Origin: Gilvimarinus polysaccharolyticus
GTDB lineage: Bacteria > Pseudomonadota > Gammaproteobacteria > Pseudomonadales > Cellvibrionaceae
Reading direction: 5' to 3'
Assembly: GCF_001187555.1 (NCBI RefSeq)
Contig: NZ_LFIJ01000002.1
Coordinates: 98,716-162,715, forward strand
DNA length: 64,000 bases
In this document: positions 1-64,000 of the stretch, piece by piece
How positions within the stretch are numbered: the stretch's first letter is position 1
How the letters are laid out: the number at the start of each line of letters is the position of its first letter
Program-made: the position numbers and the translations under genes
The notes under the pieces: model-generated
Told to the model about the DNA's origin: nothing
The model's input: only the letters and a program-made list of their open reading frames with translations
The model's database searches: none

Positions 1-89
1 CTCGCACGGCTTTTTAAAAGCGTTTCTTGTTCTTCAAGTTGCGCTTCAAGCTCTTTGATTTTGTGTTCAAGCGGTGCGATTTCTGACAT
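1..89 (-). CDS. tnpC: IS66 transposase TnpC, N-terminal fragment (cut by window edge)
   Basis: From an ATG at 89-87 the minus strand reads MSEIAPLEHKIKELEAQLEE and stays open to the window edge. A short charged coiled-coil start of this kind is typical of the large IS66 DDE transposase (Orf3). Only about 29 codons are visible, so the catalytic part cannot be judged. It lies 22 bases downstream of tnpB, as expected for the IS66 gene order. Confidence 0.75.
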   Translation of the reverse strand, partial: MSEIAPLEHKIKELEAQLEEQETLLKSRA

Positions 90-111
90 GCCGCTATTTT
101 ACCAAAACTCA

Positions 112-468
112 TCAACGAACGTCTCGGTAAAACAGCGTTTCATGCGGTTTTAATTGAGCGATATCAAACCCGCGCAAGAGCCATTGCCACTGTTCGTGAT
201 CCAGTACCACAGGATCTTCCGGCAAGCGCTTGGGCCACTTAAACTTATCGCGCTCTAAGCGCTTTTGCCACAGAGCAAAACCCGTCTCATCCCAGTACAA
301 CACCTTAAGTTGACTGCGCTTTTTGTTGCAGAAGACAAACAGCGCAGGATCAAAAGGCGAAATCGCCATCTCATCCTGAACGATAACGCTTAATCCGTTA
401 ATCGCTTTGCGAAAGTCTACCGGCTCGCGGTGTAGGTAGACCTTAATATCTGCCGGCCACTGGATCAT
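112..468 (-). CDS. tnpB: IS66 Orf2 accessory protein TnpB
   Basis: The 118-residue product has the typical length and sequence of IS66 Orf2/TnpB: YLHREPVDFRKAINGLS near the start, LFVFCNKKRSQLKVLYWDET in the middle and a WPKRL segment later. TnpB is needed for efficient IS66 transposition, but its biochemical role is not settled. Its start overlaps the end of tnpA by four bases (468 against 465), which suggests translational coupling. The frame is intact. Confidence 0.9.
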   Translation of the reverse strand: MIQWPADIKVYLHREPVDFRKAINGLSVIVQDEMAISPFDPALFVFCNKKRSQLKVLYWDETGFALWQKRLERDKFKWPKRLPEDPVVLDHEQWQWLLRGFDIAQLKPHETLFYRDVR

Positions 469-755
469 GCAGCCAAAGCCTTGACCAGTTGTGCGATAGT
501 GTCCACATCGCCGGCGGGAAGCTTCACCGCGACAGAGCCGTAGTGTATCGTTGCCTCACCGGACGGCTTAGGCTCGGCCAGTACGGTTCGGGAAAACCTA
601 CTTGGTTCAGGACGAGCTTTAAGCTTTGTCCGTCGCAGGCTGAAGTATTTAGCGTTGAGCCCACGTTCGGCACAGAACTTGGCTTGAGTTAATCCGCTTT
701 GCTCGAACTCCTCGATCAGAGTCAGCCAGTCGGATTGGCTGCGATGCTTTTTCAT
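465..755 (-). CDS. tnpA: IS66 Orf1 helix-turn-helix protein TnpA
   Basis: This 96-residue protein has the N-terminal helix-turn-helix typical of IS66 Orf1, with WLTLIEEFEQSGLTQAKFCA followed by RGLNAKYFSLRR, and a short C-terminal tail ending in a DVDTIAQLVKAL helix. A good ribosome binding site (GGAGG, in the bases just upstream of the ATG at 755) supports the start. It is the first gene of the element and probably binds DNA. The element end lies about 80 bases upstream. Confidence 0.88.
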   Translation of the reverse strand: MKKHRSQSDWLTLIEEFEQSGLTQAKFCAERGLNAKYFSLRRTKLKARPEPSRFSRTVLAEPKPSGEATIHYGSVAVKLPAGDVDTIAQLVKALAA

Positions 756-835
756 GTGAACCTCCTATTGATGAAAGCTGGGAGGTTACTGGCCTAGGAT
801 TGATTCGTATAGTGGGTGGTTGGTTTGGCGCTTAC

Positions 836-1113
836 GATTAAAGGACTATTTATAAACTGGCAGTTACACAGTTTAATTTACAGTCTCTATGCTCGCCGGC
901 CACGTCGTTGACTTGGGGGATGTGAGGCACCATCTAGACTCGAAGATAGATAATCACTACACCTAACTTGGCATAGCGATGGCGTAAAAGATCTCCCAAC
1001 TTATACGGAACCCTTTACCACTTGAGTAGCTGCTCAGCTTCTATTGGTTTAAATTCGCGTCAGAAGTTTCTTACGACCCCACTTTTCCAGAAATTTTTTA
1101 ACCCATAAACATC
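836..1113. other. Gap between IS66 and the immunity gene; no supported gene
   Basis: These 278 bases hold no open frame with a credible start and ribosome binding site on either strand. The minus strand has scattered stops with short open stretches and looks like decayed coding DNA, but I cannot name a parent gene. In RHS loci this position often carries displaced toxin tips or immunity genes, so it may be such a remnant; that is a guess. Confidence 0.4.
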
Positions 1114-1371
1114 TCAAGACTCCGCCTTCGCTTCCAAATCAGACAGTAGACCCTTTAGTCTTTTTACAAGCTCCTGCGCATTGTCAACGCTTAACTCCAA
1201 CTCAACATTTCCGATTATATCTTCATCACTCAGCTCATCAAAAGAAGAAACTGACACATCTGGGTGAACCCCCCAAACTTCCAAATTTATACGTCCTTTA
1301 TGAACTTCACAGACCTCCAGAAATCCTTTCCTATAGTTAATCGAATCACATCTTATTTTCATCATAGCCAC
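1114..1371 (-). CDS. Probable immunity protein for the RHS toxin tip
   Basis: This 85-residue acidic soluble protein directly follows the RHS toxin gene, with only one base between the toxin stop codon (1375-1373) and the first possible start (GTG at 1371). An ATG at 1365 is the likelier start because AGTAGGG lies just upstream at good spacing. I recognise no family. The assignment rests on position: polymorphic toxin genes are followed almost without exception by the gene that neutralises their tip. The sequence has two beta-rich stretches (EVCEVHKGRINLEVWGVHPD and GNVELELSV) and a C-terminal helix (NAQELVKRLKGLLSDLEAKA). Both this gene and the toxin tip look more AT-rich than the RHS core, fitting modular exchange. 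Confidence 0.7.
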   Translation of the reverse strand: MAMMKIRCDSINYRKGFLEVCEVHKGRINLEVWGVHPDVSVSSFDELSDEDIIGNVELELSVDNAQELVKRLKGLLSDLEAKAES

Positions 1372-1372
1372 C

Positions 1373-4300
1373 CTACTTGAAGGTCTTCAATATCTCATCA
1401 ATAACAATGTCCTGATTAGCCTTGCCGGACTTTCCGAGGATTTGAATCTCACCTTCGATTACTCGAAAATAGACCCTCGCACCATCTCTTGATCTTGCCT
1501 CGGATATTCCCTTCCCTATGGGGCGTGTACCTATCCCTGGATTCAAATTTCCTTCACTTAGCTTGCCTGTTAAATCATCAAGATCTCTTTGTATTTTTTG
1601 GTCTTTAGCAGCTTTTTGAGCTTCTTTTGCCAGGCGTGGATTCTCCTTTAATCTTGAGTTAAGTTTAAAACAGCTGGAATTGTGATTAAGTACTGCTAAA
1701 GCACCAACAAAGTACACATGGTGATTATCCACCGTCAGATTATATACTTTGGTATATTTTGTATATGCCTTACTCTCTATAATTTCAATCAAATCTCCAT
1801 TGATATTATAGAGATAATCTCCGCCCTTTAAGTTTTGTGCGACTACCCATGTTTCTGTTGAGGGTGAGTAGTATGGATGATCCGCAGTTGAAACAACTTT
1901 TGAGCCATCGTCAAAAATTAAGTCAACCATCTCCTTTTCACCCTCTCCAACAATAACATGAATAACCTCTTCGAGCTTAAGCTCGTCAGATTGGATATCA
2001 AAAGACCAAACTTTATCTCCAATGCTAATTTCAGAAATTGGTCGCAATCCATCTTCCGTAGAAACTAAAGAGTCCCCCTCAAAGCTGTTTAATTTACAAA
2101 TTTTGTCGAAAAATCTCTTTACATGTTTAGTTGGCAAAAGGGATAGTAGAACATTTGTTCCTATATCTCTTGCTGACATTTCTTCATCGCTAGTAGCCAA
2201 TGAGAATATGTCGTAAACCGATCCTGCCACATTAATCGTCGTGAGAACTCCCTGAATAGTCGATGATGCCGAAAAACCACCTATTCCAAATCTCCCAGAT
2301 GGATCAGTAAAATTTACGGGATCTGTGTTGGCATATAAATACTTGTGTAGTGTAACCGGATCTTGAGAACGCCCCATCCACGTATCCATCTGCGTAAAAC
2401 GACCCACATTCTGGTCGTAATACCTCGCTCTTAGGTAATACTGATCCAACCCAGCATCATACTGCTCACCGGTAAACAAGTAGGCATTTTCAACATCTCC
2501 AGTACTGCCTAACAGATCACCCCAAGCATCATAACGATAGCTTGCAGTTTCCGCACCGCGCTCGTCTGTTAATAACCTTGTGCTGCCCAAGCCATCGTAA
2601 CCGTAGTAATGATAACCGTCTTGCGCGGTATATTGGCTGATTAGGTCATCGCCGTAATGGTAATAGCGCTTATCGTTGGCGCTGTTTTCTAATATTACTT
2701 GTGCGTAGTCGCGATTACTGTCCACCGTAAAGTGGGTGGCAATGCCGTTACTGGTTTTACGGGTACGAATCCCATCAGCGTTATAGGAATAGGTTGTTGT
2801 TATTCCGCCTTTAACAGCCTCGACCATTTTGTTTTGGCTGTTATAGGCATAGCGGGCAATAACACTACCATCTTCCGTTTCCGTTAATGTATTACCGTTG
2901 TTGTCATAAGCGTAGTGAATGCCCCCTGCTTGCAGCAACCAATCGTTGGCGTTGTAGGTGTAGCCCGTGGTAATGCCGTTGACGGTTTGTTGGGTGCGAT
3001 TACCAACCTTGTCATAGGCGTAGCTGGCCTGATGCAGGGTGCTAGTATCGGTGGCGGTTTGAGTTTCGCTTACCAATCGATACAGATCATCAAAGCTGTA
3101 GCTGTGGGTGATGCCGTTCAGCTCTTCGATGGCGGTACGGCGCCCTGTTGGGTCTAGGGTGTAGGTAAACGCACCTAACGTGGTCGAGCTTTTGTTAATA
3201 TCGACCTGTGTTAAACGATTGAGCGCATTGTAAGCATAATTAGTCGCCACGCTGTTCGGATAGCGCACCTGCCTAAGGTTGCCGTTTTCATCGTAGTAAT
3301 AGTAACTGCGGCCATCGTCTGTCTGTGCCCACGAAAGCCTGCTGCCATTATCAAACGCAAAATCCATTTCGGACTGAGTGTTGTCCGGCTCCGTCAAGGT
3401 TATATTGGTGCGGTTACCGGCTTTATCGTACTCATAAGCCAACACGCTCCCATTGGGCTTCCGCTCCTCAATCAACCGGTTGCGGGCATCAAATGTGTAG
3501 GCTGTCACGCGGGTATTACCCTCGCCATCGTCTTGGGTGGCGCTTAGACGGTTGCCTACTGCATCATAGGTAAAGTGATGAGAGCGTCCGTCGGAAAACT
3601 CTGCCCGAGTTAAACGATCATTAATGTCGTAGTAATATCGCTGAGTGTCGCCGTTAAAGTCTGTGTGCGATGTACGGTTGCCTACAGCATCGTAGCGAAA
3701 GGTTTCCGTTTGGCCTTCGGGCAAGGTGCGGCTGATCTCGCGGCCCAGTTTGTCGTACGTCCAGCGCGTTACTTTATTTTCTGCGTCGGCTTGGCTTAGC
3801 TTTAAGCCTCGGCTGTCGTAGCTGTACTCTGTGCGGTTACCGTGAGCGTCAATTACAGCGCTCAGCAAACCCGCTGAAGTGTACTCAAATTGCGTTGTCT
3901 TACCCCCCTGATCCGTACGGGAGGTTTCGCGACCCAGAGCATCGTATGTGACACTATCCTCTGTGCCATCAGGGTGGATGGTACTGATTAAACGACCCGT
4001 CGCATCGTAATCAAAGCTGGTAATATTTGATTTTGGGTCTTTAACCGAGGTACGCCAGCCTTTTTGGTTGTAAGTGAAGTGCGTATAACGGCTGTACGGG
4101 TCAATCTGGTACTTGACTCGCCCAGCATAATCGTAATTGAAGTTTATCTGACGATGATTCCGTTCATTGTATTCGTTTTGAACACGTCCATTTCTGTCGT
4201 AACTTGTACGAGTGGTGGGATTATCGCTGGTATCGGCTGTATCGTCTGGATAAACTGTTTTAACGAGCTGACCAATAGCATCGTACTCGTACTGAGTGGT

Positions 4301-7300
4301 GCGCCCCATCCGGTCAGTTGATTGGGTGCGCTGCCCTTCAGCGTCGTACGCACTCTGCTCACTCGTACCATCCGCATAAAGGGTTTGCAGTAAATCGCCC
4401 CGGTCTGAGTATACGAATTCGGTACGCCGCCCCAGCGCATCAATCCGCGCAACCTCTAGGCCCGCTGCATCGTACTCGGTCTCGGAGACGTTATTTAACG
4501 GATCGGTCGTTTTAATCAAACGGTTTTCAGCATCGTACTCATAAGTGGTAACGATCGTTTCGGTACTACCGTCATCTAACACAATAGTTTCTGTTTCCGA
4601 TAACCGATTGCCCATACTGTCCAGCGTGTAACGTTTAACAGTACCATCGGGTTCTTCTTCATACGTAAGGCCTCGAACTGAGTAAAGTTGAAGGGTCTCA
4701 TTACCCTCAGCGTCTGAGACACTTCGGACCCTACCATCCGGGTGATACGTTAAAGACGAAACGTTGCCGGCGGCATCTTGCATGCTCGTCAGCCAGTTGC
4801 GGCCATCGTAGCTGGCGACGGCGGCAGTTGATCCGTCGGCCTCTTCGATGCGAGTAACATCACCACGGTTATTGTAGGTGTAATAGGTGGTATTGCCGAG
4901 TTCGTCGGTCTCTGAAATTTGTAAGCCGCGGCTGTCGTAAGTCCAGGATTTGGTTAATCCTAGAGGGTTGCGCTCGGTCAGCATATTGCCAAACTCATCG
5001 TAAGTACGATGAGTTGTATGCCCTAACGCATTGATTTCGGCGGTAACATCACCGCGTTTGTTATAAACATAAGTTGTCTCATGCCCCAAGCGGTTAGTGA
5101 TCGTCTCGGTTTTCGCATCAATGTCATGGTCGAATTCAATGCGATTGCCGTTGGCGTCTATGCGAGCGACTAAACGACCATCATCGTCGTATTCATTCCG
5201 TGCCACGGTAATGCCGCGAGGATCAATAATATCCGTGAGGTAGTGCGGGTTTTTAGGGCTTAGGTAATCAAACTGCATCACTTCAGCTTCCGCATTGGCC
5301 ACCGCAGCCAGATCCCCCGCTATGGAATAATCGTAATTAACTTTTTTGCCATTGGGTAGTTCTAACGCAACGATACGGCCTTGAATATCTCGGTCAAAGA
5401 AAATTTGTTCGCCACTTGAATGAACAATACCGGTATCGCTGAATGTCAGCTGGTTGTCAGCGGTGTCTTTAACGGCATGCAAACCAAAGTCGCGATTGAT
5501 GACATACCGCATACCATCTTGGGTGGTCAGGATGTAGTTTTTGGGATCGACCGCATTGGTTATATCCCCAATATCAACAAGGTTGTCATTTATGGCTCTT
5601 AGTAAACCGTAATCGGTCTGCACCAAAGTGGAGTGTGTACCGTCAAGTGGCTCCATCACCAAACTGACATCAATGGTAGGAACAAAATGCGTACATTCAG
5701 GGCTAGCTTTCGCCTTAAATTTCTCTAAATCACCGTTAGGCAGGCGAACACTAATTATAGGGTTCCCCATTGGTTTTACGCAAAAACGGGTGTTAAGCCC
5801 CGAGCCTTCTTTTTGAAACTGCCAGCCCAGGCCCACCGTACGCGATGTATGCACACGCACATTTTGATAATCCACGCTCCAGCCGTAGCCAAAATCTAGC
5901 GACTCTTGCGCTTGGCGCGAATCGTAGGTACGAGTCACGCGAATAGGAATACCGGCAAGGGGCACATGAGCGTCTTCAAAGGTGATGGAGAAATGACCTA
6001 CTTTCATTTCTCCATCTACCGCGAGAGACAAAGACTCCACAGCTTCTTTACCTTGGGTATTCCAAGCACGCAGCACTAGCTGGTACTGACCGTTTTTGAG
6101 CATGGTGGGGTCAAACTGCCCGACAACACCGTTGATTACTGGCTCAGAGCCTTGATTAAGCTCAATCAGACTGGTTGTGCCTTTTTCACGGTAATACAAC
6201 TTCCAACTCGACACATCATCGCCCAATACGCTGCCTTTAATTTTTATAGGCTCAGTCACTGTCGCGTCAAAATCTGGGAAGGTAAAGCTAACCGTTGGTG
6301 CATCCTCTGTACTGTTTGGATCACGCACAAAGAACTCGCCAATGGCGGACGCAGAGCTTACGCCATCGGTGACTGTCGCCTCTAAAAGGTGTAAGCCTAA
6401 TGTGCTAGCAGGTACCGTCGCGGTTAAGTTCGGGTTTACCGTTAAAGGGGTGCCATCTACGCTTAGCGTCGCCTGCACCGTGCCCACGGCGCCATCGGCC
6501 ACCAGCTGGACACTGACCATTTCACCTTGGTCGACGAAAGCTGGTGTGATGTTCATAGCCAGTGTCAAGGGGGCGTCTGCACTGGCCACAATCACGGTCC
6601 AAATTTGCGACGCTGTAAAGCTACCATCGGATACCAACAATCGAACATTAGCATTGCCTTCGGCTGTGGGTGTCCAACTGAGAGTCTGGCCGCTTAATGT
6701 CATGCCCTCTGGGGCGTCCAGCAAAGAGTAAGAAAGCGTGTCACCGTCGGCATCAGACGCAGCAAAAGCGTACTGGTAGGTAAAACCGACTTTTGTACCC
6801 ACTGCAGGGGCTGTGATCCATACTGGCGTTTGGTTTCCGGTCGCTTGGTTTGCCACGTTCACAACAAAAGTTTGTGTAGCTCGACCGCCACGACCATCCG
6901 TAACGCTTAGCGCAAAGTTAAACGTTCCAATCTGAGACGGGCTAAATGTTAATGTATTCCCTAAGATGCTGGCCCCTGGTGGCGCTTGATCTAACTGATA
7001 CGTTAAAGCATCGCCATCGGCATCGTTTGCCACGATGCTGTATCCCAAAGTCGAGCCTAACTGCATCTGTGTTACAGGCACGGAGGTAATAGCTGGCGCT
7101 TGATTCTCTAGCGGGTTATTAACGTAGACCGTCACGGTTTGCGTTACAGATGCGCCACGCCCATCATCAGCTTTAACAGCGTACACTTGCTCGCCCGTTT
7201 GATCTGGCTGCGGCACCCAACTCACGACACCAGCATTAAGGGTCATAGCAGTTGGTGATTCGCCCAAAGATAAACTCACCACATCACCATCGGGGTCAAC

Positions 7301-10300
7301 TGCCGCAACCTCATAGCGGTAAAGCTCGCCAACCAGCCCCTGAACACTTGGAGAGGTCAAAAACTGCGGTGCAAGGTTAGTACGAACTTCAGTAACATCA
7401 ACTGGAAACACTTGCTCGTTAGACTCTCCGTATGGATCGCTTGCTTTAACTGTAAAAGAGGCAACACTGGGTGCACCAACCGTCGCAATCCACTGCAAGT
7501 AACCTGTTCGAGGATGAATCCGAGCACCTTCAGGGGCATCCAGCAGTTCATAAGTAATTGCATCACCGTCAGGGTCCGAGGCTTGCACGCGGTAGCTTAC
7601 AGCACCTGTGTCAGATGTTGCCGCAGGAGGTGTTGTGGTAATAATAGGTGTAGAATTACTTGATGATGCAACCACGTCTATCGAGCGAGTATAAGAGATT
7701 TGAGGCGTCACATCATTCCAGTACGCGCCTATCTGTATCGAATGACGACCAAGCTGACTTGGTTTCGGTGTCCAATTCAATTCATAGGTTACTGGGTCGA
7801 GCGTCATACCTTCGGGAGCATCCAAAAGGTAAGCATAAATAACCGTATCTTTAGCAATTAAGCTAATGTCACCAACTACAGATATCGGTTCACCAACGGT
7901 TACCTGTGAAGGGAGATAAAAAGTCATAGACTGCGATTTGGCGACATCATGGAAACCCAATGTGAAATTTTGAGTCGCGGTCTCATCAGACATATCGCGC
8001 GCGGTTAACTCAGCGGTATACGCTGACGCTGTATTGTTGTTGCGCTCCATCTCTTCACTTGCGACAACGGGCTCAACCACAGCGGTGACCACATCTCCCA
8101 ACTCCGTAATTTCTAACCCCGTAAAAATTATTTCACGCTGTTCAAAGGCAGAAAACGCGGTTAGGTTCTGCTGTGCCAACAAGGTTTCTGTAGAGATTTC
8201 ACCACGATATAAAGCGACGACTCCGCCAGAAGGTAATCCTCCTTGACTAACGTTTGTTATAGTCACAGACAAGTCGATTAAACCGTCGTTAGTACGCGAT
8301 TCTCCGCGGGGATAACTGATATGTAGATCAGCTAGTTGAGTAATATCACGCAGAGGATAACTCGTTTCATGAACACCGACTTGTGAGCCAGAATACTGCC
8401 AACGTTGATCAACACCAAACTCACCGTGACGTTGATCTATATGATTAAGCGATACCCACTCGGTCTTCCATGGCCCACCATCAGCTGTAGTTAACTCAAC
8501 CGCTTGTGCGCCGTCTCCAACAAAAATACGGCCAACTTGATCACCAAACGGATCTAACAGGCCCCAAGACACCCCATCGCGAGCATTTCTAACCGGAAAG
8601 GCTGACGTTACTCCACCGTTTATAGCCGACAACAAACGTAAATCTTTATGTCCCTCTCCAGTAATCAGTATGTCACGCCGACCATCTTGATCTAAATCCG
8701 CAACCAACGCACGCCGCTGAGTATAATCAGTTAATAGGTCGTTATCCCAAATAACATTGCCATCTAGATCATAAAGGGCCACATCGGCCGCTGAAAAAAT
8801 AGATTGTGTGCCGTCGCCTAAAAAGTCATCTATCAGTAATGGGCCAAAATTCGAAGGGGCCTTAGTGCCCCTCAAGGTTTTCACGAGATTCCCTTGCGCG
8901 TCTACAATATTGAGCACATTACTGTTAAAGCTTGTTTTACTCAGCACTATAAGTTCTGGCAAGCCATTGCCGGTAATATCGGCGCTCGTTATATAAGAAT
9001 CGTAAATTGTGAGCCCTTCTAAGCCTGGGATAAACCAAAGCAAACTACCATCCTGACGACGAACTTGATCAAGATACGCCACCTCCAACTGCCCATCGCC
9101 ATTTAAATCTAGAGCGTGAGGTGCGCCAGAGTACGCCCGGTCAAATAAATTAATAGAAGGAAAAAATCTCCATTTTAAACTGCCATCAAAATTGAAAACA
9201 GAATCACCAAATAGAATGTCGGTTTTCCCGTCGCGCTCCAGATCACTAAGCACGATACCTGTACCGCTGTAGCTATGCTGTGATACAGCATCACGACTCT
9301 GCCATTTGAAATTACCGTATCCGTCTACGGCGGTAATACGATACTCATTATCTACATATATCAAACTCGATTCGCCGGCGCCGTCTAGGTCAGCCATTGC
9401 CGGCGATACATAATCCGAAAGAAACTCCACGCCTTGATACTGCCATGCAAGAGTATCGCTATAGAGATCGTAAGCTTTTATTACGTGTGGAGAGTAAGAT
9501 TGATAAACAAGCAACATGTCGTCATCGTGATCCAGCGTGCCGTTTCCGTTATCATCTCGCATCGGCCCAATCAGATACTGCCCTTGACTACCGTATATAT
9601 AATTTTTATTACGTAAGGTTCGCTTCGCCGCTAGCACAGGTGCGTCCGCCCCTGCTGCAGAAAAATGAGGGTAAACTGGAAGCCCTGCTTCGTATGAGTC
9701 TAAATTAGCGGGAGTGGTTTTGGCAGACAGCCGCCCACTCTTGCCAAACCCTCCATTTACGGTTAAATCAAAACCTATTAGCGCACTTTCAACAGCCCAG
9801 CTGATCAAGTCGTTTAGATTTGAGTCTTCCGCTTTAAAACTGTAAGAGTATCGATTATTTGTATCCGCCACTGTCGGTGGCGTAGTCGTAATGACCGGGG
9901 GGAGGTTAGGTGTGTCATACATTACACCAAATGAAAATGCCTGAGAGTAACCAAACTGATCTATCACAGCCAAGGTCACCAGATTGGATCGCGTATAATC
10001 CAACTCACCTGAGTCACTCAGATCCCAATGCAGTTGGTGAGTCAACGCATCAAAGCTCATGCCTTCTGGCGATTCGAGCAAGATATACTCTATCTCAGCC
10101 GCCGGATCAAACGCTAAATTCAAATCGATAACGTTGTTTGCTCCCGAAACAGCGCGTTCCCACGGCAAAGTGACTGGCATCAACTCCATCGTCGGAGTCT
10201 GATAGCGTCCTTCGACATTTAAATTAACGGTAAATACTTGAGGCTCACCCACCAGATCTTCTACAGAAACCGTTAATGGCCAGAGCCCTTCAGTTTCTGG

Positions 10301-13300
10301 TGGCGGCGTTATCTTAATGGTGCCGGTAAGTGGGTCTAACTCAAAAGGCAGAGCCGAGCTGGCAGAGATAAAATGCGCATCACCTATGTCTGCGTCTGAA
10401 AACTCTAGCTTTAATTCTGTAGTTTGGTTGATGGCTAATAAGTAATCGTCTTCCGTTATAGGTACCGGAAGCTCATTGACGTCCTGACTCACGACACTCA
10501 CATACTGCCGCGCAGAAGCGCCAAACTCATCGGAGACAACTATCTGCGCAATTGGAAGCAACAAATTATTATTTGTTTGATCGCATTCGTTATCACTGCT
10601 ATGAATCAGCTCTACCCGAAGCAGATCGGGTAATTCGCCCTCAGGCAGCGGTATTTGTAGTGTTTGATTCGAAGATGAGGTCAACGCTAATGTCGATGTG
10701 TACGACGCAATTAATGTGTCATCGGCCACAGATAAAACATGAACTTCCATAGACTCAGGAGACTCAGTTAACCCGCGGTTTGCCACCGTCACCTGCAAGC
10801 TTTTGGCACTCTCTTGCTCTACCACTAAAGCCGACTCAACGACTAAATCAAACTGTTCGAAAGGCCCTGTTTGTTGCGTTACACCTTCAAACAGTTCGCG
10901 GACCAATGCACCGAACAACATCTCCCGTTCAAAATCAGTGCCTTTATTTACAAATTTCCAATCCCATACCGAGCCACCCGACATTAAAGCAGTTTCAAGG
11001 TAAGGCTTGCTATAAGAAAAATTACTAGAAATTAACGGGTCAAATATATCTTCTAAAGTTTTGTCAATCTCACAAGTTGATAGACGCCCTTCTGGGCTCA
11101 GTGAGTAAACATGCCCCTTGGCATTTAACCCCATAAATTTATCGCCGTTGGTACACTCCATGAGCGTGTACACAATGCCATGAACTGCCACGCCTGAAGC
11201 CTGAACCGCCAATTGGTGATTCGTAAGAACTTCGGGGTTGTTTTGCAAATTAGCAGCGGTATAAGGAGAACCCTGGGCAGGTTCATCTGCAACCCAGATA
11301 ATGTTACTGGGCAACTCTGAGCGAAAAGGATAATCCTCAATCGTCTCTTCAAGCGCCAAGTTCGCGTACTCAGAGCCATAGGCGTTTCTACCGCCCCACG
11401 TTCGATTAAAGACCTCGCTGATGGAAGTTAATAATGATTCGTCGTCACCAAATTTTTGCGGGCGACCGAAGCCTGACACACCAAAAAGATTAGGAGAGTT
11501 GCCAACGCCTACCCCCTCAAGCTTGACCTCTGCGTTTAATTGCGCCAATGCATCTGACACTAAAGGCCAGAACGGTGTATTGGAGCCCGAACCGTCCAAC
11601 AACATTACAGCATCCATGGCCTCTGGCACTTGATTCTGTCTAGAGACAGGCAACTCACAATATTTATTAGGTGCAAGATTACTATTGACCCATTCATGCG
11701 AACCGACCCAGCTGATCACGCCAGTTTGCGAATCAACACTCATACCTTCGGGCGCTTGCACTAAACCGTAAGTCAATTGGTCGTCATTAAGGTCGCTAGC
11801 AATTACTTGGTAGGAGTATGGGGCGCCTTCTTTCACTTCGTTTATCGGCGTACTGCTAATCACTGGGGCGTAATTAACACGATTAATGCTGATAACAAAC
11901 GCCTGGCTATCACTAAGACCCGTGCTATCTGTCACCTGAACAGTGACCGGATAGTCTCTTTCGGTAAGGTTCCCTATGTCCCAAAGAATTTGGCCGGTTG
12001 TAGCTTTAACCGTCATGCCGCTAGGTGCTTCGGTGAGGCTGTAAGTCAGTATATCGCCCGCGTCTGGGTCGGTAGCGTTTACCGTATAACGGTATGTAGT
12101 TTGTGTGGCGGCGTGAAGCGTGGGCATTGAGGTAATAACAGGTGCCTTAGGGCCATCTGTTACTGTGATATTAATAGTGGCAATTGCGGAATCTACCAAA
12201 CCGTCATTGCTGACAAAAGTAAAGCTGTCATCGCCGACAAAACCTACATTAGGAGTGTAGATTAGATTTCCCCCTGTCCCACTCAGGCTGCCGTGGGACG
12301 ATTCCTGAACGACGGAGAAACTTAATGTATCGCCATTAATGTCACTGCCCACCAAGGTGATCGCTTGGGCTTCACCCTGCACTGCGGTTACGTTGGCGCT
12401 GTTGGCGGTAGGAGCATCGTTAGTAGTTTTTACGGTAATGATAACCGTCGCTAACACTGAGTCCGATTCACCATCGCTCGCAAGATAGGTAAACGTGTCT
12501 ACCCCTAAGAAGCCTGCATTGGGCGTATAAGTTAAATTGGGTAGATCACCGCTAAGCTGGCCATTTTGGGGAGCGTCCACGATTACAAAAGTTAGTAAAT
12601 CGCCATCTTGATCACTGCCCTTTAAGGTCGCCTCTACCGCCCTTCCTGCAATGGTATTAACGCCGAAGTCTTCAGCGATTACTGGCGCGCCCCAGGCAGA
12701 GCCAAGATTGTCAAAGCCCGGCAAATGCAATTGCATGGTGCCACCCCAAGACTTAGCAATTATTTGGCCTTTAACTGAGCCCGCGGACTGGGAAATATGC
12801 GCCCAAGGTGCCAATATTGACCCTTCGATTTCAATGGTTTTAAACGTAAGACGCTCGGCCTCGTAAAAGTTATACAAGGTGCGTGAACGATGTGGAACCA
12901 TATCGTTCATCTTCAGGTTTTCTAAACCTATATCCTCACCCGATATATTGAAAACCAGATAAGCGTCTTCGGGGATACAGCTAATTTCCAAAGTGTGAAC
13001 GGCCAAAAGCTGGGCGCCGTCTAACCGAAACACCTGCAGCGGGCTTTCACAGTCCCCATGCAAATGCACTCCACCTTCTTGGTAGGTAACAGTGGAGCTA
13101 GGCTCTGCGGTGCTGATCTGCTGCGATAAACCTCGAAAATATACCCCAGCTTGCTCGAAGTCGATGCCAACTTCGGCGTTATCGACCAAGGCGCCTTCCA
13201 TTTTATTACGAACACTTGTACCTACTCCTGCCGAAGAGCCGCCTACCAGCACATTGCCGTAATACACCCGACCACTTGGGAGGGTAAGATCACCGCCCAC

Positions 13301-13753
13301 CACCAGGACATCACCTGCTGTTATTGGGTTAAGTTTTTCACCTACAGAGAAATTTTTGACATTGCCATTACCGCCCACAGCCACGCGTCCGCCTACATTG
13401 GACGAGATGGCAGTAAGATCTTTTAAAATAAAAGCGCTGTAGCCCTCGGCGGGGCCAAGGTTAATATTCTCTTGGGGCGTAGACGAACTTACTGAAGATG
13501 CTGCCAGTGAACTGCTGGCAGTACTTGTGCTGCTTTGACTACTATTTTGATAGGGATTGCTTGAATTAACCGCTGACTTACCGTTATCACAAGCACTTAA
13601 AAAGCTTAGAAGTAAAAACGGAATAAATAATCTAACGCAGTGCTTGCTGATGCGATATATCAATGAATATAGGCGTGCACTAAAAAGAGTTTGATAACAC
13701 CGAGGGCTTGAAATAAACGCAAGTACGCGTTTAGCAACAGCAAGGCTGGACAT
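1373..13753 (-). CDS. Giant lipoprotein-type RHS/YD-repeat polymorphic toxin with HINT domain and RelE-like tip
   Basis: The product has about 4,126 residues counted from the ATG at 13753, which has GGAG eight bases upstream; the frame is open back to a TTG at 13807. A hydrophobic stretch ends in the lipobox LSAC (Cys about 55), then a Ser-rich linker. Next come a choice-of-anchor-A-like region (about 95-350), cadherin/Ig-like repeats with NDAPT motifs, a vWA-like region with DGSGS (about 719), more Ig repeats, an FG-GAP-like region (about 1385-1745), further He_PIG/Ig repeats, and YD repeats (about 2590-3750) ending at DPSG (about 3816). A HINT domain (about 3886-4025, with STADHPYYS and a terminal NHN) should cut off the last 100 residues. 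That tip, with ARSRDGARVYFR and ILGKSGKANQ, resembles the RelE/ParE fold. Sec export and lipidation are inferred; the target is unknown. Confidence 0.88.
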   Translation of the reverse strand: MSSLAVAKRVLAFISSPRCYQTLFSARLYSLIYRISKHCVRLFIPFLLLSFLSACDNGKSAVNSSNPYQNSSQSSTSTASSSLAASSVSSSTPQENINLGPAEGYSAFILKDLTAISSNVGGRVAVGGNGNVKNFSVGEKLNPITAGDVLVVGGDLTLPSGRVYYGNVLVGGSSAGVGTSVRNKMEGALVDNAEVGIDFEQAGVYFRGLSQQISTAEPSSTVTYQEGGVHLHGDCESPLQVFRLDGAQLLAVHTLEISCIPEDAYLVFNISGEDIGLENLKMNDMVPHRSRTLYNFYEAERLTFKTIEIEGSILAPWAHISQSAGSVKGQIIAKSWGGTMQLHLPGFDNLGSAWGAPVIAEDFGVNTIAGRAVEATLKGSDQDGDLLTFVIVDAPQNGQLSGDLPNLTYTPNAGFLGVDTFTYLASDGESDSVLATVIITVKTTNDAPTANSANVTAVQGEAQAITLVGSDINGDTLSFSVVQESSHGSLSGTGGNLIYTPNVGFVGDDSFTFVSNDGLVDSAIATINITVTDGPKAPVITSMPTLHAATQTTYRYTVNATDPDAGDILTYSLTEAPSGMTVKATTGQILWDIGNLTERDYPVTVQVTDSTGLSDSQAFVISINRVNYAPVISSTPINEVKEGAPYSYQVIASDLNDDQLTYGLVQAPEGMSVDSQTGVISWVGSHEWVNSNLAPNKYCELPVSRQNQVPEAMDAVMLLDGSGSNTPFWPLVSDALAQLNAEVKLEGVGVGNSPNLFGVSGFGRPQKFGDDESLLTSISEVFNRTWGGRNAYGSEYANLALEETIEDYPFRSELPSNIIWVADEPAQGSPYTAANLQNNPEVLTNHQLAVQASGVAVHGIVYTLMECTNGDKFMGLNAKGHVYSLSPEGRLSTCEIDKTLEDIFDPLISSNFSYSKPYLETALMSGGSVWDWKFVNKGTDFEREMLFGALVRELFEGVTQQTGPFEQFDLVVESALVVEQESAKSLQVTVANRGLTESPESMEVHVLSVADDTLIASYTSTLALTSSSNQTLQIPLPEGELPDLLRVELIHSSDNECDQTNNNLLLPIAQIVVSDEFGASARQYVSVVSQDVNELPVPITEDDYLLAINQTTELKLEFSDADIGDAHFISASSALPFELDPLTGTIKITPPPETEGLWPLTVSVEDLVGEPQVFTVNLNVEGRYQTPTMELMPVTLPWERAVSGANNVIDLNLAFDPAAEIEYILLESPEGMSFDALTHQLHWDLSDSGELDYTRSNLVTLAVIDQFGYSQAFSFGVMYDTPNLPPVITTTPPTVADTNNRYSYSFKAEDSNLNDLISWAVESALIGFDLTVNGGFGKSGRLSAKTTPANLDSYEAGLPVYPHFSAAGADAPVLAAKRTLRNKNYIYGSQGQYLIGPMRDDNGNGTLDHDDDMLLVYQSYSPHVIKAYDLYSDTLAWQYQGVEFLSDYVSPAMADLDGAGESSLIYVDNEYRITAVDGYGNFKWQSRDAVSQHSYSGTGIVLSDLERDGKTDILFGDSVFNFDGSLKWRFFPSINLFDRAYSGAPHALDLNGDGQLEVAYLDQVRRQDGSLLWFIPGLEGLTIYDSYITSADITGNGLPELIVLSKTSFNSNVLNIVDAQGNLVKTLRGTKAPSNFGPLLIDDFLGDGTQSIFSAADVALYDLDGNVIWDNDLLTDYTQRRALVADLDQDGRRDILITGEGHKDLRLLSAINGGVTSAFPVRNARDGVSWGLLDPFGDQVGRIFVGDGAQAVELTTADGGPWKTEWVSLNHIDQRHGEFGVDQRWQYSGSQVGVHETSYPLRDITQLADLHISYPRGESRTNDGLIDLSVTITNVSQGGLPSGGVVALYRGEISTETLLAQQNLTAFSAFEQREIIFTGLEITELGDVVTAVVEPVVASEEMERNNNTASAYTAELTARDMSDETATQNFTLGFHDVAKSQSMTFYLPSQVTVGEPISVVGDISLIAKDTVIYAYLLDAPEGMTLDPVTYELNWTPKPSQLGRHSIQIGAYWNDVTPQISYTRSIDVVASSSNSTPIITTTPPAATSDTGAVSYRVQASDPDGDAITYELLDAPEGARIHPRTGYLQWIATVGAPSVASFTVKASDPYGESNEQVFPVDVTEVRTNLAPQFLTSPSVQGLVGELYRYEVAAVDPDGDVVSLSLGESPTAMTLNAGVVSWVPQPDQTGEQVYAVKADDGRGASVTQTVTVYVNNPLENQAPAITSVPVTQMQLGSTLGYSIVANDADGDALTYQLDQAPPGASILGNTLTFSPSQIGTFNFALSVTDGRGGRATQTFVVNVANQATGNQTPVWITAPAVGTKVGFTYQYAFAASDADGDTLSYSLLDAPEGMTLSGQTLSWTPTAEGNANVRLLVSDGSFTASQIWTVIVASADAPLTLAMNITPAFVDQGEMVSVQLVADGAVGTVQATLSVDGTPLTVNPNLTATVPASTLGLHLLEATVTDGVSSASAIGEFFVRDPNSTEDAPTVSFTFPDFDATVTEPIKIKGSVLGDDVSSWKLYYREKGTTSLIELNQGSEPVINGVVGQFDPTMLKNGQYQLVLRAWNTQGKEAVESLSLAVDGEMKVGHFSITFEDAHVPLAGIPIRVTRTYDSRQAQESLDFGYGWSVDYQNVRVHTSRTVGLGWQFQKEGSGLNTRFCVKPMGNPIISVRLPNGDLEKFKAKASPECTHFVPTIDVSLVMEPLDGTHSTLVQTDYGLLRAINDNLVDIGDITNAVDPKNYILTTQDGMRYVINRDFGLHAVKDTADNQLTFSDTGIVHSSGEQIFFDRDIQGRIVALELPNGKKVNYDYSIAGDLAAVANAEAEVMQFDYLSPKNPHYLTDIIDPRGITVARNEYDDDGRLVARIDANGNRIEFDHDIDAKTETITNRLGHETTYVYNKRGDVTAEINALGHTTHRTYDEFGNMLTERNPLGLTKSWTYDSRGLQISETDELGNTTYYTYNNRGDVTRIEEADGSTAAVASYDGRNWLTSMQDAAGNVSSLTYHPDGRVRSVSDAEGNETLQLYSVRGLTYEEEPDGTVKRYTLDSMGNRLSETETIVLDDGSTETIVTTYEYDAENRLIKTTDPLNNVSETEYDAAGLEVARIDALGRRTEFVYSDRGDLLQTLYADGTSEQSAYDAEGQRTQSTDRMGRTTQYEYDAIGQLVKTVYPDDTADTSDNPTTRTSYDRNGRVQNEYNERNHRQINFNYDYAGRVKYQIDPYSRYTHFTYNQKGWRTSVKDPKSNITSFDYDATGRLISTIHPDGTEDSVTYDALGRETSRTDQGGKTTQFEYTSAGLLSAVIDAHGNRTEYSYDSRGLKLSQADAENKVTRWTYDKLGREISRTLPEGQTETFRYDAVGNRTSHTDFNGDTQRYYYDINDRLTRAEFSDGRSHHFTYDAVGNRLSATQDDGEGNTRVTAYTFDARNRLIEERKPNGSVLAYEYDKAGNRTNITLTEPDNTQSEMDFAFDNGSRLSWAQTDDGRSYYYYDENGNLRQVRYPNSVATNYAYNALNRLTQVDINKSSTTLGAFTYTLDPTGRRTAIEELNGITHSYSFDDLYRLVSETQTATDTSTLHQASYAYDKVGNRTQQTVNGITTGYTYNANDWLLQAGGIHYAYDNNGNTLTETEDGSVIARYAYNSQNKMVEAVKGGITTTYSYNADGIRTRKTSNGIATHFTVDSNRDYAQVILENSANDKRYYHYGDDLISQYTAQDGYHYYGYDGLGSTRLLTDERGAETASYRYDAWGDLLGSTGDVENAYLFTGEQYDAGLDQYYLRARYYDQNVGRFTQMDTWMGRSQDPVTLHKYLYANTDPVNFTDPSGRFGIGGFSASSTIQGVLTTINVAGSVYDIFSLATSDEEMSARDIGTNVLLSLLPTKHVKRFFDKICKLNSFEGDSLVSTEDGLRPISEISIGDKVWSFDIQSDELKLEEVIHVIVGEGEKEMVDLIFDDGSKVVSTADHPYYSPSTETWVVAQNLKGGDYLYNINGDLIEIIESKAYTKYTKVYNLTVDNHHVYFVGALAVLNHNSSCFKLNSRLKENPRLAKEAQKAAKDQKIQRDLDDLTGKLSEGNLNPGIGTRPIGKGISEARSRDGARVYFRVIEGEIQILGKSGKANQDIVIDEILKTFK

Positions 13754-13851
13754 CCGTATCGCTCCATTGAGGCAACACAAAACCCTCAAGCGGCCTGTCC
13801 TTGCCAAATAATTAGTATAAAAATTTATAAAGGATGAAAATAATGCGGCGC

Positions 13852-13880
13852 AAACTACTTACCTTTTTGAACTTAGTCAA
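13852..13880 (-). promoter_or_regulatory. Candidate sigma-70 promoter of the RHS toxin gene
   Basis: On the minus strand TTGACT (13880-13875) and TAGTTT (13857-13852) are 17 bases apart, facing the toxin gene, whose likely start is about 100 bases downstream. The match is moderate and the region is AT-rich, so other promoters are possible. Confidence 0.4.
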
Positions 13881-14033
13881 CAATTAAGAAGTTAATTTAG
13901 ACAGAACTTATAACCACCTCACATTAAACGCTCTGATACTAATTTGGACATGAAGAATTTGATATAAATAGCACCGAACTCGTCAAATAGCTGAGATTAG
14001 TCTAATGCAACACTATATATTTGACATGACCAA

Positions 14034-14061
14034 CTTGAACAAACCTGTAGGTTTGCTCAAG
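14034..14061. repeat. 28-bp near-perfect inverted repeat, possible operator or parE 3' structure
   Basis: Two 13-base arms, CTTGAACAAACCT and AGGTTTGCTCAAG, flank a 2-base centre; only one position departs from symmetry and would be a G-U pair in RNA. It lies 39 bases past the parE stop and about 150 bases upstream of the candidate RHS promoter. It lacks a following T-run, so an operator is as likely as a terminator. Confidence 0.5.
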
Positions 14062-14099
14062 CTTATGTGTATGGTTTAAATTTATAACTAAATGTTCAA

Positions 14100-15989
14100 T
14101 TAAATAACAATCTCCGCCAAGTTACCTTTTTCTTCCAGCCAGGCCTTTCTATCGGATGCGCGTTTTTTAGCGAGTAACATATCCATAATTTGCACAGTGT
14201 CATCACCATCTTCTATACGTAGCTGTACTAACCGACGGGTGTCGCGTGCCATGGTGGTCTCGCGCAGTTGCAGTGGATTCATTTCACCCAAGCCTTTAAA
14301 GCGCTGTACGTTAACCTGGCCTTTCTTATTTTCGGCGGCAATACGATCTAGCACGCCGGCTTTTTCGCTGTCGTCTAGGGCGTAATAAACCTCTTTGCCC
14401 ACATCAATACGGTACAGTGGCGGCATGGCAACGTAGACATGACCTTGAGCCACCAAGGGCCGAAAGTGACGTACAAACAATGCGCACAGCAAAGTGGCGA
14501 TGTGTAGGCCGTCGGAGTCGGCATCGGCTAGGATACATACTTTGTTATAACGTAAACCACTTAAGTCATCCGTGGCCGGATCTATGCCTAACGCTACCGA
14601 AATATCGTGCACTTCCTGGCTAGCAAGAATTTGGTTAGAGTCGACTTCCCAAGTGTTTAGAATTTTTCCACGCAACGGCATGATAGCTTGGCATTCGCGA
14701 TCGCGCGCTTGCTTGGCCGAGCCACCAGCGGAATCGCCCTCGACTAAAAAAATCTCACTATTGGCTGGGTCGTTACTAGAACAGTCGGCTAATTTACCGG
14801 GTAAGGCTGGGCCTTGAGTAATTTTTTTACGCGCGACTTTTTTACTAGAACGCACCCGAGATTGCGCATTATTAACACACAGCTCGGCAAGTTTGTCGCC
14901 CTCCTCTGTGTGCTGATTAAGCCATAAAGCAAAGGCGTCTTTAGCAACCCCCGACACAAATGCAGCGGCCTCGCGAGAGCTTAAGCGCTCTTTGGTTTGA
15001 CCCGAGAATTGCGGATCGGCTAATTTAGAGGAAAGTACATAACAGCACTGACTCCACACATCTTCTGGGGCCAGTTTTACACCGCGCGGCACTAAATTGC
15101 GAAACTCGCAGTAATCGCGCAACGCATCCAACAAGCCAGTGCGCAAACCATTAACGTGGGTTCCGCCTTGCGCGGTAGGAATTAAATTGACGTAGCTCTC
15201 TTGGGTCAATTCACCGCCCTCGGGCAGCCATTGTACCGCCCAGCTTACGCCCGCGGTTTTACCCGTAAAATCCCCCACAAATGGCGCTTCGGGCAACACA
15301 TCCCAACCATGTGTGTTGCCACGTAAATAATCTTTTAAACCATCTTCATAAAACCAGCTGTCTTTTTCGCCCGAGGTTTCATCTTTAAAAGTAACGGTTA
15401 AGCCGGGGCACAACACTGCTTTAGCGCGCAAAACATGGCGCAACTTACTGACCGAAAATTTCGCACTATCAAAGTAAGAGGCATTAGGCCAAAAGTGCGC
15501 ACTGGTGCCAGTGTTGCGTTTACCGCAAGTGTCTATCACCTCTAAGTCAGATATTTTATCGCCGTTGGAAAATACAATGCGGTGCACTGCTCCATCGCGC
15601 CGAATGGTTACCTCTAAGCGCTCGGATAAGGCGTTTACTACCGACACCCCCACCCCGTGTAAACCACCAGAGAACTGGTAGTTTTTATTAGAGAATTTAC
15701 CCCCAGCATGCAGCGTTGATAAAATAACCTCGACCCCAGGCTTGCCTTGCTCGGGGTGAATATCCACCGGCATACCACGACCATCGTCGGTCACGGTGAT
15801 GGACTGGTCTTTGTGTAAAATGACATCGATTTGTTTTGCGTGCCCAGCGAGCGCTTCATCGACACTGTTATCAATGATCTCTTGCGCTAGGTGATTGGGG
15901 CGTGTGGTGTCGGTGTACATGCCCGGACGTTTTTTAACCGGATCTAGCCCCGTAAGAACTTCAATATCTTCCGCAGTATAATTAGCCAT
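14100..15989 (-). CDS. parE: DNA topoisomerase IV subunit B
   Basis: ParE is the ATPase subunit of topoisomerase IV, which with ParC unlinks daughter chromosomes. The 629-residue length, without the large insertion of gammaproteobacterial GyrB, and the start MANYTAEDIEVLTGLDPVKK fit ParE. The GHKL ATPase motifs are visible: EIIDNSVDEAL (37-47), TDDGRGMP (67-74) and GGLHGVGVSVVNALS (from 108). The TOPRIM metal-binding motifs follow: EGDSAGGSAKQ (about 415) and DADSDG (about 487). The frame is open to 16043, but conservation points to the ATG at 15989. It is the last gene of the nudF-yqiB-cpdA-yqiA-parE cluster, the same order as in Escherichia coli. Confidence 0.97.
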   Translation of the reverse strand: MANYTAEDIEVLTGLDPVKKRPGMYTDTTRPNHLAQEIIDNSVDEALAGHAKQIDVILHKDQSITVTDDGRGMPVDIHPEQGKPGVEVILSTLHAGGKFSNKNYQFSGGLHGVGVSVVNALSERLEVTIRRDGAVHRIVFSNGDKISDLEVIDTCGKRNTGTSAHFWPNASYFDSAKFSVSKLRHVLRAKAVLCPGLTVTFKDETSGEKDSWFYEDGLKDYLRGNTHGWDVLPEAPFVGDFTGKTAGVSWAVQWLPEGGELTQESYVNLIPTAQGGTHVNGLRTGLLDALRDYCEFRNLVPRGVKLAPEDVWSQCCYVLSSKLADPQFSGQTKERLSSREAAAFVSGVAKDAFALWLNQHTEEGDKLAELCVNNAQSRVRSSKKVARKKITQGPALPGKLADCSSNDPANSEIFLVEGDSAGGSAKQARDRECQAIMPLRGKILNTWEVDSNQILASQEVHDISVALGIDPATDDLSGLRYNKVCILADADSDGLHIATLLCALFVRHFRPLVAQGHVYVAMPPLYRIDVGKEVYYALDDSEKAGVLDRIAAENKKGQVNVQRFKGLGEMNPLQLRETTMARDTRRLVQLRIEDGDDTVQIMDMLLAKKRASDRKAWLEEKGNLAEIVI

Positions 15990-16061
15990 AGAATATCTTA
16001 TGTGTAATGCACGATTATCTGTTGTAAGGGTTACCCTGCGCAAAGGGCGCAGGACAGTCGT

Positions 16062-16652
16062 TTACCGCATAGCGGAGAACGCGCGAAAAAAAGTCATAAT
16101 ATCGGCAACATGGTTTTCAAAGCCGACAAAACTGTGATCACCCGCAGGTTCAATCAGCTGTTTACAGCCGTGATACTTTGCAATTGCGTGGCGATAATCT
16201 AATACCTCATCGCCGGTTTGCGCCATCAGCCAGTAATTGTGCGGCCGTCGAATAGGCGTGCAATCGGCAGCTTGCATCTCGTCAATATGGGCGGCCTCTA
16301 AACGGTAGCTATCATCGGTGTGATACGAAACAAGGTCAACTCCCAAGTACTGTACCATAGACGCCCAAGGCCGCACCGATGGGTTAACCAGCACCGCTGG
16401 CAGATCGTAATGCTCGGCTAACCATGTCGCCCAAAAGCCACCCAACGAGCTGCCGATTAACCAAACCGGCTCCGGCTGCAGAAATTCCATCAAAGTATCT
16501 AGATCGCGGCGGGTTTGTGCGGGGTATGGGGTTAGCTGTGGACAATGAAAACTCACATCTGGCGCATGCTGGGCCACCCAGCGTTTTAAGACTTGCGCTT
16601 TATGCGAGTCCGGAGAGCTTAAAAAGCCATGTATATAAATGAGAGCTGTCAT
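16062..16652 (-). CDS. yqiA: YqiA-type alpha/beta-hydrolase (esterase)
   Basis: The 196-residue protein is a small alpha/beta-hydrolase of the YqiA family, known in Escherichia coli as an esterase. It begins TALIYIHGFLSSPDSHKAQ, holds the nucleophile elbow GSSLGG (Ser69), and has plausible acid and base residues at Asp148 (GDEVLDY) and His173 (GDHSFVGFE). No signal peptide is present, so it is cytoplasmic. It sits between cpdA and parE; conservation of this order supports the name more than any known pathway. Confidence 0.92.
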   Translation of the reverse strand: MTALIYIHGFLSSPDSHKAQVLKRWVAQHAPDVSFHCPQLTPYPAQTRRDLDTLMEFLQPEPVWLIGSSLGGFWATWLAEHYDLPAVLVNPSVRPWASMVQYLGVDLVSYHTDDSYRLEAAHIDEMQAADCTPIRRPHNYWLMAQTGDEVLDYRHAIAKYHGCKQLIEPAGDHSFVGFENHVADIMTFFRAFSAMR

Positions 16653-16691
16653 ATTACCCCATCCTAGCTACCGGCCGGCAACTGTGATGGG

Positions 16692-17516
16692 TTAGTAACC
16701 AGCCGAACGATAGTCGATTTGATAGTCTTTGTCGGTGACGCGGGATACACCCGTCGCCAAGTGGCCATCGGGGTATAAATCAAACCAGCGATAACCCGGC
16801 ATCGAGGTATCCACAGCAAAGTCGTCACACTCGGGCTTAAATTGTACACAAGTCGAGGGGGTGGCAAACAGTCTTTGCTTACCTCGGGTTACTTCAAAGG
16901 CTTGATGAACGTGCCCCCAACTAACCGCTTTTACTTGCGGCTGTGCATCCAATATGGCAAAAAAGGCTTCGTGACTACGCACTTGATACTGGTCGATCCA
17001 GTCGCTGCCGACCTTAACTGGCTGGTGATGCAGTAACACTAACGTCGGGGTATTAGGGTGCGCGGCGAGCGTGCACTCTAAAAACTCGAGCTCGGCGGCA
17101 CTAAAATCGCCGTGCACATGACCGATAACACTTGAATCGAGCAGCACTAACAGCCATTCGCCGACCTTCATGGTACGCATCGCGGGTAAATACGGGTGGA
17201 TAACTTGCTGCATCATAGCGGTGATATCGTGATTGCCCGGCAACCAACCTAGCGGACAATCAAAATAACGCCGCATGGTGTCAAGGTAACGTACATAACA
17301 GCTGGGGTCGGGATTGCTGGCAACGTCACCGGTGCAAACAACGGCATCGACCGAATCCTGCTCCGACTCAATGAGCTCAAGTACATCGACTAAGCTCTGG
17401 TCGGTATCCAAGCCCAACAAAGTCTCGCCAATGGCAGGACCAAGGTGGGTATCGGTAATTTGGATAAGCCGCGCAGGAATATCTGGGGCTTTTGTGGGTG
17501 ACGCTGTCGGCACCAT
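16692..17516 (-). CDS. cpdA: 3',5'-cyclic-AMP phosphodiesterase CpdA
   Basis: CpdA breaks down cyclic AMP and so tunes CRP-dependent regulation. The 274 residues match the family length, and the metallophosphatase motifs are in order: DTHLG (Asp22, His24), TGDVASN (Asp64), GNHD (94-97), LLHHQPV and GHVHQ. The cytoplasmic protein binds two metal ions through these residues. It lies 39 bases upstream of yqiA on the same strand and is separated from yqiB by 220 bases, so it may have its own promoter as well. Confidence 0.94.
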   Translation of the reverse strand: MVPTASPTKAPDIPARLIQITDTHLGPAIGETLLGLDTDQSLVDVLELIESEQDSVDAVVCTGDVASNPDPSCYVRYLDTMRRYFDCPLGWLPGNHDITAMMQQVIHPYLPAMRTMKVGEWLLVLLDSSVIGHVHGDFSAAELEFLECTLAAHPNTPTLVLLHHQPVKVGSDWIDQYQVRSHEAFFAILDAQPQVKAVSWGHVHQAFEVTRGKQRLFATPSTCVQFKPECDDFAVDTSMPGYRWFDLYPDGHLATGVSRVTDKDYQIDYRSAGY

Positions 17517-17736
17517 AGCGTTGGCAAATCCTTAAATTTGGGCATCCGTCATCTTGCCAATAAAGATAACGACTTATGCCTGCAGACGCTAGCCCCTAAG
17601 CCGCATCATCTGGGCAAAGTTTGACCGTTAGCCCATTTTTTACAGAAAACTTACCAAATATAATTGCAAACTGAGGCGCCAATGTGAGATTTAAAGCGCC
17701 ATTATTATGATCCCCCCCAAAAAACCAGCGGCGGTA

Positions 17737-18201
17737 TTACCTAACCTGCTGCGAAACATCGTGCAACGCACGACCATACTGCAAACAGTGAGTAAGCCAC
17801 TCGCCTAAAAAACGGTTAAATTGAGCTTTTTCGTCCACCTGATACATATCCCTGTTAGGGTAGTTATAGCGCACCTGTAAGCGGCGATGCTTCTCCCAAG
17901 CTAGCACCTCGGCCACCTCCGCATCGTGATACAAGCGAACCGTCAACTGCGGCAATTGCAACCAACTGTTATCGCGCGCGTCTTGTCGCGCCACACGCAC
18001 TGTGGTGGTGTAGCGCATACGCTCGGTCACCTCGATCAGCATCTCCCAACTTTTATCCGCACGCTCGACGGCAAAAGGCCATGCATCGCGCACCGCCAAC
18101 TCGGGGGTAAGCTTACTGAGCAGAACATAATTTGTTTCACACTGAGCCATTTGCAAAGGAAAATTAACTTTGTAACGGTCTTTTTTAAGACTGTTGTTCA
18201 T
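17737..18201 (-). CDS. yqiB: YqiB-family protein (DUF1249)
   Basis: This 154-residue soluble protein matches the DUF1249/YqiB family, with NYVLLSKLTPEL near the start, the central LTVRLYHDAEVAEVLAWEKH, and a C-terminal NRFLGEWLTHCLQYG. Its biochemical function is not established. Its ATG shares one base with the TGA of nudF, indicating translational coupling, and the pair nudF-yqiB is conserved in many gammaproteobacteria. Confidence 0.92.
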   Translation of the reverse strand: MNNSLKKDRYKVNFPLQMAQCETNYVLLSKLTPELAVRDAWPFAVERADKSWEMLIEVTERMRYTTTVRVARQDARDNSWLQLPQLTVRLYHDAEVAEVLAWEKHRRLQVRYNYPNRDMYQVDEKAQFNRFLGEWLTHCLQYGRALHDVSQQVR

Positions 18202-18875
18202 CAGCGGCCTGCCTGTAAATTAAGCGTCGCCCGCAAGTGCTCACGATTTAGCTGTAACCACTGCAAACCTATCAGCGCCGCAGGGTTGTTATAACGGCCA
18301 GTGTAAAGCTCGGCAAAAGCATCGTCTGCGGCCACGACGTATACCTTTATGTCTTCGTGCTCTTCTGGTAAACCAAAAATACCACCTGCGTCAGTTAAGT
18401 CGCATAGGCCACAATAAAGGTGCAGCTTTTCATCGCTGCTACCGGGGCTTGTCAGCAGACTGGTAATATAGCTTAACTCGACCTGTTCGATACCCGCCTC
18501 TTCAACCAGCTCACGTCTGGCAACGGCCTCTGGGGTTTCACCTACCTCAAGCATACCCGCCACCAGCTCTAACCGCCACGGGCCTTTTGGCTCATCTAGC
18601 GCGCCAAGCCGAAACTGCTCGATCAGAGCCACCTCATCGCGCACCGGATCATATAGCACGACCCCCACGGCCTCACCACGGTATAAAATTTCTCGCTGCA
18701 TCGGCTCCGACCACTCACCTGTGCGAAACAAGCGGTGACGCAGCTGCACAGCTTCGGCCCGAAAAAAACCACGATACAAGTCTTGCTGCGCCACCACATC
18801 CACATCGTCGCGATCAAACATCGGGGCGGCAGTCAAAACATTAGCGGCAGTAGCGGGGGGACGCGTTCGACTCAT
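18201..18875 (-). CDS. nudF: ADP-ribose pyrophosphatase (Nudix hydrolase)
   Basis: NudF cleaves ADP-ribose to AMP and ribose 5-phosphate. The 224-residue protein has a complete Nudix box at 107-129, GMLEVGETPEAVARRELVEE followed by AGI, with all Gly, Glu and Arg consensus positions. The upstream EILYRGEAVGVVLYDP and downstream LTSPGSSDEKLHLYCG are typical of ADP-ribose pyrophosphatases. The first 20 residues are poorly conserved, so a later start is possible. It heads the cluster ending in parE. Confidence 0.94.
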   Translation of the reverse strand: MSRTRPPATAANVLTAAPMFDRDDVDVVAQQDLYRGFFRAEAVQLRHRLFRTGEWSEPMQREILYRGEAVGVVLYDPVRDEVALIEQFRLGALDEPKGPWRLELVAGMLEVGETPEAVARRELVEEAGIEQVELSYITSLLTSPGSSDEKLHLYCGLCDLTDAGGIFGLPEEHEDIKVYVVAADDAFAELYTGRYNNPAALIGLQWLQLNREHLRATLNLQAGR

Positions 18876-19463
18876 TAGCTCTTCCTTATACGGCTGAGCT
18901 TTTGCTCTAACCCATTAACTTAACAACACTTTAATAGGACAACATTAAACCCGATACGCACAACACAGGCCTAACGTTAACCTCACAAGCCCGAATTCGA
19001 CCAAGAGAAGCTCACACTTAATACACCTTAAGCCACCATTAACTTGGCGATATAAACGCAGAGCGTCACGGCTGAATTGTTCCATGTTACGAGCCAGCTT
19101 AACGGCACGGCGAAGGCTCTTTTATTGGAGCAACCTAGTAACTCGAGAAGATAGGCACGCAGGTTAAAGCGCACGCGATGGCCTGTAAAGCCGTTAATTT
19201 TACGGTTTTTTACCCGCCGAAAGCAAAATGAACGATTATTCATCTGTACCTTATGCAGACAAACCGCTAAACTCAGGCCTGAAATAACGATGTACAACAT
19301 CGGCTTTGCCCGACACTGCATCCAACGCAGCCGTTGGCGCGTCTCACTACGATCTGCAAATGCAATTTGCGCTGTGTTTACCACTGGCAGCCATTTTCAG
19401 AGCGCAGAATATGTGGCAAACCACTCGCTCTTTTTACGGAAGCATGACGAACTGGAATAACAA
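18876..19463. other. 588-bp intergenic region between divergent nudF and tolC
   Basis: This region should hold the promoters of the nudF cluster (minus) and of tolC (plus). I find no clear sigma-70 pair, no TPP-riboswitch-like sequence and no tRNA. A minus-strand open frame at 19028-19384 has no recognisable similarity or good ribosome binding site and is not called. The function of most of the region is unexplained. Confidence 0.5.
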
Positions 19464-20837
19464 ATGAAGAAGACGAAACGCTATCTCTTAGCCGCCCTGA
19501 TCGCTTGTAGCGCCAGTGCGCAAGCAAACTCAATCTTAGAAATTTATCAAATGGCCGCGGATAACGATCCACAGCTTAAAGCCGATTATGCGGCCTATCA
19601 GGCAGGGCTCGAAAGCCGCACGATTAACCGTGCGGGCTTATTGCCGCAAATCAGCGCCACCGGTAGCTACACCCGATCTAACACCGACACCACCTACGGC
19701 GGCCAACCGTTAGACGATGCCGGTGTTGACGACGGCGAGCAAACCAGTTGGGGGCTTAATCTTAGCCAAGCACTCATCGACCTGAACGCTTGGTACACCT
19801 ACAAGCAAGGTGCCGCACTGAGCGAGCAAGCCGTTGCGCAATACTCTGCCGATGAGCAAAGCCTAATCGTACGAGTCGCCGAGGCGTATTTTAATGTATT
19901 GCGTGCGGTTGATAACTTGCAGGCTAATACCGCCGAAGAAAAAGCCCTTGAGCAACAATTAGAGCAAACCAAGCAACGCTTTGAAGTGGGCTTAACCCCC
20001 ATCACTGACGTGCACGATGCTCAAGCCGCTTATGACAGCGCCACTGCCGCCACCTTAGAAGGTCGCGGCCAGTTAGGTATTAGCTATGAAGCGCTAGAGG
20101 TCCTCACCGGGCAAGCACACGATGCCATCGCCCCACTAAATGAAGACTTTCCAGTCGTAGCGCCGGTACCCGCCGATCGCCACTCGTGGGTAGAATTTGC
20201 CCTGGAGAATAACTTTTCATTAAAAGCGGCCAGTAATGGTGCAGTGGCAGCCGAACGGCGCGCAGCAGCGGCCAAAGCTGGACACTACCCAACGTTAAGC
20301 GCAAGTGCTGGATACTCTGAAACCGACGCTGAAAATAAAGATGGCGCAAATATCTTAACCAGCGACTACGAACGCGAAGGCTACTCGGCCAGTATTGAGT
20401 TGCGCGTACCACTGTTTAGTGGTCTGCGCACCTCAGGTGTACGCCGCCAAGCTTACGCACAATCGATGCAAGCAAAAGAGCAATTTAACCTTTTGCAACG
20501 CAACGTTATTCAAGACACCCGCTCACTGCACTTGTCGGTACAAACTGGGGTCGCTCGGGTAAAAGCTCGCTACCAAGCTATTATTTCTAACCAAAGTGCG
20601 GTTAAAGCCACGCAATCGGGATTTGAAGTAGGCACCCGTAACTTGGTGGAAGTGTTGTTAGCGCAGCGCTCGCTGTATCAAGCCCAACGAGACTACTCCA
20701 ACGCTCTGTACGATTACATTATTCAGAATATTCGCTTGCGCCAAGCGGCGGGTATGCTGACGCCAGATGATGTGGTTCGCATTGATGATTTTTTGAAGCA
20801 AGACGAAATGGTGCGCCGCAGCGATTACGGTATTTAA
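19464..20837 (+). CDS. tolC: TolC-family outer-membrane efflux channel
   Basis: TolC forms the outer-membrane exit duct for type I secretion and tripartite drug efflux. The 457 residues start with a signal peptide (about 1-22, ending AQA), then the tandem outer-membrane efflux repeats: ILEIYQMAADNDPQLKADYA in the first half and FALENNFSLKAASNGAVAAE in the second. The motif NYSNALYDYIIQNIRLRQAA-like end (DYSNALYDYIIQNIRLRQA) is highly typical of TolC. No partner pump gene is adjacent. A strong terminator follows at 20862. Confidence 0.95.
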   Translation: MKKTKRYLLAALIACSASAQANSILEIYQMAADNDPQLKADYAAYQAGLESRTINRAGLLPQISATGSYTRSNTDTTYGGQPLDDAGVDDGEQTSWGLNLSQALIDLNAWYTYKQGAALSEQAVAQYSADEQSLIVRVAEAYFNVLRAVDNLQANTAEEKALEQQLEQTKQRFEVGLTPITDVHDAQAAYDSATAATLEGRGQLGISYEALEVLTGQAHDAIAPLNEDFPVVAPVPADRHSWVEFALENNFSLKAASNGAVAAERRAAAAKAGHYPTLSASAGYSETDAENKDGANILTSDYEREGYSASIELRVPLFSGLRTSGVRRQAYAQSMQAKEQFNLLQRNVIQDTRSLHLSVQTGVARVKARYQAIISNQSAVKATQSGFEVGTRNLVEVLLAQRSLYQAQRDYSNALYDYIIQNIRLRQAAGMLTPDDVVRIDDFLKQDEMVRRSDYGI

Positions 20838-20861
20838 TTTTATCGCTCAACGCATGACAAT

Positions 20862-20889
20862 AAAAAAGCAGCCCTCGGGCTGCTTTTTT
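20862..20889. terminator. Bidirectional Rho-independent terminator between tolC and waaA
   Basis: A perfect stem AAAAAAGCAGCCC / GGGCTGCTTTTTT around a short CTCG turn, with A-runs and T-runs on both sides, can end transcripts of tolC on the plus strand and waaA on the minus strand. Confidence 0.92.
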
Positions 20890-20953
20890 ATTGTGCGGTA
20901 ATATCTGACTCTCTTGAGGTTGCGACAGAACCCAACAAAGAGCCACTTTACTC

Positions 20954-22270
20954 CTAAAGTAATTTTTCAATAACTTCTCGGGTACGGGCTAACGCACCAC
21001 GATTTTCCTCGGCCACGGCTTGTGCTTTGGCTCCAACCAATGAGCGTAAATCTTCATCCTCGGCCAAGCGCTGTACTGCGGCCGCCATTTCTCCGGCATC
21101 TTTTACAATCTCTAGCGCCCCCGCTTCACGCAACAAACGCGATACCTCAGCAAAGTTATACAATGCGGCGCCGCTAATTAATGGCTGCCCCCACGCTGCC
21201 GCCTCAATAAAATTATGACCGCCTACATCCACCAGTGAGCCACCCATAAATACTATATCGGCGGCACCAAGCATCAGGGCCTGTTCACCCATGGTATCGC
21301 CCAGCAAGATATCGGTAGCCAATGTTGGAGTAGTATCGGCACTGCGTCTAACAACAGTAAAACCTGATTTTTTACATAAATTGTAAACGTTATCAAAACG
21401 CTCGGGATGACGCGGTATTAATACCAATAAAAGCTGCTCGGTACTCAGTCCCCGATCGCGCAATTGCTGTAGCGCTTGCAACACAATCTCATCTTCACCA
21501 TTGTGAGTGCTGGCGGCGATCCACACCAATCGCGGGCCGCTGTTTGACCATGCATTTTTTAAACGTGTCGCCAACTCGTTTTGCTCGGCATCAAAGGTGA
21601 TATCAAACTTAATATTACCGGATACGGTGAGTCTATTTTCTGCCAAACCCAGCTCGATAAAACGCTCGGCATCGGCCCGGTGCTGCACCACCGCCGCGCT
21701 TAAGCGCATAAGCATAGCGCGAGTTAAGCCACCAATACGTCGGTAACCGCGCGCCGAGCGCTCGGATAAGCGAGCATTAATTAGCACCGTAGGCACACCA
21801 CGGGCTTTACAAGCAGCCAATGTATTAGGCCACAGCTCGGTCTCCATTATAATAAGCAAGTCGGGATCAACGATTTTAATAAAACGTCGCAAAGCGCCGG
21901 GAAGATCATAGGGCATATAGTAATGATGCACCTTGCCACCTAGGGTTTGCTCGATCCGCTCAGAACCCGTTAAAGTAGTACAGGTAATAATTAGCTCCGT
22001 ATTTTGCCGCGCTAGCAACTCACGAATAAGCGGCAACGCACCCAAAAACTCACCGACCGACACCGTGTGAATCCAAATCCGTGTACGCTGGCCAGTAATA
22101 GGCGCCACATAACCAAAGCGCTCATTCAAGCGTTTTAAATGGCCACGGTTATGCCGCGCACGCCAAAATACACGTAAAAGGATAAAGGGTAATAGCAGGT
22201 AAAGAATAAGACAGTAAAGTGCGCGCATGTAGCTAATGGCCATCGTTGAGTAGGCCGTCAGGATAACCAC
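20954..22270 (-). CDS. waaA: 3-deoxy-D-manno-octulosonic acid (Kdo) transferase
   Basis: WaaA transfers Kdo from CMP-Kdo to lipid IVA in the inner leaflet of the inner membrane, an essential lipopolysaccharide step. An N-terminal membrane anchor (MRALYCLILYLLLPFILLRV) precedes a two-domain glycosyltransferase: RIWIHTVSVGEFLGALPLI, IMETELWPN, VSGNIKFD and GGSLVDVGGHNFIEAAAWG are all diagnostic. The start is uncertain: the longest frame begins with GTG at 22270, but the conserved N-terminus begins at the ATG at 22228 and neither has a strong ribosome binding site. Confidence 0.95.
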   Translation of the reverse strand: MVILTAYSTMAISYMRALYCLILYLLLPFILLRVFWRARHNRGHLKRLNERFGYVAPITGQRTRIWIHTVSVGEFLGALPLIRELLARQNTELIITCTTLTGSERIEQTLGGKVHHYYMPYDLPGALRRFIKIVDPDLLIIMETELWPNTLAACKARGVPTVLINARLSERSARGYRRIGGLTRAMLMRLSAAVVQHRADAERFIELGLAENRLTVSGNIKFDITFDAEQNELATRLKNAWSNSGPRLVWIAASTHNGEDEIVLQALQQLRDRGLSTEQLLLVLIPRHPERFDNVYNLCKKSGFTVVRRSADTTPTLATDILLGDTMGEQALMLGAADIVFMGGSLVDVGGHNFIEAAAWGQPLISGAALYNFAEVSRLLREAGALEIVKDAGEMAAAVQRLAEDEDLRSLVGAKAQAVAEENRGALARTREVIEKLL

Positions 22271-22310
22271 ACCGGCGATTAAGATAAAGACCGCGATGTG
22301 GTTTTAAGAT

Positions 22311-22346
22311 AAAACAGCCCAAGACCCATCGGTCTTGGGCTGTTTT
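22311..22346. terminator. Rho-independent terminator downstream of the CBS gene
   Basis: A perfect 16-bp stem, AAAACAGCCCAAGACC and its complement, closes a 4-base loop. It lies five bases past the stop of the CBS-domain gene, reading left, and ends in a T-run on both strands. Confidence 0.88.
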
Positions 22347-22351
22347 AGTCG

Positions 22352-22933
22352 TTAGTGAGCGGCCCCCACCCGCAATGCATTAAAAACCTCATTAAAGCTG
22401 TGGGCAAATGGCTCGATGTCCAAATGGCGGTCAAGCCGATAGGATATTTCATCGGCGCTAATCAGGCCACAGATGCACTCGTTATCATCCAACACTAACA
22501 AAAAATACTGCCCGGCAAACTCCAGCGCCTCAACCAAATCGGCTATTTGGGCGCGGGCTAGCACATTGCGTTTAATGCCTTGCAGCTGCACTGTTGGCGT
22601 CATTATGTCTTTCACGGTCAGATCTGCACGGGCAATACCCATGGACGTAGCTGTAGCAAGAACCTTAACGCTATCAATATCGCGCTGACTAACAACCCCG
22701 CGAAACTGCTTATTAGCATCCATAACCAATTTAATTTTAGCGTGGGTAATACGCATTAAGTAAGCGGCATCATCAACGCTTACGCCCTGATCAAGCACCA
22801 TGGGTTGACGCACATCAAAATCAATCAACACTTTCTCGGCAGGGCTAGACATGCTCAGCTCTGGCGCCTCGATATTGCTTAACATTGGACTATGGTTTAA
22901 ACGAGACAAAGAAATACTGGGTACAGGTTTCAT
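22352..22933 (-). CDS. CBS-domain-pair protein
   Basis: From the ATG at 22933, supported by GGAGAG just upstream, the product has 193 residues. Two CBS motifs are visible: about 40-95 (IDFDVRQPMVL to FRGVVSQRDI) and about 108-165 (VKDIMTPTVQL to CICGLISADEISYRL). CBS pairs bind adenine nucleotides and sense energy or redox state, usually as a regulatory module; here no catalytic domain is attached. The C-terminal 25 residues form a predicted helix. The gene lies downstream of a small exported protein on the same strand and ends at a strong terminator. Confidence 0.85.
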   Translation of the reverse strand: MKPVPSISLSRLNHSPMLSNIEAPELSMSSPAEKVLIDFDVRQPMVLDQGVSVDDAAYLMRITHAKIKLVMDANKQFRGVVSQRDIDSVKVLATATSMGIARADLTVKDIMTPTVQLQGIKRNVLARAQIADLVEALEFAGQYFLLVLDDNECICGLISADEISYRLDRHLDIEPFAHSFNEVFNALRVGAAH

Positions 22934-22996
22934 AACACTCTCCTTCATCGCGGCGCTTTTTGGCCGAGACAAACAACACACGTTAGTAAAAAAATA

Positions 22997-23359
22997 TTAA
23001 CTAAATATGCGCAGAGAGGTAGGTGGCGCACGAGGCGCAAAGGCAAGCTGTGTACGGGCTACCGCAGCACGGATGGCCGCGGGCGGAAGTTCAAAAGCAG
23101 GAATGGCAGTAACAACGGTAAGGATAGCCGCCAGAGCGCCATCATCTGGGTTGTCGCCACCTGCGACACCAGCCGCATGATTAATAACACTGATATCAAC
23201 AATAAACTGAGACAAAGCCGCCTGATTATCACTCGTTCGACTCTGATGCCCAGCAGACACTACCGCAGTCAATAACAGCGGCAAACACAACCAACGCCAC
23301 GCCCGGGCCAAGGCCCCGGTGGTCACTGTATGGTTAAGTTGCGCGTATGCGATATTCAT
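22997..23359 (-). CDS. Small exported hypothetical protein
   Basis: This 120-residue protein (ATG at 23359) has an N-terminal hydrophobic segment, RWLCLPLLLTAVVSAG, that could be a signal peptide or anchor, then a small Ala-rich region with a second hydrophobic stretch (GALAAILTVVTAIPAF). Its C-terminus, FAPRAPPTSLRIF, recalls the Arg-Ala-Pro-Pro tails of small DUF2946-like exported proteins, but I cannot assign it to that family. It lies 63 bases upstream of the CBS gene and may be co-transcribed. The function is unknown. Confidence 0.6.
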   Translation of the reverse strand: MNIAYAQLNHTVTTGALARAWRWLCLPLLLTAVVSAGHQSRTSDNQAALSQFIVDISVINHAAGVAGGDNPDDGALAAILTVVTAIPAFELPPAAIRAAVARTQLAFAPRAPPTSLRIFS

Positions 23360-23518
23360 CAAGTTTTATACATCTCGGGTGATAAACCAAAACACAATCA
23401 GTTTTTCTACGACTAAGCTCTATATTAGGCCGAACCCAAAACAAAACAAGTGCATAACAACTTTATTTTATTGCGTCTATTTGTATGGCGGCCTCGCGCT
23501 AGCAATGCATACGAGTTA

Positions 23519-25225
23519 TCAGCTATAGAGCTGCACCGCCAGCGCGGCAACACCTATCATCAATACCAGCACAAGCGGCCAAATCAGTTGCGGGTGACGC
23601 CGTTGCCACAAACGTTTGGTTTGCTCCTGATTATTTAATTTTTGCGCCTCAGCTAAACGTGGATACACCCAGCGCTTTAACTCCTGCTCGTCATAAAAAC
23701 GCAATTGCGGGCCACCTAATGCCACGGTCACATCATCGACAAAAATAAATTGTGAGCTATAGGCCACCTCTTTACCGCGGGCGATACTTTGCACACCATC
23801 GGCCGAAACTAATACCAATGACTCACCAATCACCCCAAGTTTTGTTCGGCTCGCATTGGTCAGCAATTGATTCGCCATTATTCCAACCAAAGCCATAAAC
23901 ACCGCCGAACCACAGACCAGCCACAACATAGCGGGCATTTTAACCAAGCTCTGATAATCCCACGCCATAAAGATCACAAACGACAAGGTTACCACCCAGT
24001 AAGAGCGTGCCAACCACCAGTGATACCACTTTATACGGCTGGCAATCCACAGCACCTCTTGCTGCCCGGTCGGCTCTATTACACCTGCTGCCACAACGCT
24101 ACCAGAGGCTCTCTTTAAGCCGCTTAAGTGCGCGCGAGTCTGATCTTTCTCCAGCACCCACGCGGCACTAAAGCCACCGATTAACACCAGCGCCAACACC
24201 CCCAACGCCAACCACTCCAGTCGACGGAAACCGTCCTCGGCTTTTAAAGTCTGATCTGTTAAGCCCGCTAGTGTTGGCGAGTCAACCGGCGCAGTTACTC
24301 CAGTACTCGGGTCAATCATCACGAGGCTCGGATGACTAAAGTCATTCAGCCACAAACGATCCTGCCAACGGTAAATGGCTAAAGGGTCGCCATGCTCGGC
24401 TGGGGTCAGCGGCCTTAGCGATTCACCCGCCCACGAGTACAACTGTAAGCGACCGTCAGCCATAGCATTATTGCCCACCAAAACCCACAAGCCTTCATCG
24501 CCGCCAGCCAGTTGATGAGGCCAGCGATACTGACCACCTAGCTGTACAGCAAACGCCTGTAGCTCTTGAGCAAAATTCTCTGTCGCAGTGGCGACGCGTA
24601 CCACCCGATGATGATTGGTATCCGCCAGCCACAAATCTCCAGCGCGTATCAACAACTGATTAGGAAACTTAAAATCGCCATCGTTTTTGGCAAGCACCTG
24701 CCCTTCGGCCGTTAACTTGTAGAGCGTATGAGCGGCAGTATCGGCCAAGTAAATAACATCGCTTTGCGGCTCAAGTAACAGACGAAAACTGCGCGCAGGA
24801 TGGCGCTGACTATGCGCCAATGGCCGGCACTGCTCTAGCTCTAAACTGCAGCGATAAAAACCATCATCCAAGCTAACACCAACCACCCTGTTTGAGCGCA
24901 AGCGCAAAAATGCAGCGAGATTCTCTAATAACGATAAACGTTCAACGCGGTGATACACCAACAAATCACCATCGGCAAAAAAACCAAAATCGCCCACCGG
25001 TGTCATACTAAGCTCGGTTAAATCAAGTGTACTTTGCTCGCGTCCCGCTGCATCCAACCAAATAAACTGCGAGCCAAAATTTACTACCAGCTGCTCACCA
25101 CTGGGATGCATAAACCCGTACGAGGGCAAAAGGCTACGCTGGGCTCCGGCCCAAAAATAAAGCCCGATAGATAAGACAAAAAATACGACAATAACCATTG
25201 CCGCAACCCGAGACTTACCTTTCAT
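23519..25225 (-). CDS. Membrane-anchored NHL-like beta-propeller protein, function unknown
   Basis: The 568-residue protein has a membrane segment at about 8-26, a large exported domain (about 30-340), and then membrane segments near 345-368, 405-425, 433-455 and 545-565. The exported domain has NHL-like repeats, seen in NQLLIRAGDLWLADTNHHRV and WPHQLAGGDEGLWVLVGNN, which usually form a beta-propeller. The stretch between the last membrane segments (SLVLVSADGVQSIARGKEVA) looks cytoplasmic. No catalytic motif is visible. It may be a sensor or assembly factor, but that is only suggested by its architecture. It is divergent from the oxidoreductase gene at 25440. Confidence 0.75.
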   Translation of the reverse strand: MKGKSRVAAMVIVVFFVLSIGLYFWAGAQRSLLPSYGFMHPSGEQLVVNFGSQFIWLDAAGREQSTLDLTELSMTPVGDFGFFADGDLLVYHRVERLSLLENLAAFLRLRSNRVVGVSLDDGFYRCSLELEQCRPLAHSQRHPARSFRLLLEPQSDVIYLADTAAHTLYKLTAEGQVLAKNDGDFKFPNQLLIRAGDLWLADTNHHRVVRVATATENFAQELQAFAVQLGGQYRWPHQLAGGDEGLWVLVGNNAMADGRLQLYSWAGESLRPLTPAEHGDPLAIYRWQDRLWLNDFSHPSLVMIDPSTGVTAPVDSPTLAGLTDQTLKAEDGFRRLEWLALGVLALVLIGGFSAAWVLEKDQTRAHLSGLKRASGSVVAAGVIEPTGQQEVLWIASRIKWYHWWLARSYWVVTLSFVIFMAWDYQSLVKMPAMLWLVCGSAVFMALVGIMANQLLTNASRTKLGVIGESLVLVSADGVQSIARGKEVAYSSQFIFVDDVTVALGGPQLRFYDEQELKRWVYPRLAEAQKLNNQEQTKRLWQRRHPQLIWPLVLVLMIGVAALAVQLYS

Positions 25226-25439
25226 AAACAGCCCTTACTTTTAGATTTTTGTATTTTAATGTCGTTATTATTGAGATCGACCTATTGCTTATCAAAGTGC
25301 CAGCAAAGCGTAGCGACTTACAACCGCAAGGCGGATGATAGAAATATCTACTCACAATGCGCAAAACCCCAACGAGAACCGATATACTAAGCACCCGCTA
25401 AAAACACCAAAACCAGTGGTTGCCCACAACGAGTGAGTT
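25226..25439. other. Divergent promoter region
   Basis: These 214 bases lie between the start codons of the NHL-like gene (minus) and the FAD oxidoreductase gene (plus). Promoters for both must lie here or within the flanking genes, but I see no sigma-70 pair I would name. Confidence 0.5.
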
Positions 25440-26675
25440 ATGAATAACGCAAGCGCCCCTGCGGCCAGCAACTCCAGCCTAACCTTTGACGCTATTATTG
25501 TCGGCGGTGGCATTGCCGGATTGTGGACGCTCGATCGCCTGCGTACAGCTGGCTATAAAGTCGTGCTACTCACCGATAGAGCATTGGGCGAAGGCCAAAC
25601 CCTCGCCTCACAGGGGATGATTCACGGCGGCATTAAGTACACGTTAAGTGGCGCACTGAATCAAGCATCGGAGACAATAGCCGATATGCCCGACTACTGG
25701 CAACGCTGCTTAAACGGCACGGGCGATGTCGACCTATCTCAAACCCACTGCCTCAGCGACCATTTTTACATGTGGTCTAACTCGACCCTAGGAAAACTAA
25801 CCAGTTTTTTTGCCAGCCGCGCCGTGCGCGGTCGGGTTGATAAAGTACCCGCCAGCGAGCGCCCTGCACTACTGCAAAACCGGCAGTTTAAAGGCAGTCT
25901 CTACCGCTTGGTTGACCGTGTACTGGATGTCCCTTCGCTGCTGGCTAACTTAGCGGCCAACAACCAAGGCCATATATATCAGTTAGATCAAATCGCTCAA
26001 CGGTTGCATAAAGATGCCACCAATAACGCCTACCTCAAGCTAAACAATACCGGCGAGCCCATTACCCTAAAGGCCAAACGTTGGATTTTTACCGCAGGTA
26101 AAGGCAACGCCGACTTATTAGCCGCTCTCGGTTGCCAGCAGCCAGCCATGCAACTGCGGCCGCTGCAGCAGTTAGTCGTGCGTCACCGCTACCCATACCC
26201 GTTTTACGGCCACTGCCTAGGCGCCGATAAAACCCCACGATTGACGATCAGCAGCCACCCATCAAACAATGGCGATACCGTGTGGTACTTAGGTGGTTCG
26301 CTGGCTGAAAAAGGCGCCAGCATGAGTGCCGCCGAACTGATAGCAGCCGGCCGGCTAGAGCTAACCGAGCTGTTTCCGTGGCTAGATTTTTCTGACGCCG
26401 ATTTCTCGACGTTGCCCATTGAACGCGCAGAGCCTTTACAGCAAAACTTTGCCCGGCCCGATAACGCTTTTGCCAAACCCGCCAGCGATGTCGCCAATGT
26501 TCTGGTAGGTTGGCCCACCAAGCTGACACTGGCGCCCAATTTGGCTAACCAAATTCTAGCGCAACTGCCCAAGCCCGATACCGCCATTGCCACCAATAAC
26601 GCCATCAACGACCTAGCACAGCAACTGCCCACACCCGTGGTTGCACCACTGCCCTGGGAGGCCCTGCGTGACTGA
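25440..26675 (+). CDS. FAD-dependent oxidoreductase (DAO/glycine-oxidase-like)
   Basis: The 411-residue protein starts with a Rossmann dinucleotide-binding motif, DAIIVGGGIAGLWTLDRL (GGGIAG at 22-27), followed by SQGMIHGGIKYTL, the flavin-contacting pattern seen in D-amino-acid-oxidase and glycerol-3-phosphate-dehydrogenase-like enzymes. The substrate cannot be read from the sequence. It heads a plus-strand run with an aldo/keto reductase, hisI, hisE and tatABC. Its last eight bases overlap the probable start of the aldo/keto reductase, so the two are probably translated together. Confidence 0.85.
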   Translation: MNNASAPAASNSSLTFDAIIVGGGIAGLWTLDRLRTAGYKVVLLTDRALGEGQTLASQGMIHGGIKYTLSGALNQASETIADMPDYWQRCLNGTGDVDLSQTHCLSDHFYMWSNSTLGKLTSFFASRAVRGRVDKVPASERPALLQNRQFKGSLYRLVDRVLDVPSLLANLAANNQGHIYQLDQIAQRLHKDATNNAYLKLNNTGEPITLKAKRWIFTAGKGNADLLAALGCQQPAMQLRPLQQLVVRHRYPYPFYGHCLGADKTPRLTISSHPSNNGDTVWYLGGSLAEKGASMSAAELIAAGRLELTELFPWLDFSDADFSTLPIERAEPLQQNFARPDNAFAKPASDVANVLVGWPTKLTLAPNLANQILAQLPKPDTAIATNNAINDLAQQLPTPVVAPLPWEALRD

Positions 26676-27507
26676 CTCTACACCTGTAACATCTGGCTAT
26701 TCATTTACTCAGCGGCCACTCGGCAACACCGGTATTAGCATCAGCGCCTTGGGGCTAGGGACGGTTAAACTCGGGCGCAACCAAGGGGTTAAATACCCCC
26801 AAGGGTTTCAGCTGCCAAACGATGCCGAAGCCCAAACACTGATCAACCGCGCCCGCGAGCTGGGCATTAACCTAATCGATACCGCCCCCGCCTATGGCAT
26901 TAGCGAACAGCGCTTAGGCTCGCTCCTCACCGCTCAGCGCGATGACTGGGTTATTTGCTCTAAAGTCGGCGAGGAGTTTAACGATGGCGTTAGCCACTTT
27001 GATTTCTCGGCAGCGCACACCCGCAGCAGCATTGAACGCAGTTTAAAACGGCTAAAAACCGACCACATCGATCTTGTGCTGGTTCACTCCGACGGCAATG
27101 ATGTCGATATTATCGAAAACACCGAAGTGTTCTCGGTACTGCAGCAGTTTAAACGCGATGGCAAGATTCGCGCCTTTGGTATGTCCAGCAAAACTGTGGC
27201 CGGTGGGATACTGGCTGCACGCGAGTCCGATTGTGTCATGGTCACCTACAACCCCGCACAAATTGATGAAAAACCGGTACTCGACGAATGTCTACGACTG
27301 GGGCGTGGGGCGCTGCTTAAAAAAGCCCTCGCCAGCGGCCATTTGTGCCAAACTGGCGGCCATAGCAACCCTGTGCGCGCAAGCTTAGAGTTTGCCTTTG
27401 CTCACCCGGGCGTAAGCGCTGCCATTATTGGCACCATTAACCCCGCTCACCTAGACGACAATGTACATCAAGCTCGGGCGGCTCTGACCGCACTGGCAGG
27501 AGACTAA
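26668..27507 (+). CDS. Aldo/keto reductase
   Basis: The 279-residue protein has the aldo/keto reductase barrel signatures: [11 protein letters not shown], the catalytic-region [18 protein letters not shown] (Asp and Tyr), DWVICSKVG (Lys), and [13 protein letters not shown] place the start at GTG 26668, where GGGAGG lies seven bases upstream; an earlier in-frame ATG at 26641 lies inside the preceding gene. The later segment [15 protein letters not shown] is the usual cofactor-binding end. The physiological substrate is unknown. It overlaps the FAD oxidoreductase and is two bases from hisI. Confidence 0.88.
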
Positions 27508-27509
27508 CC

Positions 27510-27908
27510 ATGACAAACACCCCTGAGCTGACTTGGCTCGACGACGTAAAGTGGGATGCGACCGGCCTAGTGCCCGCCATCGCCCAGGATTATCAAACCG
27601 GCCGCATTTTAATGATGGCATGGATGAACCGGGAAGCATTGGCACTGACCGCGCAACAACACACTGCGGTATACTACTCACGCTCGCGTGCAAAGCTATG
27701 GCCCAAAGGTGAAAGCTCGGGGCACGTACAAAAAGTGCACGAGATCCGCCTCGACTGCGATGCCGATGTCATCATCCTCAGCGTCGAACAACTCGGCGGC
27801 ATAGCCTGTCATACCGGCCGAGCAAGCTGCTTTTATCGCGTGTTAAAAGATGGCCAATGGCACAGTGTTGAGCCGGTCATTAAAGACCCAAAAGATATTT
27901 ACGGCTGA
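27510..27908 (+). CDS. hisI: Phosphoribosyl-AMP cyclohydrolase
   Basis: HisI opens the adenine ring of phosphoribosyl-AMP in histidine synthesis. The 132-residue length is that of single-domain HisI, and the zinc and magnesium ligands are present: [10 protein letters not shown] (Cys83 and nearby Asp), GIACHTG (Cys100) and SCFYR (Cys107). The substrate-loop sequence [16 protein letters not shown] is complete. GGAG precedes the ATG. HisE is a separate gene just downstream, unlike the HisIE fusion of enterobacteria. Confidence 0.96.
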
Positions 27909-27955
27909 GGCATCAGCGCCCTACCGTTACCGAACACCCAGTAAAGAGTACAACT

Positions 27956-28291
27956 ATGAGCGATATACTCAGCGAATTAAACACCATACTGCTAGCGCGT
28001 AAAAACGCTGCTGATGCCGACAGCTCTTACGTCGCCAGCCTGCACCAAAAGGGGCTAAACAAGATCTTAGAGAAAGTCGGCGAAGAATGTACCGAGACCA
28101 TCATCGCCGCCAAAGACGCCGCCGTCAGTGGTGACAATGCCGAACTCATTGGCGAAACTGCCGATCTGTGGTTCCACTCGCTGGTAATGCTCTCGCACCT
28201 AGGCGAAAATGCCGACAGCGTACTGGCCGAGCTAGCTCGACGCTTTAACATCTCGGGTCACGACGAAAAAGCATCCCGCACCCGCAACTAA
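27956..28291 (+). CDS. hisE: Phosphoribosyl-ATP pyrophosphatase
   Basis: HisE removes pyrophosphate from phosphoribosyl-ATP, the step before HisI. The 111-residue all-alpha protein has the MazG-like metal-binding residues in [15 protein letters not shown] (Glu cluster) and [17 protein letters not shown] (Glu and Asp), with the [13 protein letters not shown] start of the family. It follows hisI by 47 bases and precedes tatA by 20, forming the hisI-hisE-tatABC arrangement common outside enterobacteria. Confidence 0.95.
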
Positions 28292-28311
28292 TTTATCACG
28301 AGGTATTCATC

Positions 28312-28566
28312 ATGGGCCCAAGTCCCTGGCAGTTACTGATTGTTCTGGCCATTGTCATTATGTTGTTTGGCACCAAACGCTTACGCGGTATGGGCTCAGA
28401 TTTAGGCGAGGCCATTAAAGGCTTTAAAAAGTCTGTCACAGGCGACGAACCCACCGATGCCGATAAAAATGCCGCAGAACCTAAAGCTATCGACCCCAAC
28501 AAAGCCGAACCGAACGACGCCAATCAAACGGCCAGCGCCGACCAAAACAAAACTGAAACTCACTAA
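28312..28566 (+). CDS. tatA: Twin-arginine translocase subunit TatA
   Basis: TatA forms the pore-like oligomer that moves folded proteins across the inner membrane. The 84-residue protein has one membrane helix (about 5-20, [15 protein letters not shown]), the [20 protein letters not shown] amphipathic helix and an acidic, Ala/Asn-rich tail. This is the standard TatA/E form. It is the first of three consecutive Tat genes. Confidence 0.95.
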
Positions 28567-28580
28567 GCGCAGCTTACTTT

Positions 28581-28982
28581 ATGTTTGATATGGGCTTTTT
28601 TGAGCTATTACTGATCGCCGTGGTTGCACTGTTGGTGATCGGCCCCGAGCGGCTGCCCGATACAGTGCGCTCGGTAAGCTTATGGGTGGGCCGAGTAAAA
28701 CGCAGCCTGCGTGAAACCCGTAGCGAGATCGAACGCCAAATAGGGGCCGATGACATTCGTCGCCAACTGCACAATGAGCAAATCATGCGCAACCTAGAGG
28801 CCACTCGCCGTGAGCTAGACGACGTCAAAGCAGAGGTAGGCGAGATCATGGATCCAGATCGGGCGCGCCGGCTCGACAGCGCCCGCTACGATCAAGTCGA
28901 GGAGCTGCCAGACCACGCCCATAGCGCCGAATCCGACACTCCTGCGGCCGATGCCGACGCAACCGACAACCGTAAATCATGA
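28581..28982 (+). CDS. tatB: Twin-arginine translocase subunit TatB
   Basis: TatB with TatC forms the receptor for twin-arginine signal peptides. The 133-residue protein begins [20 protein letters not shown], with the Glu in the membrane helix and [11 protein letters not shown] turn that define TatB, then a long charged helix with heptad character and an acidic tail. Its last four bases overlap the ATG of tatC, so the two are coupled. Confidence 0.95.
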
Positions 28983-29785
28983 GCGAATCAAACGACAAAG
29001 AATTGCCTTTAGTGCAACACCTGATCGAGCTGCGCAACCGCTTGTTGCGCGCACTATTGGTGGTTGGCCTGGTGTGTGCCGCGCTGCTGGGGTTTAGCGC
29101 CGAGATTTACGAGTTGGCTTCGGCGCCGCTGCAAGTGTACCTGCCAGAATCTAGCACCATGATCGCCACCGATGTGGCCTCACCGTTTTTAACCCCGTTT
29201 AAACTCACCCTATTTGTCGCCTTTATTTTAAGTGCGCCTTATATTTTGTATCAGCTGTGGGCGTTTATCGCGCCGGGCTTGTACCGCCACGAAAAACAAC
29301 TGGCCCTGCCACTGCTTGCCTCTAGTATCGTACTGTTCTATGCCGGCATGGCGTTCGCCTACTTTGTTGTGTTCCCGCTGGTGTTTGGTTTTTTTACCTC
29401 GGTGGGGCCGACCAACGTCGCAATTATGACCGACATTAGTCGCTACTTAGACTTTGTCCTAAAGCTATTTTTTGCCTTTGGCGTGGCGTTTGAGATCCCC
29501 ATCGCTGCTATTTTATTAATACTCAGCGGTGTTATAACACCCGACGGCATGGCCAAAAAACGTCCCTACGTGGTTGTCGGCTGCTTTGTTATCGGTATGT
29601 TATTAACGCCACCCGATGTTATCTCGCAAACCTTGCTGGCTCTGCCTATGTGGTTGCTGTTTGAGGTGGGAATCTTTTTTGGCCGCATTCTGTATCGGCG
29701 GCGCAAAGCAGCCGAGCCACAAGATCAAACTGACACGGCAGAGAAAGAAGCCACGACTAAATCCACCGACTCATCAGGGATTTAA
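28979..29785 (+). CDS. tatC: Twin-arginine translocase subunit TatC
   Basis: TatC is the multi-spanning core of the Tat receptor. The 268 residues contain the N-terminal [20 protein letters not shown] and the periplasmic-loop motif [20 protein letters not shown], and later [19 protein letters not shown] and [20 protein letters not shown], all classic TatC blocks. Six hydrophobic segments are expected. It completes tatABC and ends 20 bases from the convergent DUF2061 gene. Confidence 0.96.
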
Positions 29786-29805
29786 TCCAGGTGGATGATT
29801 CAAAC

Positions 29806-30015
29806 CTAAGCACGCTCAGCGAACAGCTCTAACAAAACATTTTGATGATCTTTCAGACGATTCCAGCCCAGCTCGTGGAAGTAAAACACCACCGTGTTAA
29901 CCGCCGGCTCCACTAAAGCTACGGCACCGCCAATCAAAAGATCACCCGTTAATAAGTAAGTCACGGTGAACGCGACGGTGAAGTGCAATACAGCAAAAGA
30001 TATCGTTTTTAACAT
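29806..30015 (-). CDS. DUF2061 small membrane protein
   Basis: This 69-residue protein has the DUF2061 pattern: an N-terminal hydrophobic helix (ISFAVLHFTVAFTVTYLLTG), a second hydrophobic stretch (LLIGGAVALVEPAVNTVVFY) and the terminal FHELGWNRLK motif. The family is common and its function is unknown. GGAGGCGACC lies just upstream of the ATG. About 160 bases separate it from tamB, so it has its own promoter. Confidence 0.88.
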   Translation of the reverse strand: MLKTISFAVLHFTVAFTVTYLLTGDLLIGGAVALVEPAVNTVVFYFHELGWNRLKDHQNVLLELFAERA

Positions 30016-30178
30016 GGTCGCCTCCGGCTTATGATTACCTAACTACCGGTAAATAATAATCACTCCCAAATTTTAGCGCCAAACAATTGAGCCAATATCT
30101 TTAATAGCAAACCTCTATACCCGAATTTCCTTAAGCAGTGCTATACCTTCACCATAATTCATTAAATCTCGGAGTCAC

Positions 30179-33100
30179 TTAACGCTCCATCCTAAACATT
30201 AAATCGGCGCTTTGCACCTCGCCTGATTCAGCTTCAATGCGAAAATTGTCATTTAAAAAATACGTTAGGCCCACGCTCGACAAGCTATCAAATAAACCAA
30301 TAGCGTAGTGCACATAAAGATCTTCGGTAATGTATTTACCCAGCCACAACCGACTATCTTTTACATCGTCGTCAGCTTTAATTGTCAGCTCATCCAAACC
30401 AAAGCGACCGGCGATATCATCGGCCAAAAACTGTCCGCGCTTAATGCCCAACTTAGCAATGGCGCTAATTAAGCCCGCCCCCTCACCCGACGAAGCACCA
30501 TCGAGCGGTTTACCGGTAAATAACAGTGACATAGCATTACTGTCACTTACTTGCGGGCGCGAGAAAATCTCAGTGACCGGACGCTGCAAGGTTCCGCCAA
30601 TAATCAACCCCACTGTCACATCTTCGATTGCGCGGGTTGCCGTCACGTTTAAACCCGGATCATCCATCGGCCCCTGAAACGATAACGTGCCTTTTTCGAT
30701 ACTAAGATCTTGGCCTAATGATTTATAGCTGCCATCGATAATATTAATATTCCCCACCGCATACATGGCCCGTGCGGGTACTTTGTTAAGCGATAAATTA
30801 CCGCCAATGCGCGCCTTAAAACCAGCGGCATCTAAGTTAACTTTATCGCCAAGAGCCACATCTAAATTTAAGTGCAGTGCCATACCAGGAGTTTTTTTAA
30901 CACTGTTATCGCTGTCAATGACAATAACATCGTCGGATACTTTAGTAGCCGATACCGGCAGCGTGCTAATTACCGCATATGCCTCGGGGACTTTAGCGCT
31001 CCCCGACACATCGAAGGTATCGGCATCCACTTTAATCGCAATCTCGGGTGTTAGCAGTAAGGTTAAGGCGCTGGTTGCCATTAGCTTAGCTCGCTCGCCC
31101 GTTACGTTTGCCTCAACCCGCCAGCTAGGTAATAACAAGTCGTGCGCTTGGGCGGTAGCTTGCAGTGTGCCGTCACCGGCACTGGCATGTGCCTCTAGCA
31201 ATAAATTTTGTTGATCGCCGGCTACCGTGGCATTCAGTGCGGTGATATTAACGCCTAACGCTGGCAACTCCAGCTCGGCATTAGCCAAGGTTAAATCTAC
31301 CGATGCACTCGGCGCATCTAACGTGCCGGCAATATTTAACGCACCGTTTAACGAGCCATGAATATTACTCACCGAGGGTAACAAGGCCTCTAGCGGCGAT
31401 AGATTGTCTAGGTTAACCGCAACGTTACCGCTTAACTCTCGCTCTTTAGTATCGGCATTAAACGTGCCTTGTAGCACACCGTAATTGACAAAGGTTAGGC
31501 CTACATCGGCATTCAGCTGTTGCGCTTTAGCCGTTGCACTGAGTTGCAAATTATCAACAGGGTAACGCTCTGGGGTGTCTTCGCCATAACCGTAAACCAA
31601 TACCGTATCTTGTGCCGCCAGAGTTAAGTTAGCGTTTAATGACTCGCCCACAGGCCAATACAACGAACCGTTGCCGCGCACAAACCCTTCGATATCTACC
31701 TCATCTTTTAACCAGCGGCGCAACAGCGCTAAAGGCAAGCGGTTGATGGTTAAGCTCGCTTCGGTTAAACCTTGTGCCTGCCAATTGGCTGCCAAGCATA
31801 AGTCGGTGCTGGCATTAAATGGAAGAATAGTTTGTGCCGAGCGACGCTCCACACCCACACGGTTGGCTTTAGCTTCTATTGCGTCTGGCGTGGCAGCGGC
31901 CGCGTTGTCTATCGCTACACCTAAATCGGCCACGACAGCTTTAGCATTGCGTTTATTGATTAAACACATTTGTTCAAGCTTGGCCTGATCAGTCGCCAAC
32001 ACCAATGCCGCACTTTCGCGTAACGTAACAGTTTGAGCATACATCGAGCGCAACTGCAGCTGCTCTAAATAACCTTGCCAACGTTCACCATTCCAACCGC
32101 CGGCCAGTGCCAGTTGCACATCGTTTTGCGCATCTTGCACCAAGCTTAAAGACAACGTGTGCTGCTCGGCCGAGCCATCTATTACCGTACTTAGGGCGGC
32201 CAGTTCAATATCGCCTACACGTAAATCGCGAGCTTCGGCGATTAATCCTAAACGGCCCTTTTTAATATCATCCGAGTTTGATTGCACGTTAATGCTAGCC
32301 ACTTGGTAATCTTGCCAGTGCAGTTCTTGGCCCTCGGCACTTAACTTTATTTTAGGGTTAGCAATCGTGCCGCTTAACTGACCATGAGCCGTTAAGCTGC
32401 CACCCAAGGATGGATCGATCTGCGCTAAAATCGGTGCTTGTATATCCCAAGCGATATCGTACAGTTCGCTCAAGCTGCCGTTAACAGCCACCCGATTAGC
32501 CCCAAGTGTCGTCACAACATCGGTAAACTGCCAACCGTCCATGTTATAAGTTACGGCGCCTCGGCCATTAAGCGCTAACGCCCGCAGCCGACCGGTCAAT
32601 GATTTAATATTGACGGCCACATTGAGCGCGCCATTATTTTGCCTACCTGTGCTGATCAATTGGGCCTGAAGGTCACCCGGCCAACCCTCGAGTACAACTT
32701 GTGGGTCGATATGTTTCGCATTAACCGCCACATCCCAATCTAAGCCGTCAGCCCAATCCAACCGACCCTGTGTTTGCAAGTTTGCGCCTGCAACTTGAAT
32801 CGTTGAGTCTTGCAATATGAGGTGCTGCGTGTCGCCGTTAAGATCGACATTAAGCGCTAACGGTGGATACTTAGGGTGAATAAAACTTCCCGCAAGATTA
32901 GCCTGATAATCGTCCAGCCAGCCATTCACACTTAAGCGGCCGGCCACCTCGCTATTTAACAGTGCGTCAACTTTTATACCTAGCGCCGCGAGCGATTGCT
33001 GCGGCCAAGACACTTCGGCCTCAATATTAGCTGGCCGATCATCAATACCGGTAAGGTATTGCCCCGCAAGCGATAACTTAGCTGGGCGCGCTAACGTAGC

Positions 33101-33829
33101 ATTCACTTTTATACTGGCTAGGTCACCGCTCAGGCTCAAATGTCCCCTCAGCGTATTCTCAAGCACTACAGGAGGCACTAAACGCAACACGTCATTCTCG
33201 TGCGTATCGGCGGCTAAGGGTTGTAAATCCCACCCCAGTTGAGCCTCAAATGCATAGGGATAACTCAGAGCCGCGCTACCACTTAAGTTAGCCGTACTGG
33301 CTGCCGTGCGTACGCTAAGGCCATCAACAACAATATTACTGGGGCCGTAACGGGCACTGGCATGTGCAGCCTCTAAATAATAAGCGCGATCATTAATAGC
33401 GACATAACCACGCTCAAGAATTAAATCACGCACCACAATTGCAATAGGTAAACTTAGCTCTGGCCAGCGCGGCGCGGCTTTAGGTTCGTTGGTATCCGCT
33501 TGTGTCGCAATGCGAATATCAAGACCACTAACCGCAAGTTGGTCGATCACCAAGGCGCCCCATATAACTCCAGCGGGGTGCCAACTTAGCTCAATACTAT
33601 CGGCGCGGTATTCGCCACCAAGCATGCTGTACTGCACATGCTGTAGGTTCATTCCTGTCAGTAAATTGCCATTAAGCGTTTGATAGTTAAGTGCCGTTGC
33701 ACCGCGAACTTGATCTAGCAGCCAACGCGTGCCGGGCTCGGTGGCCAACACTAAAGTCGCCACGCTGACAATTGTCATCAGGGTAATCGCGAGCGACAAC
33801 AAACCACGTAAAAATAAACGCTTGATCAC
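30179..33829 (-). CDS. tamB: Translocation and assembly module subunit TamB
   Basis: TamB is a long AsmA-like, bridge-type protein of the inner membrane that reaches the outer membrane and, with TamA, helps lipid transport or autotransporter assembly. The 1,216 residues start with a membrane segment (LSLAITLMTIVSVATLVLA, about 13-31), followed by repetitive beta-rich sequence and a C-terminal DUF490 block (about 880-1216) ending in LTYFLNDNFRIEAESGEVQS and DLMFRMER. The start is GTG at 33829, overlapping the tamA stop by four bases, which ties the two together. Confidence 0.95.
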   Translation of the reverse strand: MIKRLFLRGLLSLAITLMTIVSVATLVLATEPGTRWLLDQVRGATALNYQTLNGNLLTGMNLQHVQYSMLGGEYRADSIELSWHPAGVIWGALVIDQLAVSGLDIRIATQADTNEPKAAPRWPELSLPIAIVVRDLILERGYVAINDRAYYLEAAHASARYGPSNIVVDGLSVRTAASTANLSGSAALSYPYAFEAQLGWDLQPLAADTHENDVLRLVPPVVLENTLRGHLSLSGDLASIKVNATLARPAKLSLAGQYLTGIDDRPANIEAEVSWPQQSLAALGIKVDALLNSEVAGRLSVNGWLDDYQANLAGSFIHPKYPPLALNVDLNGDTQHLILQDSTIQVAGANLQTQGRLDWADGLDWDVAVNAKHIDPQVVLEGWPGDLQAQLISTGRQNNGALNVAVNIKSLTGRLRALALNGRGAVTYNMDGWQFTDVVTTLGANRVAVNGSLSELYDIAWDIQAPILAQIDPSLGGSLTAHGQLSGTIANPKIKLSAEGQELHWQDYQVASINVQSNSDDIKKGRLGLIAEARDLRVGDIELAALSTVIDGSAEQHTLSLSLVQDAQNDVQLALAGGWNGERWQGYLEQLQLRSMYAQTVTLRESAALVLATDQAKLEQMCLINKRNAKAVVADLGVAIDNAAAATPDAIEAKANRVGVERRSAQTILPFNASTDLCLAANWQAQGLTEASLTINRLPLALLRRWLKDEVDIEGFVRGNGSLYWPVGESLNANLTLAAQDTVLVYGYGEDTPERYPVDNLQLSATAKAQQLNADVGLTFVNYGVLQGTFNADTKERELSGNVAVNLDNLSPLEALLPSVSNIHGSLNGALNIAGTLDAPSASVDLTLANAELELPALGVNITALNATVAGDQQNLLLEAHASAGDGTLQATAQAHDLLLPSWRVEANVTGERAKLMATSALTLLLTPEIAIKVDADTFDVSGSAKVPEAYAVISTLPVSATKVSDDVIVIDSDNSVKKTPGMALHLNLDVALGDKVNLDAAGFKARIGGNLSLNKVPARAMYAVGNINIIDGSYKSLGQDLSIEKGTLSFQGPMDDPGLNVTATRAIEDVTVGLIIGGTLQRPVTEIFSRPQVSDSNAMSLLFTGKPLDGASSGEGAGLISAIAKLGIKRGQFLADDIAGRFGLDELTIKADDDVKDSRLWLGKYITEDLYVHYAIGLFDSLSSVGLTYFLNDNFRIEAESGEVQSADLMFRMER

Positions 33830-35556
33830 AGATCTGGCCCCACACTTAAATGCAAACGCCAGCCATGGTCGCCATCTAGCGCGCGGGCGATATCGGCGCG
33901 CACCGGGCCCACCGGCGAGATCCAGCGAACCCCTACACCCACACCACGATACCGATCGAGGTAACCGCCGTTATAGGCGGTGCCTTCATCGTAAAAAGTC
34001 GCCACACTAAAATCGCCGTACACTCGACGATCGTATTCGACACTAGCGGTCAATAAACGCGAGCCGCCAATCACTATGTCATCGCTATTTGTGGGGCCCA
34101 ACGTTTTATAGCCGTAGCCGCGAACACTTGCATCGCCACCGGCAAAAAAACGCTGTGAGATAGGCAGTTTATTAAAGTCGTCCACTTCGGTAATGCCCGC
34201 CTCGCCGCGCAACAGCAGACGACCTTCGTCGCCCAACGGCAGAATCATTTTTAACCGACCGTAGGCTTGTAAAAAATCAGTCGACGAGCCCAACGTCTCG
34301 CCCGCGCCTTTAAGGCGCATTGTGACGTTCCAACCGCGGCGCGGGTAGTTGACATCTTTGGCGCTGGAGTAAGAGGTGCTAAACAGTGGAATAATCAGCT
34401 CCGAACTACGCGCCGGGTCGTCGCCAAACGAGTAATCTTCTTGCTCGTAACTCAAACCAAAATTATTAAGCCAAGCGCTGTTCTCCCAGCTAGAATAATT
34501 TACACCGGTTACCAATCGATCACTGGTCGAGTCGTTAATTTTTTCTTGGGTAAAGCCGGTATAACCGCGCAACACCTGATACGCAGGACGCGCCATCGGG
34601 ATAGAGTAGCTGAGCATATACGTGGTGATGGTTTCGGCGGCGTTAACATTAACATCTACGCTATGACCACGATCATTAAGATAACGATTTTGATAACCCA
34701 GCAAAATTCGCGGGCCGGTGTCCGAGGCGTAACCGATACCCGTCGAATAACTGTGCTTAGGCCCGGCATTTAAATCAATATTGACCGGCACCTCACCGTC
34801 TTGCAGCGATTGTATTTGCGGCACAACATGAACCACATCAAAATAATGACTCGCTTGCAGTTCGCTTTTTAGTTTAACTAAATCATCGGCGTTGTATTCG
34901 TCACCTTTTTTAAGGGTCACGTAGCGATTAATCAGATCGTCGTTGAGTATATTTTGGGTTATTTTTATATCGCCCAAATGGTATCGGCGACCTGTATCCA
35001 GCTCTAAATTCACACGTGCGGTATTTTGCGCTTGGCTCACCAAAACCTCGGCACGTTTAAAGCTGGCATCAAAATAACCCTGAGCGTTTGCCGCCGCTAA
35101 CAAATTATTTTTGTAAGCCTCATAGCGACCATGATTAAGCCGACTACCAACTTGTAATGGTTTGTTGGAGCGAGCGTTAAGCAGGCGCCGGTTATCTTTG
35201 CCATCCCCCGTGACATAAACATTAACCTCTTCGTAGACAACGGCGGGGCCAGGGGGAAGCGTGAGCGTTAAACGCCAGCAATCGCTGTCTCGCGAAAAGT
35301 CTTTTTGTGTGACTAACTGGTAATAACCCAATGCGCGTGCGGCCTCATCGACTTTAACGTCAAATTCGCGCTCTAATGCTCGCATGTGCCAACGGGCCAA
35401 ACGGCACGATTGTTTCTCGACATTTAAGTAGGCACGGATATTGTCGCGCAGGTCATCGGAGCCACCCACAAGATCAAGTTGGGGCTCAAGGGCAAGTGCG
35501 GGGAGTGCTTGACTAAGGGCGCCCACCAGTAGCAGGCGCACAATGTTTACTGGCAT
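33826..35556 (-). CDS. tamA: Translocation and assembly module subunit TamA
   Basis: TamA is a BamA-like outer-membrane barrel with three POTRA domains. From the ATG at 35556 the product has 576 residues with a signal peptide (about 1-22, ending ALA). POTRA-like repeats cover about 30-260 and the 16-strand barrel follows, with the conserved FFAGGDASVRGYGYKTLGP motif (RGY in the lid-lock loop) and the C-terminal GWRLHLSVGPDL. The frame is open to 35583, but the signal peptide favours 35556. It is directly followed by tamB. Confidence 0.95.
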   Translation of the reverse strand: MPVNIVRLLLVGALSQALPALALEPQLDLVGGSDDLRDNIRAYLNVEKQSCRLARWHMRALEREFDVKVDEAARALGYYQLVTQKDFSRDSDCWRLTLTLPPGPAVVYEEVNVYVTGDGKDNRRLLNARSNKPLQVGSRLNHGRYEAYKNNLLAAANAQGYFDASFKRAEVLVSQAQNTARVNLELDTGRRYHLGDIKITQNILNDDLINRYVTLKKGDEYNADDLVKLKSELQASHYFDVVHVVPQIQSLQDGEVPVNIDLNAGPKHSYSTGIGYASDTGPRILLGYQNRYLNDRGHSVDVNVNAAETITTYMLSYSIPMARPAYQVLRGYTGFTQEKINDSTSDRLVTGVNYSSWENSAWLNNFGLSYEQEDYSFGDDPARSSELIIPLFSTSYSSAKDVNYPRRGWNVTMRLKGAGETLGSSTDFLQAYGRLKMILPLGDEGRLLLRGEAGITEVDDFNKLPISQRFFAGGDASVRGYGYKTLGPTNSDDIVIGGSRLLTASVEYDRRVYGDFSVATFYDEGTAYNGGYLDRYRGVGVGVRWISPVGPVRADIARALDGDHGWRLHLSVGPDL

Positions 35557-35656
35557 AAAATCCAAAGTTAAGTTAACAGCCACTCAGACGGCTCATCCGC
35601 CCGTAAGTTGCACCGCCAGCTTAACATTTTGCTGCCAGATGGGCGCTACCGGCTGG

Positions 35657-35673
35657 CGCCGGGAAGCCCGGCG
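35657..35673. terminator. GC-rich hairpin just past the isomerase-like gene
   Basis: A 7-bp stem, CGCCGGG / CCCGGCG, with a 3-base loop starts three bases after the stop codon at 35677. No T-run follows on the minus strand, so it may be an mRNA 3'-end stabiliser or attenuator rather than a true intrinsic terminator. Confidence 0.4.
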
Positions 35674-35676
35674 AAT

Positions 35677-36522
35677 TTACATATTCGCCATAATATCACG
35701 CAAACCATCAACCGATGCCGCAACCGACTGCAATGGCGTCATTCCCTCTGGATACTCTTCTTGCTCAACCACCAACCACTGAGTGCCACCCACCTCACGA
35801 GCCGCAGTGATTACCGCAGCCCAGTCGGCAACATCTTGTCCTAAAATGGTTTGCTTGCCAGTGGTACCTTCGGGCAAGCCCGCCTTAATATGGGTGGCGA
35901 TAGTGCGGCCCGGATACTTGCGAATATAAGCGGCCGCATCTTTACCCGCTACCGTTGCCCAGCCAGCATCAAGCTGTAATACCACTCGGTCATCGGTATG
36001 GGTGGCGATATAGTCCCAAAAAGTCGTGTTTTTATAAGGCGCTAACTCTTGCGCATGGTTGTGATAACCAAAAAGCAAACCATAGGCAGCCAGCTTGCCA
36101 GCCACATCGTTTAGCTGAGCCGCTACATCGGCAACACCATCAGGGCTAAACGCACGCTCATCCCAAGGGACAACTAGGTAATCGGCACCAAGCGCCAGAT
36201 AAAATGCTACGGTTTGATAAAATTTATCATCGCTAAGCTGATCAAACCCCACGTGGGCGCCCGAGGCTTCAAGGCCAATTTCAGCTAAATACGCTTTTAA
36301 GCCAGTAGGGTCGTTGGCGTAGGGGCCAAAATTACCGGCAAACTCCACTGCATCAAAGCCCATATCAGCCAAAGATTCTAAGGTGCCTTTAAAATCTTGG
36401 CTCAAATCATCTTTTACCGACCACAACTGCACGCTAAGCTCGGGCTCGGCCGCGCTTACGGCGCCACTCAGGGCCGTCACAGCAAGCAAGCATGATGCTA
36501 AAAATCGTTTAAAAATACTCAT
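35677..36522 (-). CDS. Exported sugar-phosphate isomerase/epimerase-like TIM-barrel protein
   Basis: From the ATG at 36522 (GGAG at good spacing) the product has 281 residues: a signal peptide (FLASCLLAVTALSGAVSAAE) and a xylose-isomerase-like barrel. Metal-ligand positions of the family are visible in MGFDAVEFAG (Glu), FGYHNHAQEL (His), VVLQLDAGWA (Asp), ATHIKAGLPEG (His) and WLVVEQEEYP (Glu). Most family members act on sugars or keto-sugars; the signal peptide makes it periplasmic or lipid-free secreted. The substrate is unknown. It is upstream of tamA on the same strand, but the intervening hairpin suggests separate units. Confidence 0.82.
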   Translation of the reverse strand: MSIFKRFLASCLLAVTALSGAVSAAEPELSVQLWSVKDDLSQDFKGTLESLADMGFDAVEFAGNFGPYANDPTGLKAYLAEIGLEASGAHVGFDQLSDDKFYQTVAFYLALGADYLVVPWDERAFSPDGVADVAAQLNDVAGKLAAYGLLFGYHNHAQELAPYKNTTFWDYIATHTDDRVVLQLDAGWATVAGKDAAAYIRKYPGRTIATHIKAGLPEGTTGKQTILGQDVADWAAVITAAREVGGTQWLVVEQEEYPEGMTPLQSVAASVDGLRDIMANM

Positions 36523-36857
36523 AAAGGCACTCCATTTGTTATTGGTTGTACTGCAAAGTCGCAGCGTATGGGTTGGCCCCAACACGGCGAATTAAACTCA
36601 AGCAGCGCTCAGTATAGCGACTCCGCCTGCTCAGGCGTGGCAACTTTACCCTTACTTGCAGTCGTAAACACGATACTGATACCTTAGCGTCGCCAAAAGC
36701 AAGCCACCTGTTGATACCGCCAGCATATCCGCCCGCTTGCCGCATTGGCCGTATTGCATGCCGCCATCTGTCAGCCATCTATAGCGCCTACTTGTCGCGT
36801 CCCAGAGCCGGCTCGGTTACAATGACGACCCGAAAACCGGCGATAGCAAGGTGTGCC
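36523..36857. other. Divergent intergenic region upstream of ubiE
   Basis: About 335 bases separate the start codons of the exported TIM-barrel gene (minus) and ubiE (plus). A candidate -10 (TACAAT, 36818-36823) faces ubiE, but no good -35 lies at the right spacing. An open frame continues upstream of the ubiE ATG, but its sequence is not family-like, so I treat it as noncoding. Confidence 0.5.
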
Positions 36858-37607
36858 ATGAGCGAGAAAAAAACCACCCACTTCGGCTTTGAGCAAGTCG
36901 AGACCGACAAAAAAGCCGAGCGCGTCGCCGATGTATTTCACTCGGTCGCCGGCAAGTACGATCTAATGAACGACTTAATGTCGGGGGGCGTACACCGATT
37001 ATGGAAACGCTACACCATCGAGAAATCCGCCGTTCGCGCCGGCCACAAAGTATTAGATATTGCCGGTGGCACGGGCGATTTGTCTTACCAGTTCTCCCGT
37101 AAAGTCGGCCCCGATGGGCTGGTAGTGTTAGCCGACATCAACGCCTCGATGCTCAATGTCGGCCGCGACCGTCTGCTCGATCGCGGCGCTGCTGGCAACC
37201 TAACGTTTGCACAAGCCGACGCTCAGTACTTGCCCTTTCCCGACAACACCTTTGACTGCATCACCATTGCTTTTGGCTTGCGCAATGTCACCGATAAAGA
37301 CATGGCGCTGGAGGCGATGCTACGAGTGCTTAAGCCCGGTGGCCGCCTGCTCATTTTAGAATTTTCCAAGCCCGGCAACCCGCTGCTCGAAAAAGCCTAC
37401 GACACTTACTCGTTCAAGTTGCTGCCATTAATGGGCAAACTGATCACCAACGATTCTGACAGCTACCGTTATTTGGCCGAGTCGATCCGCATGCACCCCG
37501 ACCAAAAAACCTTGCAGGGCATGATGGACAGTGCCGGCTTTGTCATGACTGAGTTTCAAAACATGACCGGCGGTATTGTCGCACTGCATATGGGCGTTAA
37601 ACCTTAA
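36858..37607 (+). CDS. ubiE: Ubiquinone/menaquinone methyltransferase UbiE
   Basis: UbiE adds the C-methyl group in ubiquinone (and menaquinone) synthesis. I start at ATG 36858, after AAGGTG, because [14 protein letters not shown] is the conserved N-terminus; 249 residues result. The SAM-binding motif is [16 protein letters not shown] (64-79), followed by [20 protein letters not shown] and [13 protein letters not shown], diagnostic for the family. Its TAA shares one base with the ATG of ubiJ. Confidence 0.96.
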
Positions 37608-38233
37608 TGAGCAACCCCAGCGCCATTACCGCCCTGTTTATTGTGCTAGAAAAAGCCGTAACTACCGCGCTGCGGTACGATCCAGGCACCCAAGCGCAAC
37701 TGGCCAAACTGGCAGGTCAAACACTACTGATTGACTGTAGCCGGCCTGCGCAAAAAATGTATATTCAGTTTGGCGCCGCCGATATTACATTAGCTGGCCA
37801 CTACGAGGACGACGTATCGGCCACATTAAGTGGCAGTGGCGCCGATATCGCCAAACTGCTGTTTGGCGACCAACACAGTCTGTACGGCAGCGGCGTTAGT
37901 ATTAGCGGTAATGCCGGCGTACTAGCGCAGCTGCAAGGGCTTGCCGGACAGCTGGATATCGACTGGGAAATGGCACTGGCCGATCTTATTGGCACCTTGC
38001 CGGCCCACACCTTAGCCAACTCATTACGCACCGCCAGCGGTTGGGGCCGCGAGCGCGCCCAAGGTGCCGAGCGCTTAGTTCGCGAGTACTTAGCCGAGGA
38101 ATCCTCCGCTGTTTTAGGCCGCTCCGAGTTTGCATTGTTTGTCGACGATATCGACAACACCCGTTTGGCGCTAGACCGACTTGGCGCCCGCATTGCCCGC
38201 CTCCGAGCGCGCCAAGATCACAAGGATCACTGA
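37607..38233 (+). CDS. ubiJ: Ubiquinone biosynthesis accessory factor UbiJ
   Basis: UbiJ carries an SCP2-type lipid-binding domain and helps hold the polyprenyl intermediates of the ubiquinone-making complex. The 208-residue protein has the SCP2 fold region at about 15-120 ([20 protein letters not shown], then [17 protein letters not shown]) and a C-terminal helical tail with [20 protein letters not shown]. Gene order ubiE-ubiJ-ubiB is the family standard. Its TGA shares one base with the ubiB ATG. Confidence 0.92.
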
Positions 38234-39882
38234 TGTTTGCTCTGCTTCGCCTGTGCCGGATAATATTTACCTTTGCCCGCTACCGGCTCGACTTATTGCT
38301 GCCGCGCCACAGTTTGCCGTGGTGGCTTAGGCTGCTGCTTAGCCCGCTGCATTTAATACCGGTGGGTAAACTTAGTCGCGGCGATCGGCTGCGTTTAGCC
38401 TGCGAGCAATTGGGCCCAATTTTTGTCAAATTCGGCCAACTGTTATCCACTCGCCCCGACCTTATTCCCGCCGATATCGTCGAAGCTTTAAGCGGCCTGC
38501 AAGACAATGTCCCACCGTTTGCCAAAGAAACTTTTTGCGCACTGGTGGAAAAATCATTGGGCGATAGCGTCGACGCTATTTTTGCTCAGTTTGACCGCGA
38601 GCCGTTGGCCTCGGCATCCGTGGCACAAGTACACGCCGCCGTGCTGCACGACGGCCGCGAGGTAGTGGTAAAAGTGGTGCGCCCCGGCATCGAGCGCGTT
38701 ATTAGCCAAGACACCCGCCTGCTACACCTATTAGCCCAAGCGCTTGAACACTACAGCGCCGACGGTAAACGTCTGCGCCCGGTAGAGATCGTCGATGATT
38801 ACCGCACCACTATTTTTGACGAGCTAGACCTACAGCGTGAAGCCGCCAACGCCTCGCAGTTACGGCGCAACTTTTTACACTCACCGCTGCTGTATATTCC
38901 CGAAATCATGTGGGATTACACCCGCAACAACGTATTGGTAATGGAGCGTATATCAGGTATTCCAGTCACTCAGCTAGAGGCACTGAATGCGCAAAAGACC
39001 GATATGAAAAAGCTGGCCGAGCGCGGTGTCGAGATCTTTTTTACCCAAGTATTTGAGCACAACTTTTTTCATGCCGATATGCATCCGGGCAATATTTTTG
39101 TCTCGCGCGAACACCCCGAGCAACCCCAATACATCGCTGTCGATATGGCTATTGTCGGCTCGCTGACACGGGCCGATCAGTACTATTTAGCGCGCAATAT
39201 GCTGGCGATGTTTCGCCGCGACTACCGCCAAGTTGCCGAACTACATGTACAAAGCGGCTGGGTGCCCGAGCACACCCGCATAGAAGAGTTAGAGGCCGCC
39301 GTACGCACCGTATGCGAGCCTATTTTTGAAAGGCCGCTCAAAGACATCTCGTTTGGTCACGTCCTGCTTAGCCTGTTTCGTACCGCCCAGCGTTTTAATA
39401 TGGAGGTGCAGCCACAACTGGTATTACTGCAAAAAACCTTACTTAATATTGAAGGGCTAGGCCGCCAACTCTATCCAGAGTTAGACCTATGGAGCACCGC
39501 CCACCCATTTTTAGAGCGCTGGTTAAAGAATCGGTTTGCCCCTCGCACGCTGTGGGGCGAGCTTAAACGCTATGCCCCCGAGTGGCTGGAAAAGTTTCCC
39601 GAGGTGCCCCACTTAATGTTTAACGGCCTGCAACAAGTACAGAATATCGGCCAGTGGAGCCGCGAGCTGGCATTGACGCGCGAGCAACTCGCTCGCCAAG
39701 AAAAAACTCAACAACGGCGTCGCTATGGCCATATAGCCGCGCTGCTTAGTCTAGTCAGCGCAGGGGTTTTCGCTTTTGGGGCAAACAATCCTGCGTTGCA
39801 AAACTTTGACCCATCACAACTTCCGCTGGTCGTTTGGGTGTTGTTAGCAACGGCAGGTATCGCCATAATAGCGGGACGTTAA
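38233..39882 (+). CDS. ubiB: Ubiquinone biosynthesis ATPase/kinase-like protein UbiB
   Basis: UbiB belongs to the ADCK/UbiB family of unusual kinase-like ATPases needed for ubiquinone synthesis. From ATG 38233 it has 549 residues. The KxGQ motif ([14 protein letters not shown], from 66), the Ala-rich [12 protein letters not shown] loop, and the catalytic [12 protein letters not shown] loop are present, with two membrane segments at the C-terminus (about 500-549). Both start and stop overlap its neighbours or the next intergenic region as expected. An upstream in-frame extension to 38041 lies inside ubiJ and is not used. Confidence 0.96.
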
Positions 39883-39967
39883 GCAATACAGAGCCCATTA
39901 AGCGGGCCTAACCTGCTCATGCCACGCATGAACAGACACCCATTAAGTACAAGGATAAGTGCATATT

Positions 39968-41668
39968 ATGGCCTTTAATACTTGGCAATATTTGACCCAG
40001 CGCCAAAGCGCTATACCCGCGGCGCTAATTGCCGTTAGTCTACTAACACTCACCGCATGCGGTGGTGGCGGCGGTGGTGGCCCCGATCCCAAGTTCTCCC
40101 AATCAAGCTCAAGCTCGGTTGCCAGCGTTAGTAGCAGTTCGTCCATCAGCTCTAGCAGTTCATCAATTAGTTCGAGTAGCTCATCAAGCAGCGTCGAGTT
40201 AACTTGGACCAAAGGCGTTTATGGCCCTGTGAGTAACTATTGGGACAAGTGTGAAAACCCGCGCACTGGCATCGCCCCCTATAACGACTTACCTTATCCT
40301 GACCAAGCCGGTAGCAGCACCGAAGAAAACTTCTTTTTACGCTCGCTAACCCACTACACCTACCTGTGGTACGACGAGGTCGAAGACCTAAACCCCGCGC
40401 TTTACAGCACCGCCAACTATTTTCAGTTAATGAAAACCACAGCCACCACGCCCACCGGCAACGACAAAGATCAGTTTCACTGGAGCACCCCCACAGACGA
40501 ATATCGCCAGCGTACACAAGCTGGGGTCGAGGCAGGCTACGGTGCCGTTTGGGCGCTGCTAAAAGCGACATCTCCACGCGAGGCGGTAGTCTCTTATGTA
40601 CAACCCAACTCACCCGCCGCTCTGGTAGGCCTGAGTCGCGGTGCACGCGTGTTAGAAATCGACGGTGTTGATTTTGTTAATGATAATACTCAAGCCGGTA
40701 TTGATACGCTCAACGCCGGATTGTTTCCATCCGGTTTAAATCAAAGCCACACCTTTAAAGTACGCGACTTGAACGCCAATACCAGTCGCACGATCGAGTT
40801 AACATCCACAGAAATCACCATTGCCCCGACCCACACAGTAAAAACAATTAATACCGGAACGGGAAACGTAGGTTACATCTTGTTTAACTCCCACATCGCC
40901 ACCGCCGAAGCCGCATTAATTAATGCCATCGAGCAATTTCGCGATGATAGTGTCAGCGACTTAGTGTTAGATTTACGCTACAACGGCGGCGGCTACCTAG
41001 ATATCGCCAACGAGCTGGCCTACATGATTGCCGGCAGCAACACCGCCAACAAAACCTTCAATCGCATGGAGTTTAACGATCAGCACCCAAACTTTGATCC
41101 TTTTACCGGCGACCCTCTCGAGCCTTTGGCTTTTCACAACACCACACCAGGTTTTTTTGGCCCTGCCGGTAAGGCACTACCTGCACTAAATTTAAATCGT
41201 CTTTATGTTTTAACCGGACCCAACACCTGCTCCGCCTCCGAGGCTATCATTAACGGGCTTACAGGTATTGATGTTGAGGTTGTGCAAATTGGCGCCGCCA
41301 CCTGTGGCAAGCCTTACGGGGCTTACGTACTGGATAACTGCGGAAGTAGTTACTTTACGGTTCAATTTAAATCGGCCAACGCTAAAGGTTACGGCGAGTA
41401 CAGCGACGGGTTTTTCCCCGGAGCCGCCAATAGCAGTAATCCGGCCGAATTGCCCGGTTGCGTCGTTAGCGATGATTACAACCACCTGCTGGGCGACGTA
41501 GCCGAGGCCCGTCTAGCCGCTGCACTGCACTACCGAACAACCGGTAGCTGCCCAGCCGCAAGCTCAAACAAAGGCCAAGCAAGGCTGCAAAAAGCGCGCA
41601 CGGTTGGCACCGATGACGGGGTGATTTTTCAACCGCCAGGACTCGGCGATATGATTTTGCGCCGCTAA
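39968..41668 (+). CDS. S41-family (C-terminal processing) protease lipoprotein with polyserine linker
   Basis: The 566-residue protein has a lipoprotein signal (lipobox LTAC, Cys31), a Gly-run, and a polyserine linker (about 45-75), typical of Cellvibrionaceae surface proteins. A PDZ-like region (VVSYVQPNSPAALVGLSRGA to ARVLEIDGVDFV) precedes the S41 catalytic domain: LDLRYNGGGYLD, CSASEAIINGL with the nucleophile Ser (about 422), and CGKPYG, whose Lys 26 residues later fits the Ser-Lys dyad. It is probably an outer-membrane-anchored periplasmic or surface protease. A GTG at 39959 is an alternative start. The function and substrate are unknown. Confidence 0.88.
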   Translation: MAFNTWQYLTQRQSAIPAALIAVSLLTLTACGGGGGGGPDPKFSQSSSSSVASVSSSSSISSSSSSISSSSSSSSVELTWTKGVYGPVSNYWDKCENPRTGIAPYNDLPYPDQAGSSTEENFFLRSLTHYTYLWYDEVEDLNPALYSTANYFQLMKTTATTPTGNDKDQFHWSTPTDEYRQRTQAGVEAGYGAVWALLKATSPREAVVSYVQPNSPAALVGLSRGARVLEIDGVDFVNDNTQAGIDTLNAGLFPSGLNQSHTFKVRDLNANTSRTIELTSTEITIAPTHTVKTINTGTGNVGYILFNSHIATAEAALINAIEQFRDDSVSDLVLDLRYNGGGYLDIANELAYMIAGSNTANKTFNRMEFNDQHPNFDPFTGDPLEPLAFHNTTPGFFGPAGKALPALNLNRLYVLTGPNTCSASEAIINGLTGIDVEVVQIGAATCGKPYGAYVLDNCGSSYFTVQFKSANAKGYGEYSDGFFPGAANSSNPAELPGCVVSDDYNHLLGDVAEARLAAALHYRTTGSCPAASSNKGQARLQKARTVGTDDGVIFQPPGLGDMILRR

Positions 41669-41680
41669 GAGAATATAAGT

Positions 41681-42091
41681 ATGACATTAACGATTAGCTT
41701 CAACTCAATCGCCCGTATTTGCGCTGGGCTACTATTAACCAGCGCACTCGGCGCCTGTCAAAGCACAGCAATGCCGGAACCCGTACCGGCATTGCTGGTT
41801 GCGCCAAACGAGGCGACACAAACGCAACTAACAAGCATCATCAGTGCCGCTCTTAACACCAAAGTAACACTATCGGCCCAAGCCTTAACCAATGATCCAG
41901 TGCTAATGATCGACACTAGCCGCCGACCACGCAGCCTAAGCTCGGCCGGCGCGCAGGACTCATGGCTCGGCCGACCCGATCACTTTGAGCTGTATCTAAC
42001 AAAAGGTAAGTGCCTGCTAAAACATCGCCAAAGTGAGCAAGAGTGGTTTATGCCAGAGGCCACTTGCAAAGCGGTAAGCGGTAAGCGGTAA
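41681..42091 (+). CDS. Small hypothetical lipoprotein
   Basis: The 136-residue protein has a signal peptide with lipobox LGAC (Cys26) and a folded region with two cysteines (GKCLLKHR and PEATCKAV) that could form a disulfide. I recognise no family. It begins 12 bases after the S41 protease stop, so it is probably co-transcribed and may be its partner. The final residues VSGKR are encoded by the first copies of a heptamer repeat that also runs past the stop codon. Confidence 0.65.
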   Translation: MTLTISFNSIARICAGLLLTSALGACQSTAMPEPVPALLVAPNEATQTQLTSIISAALNTKVTLSAQALTNDPVLMIDTSRRPRSLSSAGAQDSWLGRPDHFELYLTKGKCLLKHRQSEQEWFMPEATCKAVSGKR

Positions 42092-42112
42092 GCGGTAAGC
42101 GGTAAGCGGTAA
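42071..42112 (+). repeat. Six tandem copies of the heptamer GCGGTAA over a stop codon
   Basis: Six perfect 7-bp units cover 42071-42112. The stop codon of the small lipoprotein gene (42089-42091) ends the third unit, so units four to six are in the 3' region. With any copy number of three or more the reading frame ends at the same place, so slippage would leave the protein unchanged and alter only the 3' end. Confidence 0.95.
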
Positions 42113-42138
42113 ATGTTACCTGCCACCGCTTACCGTTT
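42097..42138. terminator. Hairpin formed by the heptamer repeats and a downstream complement
   Basis: The last heptamer copies (42097-42110) pair with TACCGCTTACC-type sequence at 42125-42138 (ACCGCTTACCGTTT) to give a stem of about 14 bp with one wobble pair. It lies between convergent genes, with a weak T-tract on the plus strand. Other repeat copies could pair with the same arm. Confidence 0.5.
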
Positions 42139-42149
42139 AATTATTATGG

Positions 42150-43367
42150 CTACAAGATTTGATCGCGCTCGCGAAATCCCATCAAATAAAGAATTGCATC
42201 TAACCCTAACGTCGATATGGATTGCTCGGCCGAGGCCTTCACTAAAGGCTTCGCCCTAAAGGCAATACCCAAACCGGCTGCGCCCAACATGGGTAAATCG
42301 TTAGCGCCATCGCCTACCGCGATGGTTTGCTCGGTGGTAATGCCTTCGCGCTCGGCCAACATTGTTAACAGCTCGGCTTTGCGCTCGCCGTTGACCACCT
42401 GACCTTTTACCTCGCCGGTGACTTTGCCATCAACAATATCCAAGGTGTTAGCATAAACGTAATCAATACCCAGCTTATTTTGCAGGTACTCGCCAAAGTA
42501 CTGAAACCCGCCCGATAGTATCGCCGTTTTATAACCCAACTTTTTTAAGCTGCTAATCAGTTTTTCGGCGCCTTCGGTAATACGTAAATTAGCAGCAATA
42601 CCGGCTAACACACTCTCATCTAAACCTTTAAGCAGTGCCATACGGCGCGCAAAGCTCTCGTTAAAATCTAGCTCGCCACGCATAGCAAGCTCGGTAATCT
42701 CAGCCACTTGCTCACCCACTCCGGCGGCTTTAGCTAACTCGTCGATCACTTCGGCTTCAATCAGGGTTGAGTCCATATCAAAGCACACTAAGCGACGGTT
42801 GCGGCGATACACCGTATCGCGCTGAAAGGCGATATCTATTTCGTGGCGAGTGGATAGCTCCATAAAGTCAGCGCGCAGGGCCTCGCGGTCGGCCGGTTCA
42901 CCGCGCACCGAGAACTCGACACAGGCGCTCGCACGAGTATCAATGCTGGCAAGTCCAATGCGTCCCGACAGGCGATTGATATTATCGATATTCAAACCGT
43001 GCTGAACGGTAACCTCGGTCAAGTCGGCAATTTGGTGAGCAGTCACCTCGCGCGCCAACAGCGTGACGATATAGCGAGCCTTACCCTGTTGCGCAACCCA
43101 GTGCTCGTAGTTGTCATTGCTAATGCTGGTAAAGCGCACATCAATGCCAAGTTTAACCGTGGCACCTTGCAGCTCGGTCAGCAGCGCAGGCTCAGCAATG
43201 CGATCGGTATCAATCGCCACCAACAGCCCTAAAGCTAGGTTATCGTGGATAACCGCCTGACCAATATCTAGGATAGCCGCATCGTAGCGACCCAATACCT
43301 GAGTTATCACAGAGGTGACGCCCGGCCGGTCAGCACCGGCGGCGTTAATCAAAAGGATTTGTTTCAC
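42150..43367 (-). CDS. serB: Phosphoserine phosphatase
   Basis: SerB makes serine from phosphoserine. The 405 residues give the long form found in pseudomonads and relatives: two ACT-like regulatory domains (about 1-180) and a HAD phosphatase domain. The catalytic motif is LVCFDMDSTLIEAEVIDEL (nucleophile Asp197, acid Asp199), followed by GFQYFGEYLQNKLGIDYVYA, the Lys region KAELLTM and the acidic GDGANDLPM. It is divergent from a ytjB-like gene, as in many gammaproteobacteria. Confidence 0.96.
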   Translation of the reverse strand: MKQILLINAAGADRPGVTSVITQVLGRYDAAILDIGQAVIHDNLALGLLVAIDTDRIAEPALLTELQGATVKLGIDVRFTSISNDNYEHWVAQQGKARYIVTLLAREVTAHQIADLTEVTVQHGLNIDNINRLSGRIGLASIDTRASACVEFSVRGEPADREALRADFMELSTRHEIDIAFQRDTVYRRNRRLVCFDMDSTLIEAEVIDELAKAAGVGEQVAEITELAMRGELDFNESFARRMALLKGLDESVLAGIAANLRITEGAEKLISSLKKLGYKTAILSGGFQYFGEYLQNKLGIDYVYANTLDIVDGKVTGEVKGQVVNGERKAELLTMLAEREGITTEQTIAVGDGANDLPMLGAAGLGIAFRAKPLVKASAEQSISTLGLDAILYLMGFRERDQIL

Positions 43368-43468
43368 GTTACCAGATCACATCTCAAAAGCGCTATTATA
43401 GCGTTTATAGTCGGCCCGATACTAATTGCGCTAAAATGCCGCGACAAACTTTACTCACCGGATTCTTC

Positions 43469-44602
43469 ATGTCTTTACACCAACACCTAAAACAGCACCC
43501 AGAGCTTGGGCTTTGCACTATTATCATGCTGTTGTTGGGCGTGCTGGGGGCGGCATTGGTGCTGCATTTTGCCGGGTTACAGCAGGCCGCGTACACCGAG
43601 CAATACGGCCAAGCGCTGGCCGACCGTGGCGCCGCACAGGCGGTAGAGCCCGCACTGGCACAAGATATGATCAGCCTACAGGTTATTGTGCAATCGCTAG
43701 CCGAGCAGCCCGCCGTGCTGCGCGCCAACATTCACGATGTAGAAAACCGCTTATTAGTCGAGAGCGGCACCAGCACAGCTCCGCGCGGCTACCAACAACC
43801 ACATTTTAACGCCCCCATCACTCTTGATACTCACTTTGTCGGACACCTAACCATTACCCTGCAAGAGCCACCGGTAATATCGCAGTACCGTTTATTTTTA
43901 TGGCTTTGGGCCGCTGCCGTACTAACAGCTATTATCGCGCTTTGGCTGCTATACGCACTCTGGCTGCGCCACACCGGCCAACAGCCCCGCTTCACAGCGG
44001 CGCTTAGCGCCGAGCAAGAAGTCGCGCCAGCACAGACAACAAACCCCGACACACCACAACACGCGGTTGTTATTGAATTGGTGTTTCTTAACTTGCAAAC
44101 CTTGCAGCAACAGCTGTCGCACACCGGTTTTCAAGAGCGGCTGCAATGCTTTGACCACAACCTTAGCGGCATACTTGCACTCTACACCGGTCGCAAACAG
44201 CCCCTGCGCGGCCATCGTATGCAGCTACAAGTCACCGGCGACACCTTAGCCGATGCCAGCTTTTACGCACTGTGCATTTGCCAGCTGGCACTTAGGCTTA
44301 GCTTAAACGGGCCAAGCCCACCGTTAAAACTGGCTGCCAACGTGCTTTCCACACTGGACGAGGACGCTCCAAATTCGCTGCTGGCCAGCTACCAGCAGCC
44401 ACTCCAAATGCCACCCGAGCACCAAACTCCCGCCGTCTGGGTCGATCCCGCACTGCAATGCGAGCAACTGGCCGAGCACGTGCAAATCAGCAGCGATAAC
44501 CAGTTAGAACACATTAAGCCGCCATACGAGTCACTACTGCAACGCCAAGAGCAACAGCTAACTCAGCTCGCGCAAGCACGCGCCGTCACCTCAACGTCAT
44601 AA
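43469..44602 (+). CDS. YtjB/AhpA-like inner-membrane protein
   Basis: The protein (377 residues from ATG 43469; an ATG at 43436 is also possible) has an N-terminal membrane helix (GLCTIIMLLLGVLGAALVLHF), a periplasmic region with ALAQDMISLQVIVQSLAEQP, and a second membrane helix (RLFLWLWAAAVLTAIIALWL). This fits the SMP/YtjB family, whose genes sit divergent to serB. The cytoplasmic C-terminal half is poorly conserved and rich in Gln. The family function is not known with certainty. Confidence 0.78.
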   Translation: MSLHQHLKQHPELGLCTIIMLLLGVLGAALVLHFAGLQQAAYTEQYGQALADRGAAQAVEPALAQDMISLQVIVQSLAEQPAVLRANIHDVENRLLVESGTSTAPRGYQQPHFNAPITLDTHFVGHLTITLQEPPVISQYRLFLWLWAAAVLTAIIALWLLYALWLRHTGQQPRFTAALSAEQEVAPAQTTNPDTPQHAVVIELVFLNLQTLQQQLSHTGFQERLQCFDHNLSGILALYTGRKQPLRGHRMQLQVTGDTLADASFYALCICQLALRLSLNGPSPPLKLAANVLSTLDEDAPNSLLASYQQPLQMPPEHQTPAVWVDPALQCEQLAEHVQISSDNQLEHIKPPYESLLQRQEQQLTQLAQARAVTSTS

Positions 44603-44640
44603 AAGCATCACACATCTGTCACGCTTTGCTCCTAGCGTAA

Positions 44641-44700
44641 GCCCATACCGCCACAAGCCCTGCTGGCTTGTGTTATCCGGTGCGGCTTATTGCTATGGGC
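44641..44700 (+). promoter_or_regulatory. Structured 5' leader of the acyltransferase gene
   Basis: Three nested sets of complementary arms can form one long hairpin: GCCCATA (44641-44647) with TATGGGC (44694-44700), CCGC (44648-44651) with GCGG (44682-44685), and CACAAGCC (44652-44659) with GGCTTGTG (44665-44672). The outer stem includes part of the GGGCGAG ribosome-binding region eight bases before the ATG. It could control translation, or its inner part could end upstream transcription. Confidence 0.45.
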
Positions 44701-44707
44701 GAGAACT

Positions 44708-46423
44708 ATGCTAAATATCGAACAATCTGTAACCGAGAAATTCCCCCGCTTTGCCAACAGCGGCCCGGTCATTCGCGGCACAACGCTATCATTACTGCGC
44801 AAGCTCACCCACGAGCAAGAGATCAACCAATTTCTACACAACCACAGCGGCCTGCGCGGCATCGACTTTATTGACCAGATGTTTGAATACTTTAACTTTA
44901 ACTACAACGTCAGCAGCCGCGACCGCAATAACATCCCAGCGCAAGGCCGTGTCGTTATTGTTGCCAACCACCCCATAGGCTCGCTAGACGGCTTGGCACT
45001 GCTGCGTATGGTCAGCGAAGTGCGCAAAGATGTGCGGATTGTGGCCAACGATATGCTGATGGCCTTTAAACCGCTACACAACGTTTTTTTACCGCTCGAC
45101 AATATGACCCGCAGCGCCTACCGGAAAAGCTATAAAGACATCTTAGGCGCCCTCAATAACGACGAAGCAGTGATTATTTTCCCGGCCGGCGAAGTCTCAC
45201 GCGCCAGCCCCAAAGGCATTCGCGATGGCGCATGGCACGCAGGCTTTTTACATTTTGCGCGCAAAACATCCGCCCCCGTCTTGCCCATTTTTATCGAGGC
45301 GAAAAATTCACTCTTGTTTTACAGCGCCTCAATGCTCTACAAACCTTTTGGCACCGCACTGCTTGCCCATGAGATGTTTAAAAAACACTCGAGCGAGATT
45401 CGGTTTCGGGTGGGCGAGGCGATCCCACACACCGAGCTACGCAACGATAAACTCGCCGACAAAGCATTGATTCAGCGCTTAAAAAAGCACCTGTACAAAC
45501 TGCGAAAAAAAAATAAACCACAATTTATTACCGAGCGCACCATTGCCCACCCAGAAGATCGCGCGGCACTGAAAGCCGAGCTGGCAAGCGCTACAAAAAT
45601 CGGGGTTACGGCAGATAACAACAACATATTTTTGTGTGACTATCACACCCACCCCACCGTATTGCGCGAGATCGGGCGTCTGCGTGAGCTAACATTTAGG
45701 TTAGTCGGTGAAGGCACCGGTAGCCGGCGCGATTTAGATAAATACGACCAGCACTACCGGCACTTAGTACTCTGGGACGAACACCGCTTGTGCATTGCGG
45801 GGGCCTATCGCATTGGTGACTGCGCGCGCATTTTGCGCGAGCACGGAGCCTCCGGACTATACACTAACGAGCTATTTGATTATCAGCCCACCATAAATAT
45901 ACACCTGCAACAGGCCGTAGAGCTGGGCCGCAGCTTTGTTCACCCCGATTACTGGGGCAAAGCCAGCTTAGATTATTTATGGCAGGGCCTCGGGGCCTAC
46001 TTACAACACGACCCCAGTATTCGCTATGTATTGGGGCCGGTGAGCATGAGCGCCAACTACCCCAAAGCGCTGCGAGACTTGTGCGTCTACTTTTACCAAC
46101 ATTACTATCAGGCGGCGCCCGCGCTAGCCATTGCACACCATCCCCATATTATCGACGCGGCTACCCACACCGAGCTCGAGCACGCCTTTAGTGGCCTTGA
46201 GGTTGCCGATGGATTTCGGCATTTACAGCAGTGCTTTAGCGCAGCCGGCTACAAAGTGCCCACACTGTACAAGCAGTATGCCGCCCTATACGAGCCCGGT
46301 GGCTACCAACTGCTATCGTTTAGTATCGACTCAGATTTTGGCAACTGCCTAGACGGTTTGTTTATGGGCGACTTAACCCAGATGAAAGCGGCCAAAAAGA
46401 AACGCTACCTAGAAACCAGCTAA
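44708..46423 (+). CDS. Two-domain acyltransferase, PlsC-like plus GNAT-like (OlsF-type)
   Basis: The 571-residue protein fuses an N-terminal lysophospholipid-acyltransferase (PlsC) domain (about 75-260) with NHPIGSLDG (His88, Asp94) and FPAGEVSR to a C-terminal GNAT-like domain (about 295-500) with LRELTFRLVGEGTGSRRD and LGRSFVHPDYWGK, as in OlsB-type N-acyltransferases. This layout is that of OlsF, a bifunctional enzyme that makes ornithine lipids in Serratia. The assignment to ornithine lipids is by analogy; it could instead make another acyl-amino-acid lipid. The start at 44708 is chosen over the TTG at 44690 by family fit. Confidence 0.82.
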   Translation: MLNIEQSVTEKFPRFANSGPVIRGTTLSLLRKLTHEQEINQFLHNHSGLRGIDFIDQMFEYFNFNYNVSSRDRNNIPAQGRVVIVANHPIGSLDGLALLRMVSEVRKDVRIVANDMLMAFKPLHNVFLPLDNMTRSAYRKSYKDILGALNNDEAVIIFPAGEVSRASPKGIRDGAWHAGFLHFARKTSAPVLPIFIEAKNSLLFYSASMLYKPFGTALLAHEMFKKHSSEIRFRVGEAIPHTELRNDKLADKALIQRLKKHLYKLRKKNKPQFITERTIAHPEDRAALKAELASATKIGVTADNNNIFLCDYHTHPTVLREIGRLRELTFRLVGEGTGSRRDLDKYDQHYRHLVLWDEHRLCIAGAYRIGDCARILREHGASGLYTNELFDYQPTINIHLQQAVELGRSFVHPDYWGKASLDYLWQGLGAYLQHDPSIRYVLGPVSMSANYPKALRDLCVYFYQHYYQAAPALAIAHHPHIIDAATHTELEHAFSGLEVADGFRHLQQCFSAAGYKVPTLYKQYAALYEPGGYQLLSFSIDSDFGNCLDGLFMGDLTQMKAAKKKRYLETS

Positions 46424-46542
46424 GCTTATCGCTCGGGCCAAAGTGGCGCTGTTGTGCCGCTTAGCCACTGAGCCTAGCTCCCACTTTTGCCGCGCAATCG
46501 CTCGTGTTAAGCTCGCAGCACTATTGCGGGGCACATTCTTCT

Positions 46543-47904
46543 ATGCACATACATATTCTTGGCATTTGCGGCACATTTATGGGCAGCTTGGCGCAGCTGG
46601 CCAAAGCCCTTGGACACCGAGTAACCGGCTCAGACCAAAACGTGTATCCGCCCATGAGCAACCAACTGGAGGCGGCAGGTATCGAGCTGGTGCAAGGTTA
46701 CGATGCCGCGCAACTAACGCCCGCGCCCGATCTAGTCATTATTGGCAACGCCTTAAGCCGCGGTAACCCAGCGGTAGAGGCGGTGCTAAACCAAGGTTTA
46801 CCCTACACTTCGGGGCCCCAGTGGCTGCGCGAGCATGTACTGCCCGGTAAGTGGGTATTAGCGGTAGCCGGCACCCACGGAAAAACCACCACCGCCAGCT
46901 TACTCGCCTGGATTTTAGAGTACGCCGGTATGGCACCGGGGTTTTTAATTGGCGGCGTAACGCAAAACTTTCCGCAATCGGCACGCTTGGGCGACACACC
47001 CTTTTTTGTAATCGAAGCCGATGAATATGACAGCGCCTTTTTTGACAAACGCTCTAAGTTTGTCCACTACCAACCGCGTACACTGGTATTAAACAATCTA
47101 GAGTTTGATCACGCCGATATTTTTGCCTCGCTGGCCGACATTCAAAAACAATTTCACCACTTGCTGCGCACCGTACCCAGTGAAGGCTGTGTGATTTACC
47201 CCGCGCAAGAGGCGGCCTTAACATCGGTGATACAACAAGGCCTGTGGAGCGAAGCACAAACCTTTGGCCCCGAGGGCCGCTGGCAAAGTAAAAACCTCAA
47301 AGCCGATGGCTCACAGTTTGTCCTTTATGACGGTGACACCCAAGTGGCCGAGGTACACTGGTCTATGAGTGGCCAGCACAACGTTAGCAACGCCATTGGC
47401 GCGATGCTTGCCGCCCGCCACGTAGGCGTTACACCCGAGATTAGCGCCCAAGCACTGGCCGAATTTAAAGGCGTAAAACGCCGGCTCGAATGCATTGCCG
47501 ATATTCACAGCGTTAAAGTCTACGACGATTTTGCTCATCACCCGACCGCCATTCACACCACCCTTAAAGGTTTACGCGCACAAGTCGGCGACGATAAAAT
47601 TATTGCCATTATCGAGCCGCGCTCTAACACCATGCGCTTGGGTACGCACAAAAAATCGTTAGCCCCCGCCTGTGTCCATGCCGATGATGTACTGTGGTAT
47701 CAACCACCGCACACCGATTGGGATATGCAAGAGGTGGTTAACAGCTCGCCTATACCCGCTAAGCTGTACCACTCGCTCGACTCACTGATTCACGACACCT
47801 TGGCACTGGCCGAGGCCAATACCCACATCGTGATTATGAGCAACGGCAGCTTTGACGGCTTGCACCAAAAGCTGGTGCAACAACTGACAAAACACGCGAT
47901 GTAA
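46543..47904 (+). CDS. mpl: UDP-MurNAc:L-alanyl-gamma-D-glutamyl-meso-diaminopimelate ligase
   Basis: Mpl reattaches recovered murein tripeptide to UDP-MurNAc during peptidoglycan recycling. From ATG 46543 the 453 residues match the family length. The N-terminal IHILGICGTFMGSLAQLAK is diagnostic, followed by the ATP motif AVAGTHGKTTTASLLAW (GTHGKTT, 110-116), EADEYDSAFFDKRSKF and FAHHPTAI. It is a Mur-ligase-family cytoplasmic enzyme. The genes ubiX and mvaB follow at short spacing. Confidence 0.97.
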   Translation: MHIHILGICGTFMGSLAQLAKALGHRVTGSDQNVYPPMSNQLEAAGIELVQGYDAAQLTPAPDLVIIGNALSRGNPAVEAVLNQGLPYTSGPQWLREHVLPGKWVLAVAGTHGKTTTASLLAWILEYAGMAPGFLIGGVTQNFPQSARLGDTPFFVIEADEYDSAFFDKRSKFVHYQPRTLVLNNLEFDHADIFASLADIQKQFHHLLRTVPSEGCVIYPAQEAALTSVIQQGLWSEAQTFGPEGRWQSKNLKADGSQFVLYDGDTQVAEVHWSMSGQHNVSNAIGAMLAARHVGVTPEISAQALAEFKGVKRRLECIADIHSVKVYDDFAHHPTAIHTTLKGLRAQVGDDKIIAIIEPRSNTMRLGTHKKSLAPACVHADDVLWYQPPHTDWDMQEVVNSSPIPAKLYHSLDSLIHDTLALAEANTHIVIMSNGSFDGLHQKLVQQLTKHAM

Positions 47905-47945
47905 TCTCAGCCCTATACATTATCTAAACGACAGGAGTTGCTACT

Positions 47946-48551
47946 GTGCCACGCACCATTACCCTCGCCATGACCGGCGCCTCGGGCGCGCAATACGGCC
48001 TGCGTTTATTGCAATGTTTATTGGCCGCCGACTGCCGAGTGTACTTATTGTTATCCAGTGCTGCCGAGGTCGTGATTCGTACCGAAACGAATTTAGACCT
48101 ACCCGCAAACCTCGAACAACAACAATTGTTTTTAAGCCAACGTTACAGCGCCGATGACGAACAGTTAATATTATTTGGCCGCGACGACTGGTTCTCGCCC
48201 GTTGCGTCTGGCTCCAGCTCGCCGACATCCATGGTTATTTGCCCCGCCAGTGGCGGCACCTTATCCAGCATTGCCAGTGGCGCCAGCAATAACCTTATCG
48301 AGCGCGCCGCCGACGTCGCCCTTAAAGAGCGCCGGCAATTAATCGTGGTGCCACGCGAGACGCCTTACTCGGCTATTCACTTAGAAAACATGCTTAAAAT
48401 CACCCAGTTAGGCGCCATGGTGCTGCCCGCCAGCCCCGGTTTTTATATGCAGCCCGATCGGGTAGAAGATCTAGTCGATTTTGTAGTCGCACGAATTTTA
48501 GACCAGCTGGGGTTAGAGCAAGACCTAATGCCACGCTGGGGCGAAGACTAA
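47946..48551 (+). CDS. ubiX: Flavin prenyltransferase UbiX
   Basis: UbiX makes prenylated FMN, the cofactor of the UbiD decarboxylase in ubiquinone synthesis. The 201 residues contain the flavin-binding start [39 protein letters not shown], and [20 protein letters not shown], all conserved. The start is GTG at 47946 with CAGGAG eight bases upstream. UbiD is not in the window. Its TAA shares one base with the ATG of the next gene. Confidence 0.96.
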
Positions 48552-49459
48552 TGCCGTTAACTCAACGGGTCAGTATCGTAGAGGTGGGGCCCCGCGACGG
48601 CCTGCAAAATGAACCCGCAACCATCGCCCTAGAAGACAAAATTGCCTTAATTAACGCTTTGGCCACCGCTGGCGTACAGCGCATCGAGGCCGGCGCATTT
48701 GTCAATCCCAACTGGGTGCCGCAAATGGCCGACAGTGCCGAGGTGTTTGCTGGCATCAGCCGCCTGCCAGGGGTTACCTACAGCGCTCTTACGCCAAACA
48801 TTAAAGGCTTTGATCGGGCACTTGCCGCTGGGGCCGATGAAGTCGCGATTTTTGCCGCCGCCTCAGAAGCGTTTAGCCAAAAAAATCTCAACTGCGACAT
48901 TAACACCAGCTTAGAGCGCTTTGCCGAAGTGGCCGCCGCCGCACACGCGCAAAATATACCCGTGCGCGGCTATATTTCTTGCGTCTTAGGCTGCCCCTAT
49001 TCGGGTAAAGTTGCGCCGCAAACTTGTCTAGCCATTGCCCACGAGCTACTTGCCATGGGCTGCTATGAGATTTCGTTAGGCGACACGATTGGCGCAGGCA
49101 CGGCCGCCGATACTCAGCACCTGTTAAATTGTTTGCTCACCGAAATTCCCGCCGACAAACTCGCCGTGCATATGCATGACACTTACGGTCAGGCACTCAG
49201 CAATATTTTTGCCGCACTGCAAATGGGCATTACTGTTATCGACAGCTCAGTGGCCGGCTTAGGCGGCTGCCCTTACGCACAAGGCGCTACCGGCAACGTT
49301 GCCACCGAAGACGTCATTTATTTACTCGATGGCCTAGGCATCAGCCACGGTATTAACCTGCATCAGCTGATGGCCGCAGGCCAGCGCATTTGCGATAAAC
49401 TAGGCAAACGCAACAACAGCAAAGTGACGTTAGCTCACAACGCTCGTACCTCAACCTAA
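48551..49459 (+). CDS. mvaB: Hydroxymethylglutaryl-CoA lyase
   Basis: This enzyme splits HMG-CoA into acetoacetate and acetyl-CoA, the last step of leucine breakdown. The 302-residue barrel has the start VSIVEVGPRDGLQNE, the EAGAFVNPNWVPQMAD signature, the metal-binding VHMHDTYGQAL histidines, and GLGGCPYAQGATGNVATED with the catalytic Cys. No other leucine or liu genes lie nearby. It overlaps ubiX by one base, so it is translated from the mpl-ubiX transcript. Confidence 0.95.
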   Translation: MPLTQRVSIVEVGPRDGLQNEPATIALEDKIALINALATAGVQRIEAGAFVNPNWVPQMADSAEVFAGISRLPGVTYSALTPNIKGFDRALAAGADEVAIFAAASEAFSQKNLNCDINTSLERFAEVAAAAHAQNIPVRGYISCVLGCPYSGKVAPQTCLAIAHELLAMGCYEISLGDTIGAGTAADTQHLLNCLLTEIPADKLAVHMHDTYGQALSNIFAALQMGITVIDSSVAGLGGCPYAQGATGNVATEDVIYLLDGLGISHGINLHQLMAAGQRICDKLGKRNNSKVTLAHNARTST

Positions 49460-49475
49460 AAAACGTTAACCGCCT

Positions 49476-49784
49476 ATGACCGACGACAACCTACTCAAAG
49501 CCAAAGTAAACCTAGAAACCGCCCAAATCCCCTGGCACGAACTACAGCGTTTTTTTGCCAGCGGCGCAGCCATTTACGTTGCCCCAGGGCTAGATCTAAC
49601 CGCCGTTGCCACCGCCATGGCCGACGATAATGCAGCACAAATAGAACAGTGGATGCGAGCTGATCAGGTTCAACCCGTAACAGACGCGCAAGCCAAACAG
49701 TGGTTTGACACTAACACCACCGTTTGGGCCGTAGTCATAAAACCCTGGGTGGTGGTGCAAGAAAAATCGCCCACTAACGTCTAA
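49476..49784 (+). CDS. DUF2288 protein
   Basis: The 102-residue protein matches the DUF2288 family: KVNLETAQIPWHELQRFFA at the start, a central VATAMADDNAAQIEQWM and the terminal TTVWAVVIKPWVVVQEK. No membrane segment or signal is present. The function is unknown. It lies 16 bases past mvaB and is likely the last gene of that transcript. Confidence 0.88.
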   Translation: MTDDNLLKAKVNLETAQIPWHELQRFFASGAAIYVAPGLDLTAVATAMADDNAAQIEQWMRADQVQPVTDAQAKQWFDTNTTVWAVVIKPWVVVQEKSPTNV

Positions 49785-49839
49785 TTACGCCAGCCTTGGA
49801 TTGCGACAACGGGCACCAACGACTAACCGGAGTTTTAAC

Positions 49840-50892
49840 ATGCACTACAGCACACTCGGCCACAGCGGCATTAACGTTTCTCGGGTTTGCCTGGGCACCA
49901 TGACCTGGGGCAAACAAAACAGCCAGAGCGACGCCAATGCACAAATAGAGTACGCACTAGCGCAAGGCGTTAATTTTATCGACACCGCCGAAATGTACGC
50001 CGTGCCTCCCACGGCCGAAACCTATGGCACCACCGAAACTATTATTGGCAACTGGCTAGCGGCCAACCCTACGCGGCGCAGTGAATTTATTCTGGCCAGT
50101 AAAATTGCCGGAAACGGCTTGCCCTATATTCGTGGCGGTAGCGACATAACAGGTGAGAGCATTTTACAAGCCGTGGACGATTCTCTGGCCCGATTACAAA
50201 CCAATTACATCGATCTTTACCAACTGCATTGGCCCAACCGCACCTCGCCACATTTTGGCAAACACGCTCCGGGGCGCGTCAACTTTAGTCAGGTCAACAG
50301 CGCCGAACAGTCCGCCCAAATGTTAGATATTTTGCAAGCGTTAGATGCCTGCGTAAAAGCCGGCAAGATTCGTCACTTTGGTTTATCAGACGATACCCCT
50401 TGGGGCATTAACGAATACATACGCTTAAGCGAGCAACACAACCTCACGCGCGTAACCGCCATTCAAAATGAATTTAACTTACTGCACAGCAAAGACTGGC
50501 CATACCTAATCGAAAACTGCGTACACCAACAAGTGGCGTATCTACCTTGGTCACCCCTTGCTACCGGCGCACTAACCGGCAAATACTTAAACGGTGCACG
50601 CCCTAGCGACAGCCGCTGGAACTTTATCCAACGCAACGGCTTATTTCGCGATACCGAACAAAGCAACGCCGCCGTCGCCGCTTACTGTGAGGTTGCCCAA
50701 AAGCACGGCCTAACCCCCGCGCAACTCGCGCTGGCTTGGTGCAACCAAGTAGACGGCGTTACCTCTACTATTATTGGTGCCACTAACCTTGCCCAGCTTA
50801 AAGAAAATATTAACGCGTTTGAGCTAACCCTAAGCGACAATGTCCTGCAGGATATTGCCGAGGTGCACAAACAATATCCATCGCCGTTTTAA
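49840..50892 (+). CDS. tas: NADP(H)-dependent aldo-keto reductase, Tas-like
   Basis: From ATG 49840, with CCGGAG nine bases upstream, the product has 350 residues, close to Tas of Escherichia coli. The barrel motifs are LGTMTWGKQNSQSDANAQIE, VNFIDTAEMYAVPP (catalytic Asp and Tyr), EFILASKIAG (Lys) and IDLYQLHWPNRT (His). The end, IIGATNLAQLKENI, binds the cofactor. Tas is linked in Escherichia coli to suppression of tyrosine auxotrophy, but the natural substrate is unclear. Confidence 0.92.
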   Translation: MHYSTLGHSGINVSRVCLGTMTWGKQNSQSDANAQIEYALAQGVNFIDTAEMYAVPPTAETYGTTETIIGNWLAANPTRRSEFILASKIAGNGLPYIRGGSDITGESILQAVDDSLARLQTNYIDLYQLHWPNRTSPHFGKHAPGRVNFSQVNSAEQSAQMLDILQALDACVKAGKIRHFGLSDDTPWGINEYIRLSEQHNLTRVTAIQNEFNLLHSKDWPYLIENCVHQQVAYLPWSPLATGALTGKYLNGARPSDSRWNFIQRNGLFRDTEQSNAAVAAYCEVAQKHGLTPAQLALAWCNQVDGVTSTIIGATNLAQLKENINAFELTLSDNVLQDIAEVHKQYPSPF

Positions 50893-50963
50893 ACCGGCGG
50901 CTTTACGCTCACGCCCGGCGCTTATAAAAGCAAACCGGGCTGGGCAAAATTATTGTTATACCG

Positions 50964-51497
50964 CTAACGCGCTTGCATCGCACCCACATACTTTTTATGA
51001 AAACGCGGATGCCGACCATATTTTGTCACATAATCCGAATGGTCATTTGCAATCAACCGCTGGCCATACTCCCAGTCATGGGTCCAAAAAGAACAAATAG
51101 GCCGACCGTAATAACCTATATCCCAACAAAACAACGTACCACGAGTCCCCATCAACACCTGTTTAGCAAACGCCGTAGCCAGCTGCCCCGCAGCGGTACT
51201 ATTACCTTGCCCTAAAGGTGCAGACTCAGCCGTATTCACATTGCCAACGCGCACTAAAAACGATTTATCCTCGTACTTAAACCTATCCCCTACCCGCAGC
51301 CAACGCCCCGTCTCTACCTGTTTGTCACGCGCACGCCGCTTTAGCTTTTCCCACATCAAGGTGTCGTCGGGCTTAAAATAAAACGAATCACCATCGGCCA
51401 CCCACACCACCTCGCCTTCGCCCTGAACCTCAAAACCGTAAGCCGTTGGCAGCAACAACAACCCACCCAAGACAAACCACTTGCAGCACGCAATCAC
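50964..51497 (-). CDS. Exported staphylococcal-nuclease-like (SNase) protein
   Basis: The 177-residue protein has a signal peptide (about 1-22, ending AYG) and an SNase-like domain with VVWVADGDSFYF, FLVRVGNVNTAES (corresponding to the Arg and Glu region of thermonucleases), and RPICSFWTHDWEYGQRLIAN. The spacing between the first and second motifs is longer than usual because of a charged insert (about 48-75). The catalytic residues are partly altered, so activity is uncertain. It is convergent with the Tas-like gene. Confidence 0.78.
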   Translation of the reverse strand: MIACCKWFVLGGLLLLPTAYGFEVQGEGEVVWVADGDSFYFKPDDTLMWEKLKRRARDKQVETGRWLRVGDRFKYEDKSFLVRVGNVNTAESAPLGQGNSTAAGQLATAFAKQVLMGTRGTLFCWDIGYYGRPICSFWTHDWEYGQRLIANDHSDYVTKYGRHPRFHKKYVGAMQAR

Positions 51498-51719
51498 AGC
51501 ATCACCCTAATCAAACGTTTTGCCATAAGCCTAGCACATACAAAAATACGCCCGTAAGCTTAATGGCCCTCAATTACAGGCTCTAACACTTGTGCCTAAC
51601 CATCATCTTCGGCATGCTATTGCCGATAGCAGGTTAACGGCAATTTTGCTCTAGTGTTGCAACAACCTCGCATCAACATCACAAAACATTAACCCATATC
51701 GCACATTATGGAGGATAGA

Positions 51720-52271
51720 ATGAAACGTATTACGGCCCTTATTTTACTACTGGCAACCAGTCTCATCATTGGCTGTTCATCCACGCCACCCAAAGGTTTA
51801 GAGTCCAGTGTAGGGCAGCAACTTTACACCCAAGTGGGTTTTTGGACTTACAAAAATCAACACGAAACCGTCAACTATGGCGTAAACCGCTTTATTCCCG
51901 TCAACACCCAAGTAAACATTAACGACATTAACGCGAAGGTAGTAGAATTTACCTTAAGCGATAATGGCGCAGAGCGGGTATTAATTAACACCGAGAAATA
52001 CACCCATCAAGAAATGGGTGAAATATTCTTCCGCTACTTTGGTAAGAAAAAAGTTGACCTACAAGGTTTTAGCAGCGCAGAACGCAAAGCAATCGAGCGC
52101 GGCGAAGTTAAAAAAGGTATGAGTAAAAAAGCCGTATTATTAGCGCGTGGCTATCCGCCCGCCCACGAAACTCACTCAACCGATGATAATGAGTGGAAGT
52201 ACTGGAACAGTCGCTTTAACACCATGATCGTATACTTTAAAGACGACAAAGTTAGCCGCATTAGAAACTAA
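51720..52271 (+). CDS. BamE/SmpA-like lipoprotein
   Basis: From ATG 51720, with GGAGGAT just upstream, the 183-residue product has a lipobox IIGC (Cys19). Its C-terminal half, VKKGMSKKAVLLARGYPPAH to NTMIVYFKDDKVSRI, has the SmpA/BamE-like fold signature (GMSKKAV, then a conserved strand VYFKDDKVSRI). The N-terminal half with TQVGFWTYKNQHETVNYGVN is not recognised. It is too long and different to be BamE itself. It lies just outside the CRISPR array. Confidence 0.72.
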   Translation: MKRITALILLLATSLIIGCSSTPPKGLESSVGQQLYTQVGFWTYKNQHETVNYGVNRFIPVNTQVNINDINAKVVEFTLSDNGAERVLINTEKYTHQEMGEIFFRYFGKKKVDLQGFSSAERKAIERGEVKKGMSKKAVLLARGYPPAHETHSTDDNEWKYWNSRFNTMIVYFKDDKVSRIRN

Positions 52272-52599
52272 AACATGCGGAATGTGCGCCCTAAACATTG
52301 GGGCGCATGTTAAAAACATGCCTCGCTCTAGACAAACATCAATTAGGGTAAAATCTTGATTTTTGCTCTAACAAAAATCCGGCTTAGACAGGAATAATAC
52401 AGGCTAAAACAACCTCTTATTTTTATGTTAAAGGCGTGACTCTTTTGATTTTGATGACATTACACTAAGAAGAGGCAAGAAGAATTTTATTTTAATAAGA
52501 TTCAAATAAAAAACCCGCCGAAGCGGGTTTTTTATCAACGATATTTTATTTTTCCACTAACCGAATGTTGTCTATATAGTAAAGCCACTGCCTGAACGG
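52272..52599. other. Gap between lipoprotein gene and CRISPR array
   Basis: These 328 AT-rich bases hold no gene. A 7-bp GC stem with flanking wobble pairs (52281-52311) lies just past the lipoprotein stop but lacks a T-run; an AT stem is at 52358-52379; the strong terminator is at 52508-52533. The part next to the array is its trailer. Confidence 0.6.
52508..52533. terminator. Bidirectional terminator at the distal end of the CRISPR array
   Basis: A perfect stem, AAAAAACCCGC / GCGGGTTTTTT, with a CGAA loop has T-runs in both directions. It can end the precursor crRNA transcript on the minus strand, 66 bases past the last repeat, and the lipoprotein transcript on the plus strand. Confidence 0.93.
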
Positions 52600-54581
52600 C
52601 TAATAATCCCCGCACCTGCGGGGAACGGTTTTGCGTTACGTAACGCGAAAATGCTTGCATCGGTTAATCCCCGCGCCTGCGGGGAACGGCAGCTCTAGGT
52701 GTTCGACCCGTATTGATTCGGCGGTTAATCCCCGCGCCTGCGGGGAACGGACAAACATAAACAACAATTTCGGAGGCCTAAACGGTTAATCCCCGCGCCT
52801 GCGGGGAACGGTTTACTTCGGATCAATTGCAGAAAGTTAATCACGGTTAATCCCCGCGCCTGCGGGGAACGGTCAATATTCATGTGACTATAGATTGCCT
52901 GATGCGGTTAATCCCCGCGCCTGCGGGGAACGGCTAAACGCAATATCCGTTGTAGATGCGAACGACGGTTAATCCCCGCGCCTGCGGGGAACGGTTCACC
53001 AAATTTAATACGCGGCGTTCAGAAATCGGTTAATCCCCGCGCCTGCGGGGAACGGGCGTAAAATGCCCCTAGCTGCGTGGGAGCTGTACGGTTAATCCCC
53101 GCGCCTGCGGGGAACGGTGGCTAACATGTATCGTCTCTAGCAGCTCAACCGGTTAATCCCCGCGCCTGCGGGGAACGGCCGGCCAAAGGCGGTGTAGGGA
53201 TCGCCGCTACCGGTTAATCCCCGCGCCTGCGGGGAACGGTTTTTTGCCGTCTGCTGTGTCCATCTCCCAAACGGTTAATCCCCGCGCCTGCGGGGAACGG
53301 TCTTATTTTTGCTCCTATCGCTGTTTTTCTCGCGGTTAATCCCCGCGCCTGCGGGGAACGGTTAAAGTACAGGGTTTATTTTTAATCTTTACACGGTTAA
53401 TCCCCGCGCCTGCGGGGAACGGGTAATAGCCGATAAACGGAACTTCCGTCCAATCGGTTAATCCCCGCGCCTGCGGGGAACGGCGCATAGGTGGGTGGAA
53501 TGTCCACGTTGCACCCGGTTAATCCCCGCGCCTGCGGGGAACGGCGGGTACGCTAACCGCTCGTCGCAGTGTGTTGCGGTTAATCCCCGCGCCTGCGGGG
53601 AACGGCGCCTATCGCGCTGGCCAGAGCGCGCAATCAGCGGTTAATCCCCGCGCCTGCGGGGAACGGAATATCGACTGTATCGCCGATGTACATTAGCCCG
53701 GTTAATCCCCGCGCCTGCGGGGAACGGTTGCCCTGCCCTCTGTATTAAGATAAATCCGTCGGTTAATCCCCGCGCCTGCGGGGAACGGCGAATGGTTGCT
53801 CGTTATCGTCTCCGTGATTGCGGTTAATCCCCGCGCCTGCGGGGAACGGAAAACTGGTGGCGCGGGGCCGCACTCAACTGGCGGTTAATCCCCGCGCCTG
53901 CGGGGAACGGGGGCGAATCGTCGCCAGCTCCACAGCAGCCACAGGTTAATCCCCGCGCCTGCGGGGAACGGTCTGGGGCGCACATAGCGACCTCGTCCAT
54001 CGCCGGTTAATCCCCGCGCCTGCGGGGAACGGTGACACGTTAGTTATACAGGCTAGGTCTTCTTCGGTTAATCCCCGCGCCTGCGGGGAACGGTGCAGCA
54101 CAGGGGTATTACGGTGGGGCAGGTGCGGTTAATCCCCGCGCCTGCGGGGAACGGTAAGTTTTAACGGCGGTGACACGACGGTAACACGGTTAATCCCCGC
54201 GCCTGCGGGGAACGGGTCCTGCACGCGTAGCCAGTGTTTTTTTGCCGCGGTTAATCCCCGCGCCTGCGGGGAACGGCCACGCGGTAGGGATTAAATCGTC
54301 GGGAATTGCGGTTAATCCCCGCGCCTGCGGGGAACGGAATCGCAAGCGTTTGTAAATGTTGGGCTAAAACGGTTAATCCCCGCGCCTGCGGGGAACGGCA
54401 CGATCTCGGCAGTGTAGCCCATCGATATTTCGGTTAATCCCCGCGCCTGCGGGGAACGGATCGGTGGGGTCGATTGCATAGAGTTGCGTGCCGGTTAATC
54501 CCCGCGCCTGCGGGGAACGGTTGCTTTGCCGAATCGCGGATTAAGTTGGCCGCGGTTAATCCCCGCGCCTGCGGGGAACGG
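52600..54581 (-). CRISPR. Type I-E CRISPR array, 33 repeats and 32 spacers
   Basis: Thirty-three 29-bp repeats recur every 61 bp. Read on the minus strand they begin CCGTTCCCCGCAGGCGCGGG and end GATTAACCG, with the hairpin CCCCGC/GCGGGG. Spacers are 32 nt except one of 33 nt (53056-53088). The repeat at 52600-52628 has four changes (three near its plus-strand start and one A for G in the stem loop), marking it as the leader-distal end. The repeat at 53943 starts with A instead of C. The other repeats appear identical. The array lies directly beyond cas2, so the new-spacer end is at 54581. Cas6e would leave an ATTAACCG 5' handle. I saw no spacer matching the rest of the window by eye. Confidence 0.98.
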
Positions 54582-54638
54582 ACTAATTGTAACCACTTGT
54601 TTTTAAAGAGCAAATCACATAGTGAAAATTCTACGGAT
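54582..54638 (-). promoter_or_regulatory. CRISPR leader
   Basis: The 57 AT-rich bases between the cas2 stop and the first full repeat are the leader, and its promoter may extend into cas2. AATCACATAGTGA (54613-54625) matches the IHF consensus at all but two fixed positions, and on the opposite strand orientation; this is a weak candidate only. IHF bends the leader during spacer integration in type I-E systems. Confidence 0.7.
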
Positions 54639-55853
<1,215 letters not shown>

Positions 55854-55864
<11 letters not shown>

Positions 55865-56687
55865 TAGGTTTGTCGCCCTCCAACTGCCGCTGAGAATATG
55901 CTCTGGTCAAAACGCTCATCTGACTAATGGCCAGTGTGTTCAGCTTTTGCAGGCGCTTGTTCTGCAGCATACCCTCAGCAATATAGTGAGCATTCATGGA
56001 CTCAAGGTTGGCCAAACACACCAACTGATGAATGTTGGCGTGGTCGCGAATATTGCCTTTTACGTCTGGGTTTTGATCCCGCCATTGCTTTGCTGTCATG
56101 CCAAACAGCGCCATATTCAACAGGTCAGCCTCAGTCGCATAAACCAAACTAACCTGTTGCGCAGTCAGCGTATCTGGCACCAAATTTTCTTTGATGGCAT
56201 CGGTGTGGATGAGGTAATTAACTTTGGCAAGGTTGCGACGAATATCCCAGCCTAGCTGCGAGAACTCTTGCTCTTTAAGCCGCTGAAACTCCTTGATCAG
56301 GTACAGTTTAAACTCGACCGAGATCCAACTGGCAAACTCAAAGGCAATATCCTTTTGCGCATAGGTGCCGCCATAGCGCCCGGCCTTGGATATCAACCCA
56401 ACGGCACCCGTCGCCTCGATCCACTGCTTTGGGGTAAGGGTAAAGCTATTAAGCCCTGCCTGTTTTTTAAACCCGTCGAATTCGACGGGTTTAAAATTCG
56501 GGTTATTTAACTGCTCCCAAATACCCAAAAATTCAATAGTATTACGATTTCTGAGCCAATTACGGATTAAATCGTCTGTTCGTTCCGCATTTTTGTACCG
56601 AGCAATATCCGTAATACAGATATACTCCAGCCCATCTTTAACGCTGGTCGCGATATCTTGTTCGAGCACCTCAAGCTTTGCTTTCAT
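55854..56687 (-). CDS. KilA-N-domain protein embedded in the cas operon
   Basis: The 277-residue protein has an N-terminal KilA-N domain (about 20-135): EYICITDIARYKNAERTDDL, IEFLGIWEQLNNPNFKPVEF, GLNSFTLTPKQWIEATGAVG, GRYGGTYAQKDIAFEFASWI and EFKLYLIKEFQRLKEQE. KilA-N domains are DNA-binding modules first seen in phage and viral proteins. The C-terminal half is helical and holds ATEADLLNMALFGMTAKQWR and RDHANIHQLVCLANLESMNA, features of this bacterial family whose role is unknown. GGAGG lies five bases before the ATG. It lies between cas6e (25 bases upstream) and cas1 (11-base overlap), a place where type I-E operons normally have no gene. It may regulate the locus or act in defence; no catalytic motif is seen. 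Confidence 0.9.
56465..56496. repeat. Perfect 32-bp palindrome inside the KilA-N gene
   Basis: Sixteen bases on each side of the centre (between 56480 and 56481) are fully complementary; the middle reads CCCGTCGAATTCGACGGG flanked by TTTTAAA and its complement. It encodes FKPVEFDGFK (residues 65-74) on both strands. As RNA it could form a long hairpin; as DNA it could be a protein-binding site. Confidence 0.95.
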
Positions 56688-56712
56688 GGTACCTCCGTGT
56701 AATTGTTAACCT

Positions 56713-57396
56713 TTAAATCCTCCTAATCATCATCAGTCCGCAGCCAAAGGCTTTAGCGCGGCCAACGCCCTGCGTCAACTGCCGTAAAAAACACTCAGGG
56801 TCAGTCACGGTTAACGTTCCCTCGTAATTAACTGAGGCAAACTGAATGGGTTTTGCTCGGCCACTGTTACGAGCTGATTTATAAACTTGATGCTGCTGGT
56901 GTTCAGTCACCTCGGGAGCGGTGGCAAACGCCACCCCCATACGCGCTTGTCGCGCCGGCTCCATCAGCCAATCTTGAGCAGCCTGATACTGGACTTGTGC
57001 GACATCGACGTCGGGCATTCCCCGCGCTTGCATTTTAGCGTGCATCAATACATCGACTCGCCGCCCGCGCTGGCCAGGTTTGTCGTGTTTTAACATACGG
57101 GTTGGGTTGGCTCGCAGTGTATAGCCTAGTTGATCACCCGTTTTTAACTTGGGCTGAAAGGGCTTGGATAAAACTTGAACACCCTCAAACTCAGCGATTG
57201 GCTCAGACGCAGACAAAAGGTAGTAGCATGGGCCACTTTTTCCTTGCTCGTAACGGAAAAGAAAATTTCGGTTTAGCTGATCGGGGAATAATTGCCACAG
57301 GAGTTGATGTTGGGCATAAGCATCGCCTTTATTGGCTCTCTCGGTTAGATGAGCAATCAATAAGCCTTTAGTCGGCAGGACTCTCGTTAAAAACAT
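56713..57396 (-). CDS. cas6e: crRNA-processing endoribonuclease Cas6e
   Basis: Cas6e cuts the precursor at each repeat hairpin and stays bound to the crRNA in Cascade. The 227-residue protein has the family start MFLTRVLP, a His30 in AQHQLLWQLFP at the position of the catalytic His of the Escherichia coli protein, the internal YTLRANPTRMLKHDKPGQR, and the C-terminal Gly-rich loop GVGRAKAFGCGLMMIRR. Its ATG overlaps the cas5e TAA by one base, with AGGAG upstream. Confidence 0.97.
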   Translation of the reverse strand: MFLTRVLPTKGLLIAHLTERANKGDAYAQHQLLWQLFPDQLNRNFLFRYEQGKSGPCYYLLSASEPIAEFEGVQVLSKPFQPKLKTGDQLGYTLRANPTRMLKHDKPGQRGRRVDVLMHAKMQARGMPDVDVAQVQYQAAQDWLMEPARQARMGVAFATAPEVTEHQQHQVYKSARNSGRAKPIQFASVNYEGTLTVTDPECFLRQLTQGVGRAKAFGCGLMMIRRI

Positions 57397-58124
57397 TACT
57401 CACTCCTTTTCTGTCGGGCGCTGTGAACCAACCGCTTTTCAAATTGCCAGCGCAACCGGGACGCGGGGTTATCCCAGCGCTCGCTTGTTTCCGATGGCGG
57501 CAAGTCAGTTTCTAGCCCATCATCCCACTCATAGTGTATCGTCTGGCCATACAAAACTGATTCGGATCGAGCCACGGGGGAAATAGGAAACTGATAACTC
57601 TCAAGCGCTTGGTGGACATCGCCTGCATCTAGTAGTAACGGATAAATCGGCGTGGCCAGTGGGCAGGACTTTCGTCCTAAATAAAGTGGAAATACCGGCT
57701 CGCTCAAAGCATCCCGAATTGCCTCCAAAGTGTAATGCGAGTCGTCTCGAAGTGTCAGCGCCACAAGCCAATGCCCATCGACTCGATAATCCCGCGTGGA
57801 CAATATTGTATTAACATTGCGCGGGGTATTTTCCAACTCTGCTTTACGATGCGGCCAAATGGCTTTTTTGTCGGCGCTCGGCACTTGGGTTGTGTGATAG
57901 TCGCGAAGCAAGCGACCATCCGACTCGGATTTGATCATCATGCCGATGCTGCTATTCAACCGAGCAATTTCATCTTCCTGTTCACGACGCAAACCCAAGG
58001 CGGCACTCAAAAGCCCAATAACCGCCGAGCGTGAAGGTGCAGGCCTGGTAGATCGAACACCGCCCACGGCGGTACCTCCCCAGCTGGCCATGGCGCCATA
58101 AAGACGAAAAGTTAAGCACTGCAT
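57396..58124 (-). CDS. cas5e: Cascade subunit Cas5e
   Basis: Cas5e caps the 5' handle of the crRNA in Cascade. The 242 residues start with the RAMP-type strand LTFRLYGAMASWGG, followed by VGGVRSTRPAPSRSAVIGLL and the typical VLYGQTIHYEWDD near the end. It is followed directly by cas6e (one-base overlap) and preceded by cas7e (eight bases). Confidence 0.96.
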   Translation of the reverse strand: MQCLTFRLYGAMASWGGTAVGGVRSTRPAPSRSAVIGLLSAALGLRREQEDEIARLNSSIGMMIKSESDGRLLRDYHTTQVPSADKKAIWPHRKAELENTPRNVNTILSTRDYRVDGHWLVALTLRDDSHYTLEAIRDALSEPVFPLYLGRKSCPLATPIYPLLLDAGDVHQALESYQFPISPVARSESVLYGQTIHYEWDDGLETDLPPSETSERWDNPASRLRWQFEKRLVHSARQKRSE

Positions 58125-58132
58125 AGCGCCCC

Positions 58133-59170
58133 CTAGGCCTGAGTGGCCACTTGAATAACCGATGGTAAACTGCCCTCACCGGTTGACGCATTAAAGCTAA
58201 CGCGCTGATCGGCGCAGGGGCCATACACGGTATCAAAGTGCTTGGCTTGTGTTTCGAGCGCCGCAATCGCCGATGGCAAATAGTCATCGCCTTTTACCGG
58301 TGCAAGAAAAGCGGCCGACAGGCTACGGGGCTGTTTTTTGCCCGTTTCCAGCATCATGTAAGAGGCGTAAGCGTGTGAGCCAAAGCTGTTTTGCTTGCCT
58401 TTGGGTGAGACGGTGGCAATTGCCTCAATCATGGCGGCGACCGCTTTGTTAACGAGCTCTTCATCACCATTGAGTGCTGTTAGCAGAGCTTCACGCTCGA
58501 TGCACACGTAGCTGTAAAAAACGGCTGCAGCGAATCCAGTCTCGCCAATATGTGCTGCGCCTCGATCATCATGGTCAGCATTCAGGTCATCGACAGCGGT
58601 AAAATAGTCGTCTTCAACCGTCACGCCGTGAACACTCAGCGCGTGAGCTACTTGGCAAGCTGCCTCGACATTAAAATTGGCAGAGTCCGCTAGCATTCGG
58701 CCAAACAGTGCGATATCCACTGCAGCACTCTTTTTTAGTAGACCTTTTAACTCGGCCTCTTCAGGTTTGCGATTTTCATCGGCTAGTGTAGCCACTAGAT
58801 CGTCAACCGCCTGCCACTCCTCTGGGCTGAAAAAAACCAACTGTTGCGTCGTTACTTTGCCTTTTTCTACTTTGCCAAAAATCCCAGCAATGGCAAATGC
58901 CCAATCTTCAGCTTTTTTTTCATTAACGCCTTTGTCCAGCAACGATTTTTGTACATGTTTACCGATATCTTTGGTACGCGTACCTAGGTGATTGCGCAGC
59001 GCCTCTTGAAATACATCGGAGGTGCGCCAATGCCTTTTTAGCGACTGCGAACTGACCCGCAAGCGCTCAACACCGCCCATCATGGCGGTTTTGGGCCGCC
59101 CAAGATCGTCTCGGTTTAGGTTGGCAGGCGGGTATGATGTTAATGTATGAATTTGAATAAAACGTGACAT
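58133..59170 (-). CDS. cas7e: Cascade backbone subunit Cas7e
   Basis: Cas7e (Cse4/CasC) makes the six-subunit backbone that wraps the crRNA. I start at ATG 59170, with AAGGA seven bases upstream, because MSRFIQIHTLTSYPPANLNR is the conserved N-terminus; 345 residues result. The RVSSQSLKRHWRTSDVFQEA, GRMLADSANFNVEAACQVAH and GAAHIGETGFAAAVFYSYV blocks are typical. The open frame reaches 59377, but that region is the end of cse2 in another frame. Confidence 0.97.
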   Translation of the reverse strand: MSRFIQIHTLTSYPPANLNRDDLGRPKTAMMGGVERLRVSSQSLKRHWRTSDVFQEALRNHLGTRTKDIGKHVQKSLLDKGVNEKKAEDWAFAIAGIFGKVEKGKVTTQQLVFFSPEEWQAVDDLVATLADENRKPEEAELKGLLKKSAAVDIALFGRMLADSANFNVEAACQVAHALSVHGVTVEDDYFTAVDDLNADHDDRGAAHIGETGFAAAVFYSYVCIEREALLTALNGDEELVNKAVAAMIEAIATVSPKGKQNSFGSHAYASYMMLETGKKQPRSLSAAFLAPVKGDDYLPSAIAALETQAKHFDTVYGPCADQRVSFNASTGEGSLPSVIQVATQA

Positions 59171-59195
59171 AACAAGATCCTTATTGTCTTTTATA

Positions 59196-59777
59196 TTAAG
59201 AAGTTTTAGCAGTTGCGTAATAGTCCATGGCCCAGCGCAGCACTTGGCGCTTTGCCGGGTTAACTTCTGGCACAGAGGATCGGCTTTGCCAATACCAGTG
59301 CTCGACCTCCTGCGCCAGCGCCTGTACGGAAACAGTATCGTCAATTTGGTGCAAAATACGACGTAAGCGTCGGGCAAATTCAGCAGTGTCTCGGGATTTG
59401 ATTAGCTGCTGAAAACGCAACGTCGACACCCGAGGGCGGTCACTACCTTCACCGGCTTTACGCGCCATGGCTTTGGCTAGGCTCAACTCCGAATCTTTAC
59501 GAACTGACGCCAGCACCCACGTAATCAAGGCGGCAACCTCCATGTAGGGTGGTGAGCGTTTTTCTTCCGGCATAAATTGCCACAGCGCCTGAAACGGCTC
59601 AGACAACATTACTTCATCCAAGCTTTTACAGCGTTTCAGTATAGCTTTGTGTGCTGTTGGCAGCGCCTGTAACTTATTACGCTGACAGGTATCGCTGTTT
59701 ACTAGGCGATGCCACCATCGTGCGTATAATCCCAGTTTTTTATCGGCACCTTGTGATTGATCTTCTTCCGTACTCAT
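59196..59777 (-). CDS. cse2: Cascade small subunit Cse2 (Cas11e)
   Basis: Cse2 (CasB) forms the dimer that stabilises the displaced strand in Cascade. The 193-residue helical protein has RRLRRILHQ near the end, AALITWVLASVRKDSELSLA and VSTLRFQQLIKSRDTAEFAR, matching the family. Its ATG overlaps the cas8e stop by four bases, so the two are translated together. Confidence 0.96.
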   Translation of the reverse strand: MSTEEDQSQGADKKLGLYARWWHRLVNSDTCQRNKLQALPTAHKAILKRCKSLDEVMLSEPFQALWQFMPEEKRSPPYMEVAALITWVLASVRKDSELSLAKAMARKAGEGSDRPRVSTLRFQQLIKSRDTAEFARRLRRILHQIDDTVSVQALAQEVEHWYWQSRSSVPEVNPAKRQVLRWAMDYYATAKTS

Positions 59778-61369
59778 ACGCTAATCACTCCCCTTTTATC
59801 GAGCCCATGTTTTTGCAAATACGCTTTGTTTAATTTGGTCCACTCAAGCGAGCGGCGTGCACGCAACTTGCGCTCTATATGTTCAGTCTGGCTCGCATCA
59901 CTCAGCACCAAGGCATCAAATAATGACAGAGCGCGTTGCTTTAACACCCCCACCCAATGCTGGCAATTTTGAGCATTCAGTTTTTGCTGGCCGGATTCAA
60001 TATCTTTTTTGAGCTGGTCGACCATTGCATAAAAATCTTGCTCAGTAGCCGTCCAGAACTGTTCGTCGATAAAACCCAAGTCGCCATTACTATCGCCATC
60101 CCCCAGCCAAGCGTTTTTGCAGGCCCGACGAAGCGCTTTCCTGTGATCGTTGGCGACTTCTACCTGACCACCGACCTCTTGTACAAACAGAGGGATAAGC
60201 TCCGCCGACATTGATAGAAATGGCATTCTGGCTTCGTGCCAAGAACGCGCTTTCATGTTGTCCATATCAAAACCAAACACCCACACGCTCAGTTGATCTT
60301 CCAGCTCCAGCTCTTCCTCCAGAAGCTCTTGATTCTTGGTCATACGGGCGACCACCTTAGCCGGAAGGTGCCCCTCTCCGCTGTCCTCAAATAAAAACTG
60401 ATGCCACTGCCGGTAACCAATACCGCCGGGCTGACCTTTACTAGAAAAGTGCTCTAACTCTGGCTTTTTAGGGTCGTAGCGATAAGGCGTCAGCGGGTGA
60501 GCCCAAGTGCCGCCGTAATTAGCGCCGTAGTTTTTGGTCCGGTAGCTCGCTACCGTAATCTCGGTGTGCTCATGGGTCAGGTCACAGCGCCCCGCCTCGC
60601 TCGGTTCTAGGCGGATTCGGCGCGGCATAGCCCAATACTGTTGCAAGGTATGTACGCCTTCATCGTTCAGATACACTTCGGTGCCTTTTTCTTTACTGGT
60701 GCGAGTAGGTGCCAGCCAAGGAAAAACGCTTTCGTCGTATTTAAGGGGGCGAGGTAGGTCGCTATCGGTGGGCGCCACATTGAGCCACAAACGGCGAAAC
60801 AGGCTTAGTGATGAGTCGCTAGAAACTACCAAGGTAGTCAATGGGCCTCCGCCGCGCAACCCGGTCCGATGGCCCTGCCCTCCTGCGGGCGCATTGATTT
60901 GTAGTGTAAATAACGCCATAGCCGCCATAACGGGCGACAAGGCCTTGACCTGCCCCCGCTTAATAAAGTGATCGGTATTTAACTTAAGGGTATTACCTCC
61001 GGGAGCATCGATCAGCAGACTCGATACATCGACGTTTGTTCCGTCATCCAATGGCTCTAAATCTTGCATAAAACAAGGGCCATCACCAAACAGCTCGAAG
61101 GCGTGCTCAATTTTGCCAAGTGCTGTGGCCAGCGCTTCAGAAGAGGGCGAGCCTTCATACCACTCCAACCATTCGCTCTCATCAGCTGGCGCAAAAGCCG
61201 TTTGCAATATACCGACCAGAAACTGCCAACCAGCGCCGTAAAAATCCTGGCGGGGTAAGACGATATCCCGAAGATCCTCTCGCCCAAGCTCTTTTAATGG
61301 CAAAGCCACAATCTCACCGGACGCAAGCCGAAACTTGAGCCAAGGATCAATACATAGGTTTAGATTCAC
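59774..61369 (-). CDS. cas8e: Cascade large subunit Cas8e (Cse1/CasA)
   Basis: Cas8e recognises the PAM and recruits Cas3. I place the start at GTG 61369, five bases after AAGGAGG, so the product is 531 residues and begins VNLNLCIDPWLKFRLASGEI. The N-terminal IVALPLKELGREDLRDIVLP, the central VSSLLIDAPGGNTLKLNTDH and the AMALFTLQINAPAGGQGHRT block are characteristic of the family. The open frame reaches back into cas3. It sits 13 bases past the cas3 stop. Confidence 0.95.
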   Translation of the reverse strand: MNLNLCIDPWLKFRLASGEIVALPLKELGREDLRDIVLPRQDFYGAGWQFLVGILQTAFAPADESEWLEWYEGSPSSEALATALGKIEHAFELFGDGPCFMQDLEPLDDGTNVDVSSLLIDAPGGNTLKLNTDHFIKRGQVKALSPVMAAMALFTLQINAPAGGQGHRTGLRGGGPLTTLVVSSDSSLSLFRRLWLNVAPTDSDLPRPLKYDESVFPWLAPTRTSKEKGTEVYLNDEGVHTLQQYWAMPRRIRLEPSEAGRCDLTHEHTEITVASYRTKNYGANYGGTWAHPLTPYRYDPKKPELEHFSSKGQPGGIGYRQWHQFLFEDSGEGHLPAKVVARMTKNQELLEEELELEDQLSVWVFGFDMDNMKARSWHEARMPFLSMSAELIPLFVQEVGGQVEVANDHRKALRRACKNAWLGDGDSNGDLGFIDEQFWTATEQDFYAMVDQLKKDIESGQQKLNAQNCQHWVGVLKQRALSLFDALVLSDASQTEHIERKLRARRSLEWTKLNKAYLQKHGLDKRGVISV

Positions 61370-61382
61370 TGATACCTCCTTA

Positions 61383-64000
61383 TCAATCATTATTTTGTAC
61401 ACCGTTCGTGCTGGTGCTGCCCCACCCCTCTTGCTCCGAATAAGGAGTGGCCTCGACATCCGCCACCCGGGCGTATTTCGCCCGTCGGTGGCGCAATACA
61501 AACGCCTCCCTTTCATCTTCGGCCAACATGTGCAGCTGACTGAGCTTCTTACTGGACAACTTGACCACACTCAACTCCACCGAATGACTGGGAGCCTCGA
61601 TATAGGGCTCGTAGCCCTCTTTGGTGCGGCGAACTAAGACTACCTCTTCTGACTCATCGCCAAGGCGTGTACCGATATCTACATTATCTTCTCCCCACGC
61701 CCGATTGCTCTCGTAGGTGTAACCTTGTTCCAATACTAGACGATTAAACTGTCCTTGATTGCTGCTGGCCCGGACCAGGCCGCTGTATTCCAGCCCGGCC
61801 TCATCAAACGCTTCGGGGACGGTTACATCCTCGCCATAAACCGACTCGATCATGGTGCGTGACTCTTCCGGCAATCGTATCTCTGCTGCGCCCCGTAAAT
61901 ACTCCATGGTGCGCCAGATACGGCCTGGACGTTTATAGACATACTGGGTGTTGGGGGAATGACACTTTAGCCAGTCGGCTTTTGGGGCCGAATCCCATTG
62001 CGGCGCATGGATCAGTAGTTTGGGACGTGCGCGACCGTCGGGCTGGTCGGATACAGGTGCCCCATATTGATCTCGGGCGTGACGGTGTAGCCGCCCGGAA
62101 CGTTGAACCAAATCATCAATCAGGCACAAATCGCTGATCATTACATCTGCGTCCGCGTCGAGACTTTCTTGAAATACTTGAGTCGCTATTAACACCCGGC
62201 CCGCTCGCTGTTCTTGCGTTGAGGATTTGCCAAAGTGTTGCATCACCCATGCCTCACGATCTTTGCGATGCTGTAGTACAAACCGACTGTGAAACAACTG
62301 ACAATCTTTCGGGTTCGGCAAACGGTCGCGAAGCTGACGGTAAGCCGATATGGCTTCATCCACCGAGTTGCGAATCCAGACGGCACATTGCCCGCGCTCT
62401 ACCGCCGCCAACAAATGCTCCACGCACTCGGCTTCACTGTGAATAAAATCAACGGCAACTCTCTTTTCCGTCCCCTCCCGGCAAGGCAGGCGCGCCTCTT
62501 GGACAGCATCGTCACCACTAACCCGAGTGGCTAATGGAAAATCGTCGGGCGCTGTATGTTGCAATAGCGCCGGTGACTGACCCAACGTTTGCTGCCAAGC
62601 ATTAACCAACCGTTGACGTCGCGCTTGGGGTAAGGTGGCCGTTAGCATAATGATGCTGCCCCCTTGGCTCGCATGCAGCCGCATTACATGCTCCAACAAA
62701 GCCAGCATGTATTCATCGGCGGCGTGCACTTCATCAAGTATCAACACTTTTCTGTACAAACCCAAAACCCGCAGCGATTGGTGTCGTTTGGGTAAAATGG
62801 CGAGCAATACCTGATCAATGGTTCCTACCCCTACCGGGGCCAACAAGGCCTTCTTGCGACTGTCGGCCAGCCACTGGCTGCAATGCAGTGAGGCGGTGGC
62901 TTCACCTTTTTCGTAGGGTTGATCAGTACTACTTTCACCCAGCATTGCCTCCCGAAACCGGTCGTTCATATTCCGCGCGCCATGGGCCAAAACAATACTC
63001 GGCACAGCGTTCTCTGACCCTGCCAACATTTCTTGATAATGCTTCGCTACTCGATCAAACATGGCATTAGAGGTCGCCATAGTAGGCAAACCAAAATATA
63101 AGCCTCGACCAGCGCCCGAAGCCAACAGTCGGTGCGCCAATGTTAACGCGGCCTCGGTTTTACCCGAGCCTGTAAGGTCTTCCAAAATAAATAACTGCGG
63201 CGATGCGTTCACGGACACTTTCTCTGCATAAGATTGCAAGGGCGAGGGGGCAAAAGGAAACAGCGATTGAAAACCATTAAATGGCTGTACGGTTACCGGC
63301 TCAAACACTTCGGTTTTGGTGAGTGCTCGACTAGCCGCTGGCAAGGCCACTTGATGCCAATACTCTTCAAGTGCAATGGGCTGATCGTGATAAGTGAAAA
63401 TATCGCTATCAGAGCCCACCCAATCACAATAAGTCCCCAGCCCCGCCAACAACCAGCTAACTTGTTTTAAACGATCTGAGAATACGTCGTCGGCCCAACA
63501 GCTTGTGGGGAGTTCAGCACCCATCAGACTTTGACAATCTTTAACCCAAGCCTCAGCGGCGGCAACATCTTGCGAGGTTAACTTGAGCGTATCTTTGATG
63601 GTTGTTTCTTGACGTACCGGCCTGCCGTGATGGCCCCAAAAAATCCCGAGGAAGAACTGCAATCGTTGTTTTTCTCTCAGGGTACTGCCTGTTAGTTGAG
63701 CAGTTTTTTGCACTTTCTTCCAGACGTCATACCCTAGCTGATCATGACGACCTCGCTTGCCATCGTAGCTCACACCATTAGGCAGATCGATTTTCACGAG
63801 ACCCGAGGACGCAAAAACACTCTGAAAAGAAGCGGTCATTTTTCCTAGATCATGCAACAGCAAACCAAACAAAAACAAAGCGCGAAACTGCACTGGCTCA
63901 ATATTGAGAAAACCCGCCAAGTCGGCCTCTAGCGTGGGACAACTATCCAGTACCCGGCTCCCAACCGCCGCCACATCCATAAAGTGATAAGGCAACAGGT
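61383..64000 (-). CDS. cas3: CRISPR nuclease-helicase Cas3 (5' end outside window)
   Basis: Cas3 nicks and degrades the DNA strand displaced by Cascade. About 872 residues are visible, missing only the N-terminus: the frame is open to the edge, and LLPYHFMDVAAVG is internal HD-domain sequence rather than a true start. The HD nuclease residues are in YHFMDVAAVG, LLHDLGKMTASFQ and FWGHHGRP. The helicase has LTGSGKTEAALTLAH (Walker A), LDEVHAADEYM (DEVH box) and MLTATLP. An RIGIHQ-like segment near SGRLHRHARDQYG (QRSGRLHRH) is the last helicase motif. Confidence 0.96.
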   Translation of the reverse strand, partial: LLPYHFMDVAAVGSRVLDSCPTLEADLAGFLNIEPVQFRALFLFGLLLHDLGKMTASFQSVFASSGLVKIDLPNGVSYDGKRGRHDQLGYDVWKKVQKTAQLTGSTLREKQRLQFFLGIFWGHHGRPVRQETTIKDTLKLTSQDVAAAEAWVKDCQSLMGAELPTSCWADDVFSDRLKQVSWLLAGLGTYCDWVGSDSDIFTYHDQPIALEEYWHQVALPAASRALTKTEVFEPVTVQPFNGFQSLFPFAPSPLQSYAEKVSVNASPQLFILEDLTGSGKTEAALTLAHRLLASGAGRGLYFGLPTMATSNAMFDRVAKHYQEMLAGSENAVPSIVLAHGARNMNDRFREAMLGESSTDQPYEKGEATASLHCSQWLADSRKKALLAPVGVGTIDQVLLAILPKRHQSLRVLGLYRKVLILDEVHAADEYMLALLEHVMRLHASQGGSIIMLTATLPQARRQRLVNAWQQTLGQSPALLQHTAPDDFPLATRVSGDDAVQEARLPCREGTEKRVAVDFIHSEAECVEHLLAAVERGQCAVWIRNSVDEAISAYRQLRDRLPNPKDCQLFHSRFVLQHRKDREAWVMQHFGKSSTQEQRAGRVLIATQVFQESLDADADVMISDLCLIDDLVQRSGRLHRHARDQYGAPVSDQPDGRARPKLLIHAPQWDSAPKADWLKCHSPNTQYVYKRPGRIWRTMEYLRGAAEIRLPEESRTMIESVYGEDVTVPEAFDEAGLEYSGLVRASSNQGQFNRLVLEQGYTYESNRAWGEDNVDIGTRLGDESEEVVLVRRTKEGYEPYIEAPSHSVELSVVKLSSKKLSQLHMLAEDEREAFVLRHRRAKYARVADVEATPYSEQEGWGSTSTNGVQNND

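Follow-up and report, generated by a model that had tools for sequence, protein, structure and literature searches.

Among the closest described systems is BstA, a KilA-N(-like) abortive-infection protein with which prophages defend against phages (Owen et al. 2021, PMC8585504). According to the accessible part of that paper, the bstA locus itself contains a DNA element, aba, which protects the replicating element that carries it and is cognate to each BstA variant. It is 63 bp long, lies at the start of the gene (29 bp upstream plus the first 34 bp) and has terminal direct repeats. CrePA modules, as far as the accessible text of a review goes (PMC12737573), likewise have a KilA-N protein adjoining a CRISPR system. 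PDC-S22 (PDLC04962) is a candidate defence family of PADLOC-DB whose PADLOC entry consists of a name only; the published passage that names it, in the part available to us, deals with the co-occurrence of systems and mentions neither a palindrome nor a protein-DNA code.

The window, i.e. the whole stretch of 64,000 nucleotides from Gilvimarinus polysaccharolyticus analysed here, contains a complete type I-E cas operon on the minus strand. A KilA-N gene lies in it together with eight further genes, all of type I-E (cas3, cas8e, cse2, cas7e, cas5e, cas6e, cas1e and cas2e). The features, in window positions, are as follows.

55854 to 56687, minus strand: KilA-N gene (277 amino acids; PADLOC family PDC-S22; predicted DNA-binding protein with a DdrC-like fold), from ORF, Pfam, PADLOC and structure model
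56465 to 56496, no strand: perfect 32-bp intragenic palindrome, TTTTAAACCCGTCGAATTCGACGGGTTTAAAA, half-site type ACCCG, codons 64-75, from sequence and alignment
56550 to 56579, minus strand: predicted recognition helix, codons 37-46, in which D38, D39 and R42 covary with the palindrome half-site, from covariation and model
56713 to 57396, minus strand: cas6e, from profile matches
57396 to 58124, minus strand: cas5e, from profile matches
58133 to 59377, minus strand: cas7e (ORF as listed; real start probably internal; overlap with cse2), from profile matches
59196 to 59777, minus strand: cse2 (cas11e), from profile matches
59774 to 61570, minus strand: cas8e (ORF as listed; real start probably internal; overlap with cas3), from profile matches
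61383 to 63995, minus strand: cas3 (ORF as listed, running to the window end; matches start at profile position 16 or 27), from profile matches
54938 to 55864, minus strand: cas1e, with an 11-base overlap with the KilA-N gene, from profile matches
54639 to 54941, minus strand: cas2e, from profile matches
52600 to 54581, plus strand: CRISPR array of 33 repeats of 29 nt and 32 spacers, from repeat analysis

The initial annotation had described an intact 277-codon KilA-N gene with GGAGG upstream, 25 bases from cas6e and overlapping cas1 by 11 bases, and the sequence confirmed every one of these points: the ORF starts with ATG, contains no internal stop codon and has GGAGG immediately 5' of it. 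Co-transcription with the operon is likely because no promoter-like site was found between cas6e and the KilA-N gene by a consensus scan. Such co-transcription follows from the embedding and is not specific evidence about cas1. The genome holds a single copy of the family (search at E up to 0.01). An Rfam scan gave merely two sub-threshold matches, both near the array end; that to rsmX (52508-52631, minus strand, 31 bits against a gathering threshold of 56) is probably due to chance.

The protein matched Pfam KilA-N (PF04383) over residues 20-139 with an E value of 4.5e-21 and 75.1 bits, against a curated cut-off of 23.8. PDC-S22 was the sole family matched in the PADLOC scan; it shares the KilA-N domain, and the match was full-length (E 8.1e-133, residues 3-271 of 277 onto positions 5-275 of 281). 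PHROG 2657, 'transcriptional regulator', was matched as well. The predicted structure (mean pLDDT 93) resembles DdrC of Deinococcus radiodurans, a protein described as DNA-binding whose solved structure is a dimer, and the DNA-binding domain of Mbp1. Identity to these two is about 12-17%, the rmsd to DdrC is high, with the domains differently placed, and a common fold shows no function; a sequence search against solved structures found no relative. The protein is predicted to be a DNA-binding defence protein of the candidate-defence family PDC-S22, and it is probably dimeric, given its palindromic site and the DdrC-like fold.

PDC-S22 was found in 21 of 369 genomes of the same class (E up to 1e-20), several copies being truncated or containing stop codons. 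Genome contigs yielded at least 568 confirmed relatives and viral contigs 101, from each of which 80 were retrieved; relatives were also present in 32 phage records (11 spanning at least 80% of the query) and 27 plasmid records (23 spanning at least 80%). Among the genome relatives listed, many bacterial phyla and some archaea are represented. It occurs in phages, satellites, plasmids, restriction operons and at another cas position, namely between cas3, which it follows directly, and the Cascade genes in a spirochaete type I-E operon (L043). In that stretch (near 7272 and 9998-10837) an extra palindrome of TATGGTG type precedes cas3. Neighbours were identified for representatives (20 proteins), in a layout that leaves out eight of the 80 loci, where the gene frame was not called. 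They include hsdM and hsdS (L061), hsdR and hsdM-type genes (L089, L097), a type III restriction-like combination of methylase and ResIII protein (L038), and a helicase-PLD protein with an Eco57I-type methylase (L083). A second defence gene had been one option in the initial annotation, and this option counts among its supported parts. A preprint by Payne and others is said to treat defences embedded in immune systems.

The informative feature of the gene, absent from the initial annotation, is the palindrome within it. It is perfect, centred on GAATTC and located about 190 nt into the gene. A palindrome at the same codons was present family-wide, with at least 10 of 18 symmetric positions in 100 of 101 aligned copies, the exception being L166. 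This copy and two others (L172, L173) form a KilA-N group with 3 of 18 symmetric positions, i.e. a natural control lacking the palindrome. In 113 copies with mutual identity under 88%, the palindrome was 16 pairs long, as pair 16 was Watson-Crick in 92 copies and pair 17 in 12, and pairs 6-10 covaried. Compensatory change was counted in 100 of these copies (the 13 left out include L166): 95.9% of cells were paired, and double-change cells numbered 181, versus 46 in shuffles (none of 500 reached 181) and 23-52 in slid controls. Two coarser covariation measures came out close to the shuffles (both-side-changed pairs 7 vs 5.9; further pair types 25 vs 23.4). Codon usage was constrained at the same place, as the top eight codon-biased columns of 210 scored all lie within the palindrome; the phenylalanines F65 and F73 are encoded by TTT and F70 by TTC. 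The genome contains one such site only, no array spacer shares nine or more bases with it, and a search of 28 Gb of E. coli genomes with the CCCGTC 32-mer gave no match up to E 1. A dispersed repeat was rejected on the single site in the own genome and on the same-class sites, which nearly all lie in KilA-N genes.

The half-site type was then compared with the residues encoded outside the palindrome, using 2427 pairs from 100 copies with overall identity removed. Correlation peaked at residues 39, 38 and 42 (r 0.45, 0.31 and 0.31), about 6 and 4 standard deviations above the other columns outside the palindrome (mean r -0.001, sd 0.077). All three residues are located on helix 37-46 of the structure model, which is predicted to be the recognition helix of a helix-turn-helix. 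Helix TDDLIRN goes with half-site ACCCG or TCCCG, TDYLIQN with TCCCA, TDHVIQN with ACCCC, PADIIKN with ACTGG, AADIIKN with AGTGG and GSALIEK with TTCCC. Within the clade of copies from the cas6e-cas1 junction, the half-site type switched along with the helix: the window has TDDLIRN and ACCCG, Halopseudomonas TGVIIGN or TGIIIGN and AGTCA, and Marinomonas AAHIIGN and AGTCC. In a leave-one-out test with neighbours less than 65% identical, the residue triple gave the correct inner three bases of the half-site in 80% of cases, compared with 14% by chance and 30% from the overall most similar protein. The triple had been picked on the training data. Of 28 held-out copies, 14 carried a known triple and all 14 were predicted correctly (2.2 expected, either half counted), while the other 14 had unseen triples and gave no prediction. 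Because residues 38, 39 and 42 predict the half-site, the protein very likely binds the palindrome inside its own gene.

Palindromes of this kind also occur outside the gene, in phages but not in them alone. The core CCCGTCGAATTCGACGGG was found in 45 viral stretches, two of them within a KilA-N gene. The wider family core occurred in at least 120 stretches of viral contigs versus 4 for permuted arms, and the general pattern TTAA-N5-TCGAATTCGA-N5-TTAA in at least 120 versus 6 for an altered core, each set being counted against one altered pattern. Among the matches listed, 55 of the 90 occurrences of the wider core past the first 45 were perfect palindromes, and deduplication left 74 standalone and 17 in-gene sites. 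In the same listed matches, 92 of 148 standalone half-sites (62%) fell within the 43 in-gene half types, compared with 9% (maximum 16%) after letter shuffling; identical halves were present in 17 of the 74 standalone sites, most being heterotypic and often hybrids of two types. Stop-free frames of at least 150 codons surrounded 28% of the listed standalone sites versus 68% of random sites in the same contigs. Of 173 distinct standalone sites listed, 65 fell in open frames 90 codons or longer, which in some cases are surely not genes. In the 369 same-class genomes, the general pattern occurred in eight, in all eight inside a KilA-N gene or remnant; the CCCGTC core occurred in six (four in a gene or remnant, one just upstream, one standalone). 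This comparison of phage and chromosome concerns the ratio of standalone to in-gene sites, not density per base.

Those named phages in which a site lies outside the gene have Streptococcus, Staphylococcus, Lactococcus and Lactobacillus as hosts. The 32-mer matched nine plasmid records, one with a site about 100 bp from a KilA-N gene. Phage records of CTGGTC type were streptococcal in 19 of 29 cases, six of these 19 being satellites matched inside a gene; the KilA-N gene of the Streptococcus satellite L029 is itself of CTGGTC type. The arm ACGCC, meant as a negative control, also matched 27 phage records. Of these, 22 were staphylococcal, and the matches included the KilA-N gene of phage EW, which has a CCG-type site; the BLAST counts are therefore not type-specific. 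In eight annotated phages, standalone sites lay in gaps between late genes, behind the lysin gene, at the end of a dUTPase gene and beside unnamed genes.

Several side observations were made on these viral stretches. In Staphylococcus phage StB20, two sites that differ from each other stand in tandem, and the first, judged by eye, is imperfect. A palindrome lies within a phage DUF1064 gene (L212:3301-3636, by Pfam match, and L267, L277), where the peptide resembles that of KilA-N. What seems to be one phage gene (L304, L366, L396, L405, L436) has a palindrome at residue 266 with arms that vary by contig. In L246, L252, L257, L293 and similar contigs, two palindrome-like stretches stand in tandem in one frame (SDSTGL..PSNSMGL), resembling a small array.

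Our preferred explanation, which we hold with moderate confidence, is that the protein is a PDC-S22 defence protein whose cognate in-gene palindrome serves as a self-immunity element, that phages imitate this element, and that the gene is an accessory member of the type I-E operon. Its first step is strongly supported by computation: residues 38, 39 and 42 read a half-site that is present twice as the in-gene palindrome. Since the recognition helix reads the in-gene half-sites, the palindrome would be a cognate site that travels with the gene. The defence, titration and immunity roles are inferred by analogy. The protein would act against invading or replicating DNA, and a cognate site on the replicating element would titrate it or switch it off, so that a prophage, satellite or plasmid carrying the gene would be spared and others would not. 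The standalone palindromes present in gene-less phages would then be counterfeit immunity tags, and a hybrid site could serve against two resident KilA-N types. In the window, the gene would be an accessory defence gene that sits in the type I-E operon in order to be expressed and stands outside spacer acquisition. Against this explanation, most standalone sites are heterotypic, which is non-ideal for decoys of a homodimer, and sites without the gene are also present on plasmids and in one of the 369 same-class genomes. Applied to the family as a whole, PDC-S22 would be a widespread password immunity, with a palindromic password in the gene, specificity set by three helix residues, and phages carrying copied or hybrid passwords; as part of the same reading, the gene would move among CRISPR, restriction, prophage, satellite and plasmid loci. 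We consider this wider statement to be evenly poised between right and wrong.

Set against the accessible description of BstA and aba, the likeness lies in a KilA-N(-like) protein, a cognate DNA element in its own locus and variation of the element between variants; it is a likeness to the published description, and cognacy is read here by covariation only. Here, in contrast, the element is a 32-bp palindrome at codons 64-75 instead of the aba layout at the gene start, the protein-DNA code is readable, phages have standalone copies, and the gene is found inside CRISPR and restriction operons. The system was not classed as a BstA member, since its element has a different position and form.

The main rival, which we rate as unlikely on balance and which could hold as well, above all in chromosomal copies like that of the window, is autoregulation. 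The palindrome would be an intragenic operator at which the protein blocks transcription of its own gene, a portable control for a promoterless embedded gene, and the phage sites would be decoys or unrelated operators. This is compatible with the preferred explanation and draws on the same covariation evidence for binding, as well as on the embedding of the gene in many operons with short gaps. Moreover, chromosomal copies in CRISPR and restriction operons keep the palindrome although self-immunity is needless there, so autoregulation may be its role in them. Four loci (L008, L023, L076 and L079) have further palindromes about 40-95 bp before the start codon (two in L008), as an operator might, yet these differ in type from the in-gene one. 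The standalone sites of the eight annotated phages are not at KilA-N promoters, and others lie inside unrelated genes.

It is improbable that the phage palindromes are targets which the KilA-N protein of a satellite or host binds in order to interfere, e.g. near capsid and scaffold genes. Two standalone sites do lie directly upstream of scaffold-annotated genes in annotated phages, and in a streptococcal satellite the KilA-N gene sits between the repressor and integrase genes. A harmful and non-essential target should nevertheless vanish, yet the sites occur in unrelated phages, at unrelated places and even in the DUF1064 gene.

The initial annotation favoured a role in spacer uptake, as a regulator or a partner of Cas1-Cas2. 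A KilA-N gene also stands at the cas6e-cas1 junction in the four closest of the 80 relatives retrieved from at least 568 in genomes (L030-L033, 76-83% identical), which come from Halopseudomonas formosensis, H. xiamenensis, an Alteromonas MAG and Marinomonas vulgaris, with gaps of 19-34 bases before the KilA-N gene and -1 to 2 bases behind it. Together with the window genome, this makes five genomes of four lineages, and the window gene is therefore not a lone insertion. The only pair with a computable dS gave dN/dS 0.06 at dS 1.38. Close Cas1 relatives without the gene were found as well (L454, L474).

A tree built from 45 of the 101 aligned proteins groups the junction copies and the window copy in one clade (support 100/99), which, with the overlap with cas1, speaks for the adaptation reading. 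Against it, only one of 30 same-class Cas1e loci, the window's own, has a KilA-N gene at the junction, falling short of the regular presence beside cas1e expected of a type I-E component; the same family resides in restriction operons, phages, satellites and plasmids; and the Cas1 proteins of carriers are interspersed with those of loci lacking KilA-N. Because of this mixing, the gene may have been gained or lost more than once, or transferred between type I-E loci. A Cas1 adaptation partner was rejected as the main reading on the other operon contexts, the scarcity in type I-E loci and the mixed Cas1, and we regard it as very improbable.

The annotation's premise of an empty cas6e-cas1 junction in standard type I-E operons proved wrong for this class, since 10 of the 30 loci have another Pfam-matched gene there (PIN, DUF3368, DUF5615, Gp49, HipA_C or nucleotidyltransferase; L456, L457, L460, L464, L466, L469, L471, L472, L473 and L475, with the cas6e call in L466 being a 57-bp match only). 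In two more (SEC-C in L453, Phd/YefM in L462) such a gene lies upstream of cas1, with cas6e outside the retrieved stretch. The genes at the ten junctions are presumably of toxin-antitoxin kinds, some judged by Pfam name, and the junction thus appears as a recurrent site for small genes of these kinds in the class.

That the palindrome is a roleless by-product, either a mobile palindromic element or the outcome of template switching at quasi-palindromes, is highly improbable. In favour of this view, one KilA-N remnant (L022, G162) contains a 44-bp perfect palindrome in which the left arm corresponds to the right flank, as template switching predicts, and two loci (L056 and L070) have N-terminal pieces in tandem, the piece in L070 fusing half-sites of two types at the centre GAATTC. 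A mutational process, however, cannot make the arms track residues 38, 39 and 42, and the general pattern is not dispersed across the 369 same-class genomes.

A hairpin in the messenger RNA is extremely improbable. A 16-pair stem would form in the transcript, and over all 16 pairs the coding strand shows more G-U than A-C mismatches (81 vs 33). Yet the outer pairs 14 and 15, in which a lysine or arginine codon makes up the right arm, account for 58 of the 81 G-U mismatches, and pairs 4-13 give 16 G-U versus 25 A-C. This count and the covariation with the DNA-recognition helix, which points to DNA, led us to disfavour the RNA reading.

A CrePA-type module, in which a KilA-N toxin would be repressed by the CRISPR effector via a crRNA-like CreA RNA, is barely worth entertaining: CreP is typically a KilA-N-domain protein according to the accessible text of the review (PMC12737573), but here repeat and consensus scans found no degenerate repeat resembling CreA close to the gene (in 54561-64000, array excluded, the best candidate agreed at 18 of 29 positions) and no promoter-like site directly before it, and no spacer matched the rest of the window under the filter of our script.

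A full-text literature search, covering a partial set with few subscription papers and no preprints as such, found no report of the palindrome, the code or the phage counterparts. The PDC-S22 family and the idea of KilA-N immunity were known already. If the preferred explanation is true, the BstA-aba idea would widen from Gram-negative prophages to many bacterial phyla and some archaea, and DNA elements of about 30 bp, not proteins, would act as phage counter-defence. Phage escape from a given KilA-N defence would be predictable from a short palindrome, so that the immunity type of the host and the counter-type of the phage would both be legible from genomes. CRISPR operons could, moreover, accommodate an independent defence gene at a junction that is otherwise home to genes of toxin-antitoxin type.
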